From a virus, in the IMG/VR virus record IMGVR_UViG_3300043773_000104, positions 1-21,031 of that record: 21,031 nucleotides of DNA; one strand, written 5' to 3'. Made by a program: the position numbers and the translations under genes. Numbering within the stretch: position 1 is the first letter of the stretch; every line of letters begins with the position of its first letter. Positions 1 to 21,031 of the stretch are shown here, in pieces. A model generated the notes under the pieces. It was given only the letters and a program-made list of their open reading frames with translations, did no database searches and was not told the DNA's origin.

Positions 1-772
1 CTGCGGTTAATGCTGAAGGTGTTGTAATTGAAAAGGTATTGGCTGTTAAGTAAGTAATTTGAAATTCAGCATTTAATATTGAAGCGTAGGTTCCCGTAGC
101 TCCACTAAACGTTACAAAATCCTCATTAAGTGCACCATGTGTTGTAGCTGTTACGGTGACTGTTGTAGTGCCATTAGCTGTAAATGGATCTGTACCTAAT
201 AAGAAGGTGTTAATAAAATACTCAGCGGAAACTGATGCACCCCCACCCCCCGTGACTGTCGATGTTGCTGCTGTGGTGACTGTAATGACGTAGGCGTTTG
301 CGTTTGTTATAGATGTGATGACATGGCGGGTATTTAACTCCGCTGCTGGTACGCCCCCAACCGCTGACGCACCGGAAAAATAAACTAAATCTCCAGCCTG
401 AGCGCCATGCGCGGTGTCGTTAACCGTAACTGCTGTCGAAGTATTGGTCGTGTCAAAAGGATTAGACAAGGTTGTGGTGTAGTTCCGCTGCCTTATGGGA
501 GTAATATCAACATACTGCCCACCACGTTCGACATAAAACTTTAGGTTAGTGCCTAAAGCCATTAAGTTTTCAAACCCAAGCGTTACCCAGTTCCATAAAG
601 AACGGCACACGCCTAAAAACGTATTAACAGAAATACGCTGCCACCCACCGATTTTCTCAGGGGTGCCTTGACGGAAACGTACTTTGTCGCTGATATACCA
701 ACCGTTCTCGTTTGTATAGCGAGTATTTTCTTTGTTGACCCCTGGCTTTAAAAGTAATTTTTTGAGTGGCAT
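1..772 (-). CDS. Tail hub/shaft-like structural protein, N-terminal part (3' end outside window)
   Basis: The frame starts in a TAATG overlap with the lysozyme stop and stays open to the window edge, giving 257 residues without a stop. The opening PLKKLLLKPGVNKENTRYTN, ENGWYISDKVRFRQGTPEK and IGGWQRIS is a well-known start of large structural proteins in short-tailed aquatic phages, often compared to P22 gp10 or T7 gp12 tail-hub proteins. After a WNWVTLGFENLMALGTN segment, two similar modules follow (about residues 112-165 and 202-250). Each has HGA, then GD or ED, V-x-FSGA, and a closing N-x-[YF]-x-IT, resembling FCCH-like beta domains. The hub assignment is by pattern recognition only. Confidence 0.75.
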   Translation of the reverse strand, partial: MPLKKLLLKPGVNKENTRYTNENGWYISDKVRFRQGTPEKIGGWQRISVNTFLGVCRSLWNWVTLGFENLMALGTNLKFYVERGGQYVDITPIRQRNYTTTLSNPFDTTNTSTAVTVNDTAHGAQAGDLVYFSGASAVGGVPAAELNTRHVITSITNANAYVITVTTAATSTVTGGGGASVSAEYFINTFLLGTDPFTANGTTTVTVTATTHGALNEDFVTFSGATGTYASILNAEFQITYLTANTFSITTPSALTA

Positions 773-1281
773 TATGCACCCCGTAGGTACAACGCTTTTT
801 CAGCTTTGCGGCGACGCACCAATCCTGGTAATTCTCTGCCCCCGCCCTTAGTCCACATCATAAACGCTTCTGCTGCGCCTTCATAGTCACCACGGTTGTT
901 CTTCATTCTTATCGTAGACCGCTGGTAATTACCGACTCCGCAGTTGAACGCAAAACAGACAACAGCGTCGAAGCGTGACTGATTGCCAGCAAGATTAGGA
1001 GACATTCGCAAAACACCGCGTTCAAAACTGACGAGATCATCCTCAAAAAGGCGATCAACCTCCTCCTGCGTCCAAGCACGATTATCTTTGGCTGCGAGCG
1101 GGTACTCCTTACGAATAATGCCGGTGTAACCATCTTTCCTCACCACAGGCAGTTTGATCTGATCTTGGTACAGCACATGGCCGTATCCTATAGTCCACAG
1201 ATGGGCAGGACAAAGATAAGGGCTGAGCTTGCGTCCCTCAAATTGGTGCATTAACTCAATACCTGCTTGCCCTGTTTTCAT
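772..1281 (-). CDS. Lysozyme-type endolysin (GH24 family)
   Basis: This 169-residue enzyme would cleave the glycan of peptidoglycan at lysis. The N-terminus has the GH24 signature: FEGRKLSPY with catalytic E15, C24 eight residues later, then five residues to T30 in TIGYGH. This is the Glu-8-(Asp/Cys)-5-Thr triad, with Cys in the middle position. An inserted stretch (about 37-70, carrying IKLPVVRKDGYTG) lengthens the loop after TIGYGH. Further family elements are the WTQEEVDRLFEDDL segment, FDAVVCFAFNCGVGNYQRST (104-123), and the final LPGLVRRRKAEKALYLRG. There is no signal peptide or SAR-type membrane helix, so it needs the holin to cross the membrane. ATGA couples it to the membrane protein upstream and TAATG to the gene downstream. 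Confidence 0.9.
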   Translation of the reverse strand: MKTGQAGIELMHQFEGRKLSPYLCPAHLWTIGYGHVLYQDQIKLPVVRKDGYTGIIRKEYPLAAKDNRAWTQEEVDRLFEDDLVSFERGVLRMSPNLAGNQSRFDAVVCFAFNCGVGNYQRSTIRMKNNRGDYEGAAEAFMMWTKGGGRELPGLVRRRKAEKALYLRGA

Positions 1282-1781
1282 TTTTTCTGCCAGCTACGAG
1301 AACCAAACCAAAACCCTATGATGCCCCCAAGCATAGCCATCTCATCGTCAGAAAAGATAATTGCAGAGACTCTAATCAAATCATCAATTGACTGAACAAG
1401 ATGCGGGTGCTGCCAGATATACCAAGCAAGCACTGCGTTAATAGCAATAAGCTCAAGAATCAGCAAGTAAGTGACGTTAGGGCGCACGGTGCCGATATAG
1501 TTAACAACCCAACGACTGCCCTTCTCAATAATCATCTTGTCGTGGTCTAGCGCAGCGACTGTCATTTGGGCATCAGTCTGCATGGCAATCTGGTCGGTAC
1601 GGATCTCTTCAACCCGCTGCTGGGCTAGAAAACCTTCCTTAGCTAAAGCTAGTTCGCGCTCTGATTGCATCCTTGCTAACTCAAGCTCATGGGCTTGATC
1701 AGCTTTATTCTGGAAATAATCAAGGAGTTTTGGGAGGCCGGAGATCAGCAAACCGCCAAGTGTAGAAAGAAGTGACAGCAT
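1278..1781 (-). CDS. Membrane protein of the 3TM-holin type
   Basis: This 167-residue protein has a hydrophobic or amphipathic N-terminal helix (about 2-23), a long charged coiled coil (25-90, Glu/Gln/Arg/Ala-rich), a clear membrane helix (103-123, VTYLLILELIAINAVLAWYI), and a short hydrophobic C-terminal segment with the conserved-looking end LGGIIGFWFGSRSWQKK. The VRPNVTY motif before the helix and the GFWFGSR end resemble the 3TM holin family found in phages and gene-transfer agents. It sits directly before the lysozyme with an ATGA overlap. It probably acts in the inner membrane during lysis, as holin or antiholin with its neighbour. Confidence 0.65.
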   Translation of the reverse strand: MLSLLSTLGGLLISGLPKLLDYFQNKADQAHELELARMQSERELALAKEGFLAQQRVEEIRTDQIAMQTDAQMTVAALDHDKMIIEKGSRWVVNYIGTVRPNVTYLLILELIAINAVLAWYIWQHPHLVQSIDDLIRVSAIIFSDDEMAMLGGIIGFWFGSRSWQKK

Positions 1782-1783
1782 AA

Positions 1784-2200
1784 TTAACCCCTTGCGGTAA
1801 TCTGATCGGCACCCTTCTTAACCGTTACCTTGCTGCCTTCTACATCCACTTGCATGGGCTGTTCGGCACGATCTAGTTTGTCGAGGCGGTGGATAAGATC
1901 CTTGATGACTTCAAACTCTGGCTTTTCTTGCTTGGCAGCAGTGCCCGCGATGCCATTTAGCATTTGAATGAGCGCAGTAAGTGAAGCACCAAGAAGACCC
2001 ATAACAGCAGCAATTTTCTCGCCTTCTAAGAAAAGGGATGCGCCGACACCCACGAGTACGATCAGGAAAATGTAAAGAAGCCCATCCTCACCAATCGCTT
2101 TACCAGCAACTTCCTTGGCAGAGTCTTGGGCCTTGAGTTCCTCTAGCTTGATCTTAGCTTGCGCTTTGAGGACTGCTAGCTCGTGGGTTTTGTCATCCAT
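1784..2200 (-). CDS. Two-helix membrane protein, possible holin
   Basis: This 138-residue protein has a charged helical N-terminus (1-35, coiled-coil-like, Lys/Glu-rich), two membrane helices (about 41-59, LLYIFLIVLVGVGASLFL, and 63-86, IAAVMGLLGASLTALIQML) separated by a short charged turn, and a polar C-terminal region. With the next membrane protein and the lysozyme it forms a three-gene lysis cassette, so a holin or holin partner role is likely. The N- and C-termini would lie on the same side of the membrane. Its start is TAATG-coupled to the small gene before it. No known holin family is recognised with certainty. Confidence 0.6.
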   Translation of the reverse strand: MDDKTHELAVLKAQAKIKLEELKAQDSAKEVAGKAIGEDGLLYIFLIVLVGVGASLFLEGEKIAAVMGLLGASLTALIQMLNGIAGTAAKQEKPEFEVIKDLIHRLDKLDRAEQPMQVDVEGSKVTVKKGADQITARG

Positions 2201-2370
2201 TATGCTGAAACGTCTTCTTTAGGACTCGGCACGGGCAGTTGAGGAACCGCTTGCTCTTTGATCTTCTCCACCAATGGTGCGATCTGAGCATAGGGCATGT
2301 TTCCTAGTGCGCCCATCACTGCATTAACTTCATCCAGCGTAAGCTCTAATTTGATCTGTACAGGGTTCAT
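2200..2370 (-). CDS. Small hypothetical protein
   Basis: This 56-residue protein contains NPVQIKLELTLDEVNAVMGA followed by LGNMPYAQIAPLVEKIKEQA, an amphipathic strand-helix-helix arrangement I have seen in small phage proteins near fibre and lysis genes, and a proline-rich tail. The ATG at 2370, two bases after the upstream stop, is chosen as start. The longer frame from 2385 would begin with TTG inside the preceding gene. The stop overlaps the next start as TAATG. The function is unknown. Confidence 0.62.
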   Translation of the reverse strand: MNPVQIKLELTLDEVNAVMGALGNMPYAQIAPLVEKIKEQAVPQLPVPSPKEDVSA

Positions 2371-2372
2371 CT

Positions 2373-2693
2373 TTAAGCTGCCCAAGGAAGAGGTGGCGTG
2401 ACCACCGGCGGGTCGATAAGATTGTCTATTTGGGTTTGCACTGCCGCCTCGGTTGCAGCTTTATCCACACCGTTAGCCCAAATCCAGCCAAGCACGATGT
2501 CTAAAGTGAGGTCTTGATAGGGGATGAAGCTCGTTCCCTGCACCACGGGTAGTGAGCAAGTTGAGTAGACCGAGCCGTTGTAAGTGCCATCAGTGCCGTT
2601 GCAGGTCCAGTGGACATTGATGACGTAATCCTGACCTTCAGGGGCGTTGGGTAGACAATTAAGGGCTGTCACAACCCAGTCAAACGTAGTCAT
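2373..2693 (-). CDS. Small conserved protein downstream of the fibre (DUF7936-like)
   Basis: This 106-residue protein shows a pattern I recognise from small proteins encoded after phage fibre genes: VINVHWTCNGTDGTYNGSVY (24-43), then PYQDLTLDIVLGWIWANG (58-75), a helix ATEAAVQTQIDNLID, and a proline-rich end PPVVTPPLPW. From memory this matches DUF7936, which I could not check. It is predicted to be a small alpha/beta domain with no membrane segment. It has an ATGA overlap with the fibre stop, suggesting coupled translation. It could be a fibre assembly or minor virion protein. The function is not known. Confidence 0.68.
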   Translation of the reverse strand: MTTFDWVVTALNCLPNAPEGQDYVINVHWTCNGTDGTYNGSVYSTCSLPVVQGTSFIPYQDLTLDIVLGWIWANGVDKAATEAAVQTQIDNLIDPPVVTPPLPWAA

Positions 2694-5600
2694 GGTTGGG
2701 TTCCTTCAAGTTGAGCGACTTTTGCTTCTAGGGTTTCAATACGGGTCATTGCTTCTTGCAGAGCGACAGCGGCTTTCATCAGCAGCACCGAGGTCTTGAC
2801 CGATTTGGTAGTTGTACCGAGATCGTTGCCCTCACCATCGCGGTCTGGATGCTCATCAACCAGACTTGGAGAAGTCTGTTCTAACTCCTGCGCGACAACG
2901 CCCAACTGCACTAGTCCAGTCGGATCGTCTTTCATCTTAAACTTGCGGAAACGGATTGACTTAATGTCGGCCCATTGTGAACTAGCATCTACAATGTCAA
3001 TTTTCATCTTGGCATCTGAAATAGTGCCGTATGAACCGTTCGTGTTTATGACATTTCCATTTGACCAAACAATAAACGAATCTGTGCCTGTTCCAGTGTT
3101 TCCGGCAGTTGCGCTATGCCTTCCGACAAATGTTGCTTTTGTTGTTCCAGCGGCAGCGGTTATTCCGTATGCAAGCCCAAAGTCTCCTGCGCTAACTGCT
3201 TGAGTCTCTCCAGTTGCCGTGATGCGGGCGCGTTCGGTGTTGTTGGTGGCGAAGATCATTGCCCCATTGGAGCGATTAGTCAGCGTTGCATTTCCGCTAA
3301 ATGCCAGAACGTCAAAGTCCGTGCTAGCGTCTTGCACTCGCACCGCTGCGCCAGAAGTACGATAAACGTGGATTCCCGAACCAGCGGTAAACGAGGGCGA
3401 AGTTACCCCCACCCCCAAATTCGCACTCGCATCCAGCGTCATCGCCTGCGTAAAGGTGATCGCGTTGCCTGCGGTGCCGGAGGCGGCGGTGAACCATTGG
3501 TGTTGACCTGCATCTTGAACATATCGCGCAGCAAGCCCTGTACCGACGTATTTCCAACTTACGTTGAAATATGAGTTAGTACCAATGCCAATATTTGTAC
3601 CTTGGCTAGACAGGTTTTTGCCGTTTGGCTGGTCAATGTTTCCACCAGTTCCACTCCAAGCACTCGGCGTAACCCCCAAGCCGAGGTTGCCGGAGGAGTC
3701 GAGGCGCATGCGCTCAACTGCGCCGCCTGTTTCAAAAACTAGGAATGCGTTTGCACCTCCAAGGGCAGAGATGTAGTTTCCACCGTTGTATGTGAACGCA
3801 ACACCTGTGGCTCCAGCATCTACATAGAAAGAACCAACAGAGCCTTGTGCTGTAAATTTGCCAGTAGGCGAACTCGTCCCAATCCCCAGCCCTGTGGAGG
3901 TGAGGCGCATGGCTTCGGAGTTGTTGGCGTACCATGCCCAGAAGTTGTTGCCGCCACCATAGGCGTAACGCGAAAGAGTGTGCGTAGCAAACTTCACATC
4001 CCAGAACGGGTTTGCACTTCCGTCTGTGGTGACCAACTGGTCAACGTAATAGTTGTTTCCGCTGTCACCGATACGCATACCGCCTGAAGCATTCGTGGTA
4101 AATACGGGGACAACTACATTTAAACGCTGTTGGCTGTTGCTACCACCAACCGACAAATTCGTCCCATCAAACGTCAGCGCACTACCGCTTGTCGCCGCCT
4201 TGGAGCCGTTGAGGTACAGGACTCCGTTGGCAGTGCCTCCGGAGAGGGTCAGGTTGCCACCTAAATATGTCGCTCCTGCGGCTACATACAACGCATACGG
4301 ATTCGTGATCGTGACGTTTGATCCCGCTGTCGGTGCGCCGTCAATGTAAACCGTTGAAGCGTTGGTATATGTTACCGAAGCGTTGCTTGCGGCAATGGCT
4401 GGGTTGTCAAACGAATTGATCGTGCCGTGCGTCACCGTGCCTGATGCGGCTGTGGCACTGTCTGTGTAAGTGGTGTTTGAAGAATAAAGTTTTGCTGCGA
4501 CTGCGGTTGTTAGTGCTGCCCCTGAAGCGGCTGAGTAGCCGACTGTGGTAAGACCTGCACTATTGATTCGTACTCGTTCCGTAGGACTGCTTGCACCATC
4601 AGCGGTGGTAGAGAATACCAACCGACCCGGCATATCGTTGGTGCCTGGGGTGCCGTCTACTGAAACTTCAATTTGTGCGGCGCGAATATTAGTAACGCCG
4701 TCATTACCCAAAAATTGAATGCGGCCAAGTGTGTCGTTATTCGCAACAATTACAGGAGCATTTGGGGTTGTGCCTCTTGTTTTGGATAAAGACAAAACTA
4801 AAGGGTTTGTATCATTGCCGTATTGTTGAGCAATAGCAGCAAAAGCAGAACCTGTGTAAATTTCAAATAGCTGCGCATTGGGTGCGCTGGTATGCCCAAT
4901 AACAACTCGACCACTTGCATCAACCACAAACGGCGACGCATCCGGGTTAGCGCTGTCTTCTACCAGCAACGCATTTCCACTGCCCGTTTGCGTGATCCTT
5001 AAGGCATTACTCGTGCCGCTGTTGGTAATAACCACCGAGCCATTGCCGTTTGGGGTAGCGGTAATATCACCACCGGCACCATCAGCAATCGTAATCGACC
5101 CAGAATTCGTACCCGAATTCGTATTCAGAATCAGGTCGCCCGTGCCGTTGGTCGTTAACGTGGCATTGGCGTTGGAGTCACCAACCCTTAGCGTATCGGC
5201 ATCCACCTGAACGTCGCCAGTACCATTGGGAGCCAAGACAATATTGCCATTTGTGTCTGTGCTAGAAATGGTGTTGCCTGAGACGTTCAGGTTATCAACC
5301 TGAAGCTGCGTACTGACCGTGACAATGCCCGTTGAGTCAGCAATTGACATCGCAGCCGTACCATCTTTGGCTTTGATGTTGGTAACTTCTAGGTTAGTTG
5401 TGTCTACAGTCGTAAACTCACCTGTACCGTTTGCTGTGGCGATCTTGACGTAATCCGTACCATTGAAAGCAACTAATGCTTTTTCCCCAGCGGCAATGAC
5501 TACACCGGTTTGACCAGAGGCTTTAATCGTGACGCTGTACGTTGCATCAGCGTTAATAATCGTATACCGACGGTTGGAACTTGGCGCTGTGATCGTAGAG

Positions 5601-5860
5601 TTTGTCGCTAGGCTTGATACTTTAATTGCGCCGTATTGAGCCGACCCCGCCGCGATATTTGTTGCTGAGGAATCACCTGTCGTATTGGCTAGCGTTAACG
5701 CCCCGGCAGTAAAATTGGCACTTGTTAACGAAGTCATCCCCGCGACTGCAATATCCACATACTGCGTCAAGCCATTATTTGTTGTATCGCCCCAAGTGCC
5801 AGACTCCGTTCCCGTAACAGGAAGCGGAAGATCTAAAAGGGTTGTGCGGTTAACAGTCAT
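2690..5860 (-). CDS. Tail fibre with C-terminal S74 intramolecular chaperone
   Basis: This 1056-residue protein is the likely host-contacting tail fibre. The N-terminus (TVNRTTLLDLPLPVTGTESG, WGDTTNNGLTQYVD) is the usual virion-anchoring opening of such fibres. The long middle is Gly/Thr/Asn-rich with repeated strand motifs (NGTGDLILN, ERVRINSAG, ERMRLDSSGNLG). The C-terminus is an S74 peptidase-type chaperone. S948-D-A-K-M-K953 gives the Ser/Lys dyad at which the domain cleaves itself off after trimer folding. It is followed by RFRKFKMKDDPTG, LGVVAQELEQ, and a final coiled coil (LQEAMTRIETLEAKVAQLE). A GAGGTGA ribosome binding site overlaps the preceding stop. Predicted self-cleavage would leave a mature fibre of about 947 residues. 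Confidence 0.88.
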   Translation of the reverse strand: MTVNRTTLLDLPLPVTGTESGTWGDTTNNGLTQYVDIAVAGMTSLTSANFTAGALTLANTTGDSSATNIAAGSAQYGAIKVSSLATNSTITAPSSNRRYTIINADATYSVTIKASGQTGVVIAAGEKALVAFNGTDYVKIATANGTGEFTTVDTTNLEVTNIKAKDGTAAMSIADSTGIVTVSTQLQVDNLNVSGNTISSTDTNGNIVLAPNGTGDVQVDADTLRVGDSNANATLTTNGTGDLILNTNSGTNSGSITIADGAGGDITATPNGNGSVVITNSGTSNALRITQTGSGNALLVEDSANPDASPFVVDASGRVVIGHTSAPNAQLFEIYTGSAFAAIAQQYGNDTNPLVLSLSKTRGTTPNAPVIVANNDTLGRIQFLGNDGVTNIRAAQIEVSVDGTPGTNDMPGRLVFSTTADGASSPTERVRINSAGLTTVGYSAASGAALTTAVAAKLYSSNTTYTDSATAASGTVTHGTINSFDNPAIAASNASVTYTNASTVYIDGAPTAGSNVTITNPYALYVAAGATYLGGNLTLSGGTANGVLYLNGSKAATSGSALTFDGTNLSVGGSNSQQRLNVVVPVFTTNASGGMRIGDSGNNYYVDQLVTTDGSANPFWDVKFATHTLSRYAYGGGNNFWAWYANNSEAMRLTSTGLGIGTSSPTGKFTAQGSVGSFYVDAGATGVAFTYNGGNYISALGGANAFLVFETGGAVERMRLDSSGNLGLGVTPSAWSGTGGNIDQPNGKNLSSQGTNIGIGTNSYFNVSWKYVGTGLAARYVQDAGQHQWFTAASGTAGNAITFTQAMTLDASANLGVGVTSPSFTAGSGIHVYRTSGAAVRVQDASTDFDVLAFSGNATLTNRSNGAMIFATNNTERARITATGETQAVSAGDFGLAYGITAAAGTTKATFVGRHSATAGNTGTGTDSFIVWSNGNVINTNGSYGTISDAKMKIDIVDASSQWADIKSIRFRKFKMKDDPTGLVQLGVVAQELEQTSPSLVDEHPDRDGEGNDLGTTTKSVKTSVLLMKAAVALQEAMTRIETLEAKVAQLEGTQP

Positions 5861-5868
5861 GATTCACC

Positions 5869-6774
5869 TCAAGTCGTAATCGTCGCCCAATTGGCCGATT
5901 GTGTCGTGCTAATACTGCCCCACCCCGGCGTTTGATTACTGCCAATATTTTGCCAGTTTGCCGTTTGTGCTGTACTAATACTTCCCCATCCCGGCGTTTG
6001 ACTACTGTTGATATTTTGCCAGTTTGCTGTCTCTGAGTCATCAATAAGCTCCCAGAGTTTTCTTCCATCAATAACGTCTGTCCCGGTGGCTGATTCGGTA
6101 ATCGTTGAACCAAACGTAATACCTGAGCTATCAACATCTGTCCCGGTGGCTGACTCTGTAATCGTTGCCAGAAACTTAACCAGCGCACTGTCAAGGTCTG
6201 TCCCTGTTGCCGATTCAGTAATCGCTGGGTTAATACTAAGGTTTGTCCCGACATCGTCCGTACCCGTGGCTGACTCATCCACTGCTGAGGAGTAGGCGTT
6301 CTGTGACATAACATCATCAGTGCCTGTGCCTGTCTCTGCAACTGCTGAATCAAACGTAACCAAAGAGCTAACTGCATCAGAACCTGTCCCGCTTTCTGAT
6401 ACATCACAGGGGTACTGCGGGGTTGCACTGATACTGTCTGTACCTGTGCTTGTTTCTGTGACCAAGGCAAGGAAGTTAACAAACGCTTCCGTACTGTCTG
6501 CGCCTGTGGATGTTTCTGAAATACTTGCTTGGACTTGTACAAGCGATGCAGTGTCATCTGTTCCTGTTGCAGTTTCTGTAACCGTTGCTTGGAACTTTGC
6601 AAGCGCCGAAACATCATCAGTACCTGTCCCGGATTCATCAATGCTTGAAGCAAAATTAATTGCTGCGGCAATAGCATCCGTGCCGGTTGCTGTCTCTGAA
6701 GTAGACCGGTCATAAACCGATTCCCCCCAAGCAGCTTGACCCCATGCGCCGGAACTCCAGCCGCCCTCAGCCAT
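5869..6774 (-). CDS. Repeat-built tail/fibre-associated protein
   Basis: This 301-residue protein has three parts. Residues 1-26 are a Gly/Trp-rich lead (MAEGGWSSGAWGQAAWGES). Residues 27-246 are eleven units of exactly 20 residues, each starting E-[ST]-x-T-G-[TA]-D (one has GSD), with a hydrophobic second half ending in patterns such as FLATIT. Residues 249-301 are five 11-residue units with Trp at position 4 (TANWQNINSSQ, TPGWGSISTAQ, and so on). The last four 20-residue units all begin ESATGTD and are most alike, suggesting recent duplication there. It is coupled to the upstream tail gene by TAATG and is followed by the large fibre gene, so a rod or fibre-linker role is inferred. No catalytic motif is visible. 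Confidence 0.75.
   Translation of the reverse strand: MAEGGWSSGAWGQAAWGESVYDRSTSETATGTDAIAAAINFASSIDESGTGTDDVSALAKFQATVTETATGTDDTASLVQVQASISETSTGADSTEAFVNFLALVTETSTGTDSISATPQYPCDVSESGTGSDAVSSLVTFDSAVAETGTGTDDVMSQNAYSSAVDESATGTDDVGTNLSINPAITESATGTDLDSALVKFLATITESATGTDVDSSGITFGSTITESATGTDVIDGRKLWELIDDSETANWQNINSSQTPGWGSISTAQTANWQNIGSNQTPGWGSISTTQSANWATITT
5872..6030 (-). repeat. 33-base (66-base double) coding repeat at the 3' end of the repeat protein
   Basis: Five 11-residue units, alternating ANW-type and PGW-type, give a DNA period of 33 bases with a higher-order 66-base repeat. Plus-strand segments such as ATATTTTGCCAGTTTGC occur twice 66 bases apart, near 5946 and 6012. Confidence 0.8.
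6037..6696 (-). repeat. Tandem 60-base coding repeat, eleven units
   Basis: The DNA encoding the 20-residue units repeats with a 60-base period. On the plus strand each unit shows variants of a core such as TCTGTCCCGGTGGCTGA. Units near the left end (about 6070-6250) are closest to each other, while those nearer 6696 are more divergent. The period is a multiple of three, so several other frames stay open through the block. Confidence 0.85.
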
Positions 6775-7346
6775 TATCCCGCTAGGCTAAAGGTATAAGT
6801 TACAAGAACAACGTCACCTGACACTACGTTTCTATCACCCGGCGATGAAAAGTCTTTTGCTGAAAAGAGCGTACCTGTTGTACCACCTTTGGTATTGTTG
6901 CTTGTCAGAAAAGCACCGCCGACAGTTACTGTGTTGTTCATCGTAAACTGAGCTTTGCTTGCTGCATTTGTAACCACCGAGGGGTTAGCCGTTGTTGCTG
7001 CTACAAATGTCGCAGTTGGGCGTGTTGACTCACTATAATCTGTAACTTCAGTCCATCCCGCATGAGAAGACATCGTGTCGCCAGCGGCAGGGTTGTTGCT
7101 TGATGCTGCGCCATATAGACCTAAGTACCAAGCCGAGATTGTCGTTACAGCAAACAAGCTATTAGCCATAAACTGAAGCCCAACATTCACAACAAGATTC
7201 TTAGACTCATCCGTCCACTTGAGCTTGCCGTTTTTGTCGTAACACTCAATCAAAAACCTGCCCGTGGCTTTTAAACCTTCGGTTGATTGGGGGCTAGTAA
7301 TTAACCCGCTAGCGGTTGTGTCAGTGATTTTGGCTTTGAGTTCCAT
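6774..7346 (-). CDS. Tail-region structural protein (fibre-associated family)
   Basis: This 190-residue protein has the order of elements I associate with a common phage fibre-associated family: IECYDKNGKLKWTDESKNLV (about 33-52), a helix NVGLQFMANSLFA, WYLGLYG, a TEVTDYSESTRPTATFVAA stretch, and late strands FTMNNTVTVGGAFLTS and TGTLFSAKDFS, ending in VLVTYTFSLAG. It sits between two other tail-region genes with TAATG overlaps at both ends. It likely contributes to the tail tip or fibre base. Which partner it binds cannot be told from sequence. Confidence 0.72.
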   Translation of the reverse strand: MELKAKITDTTASGLITSPQSTEGLKATGRFLIECYDKNGKLKWTDESKNLVVNVGLQFMANSLFAVTTISAWYLGLYGAASSNNPAAGDTMSSHAGWTEVTDYSESTRPTATFVAATTANPSVVTNAASKAQFTMNNTVTVGGAFLTSNNTKGGTTGTLFSAKDFSSPGDRNVVSGDVVLVTYTFSLAG

Positions 7347-7774
7347 TATGAAATCCTTAAAACGGAGTCTGTTGCGCCCATTGGTGGGAAAGTAATGATT
7401 AAATTTGACGCACTTTTTGTGATAGTTTGACCAAAATTAAGTACACAAACCGCACGATTTCCGTTAGTGGAATTGTAAATTAAAGCCCCCGCGCATGTAA
7501 GCGTTACGTTGCTGAATGTGAGATCGTCAAACGACCAATATCCTGTAGTACCTGATGAAAGGGGTGTGATGTTTGTGAGTATTGCCCCGCCAGCCGTGTA
7601 ATTGGTTCCACTGGCTTCACCTTGCGATGTATAGGTGGTGGTATCTGCACCGAGGTTGGCAGTTGCGACGTACAAGGCGAGTTTAAAAACATCTCCCGTT
7701 GTTCTTGTAAAGTTATGCAAGCCTTGAGCAACTTCTGCTTTAAAGCTTGTGCACATGGTTTGATAAATCGCCAT
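7346..7774 (-). CDS. Tail-region structural protein
   Basis: This 142-residue protein opens with a helical segment CTSFKAEVAQGLHNFTRTTG, then a beta-rich body (FKLALYVATANLG, YTAGGAILTN, GYWSFDDLTFSN, RAVCVLNFGQTIT) ending in FPPMGATDSVLRIS. This layout is typical of a widespread small phage structural protein encoded ahead of fibre genes. It probably forms a beta-sandwich subunit of the tail tip or fibre base. It starts one base after the preceding stop and ends in a TAATG overlap with the next gene. No membrane segment or signal peptide is present. Confidence 0.7.
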   Translation of the reverse strand: MAIYQTMCTSFKAEVAQGLHNFTRTTGDVFKLALYVATANLGADTTTYTSQGEASGTNYTAGGAILTNITPLSSGTTGYWSFDDLTFSNVTLTCAGALIYNSTNGNRAVCVLNFGQTITKSASNLIITFPPMGATDSVLRIS

Positions 7775-7775
7775 A

Positions 7776-8483
7776 TCAAGTTACCGCCTGCCTATACTGC
7801 CCAGACCTGTAAGCATCTTGACGCTCTAAACCATCCGCTAGACGTTTTGCAAGGGCTAAAGCTTCATTATACTTTTGATCAACCATAGCCATTTGTTCTG
7901 CATCGGCTTTAATAAACGTATAGCCCTCACGCAGTGCACCGTACAGCAACACAGAATCAAAATTATCACCAAGCCAAGTTGTGCCCGCAGTTACGATAGA
8001 TTCTGGGTAATAGTAATAATGAAGCTCGACGTTATATATGGCATCAGGCGTAGGACCAAGAATAAAACTTAGCTCATTACTAATGACGCTGCCCGTTACG
8101 GTTGGACCAAAAATAGCATAGTGTCTTGGTCGTCCTGTATTACCCGCACCTGTAGGAACAGGATAAGCTTCACGAATAAAGTTAACGTCTTTATTTAATA
8201 AGTAATGATACCGCCCGTCTGCGTCGATAACAGCAAGACTATAAGACGATAAAAAATCAGAAGGGCACTCAAGATACCGATTATTAGTAGCGGTTACACC
8301 CGTCACATTCTTACGTATCGACGGAAACTGCATGGAGTTATAAATGCGCTGCTCAGCCTGCTTAACAAATGTTGCAAGCTGGTCATCCGAGGTCCACGTT
8401 GTTACTGAATCAGTAAACGTAATGGTAGGAAAATCGTTTTCGACGTACCCTCGGATCGCCTTTTTTAACTCCGTATAATTCAC
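7776..8483 (-). CDS. Neck/connector-type structural protein
   Basis: This 235-residue protein starts with NYTELKKAIRGYVEN and continues with SDDQLATFVKQAEQRIYNSM, a helical opening shared by a family of phage structural proteins often annotated as adaptor or neck proteins. The middle is beta-rich with Tyr-rich strands (AIYNVELHYYYYPESIV). The C-terminal helices (FDSVLLYGALREGYTFIKAD, YNEALALAKRLADGLERQD) resemble those of the 254-residue adaptor at 9264, so the two may be two stacked neck proteins. The start codon is GTG within a GTGA overlap. The gene order (adaptor, small proteins, this gene, then tail proteins) fits a head-tail joining role. Confidence 0.72.
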   Translation of the reverse strand: MNYTELKKAIRGYVENDFPTITFTDSVTTWTSDDQLATFVKQAEQRIYNSMQFPSIRKNVTGVTATNNRYLECPSDFLSSYSLAVIDADGRYHYLLNKDVNFIREAYPVPTGAGNTGRPRHYAIFGPTVTGSVISNELSFILGPTPDAIYNVELHYYYYPESIVTAGTTWLGDNFDSVLLYGALREGYTFIKADAEQMAMVDQKYNEALALAKRLADGLERQDAYRSGQYRQAVT

Positions 8484-8623
8484 GCCATTGGCCCCCTAGC
8501 CATCACGCCTTTAGTTGCACAGCCTGTGCCACGAATCTTAATACCGGAAGTTTTTGGCTTCGCATCCGTAGACTTAGGAGTCGGTGCAGGTTTGGGCTGG
8601 TTAAAAGGTTTGACTTGCTTCAT
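8480..8623 (-). CDS. Small basic protein (47 residues)
   Basis: This gene fills the gap between its neighbours through an ATGA overlap at the start and a GTGA overlap at the end. It encodes 47 residues: a Lys/Pro-rich disordered half (MKQVKPFNQPKPAPTPKSTD) and a C-terminal segment TSGIKIRGTGCATKGVMARG. The latter resembles the RGKTKG cassettes of the genes at 10930-11474 and contains one cysteine. The net charge is about +9. I recall the same C-terminal segment in hypothetical proteins of aquatic phages. Perfect two-sided coupling is the main support for the gene being real. Confidence 0.68.
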   Translation of the reverse strand: MKQVKPFNQPKPAPTPKSTDAKPKTSGIKIRGTGCATKGVMARGPMA

Positions 8624-8826
8624 TTCATCCCACCTCTGTAGGTAAACGAAGATTTCTTCTGGTTGGCAACCTTAGCAAGATTACGCCCCATTTTTAACAT
8701 GTCAGCGTTAGTCTTTCCACCTTTGGCAAGCTTAGTCAGTGGTTGACCTTTGTGCTTAGCCTTCTCGTGCTTATGCACTGCACCAGCAATCATCTTTTTG
8801 TCTTGCTTAAGATCTGCTTTATCCAT
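8620..8826 (-). CDS. Small basic conserved phage protein (HKHEKAKH family)
   Basis: This protein of 68 residues is highly basic (net about +13). It contains LKQDKKMIAGAVHKHEKAKH, then KGQPLTKLAKGGKTNADM, then MGRNLAKVANQKK, and ends with a TYRGGMK tail. I recognise this pattern from small proteins in aquatic phage head-tail regions. Two ATGs stand in tandem. The second (8826) is preferred because the AGGAG ribosome binding site is then 6 bases away, against 3 for the first (8829). The stop overlaps the next start as ATGA. The GGK segment resembles those in the basic cluster at 10155-11474. Confidence 0.72.
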   Translation of the reverse strand: MDKADLKQDKKMIAGAVHKHEKAKHKGQPLTKLAKGGKTNADMLKMGRNLAKVANQKKSSFTYRGGMK

Positions 8827-8835
8827 CATAAACTC

Positions 8836-9264
8836 CTACGAAACAGTTACAGAATTAACTAAACCCTGCGCTACTAAATCGTTTGGGGTTAGCGCAGCAT
8901 CAAACAACCTAGACCCACCCACAGGATTAAATCCCCACTGGATAATCCGACTACCCATTGTAATCGTACCTAGCTCATCTATGCTAGAGTCATCATTCAC
9001 AGGTTCAACCCGCAGCCCATTAAATCCAGCTTGCCGATAAGAGTTTGAATCTACACGGGGATTACGAATTGCCTGTGGGTCATACACAGGATACATACCA
9101 AGCTGTAACTGAGGTTGATCGGGTTCCCAGCACTCAGGGCAGACAAGAATATTGACGTTCTTGGTTTTAATAACGAGTGATTTCAGTTGCTTTAACTTAA
9201 AGCGAAAATTACACCTATCGCACTGTGCAATCGCCCATTTACCTGATGCAAACTGATTGGGCAT
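8836..9264 (-). CDS. Zinc-ribbon structural-operon protein
   Basis: This 142-residue protein has a four-cysteine zinc ribbon at its N-terminus: C15-x-x-C18 in AQCDRCNFRFKL and C42-x-x-C45 in LVCPECWEPDQPQL. A recognisable DPQAIRNPRVD segment follows near residue 62, and the second half is Gly/Asn-rich and beta-like (MGSRIIQWGFNPVGGSRLFD). The ribbon plus DPQAIRNPR arrangement recurs in phage proteins encoded next to neck adaptors, so a structural or assembly role is more likely than transcription control. It shares a TGATG junction with the adaptor gene. The function is not established. Confidence 0.72.
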   Translation of the reverse strand: MPNQFASGKWAIAQCDRCNFRFKLKQLKSLVIKTKNVNILVCPECWEPDQPQLQLGMYPVYDPQAIRNPRVDSNSYRQAGFNGLRVEPVNDDSSIDELGTITMGSRIIQWGFNPVGGSRLFDAALTPNDLVAQGLVNSVTVS

Positions 9265-10028
9265 CAGAAGCTCCCAGTGTTCCCCAAATACATCCGACGA
9301 GGAACAAAACGCACAGCAGCTTTCTCACGATCTTCACCAGCGGCTAAGTTCCACTGTTCCTCATACGACGCTTTAAGCATCTGAATACGTTCTGCACCTT
9401 CAGGAATCTTCATGGCTATATAGTAAGCCAACCCTGCGGTAATACATGGTAAAAACCGAAACGGCATATCAGGAGTCTGGATACCATCACCAGCGTTTTG
9501 TACACGACGCAAACGCCAATAAACAACTTGGTAGTACGGGGAAGCTAACGTACCTTGGTCAGGGACAGGCCAAACTGTGAATTGTGGGTAGGCTGTTGCA
9601 CTTGGAGAGTAATCGCTGGCTGCGGGGTACGTAGCACCGGAATTGCGGCTGATGTAAATTTGTATCGGTCGTGCTTGAGAAAGTTTGTTTGGGATTGTGG
9701 CGTAGGTGGAGACACTAATCCGGGTAAGTGTGAGGTCAGCTTGCGTAGAAACATTACCAGCCCCTGTGCGAATAACGTGCTCAAGCAAATCAATAGTGTC
9801 ATCTGGTAAGTCGTACGTCGCAGTGCCTTGTACCAGATTCTTCGTGCCCTGCTCAATCGTCCACATATTAATGCCACGATTAGCCCACTCTATCGTCAAG
9901 AGGTTCATCGACCGACGAGCCGTACGCAAGTCATAGCCTGAGCGCATCTCGCGCCCAGCCCTTTCAAAGGCTTCTTCAGCTATGTCAGTAAACTCTAAGT
10001 TAAAGTCGGTTGAGCCGCTCGTGGTCAT
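9264..10028 (-). CDS. Head-tail connector/adaptor protein
   Basis: This 254-residue protein is probably the neck adaptor that docks below the portal. The N-terminal third is helical (FTDIAEEAFERAGREMRSGY, RTARRSMNLLTIEWANRG), the arrangement seen in P22 gp4- and T7 gp11-type adaptors. The middle is beta-rich with a repeated Y/T pattern (IQIYISRNSGATYPA, YPQFTVWPVPD). The C-terminal ~60 residues return to helix (LPCITAGLAYYIAMKIPEG, MLKASYEEQWNLAAGEDREK). The length and helix-sheet-helix layout fit short-tailed phage adaptors. The TGATG overlap with the following gene suggests linked translation. The fold-level assignment needs structure comparison. Confidence 0.72.
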   Translation of the reverse strand: MTTSGSTDFNLEFTDIAEEAFERAGREMRSGYDLRTARRSMNLLTIEWANRGINMWTIEQGTKNLVQGTATYDLPDDTIDLLEHVIRTGAGNVSTQADLTLTRISVSTYATIPNKLSQARPIQIYISRNSGATYPAASDYSPSATAYPQFTVWPVPDQGTLASPYYQVVYWRLRRVQNAGDGIQTPDMPFRFLPCITAGLAYYIAMKIPEGAERIQMLKASYEEQWNLAAGEDREKAAVRFVPRRMYLGNTGSF

Positions 10029-10158
10029 GTCTGGCTTCCAATTCCCTTAAATCCATCGCTACATCAGCTACACCGTGCCAATCTTCAAGTGCAACCATAA
10101 CCTGTAAATACTCTTTCAGGATCTCTTTCTGCACCTGCCAACTACTATAGTCTTTCAT
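10000..10158 (-). CDS. Small helical protein (52 residues) upstream of connector
   Basis: This short gene starts in an ATGA overlap with the preceding stop and fills what would otherwise be a 126-base gap. It encodes 52 residues: MKDYSSWQVQKEILKEYLQV, then a helix with ALEDWHGVADVAMDLRELEA, ending in a charged tail. It appears entirely helical and amphipathic. Its 3' end overlaps the start of the connector gene by 29 bases in a different frame. The start-stop coupling on both sides and the clean helical composition support it. The LEDWHGVADVAMDLRELE segment looks like a conserved small phage protein, but I cannot assign a function. Confidence 0.65.
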   Translation of the reverse strand: MKDYSSWQVQKEILKEYLQVMVALEDWHGVADVAMDLRELEARHDHERLNRL

Positions 10159-10400
10159 CTGTATCTTGCAGTCTTGGCGGCAATTTTTGCCGGTTGTTTG
10201 ACAAACTGCTTGCCTGAGCTTTTTCCAGCTCGCTTTGCTCTTGATGTCGCAGCATATTCTGAAGGTGTAAGAGCATTAATTGCCGCCGATGGGAGATACC
10301 GCTCGCCAGTTGCTTTTGGACCCTGTGTGCTAGGTTTGCCACTTTTAGTCCTCCACTTCTGGTCAGTCCAGTTTTTAAGAGACTGTTGCGGGGCTTTCAC
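10155..10400 (-). CDS. Small basic conserved phage protein (KNWTDQKWRTKSGKPS family)
   Basis: This 81-residue protein is built of a conserved block: SLKNWTDQKWRTKSGKPST, GPKATGERYLPSAAINALTP, SEYAATSRAKRAGKSSGKQF, and ending KTARYR. I recognise this pattern from proteins of unknown function in cyanophages, other aquatic phages and algal viruses. I do not give it a family number. The net charge is about +15, with tryptophans at 11 and 16 that could form a small core. It starts with GTG in a GTGA overlap and ends in an ATGA overlap with the next small gene. DNA or RNA binding is plausible from composition but unproven. Confidence 0.75.
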   Translation of the reverse strand: MKAPQQSLKNWTDQKWRTKSGKPSTQGPKATGERYLPSAAINALTPSEYAATSRAKRAGKSSGKQFVKQPAKIAAKTARYR

Positions 10401-10654
10401 TTCATCTTCTTCAACGTCTGCGCCAGCCTTGCACGTTGCCCCATCTTGCCGGGAGCTTTTGCTGCTTTGGCTAACTTACCTGCGGGAATCTTTTCACCAG
10501 CTTTTACGCCTAACGACTTCTTCAAAGCTCCGGGTTTTTTGATAGCGGACTGAATCCACTTACCACTTTTAAACCCTTCAACACCGCGTCCTTTAAGGAC
10601 ATCAGCACGGGTTACTTTGCCATCATCGTTCAGGTCAGGAAATGATTTAGTCAC
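10397..10654 (-). CDS. Small basic protein with EF-hand/dockerin-like loop
   Basis: This 85-residue protein begins with SFPDLNDDGKVTRADVLKGR. Residues D7, N9, D11, T15 and D18 occupy the calcium-coordinating positions of an EF-hand loop, with Asp rather than Glu at position 12 as in dockerins. The remainder is basic and Ala/Gly/Lys-rich (KKPGALKKSLGVKAGEK, then AAKAPGKMGQRARLAQTLKK). The net charge is about +16 despite the acidic loop. The start codon is GTG, overlapping the upstream stop by 8 bases. The stop forms GTGA with the next start. Only a single loop is present, so partner pairing or dimerisation would be needed for a normal EF-hand pair. Confidence 0.72.
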   Translation of the reverse strand: MTKSFPDLNDDGKVTRADVLKGRGVEGFKSGKWIQSAIKKPGALKKSLGVKAGEKIPAGKLAKAAKAPGKMGQRARLAQTLKKMK

Positions 10655-10928
10655 GATAACCCCCGCCTTTTTGCTTGTACTTCATGGCAAGCATTTGTGC
10701 TTTGCGAGCTGACCACTGCCCCGGCGCACCACCTTTACCTCCAGCTTTGATGCTGTTAAATAGTGCCTTACGCATCCCAGGTTTCGTGTAGTTGCCAGCT
10801 TCGTTCACGCGAGAGACTTTGCCACCTTCAGCATACTGATCAAAGTCAGTATCATCCCGCCGAGCTTTACGCTTAGCGGTAGGCATTTTTGAGCGCATGA
10901 TTGCGCCCATCCCGCGAGATGCCATCAT
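10647..10928 (-). CDS. Small basic conserved phage protein (NEAGNYTKPG family)
   Basis: This 93-residue protein has a basic N-terminus, a short acidic stretch (RRDDTDFDQYAEGGKV), and then the strongly conserved block NEAGNYTKPGMRKALF, IKAGGKGGAPGQWSARKAQ, ending in KYKQKGGGYRD. I know this block from many uncultured aquatic phage and some large-virus proteins, always without known function. The net charge is about +14. Two ATG codons in a row (10928 and 10925) could serve as start. The end overlaps the next gene by 8 bases. Conservation of the C-terminal block suggests a folded domain rather than mere low-complexity sequence. Confidence 0.75.
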   Translation of the reverse strand: MMASRGMGAIMRSKMPTAKRKARRDDTDFDQYAEGGKVSRVNEAGNYTKPGMRKALFNSIKAGGKGGAPGQWSARKAQMLAMKYKQKGGGYRD

Positions 10929-10929
10929 G

Positions 10930-11226
10930 TCAGCAAGCCTTACCGCCGTAAGCCATCTTCTTAACCTTACCGCCTTTTTTCATGCCACCGCTACCAGCCA
11001 TTTTGATCTGGGTGCCCTTGGTTTTACCCTTCATAGCAACACCATCACGGCTGGGGGCAGCAGTCTTAACAGCGCCCATCTTAGAAGCGGCTACGCCGCC
11101 GTGCATCATCTTTTTCATCGTAAATTCCTTTCCAACGGATTGAGGGACATCAACTTTCTTTGCGAACTTCGGATTGTTCGCTACTGCTTGCATGAACTTC
11201 TCTTGCTTCGCAGATACAGTGGGCAT
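10930..11226 (-). CDS. Small basic protein with SAKQEKF head and Gly/Lys repeats
   Basis: This 98-residue protein has two parts. Residues 1-36 (opening PTVSAKQEKFMQAVANNPKF, then VPQSVGKEF) form a helical module that I recognise from small proteins of many aquatic phages. The rest is very basic and Gly/Met/Lys-rich, with MHGGVAASKMG, RDGVAMKGKTKG, MKKGGKVKKMAYGG, and a single terminal cysteine. The net charge is about +17. It is TAATG-coupled to the upstream gene and ends one base before the next start. Its cassette matches the one in the upstream gene. A nucleic-acid-binding or internal virion role is possible from charge only. Confidence 0.7.
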   Translation of the reverse strand: MPTVSAKQEKFMQAVANNPKFAKKVDVPQSVGKEFTMKKMMHGGVAASKMGAVKTAAPSRDGVAMKGKTKGTQIKMAGSGGMKKGGKVKKMAYGGKAC

Positions 11227-11474
11227 TACACCATCTTTCCACGGGTTTTGCCACGCATCGCAATACCATCAGCACGTTTAGAAGCTGAACCAACTTTACC
11301 GCCTTTTTTAGCCGTAAACGTATCCGTTTCTTCCATTTCAAACTCAGCCTTTTTTATGGGCTTAGGTTTTGGTTTTGGTGCAGGTTTTTTAGGCTTATTT
11401 AGATTTGGTTCGTACTTAGACGTTTCCATATCTGGGGGGCTAGGTACATTCCTATTAGTTGACATTGTTGTCAT
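11226..11474 (-). CDS. Small basic Lys/Pro-rich protein with RGKTRG motif
   Basis: This 82-residue protein has a disordered, Pro/Lys-rich first half (NKPKKPAPKPKPKPIKK) and a basic C-terminal cassette beginning AKKGGKV and ending RADGIAMRGKTRGKMV. That cassette is the clearest recognisable feature: close variants end many small hypothetical proteins in aquatic phages, and a related version is in the next gene. The start overlaps the upstream stop as ATGA and the stop overlaps the next start as TAATG. The net charge is about +10 by my count. There is no membrane segment. The function is unknown. Confidence 0.68.
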   Translation of the reverse strand: MTTMSTNRNVPSPPDMETSKYEPNLNKPKKPAPKPKPKPIKKAEFEMEETDTFTAKKGGKVGSASKRADGIAMRGKTRGKMV

Positions 11475-11719
11475 CCTTTCTTTGCGAGGGCATCAATTTT
11501 TGCTTCAAGCCTTTCAAAGCCTGTATCAAAGCGTTCCATAATTCTTTCAAGGTCTGCACGAACTTCTGCACGAGTGATGTGGTCACGAGCGATTTCCTCC
11601 CTCGTTCTGTTTAGCAAAATTTGGATACGCTTTTGCTCATCATGCGAGTTTTTAAGCATGAACATTACCAAAGCTACCAAAATAGACGTAATGAGATTCC
11701 AAAGAATGATCGGGTCCAT
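11471..11719 (-). CDS. Single-helix membrane protein with coiled coil
   Basis: This 82-residue protein starts with one hydrophobic helix (about residues 4-22, IILWNLITSILVALVMFML) and continues as a highly charged helix to the end. The second part contains the segment RIQILLNRTREEIARDHIT and a heptad pattern (RADLERIMERFDTGFERLEAK). The basic side after the helix suggests a cytoplasmic coiled coil. Its ATG follows the upstream stop without a gap, and its stop overlaps the next start as ATGA. Similar small proteins with the LLNRTREEIAR segment recur in phage structural regions. It is not in the lysis cassette and its function is unknown. Confidence 0.7.
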   Translation of the reverse strand: MDPIILWNLITSILVALVMFMLKNSHDEQKRIQILLNRTREEIARDHITRAEVRADLERIMERFDTGFERLEAKIDALAKKG

Positions 11720-12166
11720 TTAGCATTTCCATTTTTCCAGATACTTTGCAAGTTGCAAAGCTCTTTCCGAGCTGTCATCAACATTGCCAGCGGCTAGATT
11801 GCACCGGCCACATAGCAAGTCTCGGACTTCTTTACTTTTATGGTTGTGATCTACGCAAGGTTTATCTTTAGAACTTCCTTCAATATTGAAAACTTTTTGG
11901 CAGCAAGCGCATTTGCCTCCTTGAGCTAACAACATTTCAGCAAATTTTGCCGGTGTAATCCCGTACTTAGCTGGTAAGTTATATTTCCGTACATCAGCCC
12001 TCATACAAGGTTTACATGCGTAGTTTAAGCCAGATGTTTGGAATTTGTTTTTATTAAATTGGTCCGACAACTTCCATTCTCGGCATTTACTACACCGATA
12101 CTTACCATCAGCATCTGGTAATTTTGGTACCCGACCCCAATCTCTTTTTGCGGTCAACATCTCCAC
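11720..12166 (-). CDS. Recombination endonuclease VII-like nuclease
   Basis: This 148-residue protein resembles the T4 gp49 endonuclease VII family of junction-resolving, His-Me finger enzymes, which clear branched DNA before packaging. The N-terminal half has a zinc-ribbon-like pair (C25-x-x-C28, C51-x-x-C54). The C-terminal half is the family core: YGITPAKFAEMLLAQGGKC (68-86), C86-x-x-C89, catalytic VDHNH (105-109), then LLCGRCNLAAG with C119-x-x-C122 and N123, followed by a terminal helix. It overlaps the upstream gene by 13 bases and its stop directly abuts the next ATG (TAAATG), so unlike the HNH gene at 13845 it is woven into the operon. A homing origin is possible because the N-terminal ribbon is also seen in mobile nucleases. 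Confidence 0.82.
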   Translation of the reverse strand: MEMLTAKRDWGRVPKLPDADGKYRCSKCREWKLSDQFNKNKFQTSGLNYACKPCMRADVRKYNLPAKYGITPAKFAEMLLAQGGKCACCQKVFNIEGSSKDKPCVDHNHKSKEVRDLLCGRCNLAAGNVDDSSERALQLAKYLEKWKC

Positions 12167-12408
12167 GCCCTTAACGATTTGTTGATACGACTATTCGGGT
12201 CATTGGCTGTTTTAGCTGAAGTTAGCTTCTTTTTCATGCCTTTCATTCGAGCACAAAAAGAATCCCGGCGAGACCCGCCTTCTGGTTGTGGAGGTTTCAA
12301 CCCAGGCTTGCCGGGATTTGCAGCATTGTAGGAAGCACGCCCTTTAGCATTAAGACCGCCCTTTGGGTTTTTGCCTTCCTTCCGCTGCCAAGCAGGAGAC
12401 TTAGCCAC
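12154..12408 (-). CDS. Small basic conserved phage protein (DUF6321-like)
   Basis: This 84-residue protein has a net charge of about +17 by my count. It starts with AKSPAWQRKEGKNPKGGLNA, continues through a Gly/Pro-rich centre (NPGKPGLKPPQPEGGSRRD), and ends with SFCARMKGMKKKL and DPNSRINKSLRAWRC. I associate this pattern with a conserved family of unknown function in marine and giant-virus metagenomes, DUF6321 from memory, not checked. The start codon is GTG, 4 bases after the preceding stop. The end overlaps the endonuclease VII start by 13 bases. It is one of eight small basic proteins in this block. Confidence 0.75.
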   Translation of the reverse strand: MAKSPAWQRKEGKNPKGGLNAKGRASYNAANPGKPGLKPPQPEGGSRRDSFCARMKGMKKKLTSAKTANDPNSRINKSLRAWRC

Positions 12409-12412
12409 GGTA

Positions 12413-13009
12413 TCACCCGCAAATTAGAGTGGTTGCAGTGACGTTTGTTGCCGCCACCGTAGCAAAATCATTCGTCTGGTATGTCGTCCGAATACCCTCT
12501 GCCGCCATGTACAAGCTGTTAACCTGTGTCGCCAAAGCTGGGGTATCAATCTCAAGAAGGATTTGAGAATCACTGTTACGGGTCACAATGATTGATCCAG
12601 CACTACCGCTAGCAAGATAGTACAAACCTTTAACACGGGTCATGGGAAGTGCTAAATTACCGCTATAGCCAACCGTAATAGCTCCGGTTGTCCCTGCGCT
12701 CGTTGTAATGCTTGAGACAGAAGCAAAGTAATTGGTAGTAGAAGTCGTTGCTGCACCACCGGAACCATCTGGCCCAGCGATTACTTCTGTAACGACAACC
12801 CCACCTACCGTAGTGCCAGTAATAGTAAAATTAACGCCTGATTCATCAGTAGACGCAGCTCTAACAGTTACCTTATATCCGTAACCATTGATCCCAGGCG
12901 TTGTATTAGCAAGCGTCAGAGCACCGGAACCCGAAGGCGTAACCGAGGTTACGTAGAAGTTGGTGCTCGACCTAATCTTGACCGACCATACATCATATTG
13001 CATCGCCAT
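12413..13009 (-). CDS. Beta-rich virion structural protein
   Basis: This 198-residue protein has low charge and is rich in Thr, Gly, Ser, Ala and Val, with alternating patterns such as SGALTLANTT and TGAITVGYSG that indicate extended beta strands. The only long helical stretch is near the C-terminus (about 150-170, LEIDTPALATQVNSLYMAAEG). The start overlaps the small coiled-coil gene. I do not recognise a named family. Composition and position favour a head or neck surface protein. It resembles the preceding 196-residue protein in composition but I see no clear alignment between them. Confidence 0.65.
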   Translation of the reverse strand: MAMQYDVWSVKIRSSTNFYVTSVTPSGSGALTLANTTPGINGYGYKVTVRAASTDESGVNFTITGTTVGGVVVTEVIAGPDGSGGAATTSTTNYFASVSSITTSAGTTGAITVGYSGNLALPMTRVKGLYYLASGSAGSIIVTRNSDSQILLEIDTPALATQVNSLYMAAEGIRTTYQTNDFATVAATNVTATTLICG

Positions 13010-13163
13010 TTCCTTGCTCCGGTTCTGGTGCCTCTAAGCGAGCAAGAACTGCCCTGAGTGTATCTACGGCAGCTTGGGAAGCAACAGCCACTTCATGCGC
13101 GTGGTCACGTTGCTTTTCCATATGCTCGATCTGTTCTTGCAGATATTCTTTAGTGATCTGCAT
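12993..13163 (-). CDS. Small coiled-coil protein (56 residues)
   Basis: This short gene was found from its TAATG overlap with the preceding stop. It encodes a 56-residue helical protein: MQITKEYLQEQIEHMEKQRD, then an Ala/Val-rich helix (HEVAVASQAAVDTLRAVLARLE), then a polar tail. The heptad-like pattern suggests a coiled coil. It ends inside the start of the next gene, overlapping it by 17 bases in another frame. The tight coupling and the continuous helix without rare or broken stretches argue that it is real. Its function is unknown. Similar small helical proteins sit beside structural genes in aquatic phages. Confidence 0.65.
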   Translation of the reverse strand: MQITKEYLQEQIEHMEKQRDHAHEVAVASQAAVDTLRAVLARLEAPEPEQGNGDAI

Positions 13164-13753
13164 TAGGCAACCGTGCTACACATGATGTAGTAGGTTGTGC
13201 CGTTATCACTAATCACAGGGATCGTATGGGTAACGGTTGGGGAACCTACAGCAGCGCGGAACACCCCAGCAACGGCAGGAGCAGGTACACGAAGCAACGC
13301 ACCAACAACACCCGTGCCACTATTGGTACAACGCAGATACGTAGCACCGGACCACGAACCACCCGAAGCAAAATCCGAATCCAACTGGATCGCAGAAATC
13401 GTACCGCCAGGAGCAGTAGACGTACCGCCAAGGGTTACGCGAAGCGCATTACCAGCACCAGAAATCGTGCCAGAACCATTGATAGACAGGGAGATATGTG
13501 CGCCGTTGACCGTGCCGCCTGTAGCAGCATTAGCGCCTGTGACACGAGTCAAAAAGCGAGCTGTTTCACCTGAGCCTGTAGAAGTGAAGGTCAAACGGCT
13601 ATAGTTCAAACGTACGTCACCCGTGGTGTTGGATGCGGTTACGTAAGAAGAAGATACGTTAGATGCGGTGGTAACAGCGATTTCGGAAGTGGCTGTTCCA
13701 GAGATAAAGCCGTTGTCAGATGCAACTGGCCCGGAAAAGGTAGTGCGTGCCAT
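13163..13753 (-). CDS. Beta-rich virion structural protein
   Basis: This 196-residue protein is dominated by Gly, Ser, Thr, Ala and Val with very few charged residues, as in phage decoration or fibre-type beta proteins. It opens with MARTTFSGPVASDNGFISG, a start shared by structural proteins of related phages, and ends with a THTIPVISDNGTTYYIM strand region. It has no signal peptide or membrane segment. A GAGG ribosome binding site lies 7 bases before the ATG, immediately after the inverted-repeat gap, so this is the first gene of the second block. The stop overlaps the next start as TAATG. The exact virion location is unknown. Confidence 0.7.
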   Translation of the reverse strand: MARTTFSGPVASDNGFISGTATSEIAVTTASNVSSSYVTASNTTGDVRLNYSRLTFTSTGSGETARFLTRVTGANAATGGTVNGAHISLSINGSGTISGAGNALRVTLGGTSTAPGGTISAIQLDSDFASGGSWSGATYLRCTNSGTGVVGALLRVPAPAVAGVFRAAVGSPTVTHTIPVISDNGTTYYIMCSTVA

Positions 13754-13773
13754 GTAATCCTCACATGCGATGT

Positions 13774-13820
13774 CGGTGTATTAGTCTGCATGTCGTCAGC
13801 CGGGACTGTCTAATACACCG
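13774..13820. repeat. Perfect 11-base inverted repeat in the gap before the second structural block
   Basis: CGGTGTATTAG at 13774-13784 is the exact reverse complement of CTAATACACCG at 13810-13820, with a 25-base spacer. Directly abutting it, CCGGG (13818-13822) can pair with CCCGG (13828-13832) around a 5-base loop. The 91-base gap holding it (13754-13844) separates the HNH stop from the next start and contains no gene. No T tract follows the stems on the minus strand, so it is not a standard terminator. It could be an operator, an RNA processing structure or a mark of the HNH insertion. Confidence 0.7.
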
Positions 13821-13844
13821 GGCTAACCCCGGAATAATGGTGTT

Positions 13845-14450
13845 TTAGCAGGTTGTGGAAGGTGTGTCAACAAGTTTATTTGATTTAAGGAGATTTTCTT
13901 CTTGCGTAATAACGCGCAGGTTCCAAGGTACGTGTAGCCCACAAACTGTTGGGTTGATTAGAGGGACGATGTGGTCAACAACGTAGCGTTCTCCAGTGAT
14001 ACGAGTCAACCTCATTGCTTCTAAGTAAAGTTGACGTATAGATTCCTTCTGTTCTTTGGTTACCCAATCAGGCGTAGCGTTTTTGTGTCTGCGCTTACGT
14101 ACACTGTTGAAAGCTTTATATAAGTCAGGATTTTGTTTTTTGTATTTTTCACGGTGTTTACGCCTATCTTCAACGGGGCGGGCATTAGCCCTAGCAATCA
14201 CCGCTTCTTTATTAGCCTCATAGTACTTACGTTTAGCCTGTTGACCTGCATCAGATTGGTTATAAGCCTTAAAATACTCGGCCCTAGTTGTATTGGCCTT
14301 CTCCCATTCAACTTTTAAACATTCAACACACGCGCCTTTGGTCTTACGGGGGGCAATATGCCCATGCTTGCACGGTTCTCCTGTGAAGTAGTACTTAGCA
14401 CCTTGGTCTTGCGCTTCTTTGCGAGTCTTGGGTAAGTTTGTGGTATCCAT
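13845..14450 (-). CDS. HNH endonuclease, probable free-standing homing-type nuclease
   Basis: This 201-residue protein combines an N-terminal zinc-binding motif (C27-x-H29, C41-x-x-C44), a very basic helical middle (residues 50-125, many Lys/Arg, probably DNA-contacting) and a C-terminal HNH nuclease domain. In the HNH domain, DHIVPL (159-164) supplies the metal and general-base histidine, LHVPWNLRV (172-180) supplies the asparagine, and the closing helix is EENLLKSNK. The start is set at the ATG preceded by AGGAG at 6-9 bases. An in-frame ATG 12 codons upstream would place the start inside the leader and -10 region. The gene lies between a terminator and an inverted repeat, interrupting the structural operon, and looks more AT-rich than its neighbours. 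That placement is typical of mobile HNH genes next to capsid genes. Confidence 0.85.
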   Translation of the reverse strand: MDTTNLPKTRKEAQDQGAKYYFTGEPCKHGHIAPRKTKGACVECLKVEWEKANTTRAEYFKAYNQSDAGQQAKRKYYEANKEAVIARANARPVEDRRKHREKYKKQNPDLYKAFNSVRKRRHKNATPDWVTKEQKESIRQLYLEAMRLTRITGERYVVDHIVPLINPTVCGLHVPWNLRVITQEENLLKSNKLVDTPSTTC

Positions 14451-14477
14451 TTTATCTCCTGTTATACGACACAGGAA

Positions 14478-14483
14478 ATTATA
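14478..14483 (-). promoter_or_regulatory. Candidate promoter -10 box for the HNH gene
   Basis: The minus strand reads TATAAT exactly, between the capsid terminator and the HNH ribosome binding site. A start about 7 bases downstream would give a leader of about 20 bases. The region where a -35 box should lie (about 14500-14507) is part of the terminator stem and tail and has no TTGACA-like match, so this may be a weak promoter or one relying on other contacts. A gene sitting behind a strong terminator would need such a promoter. Confidence 0.45.
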
Positions 14484-14501
14484 CATGAAACCTACAAAAA
14501 G

Positions 14502-14523
14502 AAAAGGGGCCGAAGCCCCTTTT
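14502..14523 (-). terminator. Rho-independent terminator after the capsid gene
   Basis: A perfect 9-base stem (AAAAGGGGC pairing with GCCCCTTTT) encloses a 4-base loop that reads UUCG on the minus-strand RNA, the most stable tetraloop. On that strand it is followed by a pyrimidine-rich tail, TTTTCTTTTTG. It lies 25 bases downstream of the capsid stop codon and upstream of the HNH start. Because the stem is flanked by A runs on one side and T runs on the other, it could also work on the plus strand, but no plus-strand gene needs it. Confidence 0.88.
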
Positions 14524-14547
14524 TGCTAAACCCTTGATTTACAAGAA

Positions 14548-15456
14548 TTAAGCGCCTGGAGATCCAAAGATTCCAAGAGGATCAGACACACCAAAGGAGT
14601 AACGCTCACGAGCTTTGTAACGAACGTTTCCGGTGTCGAAGTCCCCGTCCATGCTGTTTTGCATGGGGGTGCGAACAAAGTGCTTCAGACCGTTAGGCAC
14701 ATCTGTAGTCAGGAACCATGCGTTGGTATCGGTCAAATAGTGATTAACCGTGAAACCTTCGGGGATGGAACCCATCATCTTCAATGCGTTAACGTCGTTG
14801 TCAGCCGTTGCCACACGAAGCTCGGTTTGCAGCAAGCGGGTTGCCGTAAACATGAGGCTTGGAGGAACAACCAACTTACGAGGTTTAGCAGCGATCAACA
14901 GCCCACGTTCGTCAGTCCACGCAGCGATTTGAATAACGGCGTTCTCAAGAGAAGTCTCATTCAAATCAGAGTTAGTACCGGGACGATTGCTGTTAACACC
15001 ACCAGAAACCAAGGGATGCGAAGTAGAAAACAGGGGCTGACCGTCACCATAAGTAACAGCGGAAGAAAACCCGTTGTTCAGAACCGCAGCACCTTTAACT
15101 TCTTTGGTGTAGTACATCGCACGAGCAAGTGCCTTGGTATAACGAGCAGACAGGCTGTCGTACAAGTTATCCTCAATCGCTTCTTCAGTGATCGAGAACC
15201 CAAGTGCAATGGTTTCGTGTGTGTAACGTGCGGTCCAAGCTTCCTGTCCGTTGTCATAAGCAATGGCGCTGCCTTCGTTTTTAACTGGGGCGGCACTAAA
15301 GCCTGACAGCTTGGTTTCTTCCTCGAACGAACGCTCGGAACTCTCGGTTTCGTAGATTTCCTTGTGCTCTTCGCCGTATTTTGCATACTCCAGACCAAAC
15401 AATGCGTTAAGTCCGGGGAGTAACTCTTTCAGTAGTTGTGCGCGTGAAATAGCCAT
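14548..15456 (-). CDS. Major capsid protein (Mu gpT-like, HK97 fold)
   Basis: This 302-residue protein is the likely shell subunit. It resembles the Mu gpT family of HK97-fold capsid proteins: an N-terminal helical segment (SRAQLLKELLPGLNALFGLEY), an extended loop region (residues 40-75), then HETIALGFSITEEAIEDNLYD (80-100), a long helix, GAAVLNNGF (122-130), and the diagnostic DGQPLFSTSHPL around 138-149, followed by the P-domain sheet. It has a very good ribosome binding site (AAGGAAGGGAG) 6 bases before the ATG, in line with high expression. A strong terminator lies 25 bases after its stop, so the head block ends here. Confidence 0.88.
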   Translation of the reverse strand: MAISRAQLLKELLPGLNALFGLEYAKYGEEHKEIYETESSERSFEEETKLSGFSAAPVKNEGSAIAYDNGQEAWTARYTHETIALGFSITEEAIEDNLYDSLSARYTKALARAMYYTKEVKGAAVLNNGFSSAVTYGDGQPLFSTSHPLVSGGVNSNRPGTNSDLNETSLENAVIQIAAWTDERGLLIAAKPRKLVVPPSLMFTATRLLQTELRVATADNDVNALKMMGSIPEGFTVNHYLTDTNAWFLTTDVPNGLKHFVRTPMQNSMDGDFDTGNVRYKARERYSFGVSDPLGIFGSPGA

Positions 15457-15471
15457 TTCTTACTCCCTTCC

Positions 15472-16143
15472 TTACGCTGCAAGGCCAAGCGGGTTGTAGT
15501 AAGCATGACCACCCTGCGGGGTACCGTCACCATTAACGTTAGGCATATTCCACTTAACGATAACTTCAGGGTAATAAGTCGTGCTACTAATAACAAACGC
15601 TGTATCAGGCACTACGTCAACAATACGCAAAGGAAGCGTCTTGGTAGTTGTTTCGGTAGTGGTGCCAACAGCTTGACGAGAATCACCAGTATTAGCGTCC
15701 CCAGCATTGTTGATTAACGCAACATTGCAACCAATCGCGGTGTATTGGAACGCAGTATTAGTATCATCAACAGTAGTGCCAGACGAACAACCGACAACTT
15801 GGAAAAGTTGGTCGGGATCATCAGCAATATATGCTTGGATCACAGTACCGGAAACAACAGACACTCCAGGCCAATACTGCGACCAAGTGGGTTGTTTTGT
15901 TGCTGCACTAACGTAAGTACACCCCATAAATACACCAGCAAAACCTTCATTAGGTGCATCGGATTCATTGGTTGCACGTTCAATAGTGCCATCAGCCACG
16001 AGTTTGACGGGATCGCCAAAGAAAATATTCGTCGTATATGAAGTTGCAATACGACGCAGGCGAGTTTGTCCGGCAAAAACCTGACCGCCGATCAAATTGA
16101 TCGGACGTAGCCCGTAAGGGGCTGAAATAGTCGGGTAAGCCAT
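15472..16143 (-). CDS. Capsid decoration-like structural protein
   Basis: This 223-residue protein starts with MAYPTISAPYGLRPINLIGG, a common opening of structural proteins encoded just upstream of the major capsid gene in uncultured aquatic phages. It is rich in Gly, Thr, Val and aromatic residues with little charge, as in a beta-sandwich. It has no membrane segment. A GGAG ribosome binding site lies about 10 bases before the ATG. Its stop is 16 bases before the capsid start. Position and composition fit a head decoration or stabilising protein. It is smaller and less typical than the next gene as a major capsid candidate. Mass spectrometry of virions would settle its abundance. Confidence 0.65.
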   Translation of the reverse strand: MAYPTISAPYGLRPINLIGGQVFAGQTRLRRIATSYTTNIFFGDPVKLVADGTIERATNESDAPNEGFAGVFMGCTYVSAATKQPTWSQYWPGVSVVSGTVIQAYIADDPDQLFQVVGCSSGTTVDDTNTAFQYTAIGCNVALINNAGDANTGDSRQAVGTTTETTTKTLPLRIVDVVPDTAFVISSTTYYPEVIVKWNMPNVNGDGTPQGGHAYYNPLGLAA

Positions 16144-16155
16144 TTGGAATTACTC

Positions 16156-16632
16156 CTACGATTGTTGATTACCGCGTCCAAATGAAACCGTCGTTTTGCG
16201 TTCTGAAAACAGAGGCATACGGGGATCATTCTCGCGCATGAAGTGGTTGTCAACAGAACGGACTTGTGCGTCAGCTTGGGCTTGATAATAAGCATTTCGC
16301 TGATCGACCATTTCTGTTGGCGTCTTACACAGTAACAAACCACCCACCAATACATTATCCTTAAAACGAGCGTTGTCGTTGTCGAGATACATAGATATTT
16401 CTGGATGATCGACTGCTTTAACAGGCTCCCAGCCTTCGCGGAGTTTGGATGACACATTACGTGGATCAGCTTGACCCATCGTACTTACGCGAATCCAACG
16501 GTAGGTATACCCAGGTTCAGGTGCAGGGTCAGGCAGTAGTGTGGGCGGTGCCCAGCTACGAGGACGCTCAGCTTTAGTGCGGGTATCAAGTTCGCGGTTT
16601 ACGCGATTTTCAATCGTTTTAGAATCAGCCAT
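16156..16632 (-). CDS. Hypothetical head-operon protein
   Basis: This 158-residue soluble protein has no recognised domain. The N-terminal ~40 residues are charged and proline-rich (APPTLLPDPAPEPGYTYRWI). The centre contains REGWEPVKAVDHPEIS and GLLLCKTPTEMVDQRNAYY, segments I associate with conserved hypothetical proteins in the head operons of aquatic phages. The C-terminus is basic and polar. The start overlaps the scaffold stop by 8 bases, so it is probably translated at a linked level. It lies upstream of the decoration and capsid genes and may be a minor virion or assembly protein, but that is positional inference. Confidence 0.7.
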   Translation of the reverse strand: MADSKTIENRVNRELDTRTKAERPRSWAPPTLLPDPAPEPGYTYRWIRVSTMGQADPRNVSSKLREGWEPVKAVDHPEISMYLDNDNARFKDNVLVGGLLLCKTPTEMVDQRNAYYQAQADAQVRSVDNHFMRENDPRMPLFSERKTTVSFGRGNQQS

Positions 16633-17560
16633 TTTGTGTCATACCTTCCGCCACTTTCCGGGCATATGCTTCAAGAGGAATACGTAACTTCTTAGCTAGC
16701 GCCACCTGCGTTTGTGTCAGCGTGATTTTGGTAGGGGCAACGCTTCGACTTGCGGGTGCTACAACATTACTGCTTGTCCGTTTCGGTTTCTCCTCTGTCT
16801 TAACCTGCTCGTCAGGAAAGCTTTCGGGGAACTTGCTACGTACGGTCTTATTAATCCTTTCGTAATACTCATCCGAATTAGGATCAAAGCCTTCTTCGAC
16901 CAATTGTTCATGCAGCCCCAGAGTGAAGGCGGTCATAAGTCGGTTAGGCCCAAACCACTGATTATCTTTACGCCACGCAAGTGCTTTGGGGTCCGGCTTA
17001 TTATCTGAAGCGGATTCAGGTTGCATATTTACAGGAACTGCACGTTCTTGTAAAGGGGTTGGCCTAAAGTTTTCAACTTTATCCAAACGAAGTTTGGCTT
17101 GGGTTAATTCTTCTTGGGCCGCAACAATCTGATCGGCATCCCCTGCGTCATACGCAGCTTTATATTTGGCTCTTGCTTGAGCCATCGCATATTCAGCGTT
17201 CTGTTTAGCAGTGCCAACTAAAAGCGTTGTGTGATCGCCAAGGTTCTTTTTAAGGCTATTGTTTTCCGCAATAATCTGCTGGGCAAACTTTAGCGCTTCC
17301 TCGCGCTCACGTAATGCAGCTTCTTTAGCCCGACGCTCATCGTGGTAACCATGCGACAATTTCTTAATACGCTTCTGTACACCTTCATCGTATTTAGAAA
17401 GCTCATCGTCAGTTACTTCGTTGACAGGCTCTTCAAGCGGTTTGCGACCTTTATCAGGATCTGGCGTGTCATCGACAATTTCAATCTCGATGTCACTTTC
17501 CTTTTTAGCTTCTTTGGTTTCCTCTACTTCGTGAGGAAATTTAAATTCAGTCTTGTCCAT
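16625..17560 (-). CDS. Probable head scaffolding protein
   Basis: This 311-residue protein has the build of a capsid scaffold, which guides procapsid assembly and is later expelled or degraded. It has an acidic, low-complexity N-terminal ~65 residues, a long charged coiled coil (about 68-160, including RRAKEAALREREEALKF), a proline-containing linker, and a basic helical C-terminus (about 280-308, TQTQVALAKKLRIPLEAYA) of the kind that binds the capsid shell in other scaffolds. It lies between portal and capsid genes as expected. A strong ribosome binding site, GAGGTGAT, ends 3 bases before the ATG. It overlaps the next gene by 8 bases. No protease domain is visible, so it is not a protease-scaffold fusion. 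Sequence alone cannot separate a true scaffold from another coiled-coil head protein. Confidence 0.75.
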   Translation of the reverse strand: MDKTEFKFPHEVEETKEAKKESDIEIEIVDDTPDPDKGRKPLEEPVNEVTDDELSKYDEGVQKRIKKLSHGYHDERRAKEAALREREEALKFAQQIIAENNSLKKNLGDHTTLLVGTAKQNAEYAMAQARAKYKAAYDAGDADQIVAAQEELTQAKLRLDKVENFRPTPLQERAVPVNMQPESASDNKPDPKALAWRKDNQWFGPNRLMTAFTLGLHEQLVEEGFDPNSDEYYERINKTVRSKFPESFPDEQVKTEEKPKRTSSNVVAPASRSVAPTKITLTQTQVALAKKLRIPLEAYARKVAEGMTQNG

Positions 17561-17568
17561 ATATCACC

Positions 17569-17946
17569 TCACGCACGTTGGATGCCACGGGGGTCTTCGA
17601 CCACCGCTTCAACGGAATCATCGTTAATAATCCGAAACTCTCGATCATGAATCTTGATGCGAGTGCCTGTGTTTGCACGAGTAATAATGAAATCTCCCGG
17701 TTTACACCACGGTCCAGTTGGAAAACGGTTTGGGTCGTTATATGCCATATCACCCAGTGCTACAACAAAAAGCACGTTACTTAGCAGCTCTTCAAACTTA
17801 ACTGTACTGTCAGCTTTAACAATCCCACTATCAAACTTATTCTCAATATTGGGCAAAGTGCAAAGGATCTTATACCCCTTCACAATTGGTAATTGCTTAG
17901 CCTTCTGTTGAACGTCATCGATCACAGCTTGAGCTGCTTCATTCAT
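17569..17946 (-). CDS. GroES-like (Cpn10) co-chaperonin
   Basis: This 125-residue protein resembles the Cpn10/GroES fold and would cap a host GroEL-type chaperonin during folding of phage proteins such as the capsid subunit. After an N-terminal helical extension of ~19 residues comes the beta-barrel start (KGYKILCTLP, 23-32). A flexible segment follows with GIVK at residues 41-44, matching the GGIVL mobile-loop tripeptide by which GroES contacts GroEL. Then come VVALGDMAYN (61-70), the CKPGDFII turn (81-88), and the closing INDDSVEAVV strand (108-116). The first ATG that clears most of the upstream gene is at 17946. The frame stays open further up to 18063, but those starts would read through the preceding gene. 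Phage co-chaperonins such as T4 gp31 assist capsid folding; that this one does so is inferred from its place between portal and scaffold. Confidence 0.75.
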   Translation of the reverse strand: MNEAAQAVIDDVQQKAKQLPIVKGYKILCTLPNIENKFDSGIVKADSTVKFEELLSNVLFVVALGDMAYNDPNRFPTGPWCKPGDFIITRANTGTRIKIHDREFRIINDDSVEAVVEDPRGIQRA

Positions 17947-18142
17947 TTTCAAATTCCTCATATCGTTGCACAAGGTCTTGGACTTCCATCCTTGCACGGC
18001 GCAGACCTTGGATGACGCCGCACAAATACTTATATTCAGCAAAATCTTTACAGCTAGCATCACTCATTGCTGCTGCGGTTTCTTTCTCTCGCTCGGCCAA
18101 TTTGTTAAATAAATGATCAAGCATCATCCGTTCATGCGCCAT
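17939..18142 (-). CDS. Small helical protein between portal and co-chaperonin
   Basis: This 67-residue protein appears wholly alpha-helical and charged, with heptad-like spacing in its second half (GLRRARMEVQDLVQRYEEFE) that suggests a short coiled coil. It has no signal peptide or membrane segment. Its ATG overlaps the portal stop by one base (TAATG), and its 3' end overlaps the co-chaperonin start by 8 bases, so it is translationally embedded in the head operon. I do not recognise a named family. Small helical proteins in this position occur in related aquatic phages, and a role in head assembly is inferred from position only. Confidence 0.7.
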   Translation of the reverse strand: MAHERMMLDHLFNKLAEREKETAAAMSDASCKDFAEYKYLCGVIQGLRRARMEVQDLVQRYEEFENE

Positions 18143-20523
18143 TAACCACCTCGTTTCATTACAGATTTAAGGATGTCAGCCTGGATCTTCTTGTCGTCAC
18201 GCTTGTCTTGGCTTTGCAGTCGAATGTTTTCTTTCTGCGCCTCAAGAGCGATCCGTTCCCGCTCGTTCTGTAGTCGGCCTTGGGCAAGCGCGACATCCGC
18301 TTGATCTTTAGCAGCCTTGCGTTGCTGCTCCAAACCTTTGATCTGAAGTTCTTGCTGTTGCATCTGGACCAACGGATCTTGGGCCATAGCCTGGGCTTGT
18401 TGTTGGGCAGCTTGAGATTGATGGATCTGTAAAACCTGTTGGGCTGCTTCTGCTACGTACTTAGCCATAGCGAGTTCTTCAGCTTCAGAAACCTGTTGTT
18501 CAGGTCCGGGCAACGGTAGACCAATACGCTGTTCAATCTCTTGTCTGTATCTAAACCCTAAGTGCTCGGCAACGTGAGCCATCATTGCAGCCTGCATCTG
18601 CTGTGCCATCGGGTTTTGCCCAATAGTCTGCATAATGCTTGGGTCTTGCAAAAAGGTCATATGTGTTGTGATGTGAGCCTGATGATCCTGATAGATAAAC
18701 GCCTTGAGTGGTTTCCCTTTCAGCACGTTCATATTCTCAGTTACAGGATCAACCGGCTTCTGATCGTCTGGCAACGGCACAAGTTTGTCAGCGTTGGGGA
18801 TACCAAGCACATCAAGCATCTGCCTATGGAGCCGTGGCAAGTCATACAACTGAGGAGCACCCTGAGCAAGCTGAAGTGCAGCTTGATACTGCACAACCCG
18901 CTGAGCCATCGTCGAGGCGTTGGGGTCACTTACAGGAATAACTTCTACAATGTCGTAGTCCTCAGCCTTTACCTGCGGTGTACCATCTTGCGGGATGTAG
19001 CTATAGTCTGGGCTGGTGTATTCCCTGATAATTTCTTTAAGCAGCTTGAACTCTTCCTTCATCGCTGCATGGATGCGAGCCTGCACAGCACCCATTGTTT
19101 TTAACTGCCGCTCCAAGAGTGCCAGCGTCGTACCCACCGGAGCTTGACTCGACATATCGCTGATCTTCATATCAGCCATACCACTAAGCCTTCGCGCCTC
19201 TTCGGTGATCTGGTTTAGTAGGGCAAGCAGGACTTGACTTGGTTCTTTGTAGGGCAGCGGTAAGATATTGTCTCGGATCGCACCACCGGGGACATCCACA
19301 TCCCGCCATTCACCCGGAGCGATTGGCGTGTCATCACCTTTAATCCGCAGTCCTCTGGACTTCAACCCACCGGGGAGGTTAGATAATGAACCTGCATCAA
19401 CCAACTGACGGATCAGCATGGTTCCTGCTGTGGCGTAGCCACCAATAATATGAATCAGCCCAAAGCCATACGCCCCAAAGCCGGGGATGTACATGTAATG
19501 TATAAAGTGCTGACGCGCACGTTTCTGTGGGTCATCTTCCTTATAGTTGCGGCGTATTGCTAAGACCTTATTAGTTCCCTTGTCGATAGTGATGACATAA
19601 GGCACAGGTAATTCTTCCTCGTACCCCGGCAAGTCATACTCGATATGCACCTCGCAGATCTGATAACGCTCGTCTTTAGTCTGCTCAATACCCTCTTTCT
19701 GAGCTTTAGCCTTCTCAATGTCTGTCTGGTTAGCGTAAGGTTCGCCAATATCTACGTCACGGTAGAACCCATTAACTTGTAACCGTTTAATATCATTCTT
19801 AGTCTTACGCATCACATGCGTAAGTCGGTCTGTACGTCGGATGTTTGTCACACCATAAGGAAGGATGATGTCCTCGGCGGGTATGTAGAATGAAACTTGG
19901 CGTTCAAGTGACGGGTCGTAGTAGACTTTCTTAAATGACGAACCGGCTAGCGCCACACCCCACAGCGCCCGCTCATGCTCTGAGCGATACTCAGGCATTT
20001 TGTCGGTTAACTGATAGTTCATATCAGACTGAACCCGCTTAGCGGCTTCTTCAACCTCTGGGTTCCACTGACCAATAATATTTGTCTTAACTGGGCCTTG
20101 GGCAGGGAATGTCTCCATGATGGACTCGCTCTGGAAGCGAATTGCAGCCTCAGTTAGTAGTGTGGAGAACACACCGCAAGCACCGTCCCAAGGCTCAGTC
20201 ACCTCGTCATAACGCAACCCAAGGACATCAAGCCCCTTAACGTAAGTATCAACCCAATCTTTACGAGAGTTAATATCAGACTCGACCAACTCCATGATGT
20301 CGCCAGCAATCTTTTGCAGGTCGCTTTCTTTCATAAACTCGGCTAGATTAGAATCAAACGCCTCTTCCTCTTCGCCTTCTTCCGGCATCAAATCAATCTC
20401 AACACCGCCAATACCAATAGTCACATCTTCAGGATTTACAATCTCAATCTCGATAGGCGCTTCTTCCATGCCAAGCGTTTCAATCCCTTCGGGGGCGCTG
20501 TATAAACTTTTATCAATAGCCAT
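18142..20523 (-). CDS. Portal protein
   Basis: This 793-residue protein would form the dodecameric portal ring at the capsid vertex through which DNA is packaged and ejected. It lies directly after the terminase gene, which is the classical order. The N-terminus is strongly acidic (a run near residues 49-54 is almost all Glu). The central part has the DITEARRLSGM-like region (here ITEEARRLSGMADMK) and YYDP and IPAEDI segments seen in large podovirus-type portals. The last ~100 residues are Gln/Ala/Lys-rich and strongly predicted to be a long helix, comparable to the barrel of P22-like portals. The length fits P22-type portals rather than the ~500-residue lambda type. Its stop overlaps the next start as TAATG. 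I am confident of the function but not of the exact subfamily. Confidence 0.9.
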   Translation of the reverse strand: MAIDKSLYSAPEGIETLGMEEAPIEIEIVNPEDVTIGIGGVEIDLMPEEGEEEEAFDSNLAEFMKESDLQKIAGDIMELVESDINSRKDWVDTYVKGLDVLGLRYDEVTEPWDGACGVFSTLLTEAAIRFQSESIMETFPAQGPVKTNIIGQWNPEVEEAAKRVQSDMNYQLTDKMPEYRSEHERALWGVALAGSSFKKVYYDPSLERQVSFYIPAEDIILPYGVTNIRRTDRLTHVMRKTKNDIKRLQVNGFYRDVDIGEPYANQTDIEKAKAQKEGIEQTKDERYQICEVHIEYDLPGYEEELPVPYVITIDKGTNKVLAIRRNYKEDDPQKRARQHFIHYMYIPGFGAYGFGLIHIIGGYATAGTMLIRQLVDAGSLSNLPGGLKSRGLRIKGDDTPIAPGEWRDVDVPGGAIRDNILPLPYKEPSQVLLALLNQITEEARRLSGMADMKISDMSSQAPVGTTLALLERQLKTMGAVQARIHAAMKEEFKLLKEIIREYTSPDYSYIPQDGTPQVKAEDYDIVEVIPVSDPNASTMAQRVVQYQAALQLAQGAPQLYDLPRLHRQMLDVLGIPNADKLVPLPDDQKPVDPVTENMNVLKGKPLKAFIYQDHQAHITTHMTFLQDPSIMQTIGQNPMAQQMQAAMMAHVAEHLGFRYRQEIEQRIGLPLPGPEQQVSEAEELAMAKYVAEAAQQVLQIHQSQAAQQQAQAMAQDPLVQMQQQELQIKGLEQQRKAAKDQADVALAQGRLQNERERIALEAQKENIRLQSQDKRDDKKIQADILKSVMKRGG

Positions 20524-20531
20524 GATCTTTC

Positions 20532-21031
20532 CTAACCTAAGTAGTAGCCGCGTTTCTGCCCACGGAAGCCTCTAAAATACTGAAGCTCATCAGGCTCATC
20601 GCTTGGAAGACGCAAAAACCCACCGTTTCTAAAACGTGCTAATGCTAGCGTAGTTGCATCCACATAGTCATCATGCTCTCCCGCAGGGAAAGCTGCAATC
20701 TCATCAATTAACTCTTCCGACCATCTGGTATTAGGCACCCACACCCGCCCCGACTGAATGATGTCGGACACTGAATTAAGTCTTGTTATCTTGTCGTTGC
20801 CTTTACTAGGGGTGAACTCAGCCACCGGCACACCCATCCGACGCAGTTCTTGATAGAGAGATATACCTGATACCTTCTTTTCTACAATGAGTGCATCAGG
20901 TTCGTACTCTTTATATAGCTCAAGCACTCGCTTTTTGAGTTCAAAGAACTCCAACCGCGCTTTCCACGCGTCTAGCAAGATGATGTTGGTCTCGCCTTCT
21001 TCCGTTGTCCACACACCCCACGTAGTAGACG
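20532..21031 (-). CDS. terL: Terminase large subunit, C-terminal nuclease part (5' end outside window)
   Basis: This is the C-terminal ~166 residues of the ATP-driven DNA packaging motor; the gene runs off the right end of the window and the frame stays open to base 21031. The visible part is the RNase H-like headful nuclease domain. It begins in a STTWGVWTT segment typical of the region after the first catalytic aspartate. It continues through ALIVEKKVSG, which carries the second acidic residue, then a TPSKGNDKITR stretch, and ends with FPAGEHDDYVDAT, the usual last acidic cluster. The ATPase domain is not in view. The stop codon lies 8 bases before the portal start. The assignment rests on motif recognition of the Terminase_6C-type nuclease and on the portal next door. 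An apparent internal start at 21014 is GTG inside the domain and is not a real start. Confidence 0.93.
   Translation of the reverse strand, partial: STTWGVWTTEEGETNIILLDAWKARLEFFELKKRVLELYKEYEPDALIVEKKVSGISLYQELRRMGVPVAEFTPSKGNDKITRLNSVSDIIQSGRVWVPNTRWSEELIDEIAAFPAGEHDDYVDATTLALARFRNGGFLRLPSDEPDELQYFRGFRGQKRGYYLG

Follow-up and report, generated by a model that had tools for sequence, protein, structure and literature searches.

Between the major capsid gene and the tail genes of a fragment of an aquatic, short-tailed Pam1-like podovirus (IMGVR_UViG_3300043773_000104, positions 1 to 21,031, the whole of which is referred to here as the window) lie eight very small, strongly basic genes, P1 to P8. 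Do these form one functional set and, if so, what does the set do? The first-pass annotation had viewed them as a single overlap-linked cluster of conserved unknowns, placed between capsid and neck genes, that might condense DNA in the manner of protamines or be delivered with the genome. The most informative feature of the locus, a pair of shared C-terminal tags, was absent from that annotation.

Layout and charge of the eight genes

All eight open reading frames (ORFs) are present on the minus strand where they had been placed, and they do have the major capsid gene on one side and the tail genes on the other; P2, given earlier as 8620-8826, becomes 8620-8829 with its stop codon if the first ATG is taken. 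The products of P1 to P8 are 47, 69, 81, 85, 93, 98, 82 and 84 residues long, with net charges of +9, +13, +15, +16, +14, +17, +10 and +17 (sum +111), and recomputation for each ORF returns the claimed range of +9 to +17. Overlap linkage holds within runs of genes and not across the cluster, which breaks into three: P8 by itself (12154-12408), five genes at 10155-11474 with junctions of -8 to +1 nt, and two genes at 8480-8829 overlapping by 4 nt. The runs are parted by non-basic genes—on one side an 82-aa membrane/coiled-coil protein together with an endonuclease VII-like gene, on the other side of the 10155-11474 run the head-tail adaptor and X1. The adaptor (9264-10028, minus strand) is Pam1-adaptor-like and matches at 44% a DSL-LC04 protein annotated 'Pam1 adaptor protein', and the major capsid protein (MCP; 14548-15456, minus strand) matches PF25209 (2.5e-15) and, at 74%, the MCP of Pag-Yong1.

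Strongly basic products account for 8 of the 14 window ORFs of 110 aa or fewer; among the 26 small genes of a 49-kb T4 control the count is 1. Across the genomes of four relatives, basic products come from 20 of the 36 small ORFs that lie within the MCP-X2 block, versus 41 of 193 outside it (Fisher p=6e-5). The excess of basic small ORFs in the window is more than chance.

All eight families were found again in other contigs. Surveyed for co-occurrence, they adjoin head genes, and the order MCP–P8–tagged genes–P5–P3–adaptor–X1–P2–P1–X2 is constant in 47 of the 48 relatives that span the block. The heads of the Pam1-like cyanopodoviruses Pag-Yong1, DSL-LC04 and HTVC023P likewise have homologues of the capsid protein, adaptor, X1 and X2, ordered as in the window. 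The eight products do not make up a single family: among them the class I tag unites just P6 and P7, the tag on P1 is a second, related-looking one, and P2, P3, P4, P5 and P8 are separate families.

Two C-terminal tags

The class I tag, GGxVxSASxRADG[ICV]Ax[RK]GKT[RK]G[KR]MV*, is the sole region common to P6, P7 and the tagged ORFs of relatives. P7 (11226-11474, minus strand; 82 aa, +10) joins a body of its own to the tag KKGGKVGSASKRADGIAMRGKTRGKMV* (11229-11309, minus strand), delimited with a profile built from 492 ORFs. In P6 (10930-11226, minus strand; 98 aa, +17) the tag core, SRDGVAMKGKTKG (11014-11052, minus strand), is followed by a GGK-rich C-terminus, a layout seen in relatives too. 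The N-terminal domain of P6, about 43 aa long and beginning MPTVSAKQEKFMQAVANNPKFAKK... (11098-11226, minus strand), matches PHROG 16759 at 2.7e-15 and PHROGs 25121 and 22033, 'virion structural protein', at 8.5e-5 and 3.6e-4; it also occurs in phiKZ PHIKZ165.1 and in an Eowyn protein of 52 aa that bears the annotation 'structural protein'. The class II tag, with consensus RGxGAATKGx6*, is borne by P1 (8480-8623, minus strand; 47 aa, +9; found at 99 loci) as KTSGIKIRGTGCATKGVMARGPMA* (8483-8554, minus strand), and matches to its pattern are C-terminal in 91 of 97 cases.

Relatives contain 492 class I tagged ORFs in 229 loci, at 1–6 copies per locus, and their bodies fall into ~158 clusters, 122 of them singletons; DUF6321 and P4 bodies are among those that carry the tag. 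The pattern was C-terminal in 100 of 100 matches scanned. Forty-six matches in 22 genome records all lie in one cluster per genome, and the reversed pattern gave 0 matches. A search of 65 diverse tagged proteins for known domains returned none that was convincing, and the tagged bodies gave no match to known effectors. Between relatives at 90-99% adaptor identity, a homologue is present in the partner for 48% of tagged bodies, versus a fraction of ~0.9 for P3, P5 and P8; the bodies turn over from phage to phage, and the short end-tag stays constant. The cluster has two layers, the stable basic families P3, P5 and P8 and the tagged P1, P6 and P7, and "conserved unknowns" describes the former but not the latter, which belong to fast-changing tagged sets.

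In bacterial genomes, 33 pattern matches include only 2 real C-terminal tags (both in MAGs), the others being chance. By tblastn the class I tag had no match in isolate phages, a search that diverged copies can escape and that does not prove absence, because the diverged tag DGCAKRGRTKGRFI at the C-terminal end of Pag-Yong1 UMO75986.1 surfaced only through its gene neighbourhood. Other Pam1-like isolates have comparable small basic genes, but the exact class I tag was not found in them.

The untagged families

P8 (12154-12408, minus strand; 84 aa, +17) is a member of DUF6321 (PF19846), with a full-length profile match (3.5e-20, 72.8 bits) above the curated cut-off of 28.5. Its family is present at 109 loci and, by tblastn, in 535 phage records. 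The predicted model of P8 is of low confidence (pTM 0.37), and no fold is read from it. P5 (10647-10928, minus strand; 93 aa, +14) belongs to the GGxPGQWSARKAQMLAxxYK family (phrog_17747, 1.9e-31; 113 loci and 17 phage records), and P3 (10155-10400, minus strand; 81 aa, +15) to the SLKxWTxQKWRTKSGKPS family (phrog_14910, 1.5e-33; 114 loci). The AF2 model of P3 has a pLDDT of 88 and a pTM of 0.70, with no match among PDB folds; sequence and fold searches against PDB likewise found nothing.

P4 (10397-10654, minus strand; 85 aa, +16; 43 loci) is the rarest family, present in 17 of the 48 spanning loci. It contains an EF-hand-like loop, DLNDDGKVTRAD (10601-10636, minus strand), present in 21 of 43 family members versus 0 of 2310 shuffled small proteins. 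P2 (8620-8829, minus strand; 69 aa, +13) was found at 92 loci; of the 48 spanning loci, 40 have it.

Links to cyanophage virion proteins

In the literature searched, no publication on DUF6321 or on either tag was found; proteomics of a T4-like cyanophage bears on the first of these. Virions of S-CREM2 contain the DUF6321-containing gp137 by mass spectrometry (PMC10665884 Table 3), and the P3-like gp160 was also detected in them (PMC10665884); coverage of gp137 was only 4.1%, and therefore the DUF6321 part itself was perhaps unseen. In S-CREM1, SCREM1_179 consists of MKTYNDFITEV followed by DUF6321, and this start, next to the MKTYQEFIAEA of T4 ipII and ipIII, reads as a T4-type capsid-targeting leader; enzymes packaged by S-CREM2 have similar leaders. 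The gp137 detection and the SCREM1_179 leader lend indirect support to the idea that the proteins belong to the virion and are perhaps delivered with the genome. DUF6321 and T4-GC119/gp114 proteins of T4-like cyanophages are among the nearest described counterparts of the cluster; P8 shares DUF6321 with them, but here it is a stand-alone 84-aa gene without such a leader; some relatives have the class I tag instead, as in the P8-family member at locus L275.

The S-P4 'structural protein' unites P3-like and P5-like modules, then DUF6321, in one chain. The halves of DUF5872 (PF19197) weakly match P5-like DSL-LC04 and P3-like HTVC023P proteins (1e-3 and 1.8e-3, below the curated cut-off), both encoded in the same gene neighbourhood; P3 and P5 of the window gave no match to this profile. 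Direct comparison by hhalign supports neither homology of P5 to P5-like proteins (2.6%), nor of P5 to the cyanophage virion domain, nor of P3 to cyanophage P3 (0.4%), and the only supported link is a two-step one through HTVC023P-type proteins (hhalign 80% and 90%).

A proposed packaged-cargo model and its alternatives

T4 encodes several small, positively charged internal proteins (IPI, IPII and IPIII) that are diverse across relatives, and its capsid-targeting sequence (CTS) loads the head with foreign proteins that bear it (PMC3012670, PMC9958956). T4 internal proteins have diverse bodies with only the short CTS in common, and the class I tagged ORFs have ~158 body clusters with one tag; the CTS is, however, N-terminal and protease-cleaved, whereas the tag, found in podoviruses, stands at the C-terminus, has no sequence relation to the CTS and is a putative packaging signal. 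A MKTYQEFIAE-type N-terminal leader is present in 0 of 8 window proteins and occurs only in T4-like relatives, and no separate prohead protease was recognised among the window proteins scanned, a search that weak families may escape.

By this analogy we rate as about even the chance that the cluster encodes late proteins that enter the virion, most likely the head interior, with the tagged bodies as cargo. P3, P5 and P8 would be constant basic modules and P1, P6 and P7 interchangeable cargo; some component of head assembly, be it the scaffold, the inner face of the capsid or the portal vertex, would recognise the constant C-terminal peptide and so draw the variable bodies into the particle, from which they would be injected together with the DNA. 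Virion location in this phage, loading by the tag, injection and what the bodies do are inferred; the arrangement would work like that of the T4 internal proteins, themselves alike only in the capsid-targeting sequence. It is possible, though short of probable, that both peptides are capsid-loading signals new to phages, that they mark out a large and fast-changing class of proteins, both packaged and injected (perhaps anti-defence effectors), in the widespread Pam1-like podoviruses of aquatic habitats, and that this analogue of the T4 internal proteins and their CTS evolved independently, at the other protein end.

Should the tag prove to be a loading signal, sequence alone would suffice to predict that a protein bearing it is virion cargo. 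Hundreds of proteins still uncharacterised, encoded by aquatic phages not yet in culture, would gain a location and a role open to testing (as injected effectors, possibly anti-defence); a short peptide handle would become available for loading proteins into podovirus heads; and the T4 solution of variable cargo with a constant address would exist in a second, independent form. However the tag is read, DUF6321 and its neighbours, at present 'hypothetical' in many marine phages, become candidates for virion proteins there.

The proteins could instead act outside the virion, as late intracellular nucleic-acid-binding or host-takeover factors, with the tag a localisation, RNA/DNA-binding or stability element. 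The basic Gly-rich tails do look like nucleic-acid-binding tails, endonuclease and membrane genes are nearby, and the virion detections come from T4-like S-CREM2 and not the Pam1-like group; we nevertheless consider this unlikely, given the constant location between capsid, adaptor and neck genes, the confinement of the tags to that location within each genome, and the DUF6321 protein in cyanophage virions (PMC10665884).

The protamine-like role previously suggested, in which basic proteins neutralise and compact the DNA in the head, accords with the high charge density and the position among head genes, but stoichiometry speaks against it: to neutralise 90% of a ~62-kb genome, each of the eight proteins would have to be present in ~1,000 copies, far more than the ~360 reported for each T4 internal protein (PMC9958956). 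Moreover, 16% of tagged bodies are neutral or acidic (charge <=0), and what is conserved is one particular peptide, its DG and GKT invariant, and not composition alone; we regard condensation as improbable. Little credence is likewise given to an outer decoration or neck role, with the tag holding variable bodies to the outside of the capsid or neck, where they might, for instance, bind hosts or surfaces. A constant anchor with variable bodies is also the logic of capsid decoration, and cement-like proteins precede the genes; against this, the bodies are mostly of charge-rich, disordered composition with no Ig, lectin or fibre domains, and the T4-type leaders on the DUF6321 relative point inward.

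Selection on the tag peptide

Synonymous divergence in class I tags is 0.56 within genomes and 0.57 between them, and the residues D, G, G, K and T hardly vary (~100% conservation). With synonymous sites saturated, the peptide is the conserved entity; selection acts on the tags at the protein level, and recent duplication is ruled out as their source. That the conserved 3' ends function instead as nucleic acid, in DNA or RNA form (as a recombination site, a terminator or a translational coupler), and, being at gene ends, might serve body swapping, is highly improbable on the same figures.

Genomic context and gene order

All eight of the small, strongly basic ORFs described in the first-pass annotation (P1 to P8) are present at the sizes reported, on the minus strand, with net charges of +9 to +17. 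They are broken by other genes and do not form a single run. P8 (12154-12408) stands alone: between it and the P7-P6-P5-P4-P3 run (11474-10155) are an endonuclease VII-like gene and a gene for an 82-aa membrane/coiled-coil protein. P2-P1 (8829-8480) are found on the far side of the adaptor gene (9264-10028, minus strand) and X1 (8836-9264), a conserved neighbour. The enrichment of small basic ORFs in the block is real: among ORFs of ≤110 aa, 8 of 14 in the window are strongly basic, versus 1 of 26 in a stretch of T4 used as control. Four relatives' genomes show the same tendency, with 56% basic among small ORFs inside the block and 21% outside (p=6e-5).

The capsid protein has 74% identity to its counterpart in Planktothrix phage Pag-Yong1, and the adaptor matches a DSL-LC04 protein annotated 'Pam1 adaptor protein'; the window, a 21-kb virus record, is therefore a fragment of a Pam1-like podovirus, and the longer relatives' records are mostly 59–65 kb. 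Relatives were retrieved using P3 and P6, genes were called (with starts set mechanically), and family profiles were made from the window proteins. Such a survey had been proposed as a check on whether the families lie together near head genes, and they do: the order capsid - P8 - P5 - P3 - adaptor - X1 - P2 - P1 - X2 (X2 being a second conserved neighbour) is kept in 47 of the 48 loci spanning capsid to X2. Of these loci, 39 have P8, 35 P5, 34 P3, 40 P2, 43 P1 and only 17 P4, frequencies that are inflated by the use of P3 or P6 to select loci; gene order is free of that bias. A GroES-like co-chaperonin (17569-18063) with a weak Cpn10 match is encoded in the portal/capsid interval; relatives have one in the same interval, annotated GroES in isolates.

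A shared C-terminal tag

P6 and P7 retrieve one another, although their bodies are unrelated and only the C-terminus is common. This class I tag, GGxVxSASxRADG[ICV]Ax[RK]GKT[RK]G[KR]MV, is at or near the end of 492 distinct ORFs in 229 loci, with residues D, G, G, K and T conserved at 99–100%, partly a consequence of the search pattern. The tagged bodies fall into ~158 BLAST clusters (122 of them singletons), a grouping affected by low complexity: the P6 N-domain and repeats join one cluster of 185. A 35-base degenerate pattern carrying no C-terminal requirement gave 100 matches beyond the earlier loci in a viral collection, all 100 C-terminal; when bacterial genomes were scanned as a control, 33 matches arose, just 2 of them genuine C-terminal tags. 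These two are on bacterial MAG contigs (L276, Chitinophagales; L283, Gammaproteobacteria) that are probably phage contigs binned with hosts.

In 22 genome records the 46 class I matches form one cluster per genome, and the reversed pattern has no match there. Two tags within one genome differ at 56% of synonymous sites, no less than tags from separate genomes (57%); selection therefore acts on the tag peptide, and recent duplication is ruled out as the source of the copies. The tag also stands behind a DUF6321 body and a P4 body, and is therefore a movable part. In cultured Pag-Yong1, the C-terminus of a 308-aa protein (UMO75986.1) in the capsid-adaptor interval is a diverged tag.

The tagged bodies turn over quickly: at 90–99% adaptor identity, 48% have a homologue in the partner genome, versus ~90% for P3, P5 and P8. 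Pfam comparison of a diverse set of 65 class I tagged proteins yielded no convincing domain, and 85% of bodies are estimated as disordered, a composition-based, charge-driven value. The N-terminal 43 residues of P6 are also found in jumbo phages, one instance being a 52-aa Eowyn protein with a structural annotation. A second tag (class II), RGxGAATKG followed by some six residues, closes P1; its pattern gave 97 matches, 91 of them C-terminal, and almost all (78 of 82) fall within the window's phage group, one per genome.

Relationship to virion proteins and proposed role

No virion proteome was found for the Pam1-like group, and P8 serves as a bridge through its family, DUF6321 (PF19846), found in 535 phage records, the majority from T4-like cyanophages. 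CsCl-purified S-CREM2 virions contain the DUF6321 protein gp137 (Pfam 3.5e-10; 4 unique peptides, MS coverage 4.1%) and gp160 (7 unique peptides) (PMC10665884 Table 3). The P3-like domain of gp160 is tied to window P3 by profile comparison in two steps, with probabilities of 80% and 90%, and its N-terminal stretch is similar to the same phage's capsid N-arm. A 529-aa 'structural protein' of S-P4 joins P3-like, P5-like and DUF6321 modules in one chain; a relation between window P5 and the cyanophage P5-like module was not established.

The stand-alone DUF6321 protein of S-CREM1 starts MKTYNDFITEV, versus MKTYQEFIAEA in T4 ipII and ipIII. Similar leaders, of the form MKxFxxFLxE, open packaged S-CREM2 proteins such as SAM hydrolase gp6, kinase gp14 and cytidylyltransferase gp154, and in that setting the leader therefore acts like a targeting signal; gp13 and gp136 start likewise, and this T4-CTS-like leader may mark capsid cargo in T4-like cyanophages.

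The tagged set follows the logic of the T4 internal proteins, diverse small proteins sharing an N-terminal capsid-targeting sequence (CTS), although with the shared peptide at the other protein end. From this likeness we propose that the tags would bring variable cargo into the head as it assembles, with P3, P5 and P8 as putative constant, packaged basic modules. The summed net charge of P1-P8 is +111, and protamine-like DNA condensation had been suggested at first; as the main role it would need ~1,000 copies of every protein, and charge neutralisation leaves the invariant tag peptide unexplained.

Other features

P4 contains an EF-hand-like loop, DLNDDGKVTRAD (10601-10636), retained in 21 of 43 relatives; a similar loop, weakly matched by EF-hand families of Pfam, occurs in a neighbour gene product in HTVC023P. 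The endonuclease VII/HNH-like genes amid the late genes (11720-12166 and 13845-14486), variably present in relatives, are probable homing endonucleases, and the place of the 82-aa protein (11471-11719) is conserved in Pam1-like phages, with the protein also in DSL-LC04 and CRP-902. DSL-LC04 also has an open P3-like gene (L310:10536-10779) that carries no annotation in its GenBank record. A 301-aa protein of charge -36 (5869-6774) consists of short repeats (TETATGTDDxASLVxFQ...) followed by TANWQNIxSSQTPGWGSI repeats.
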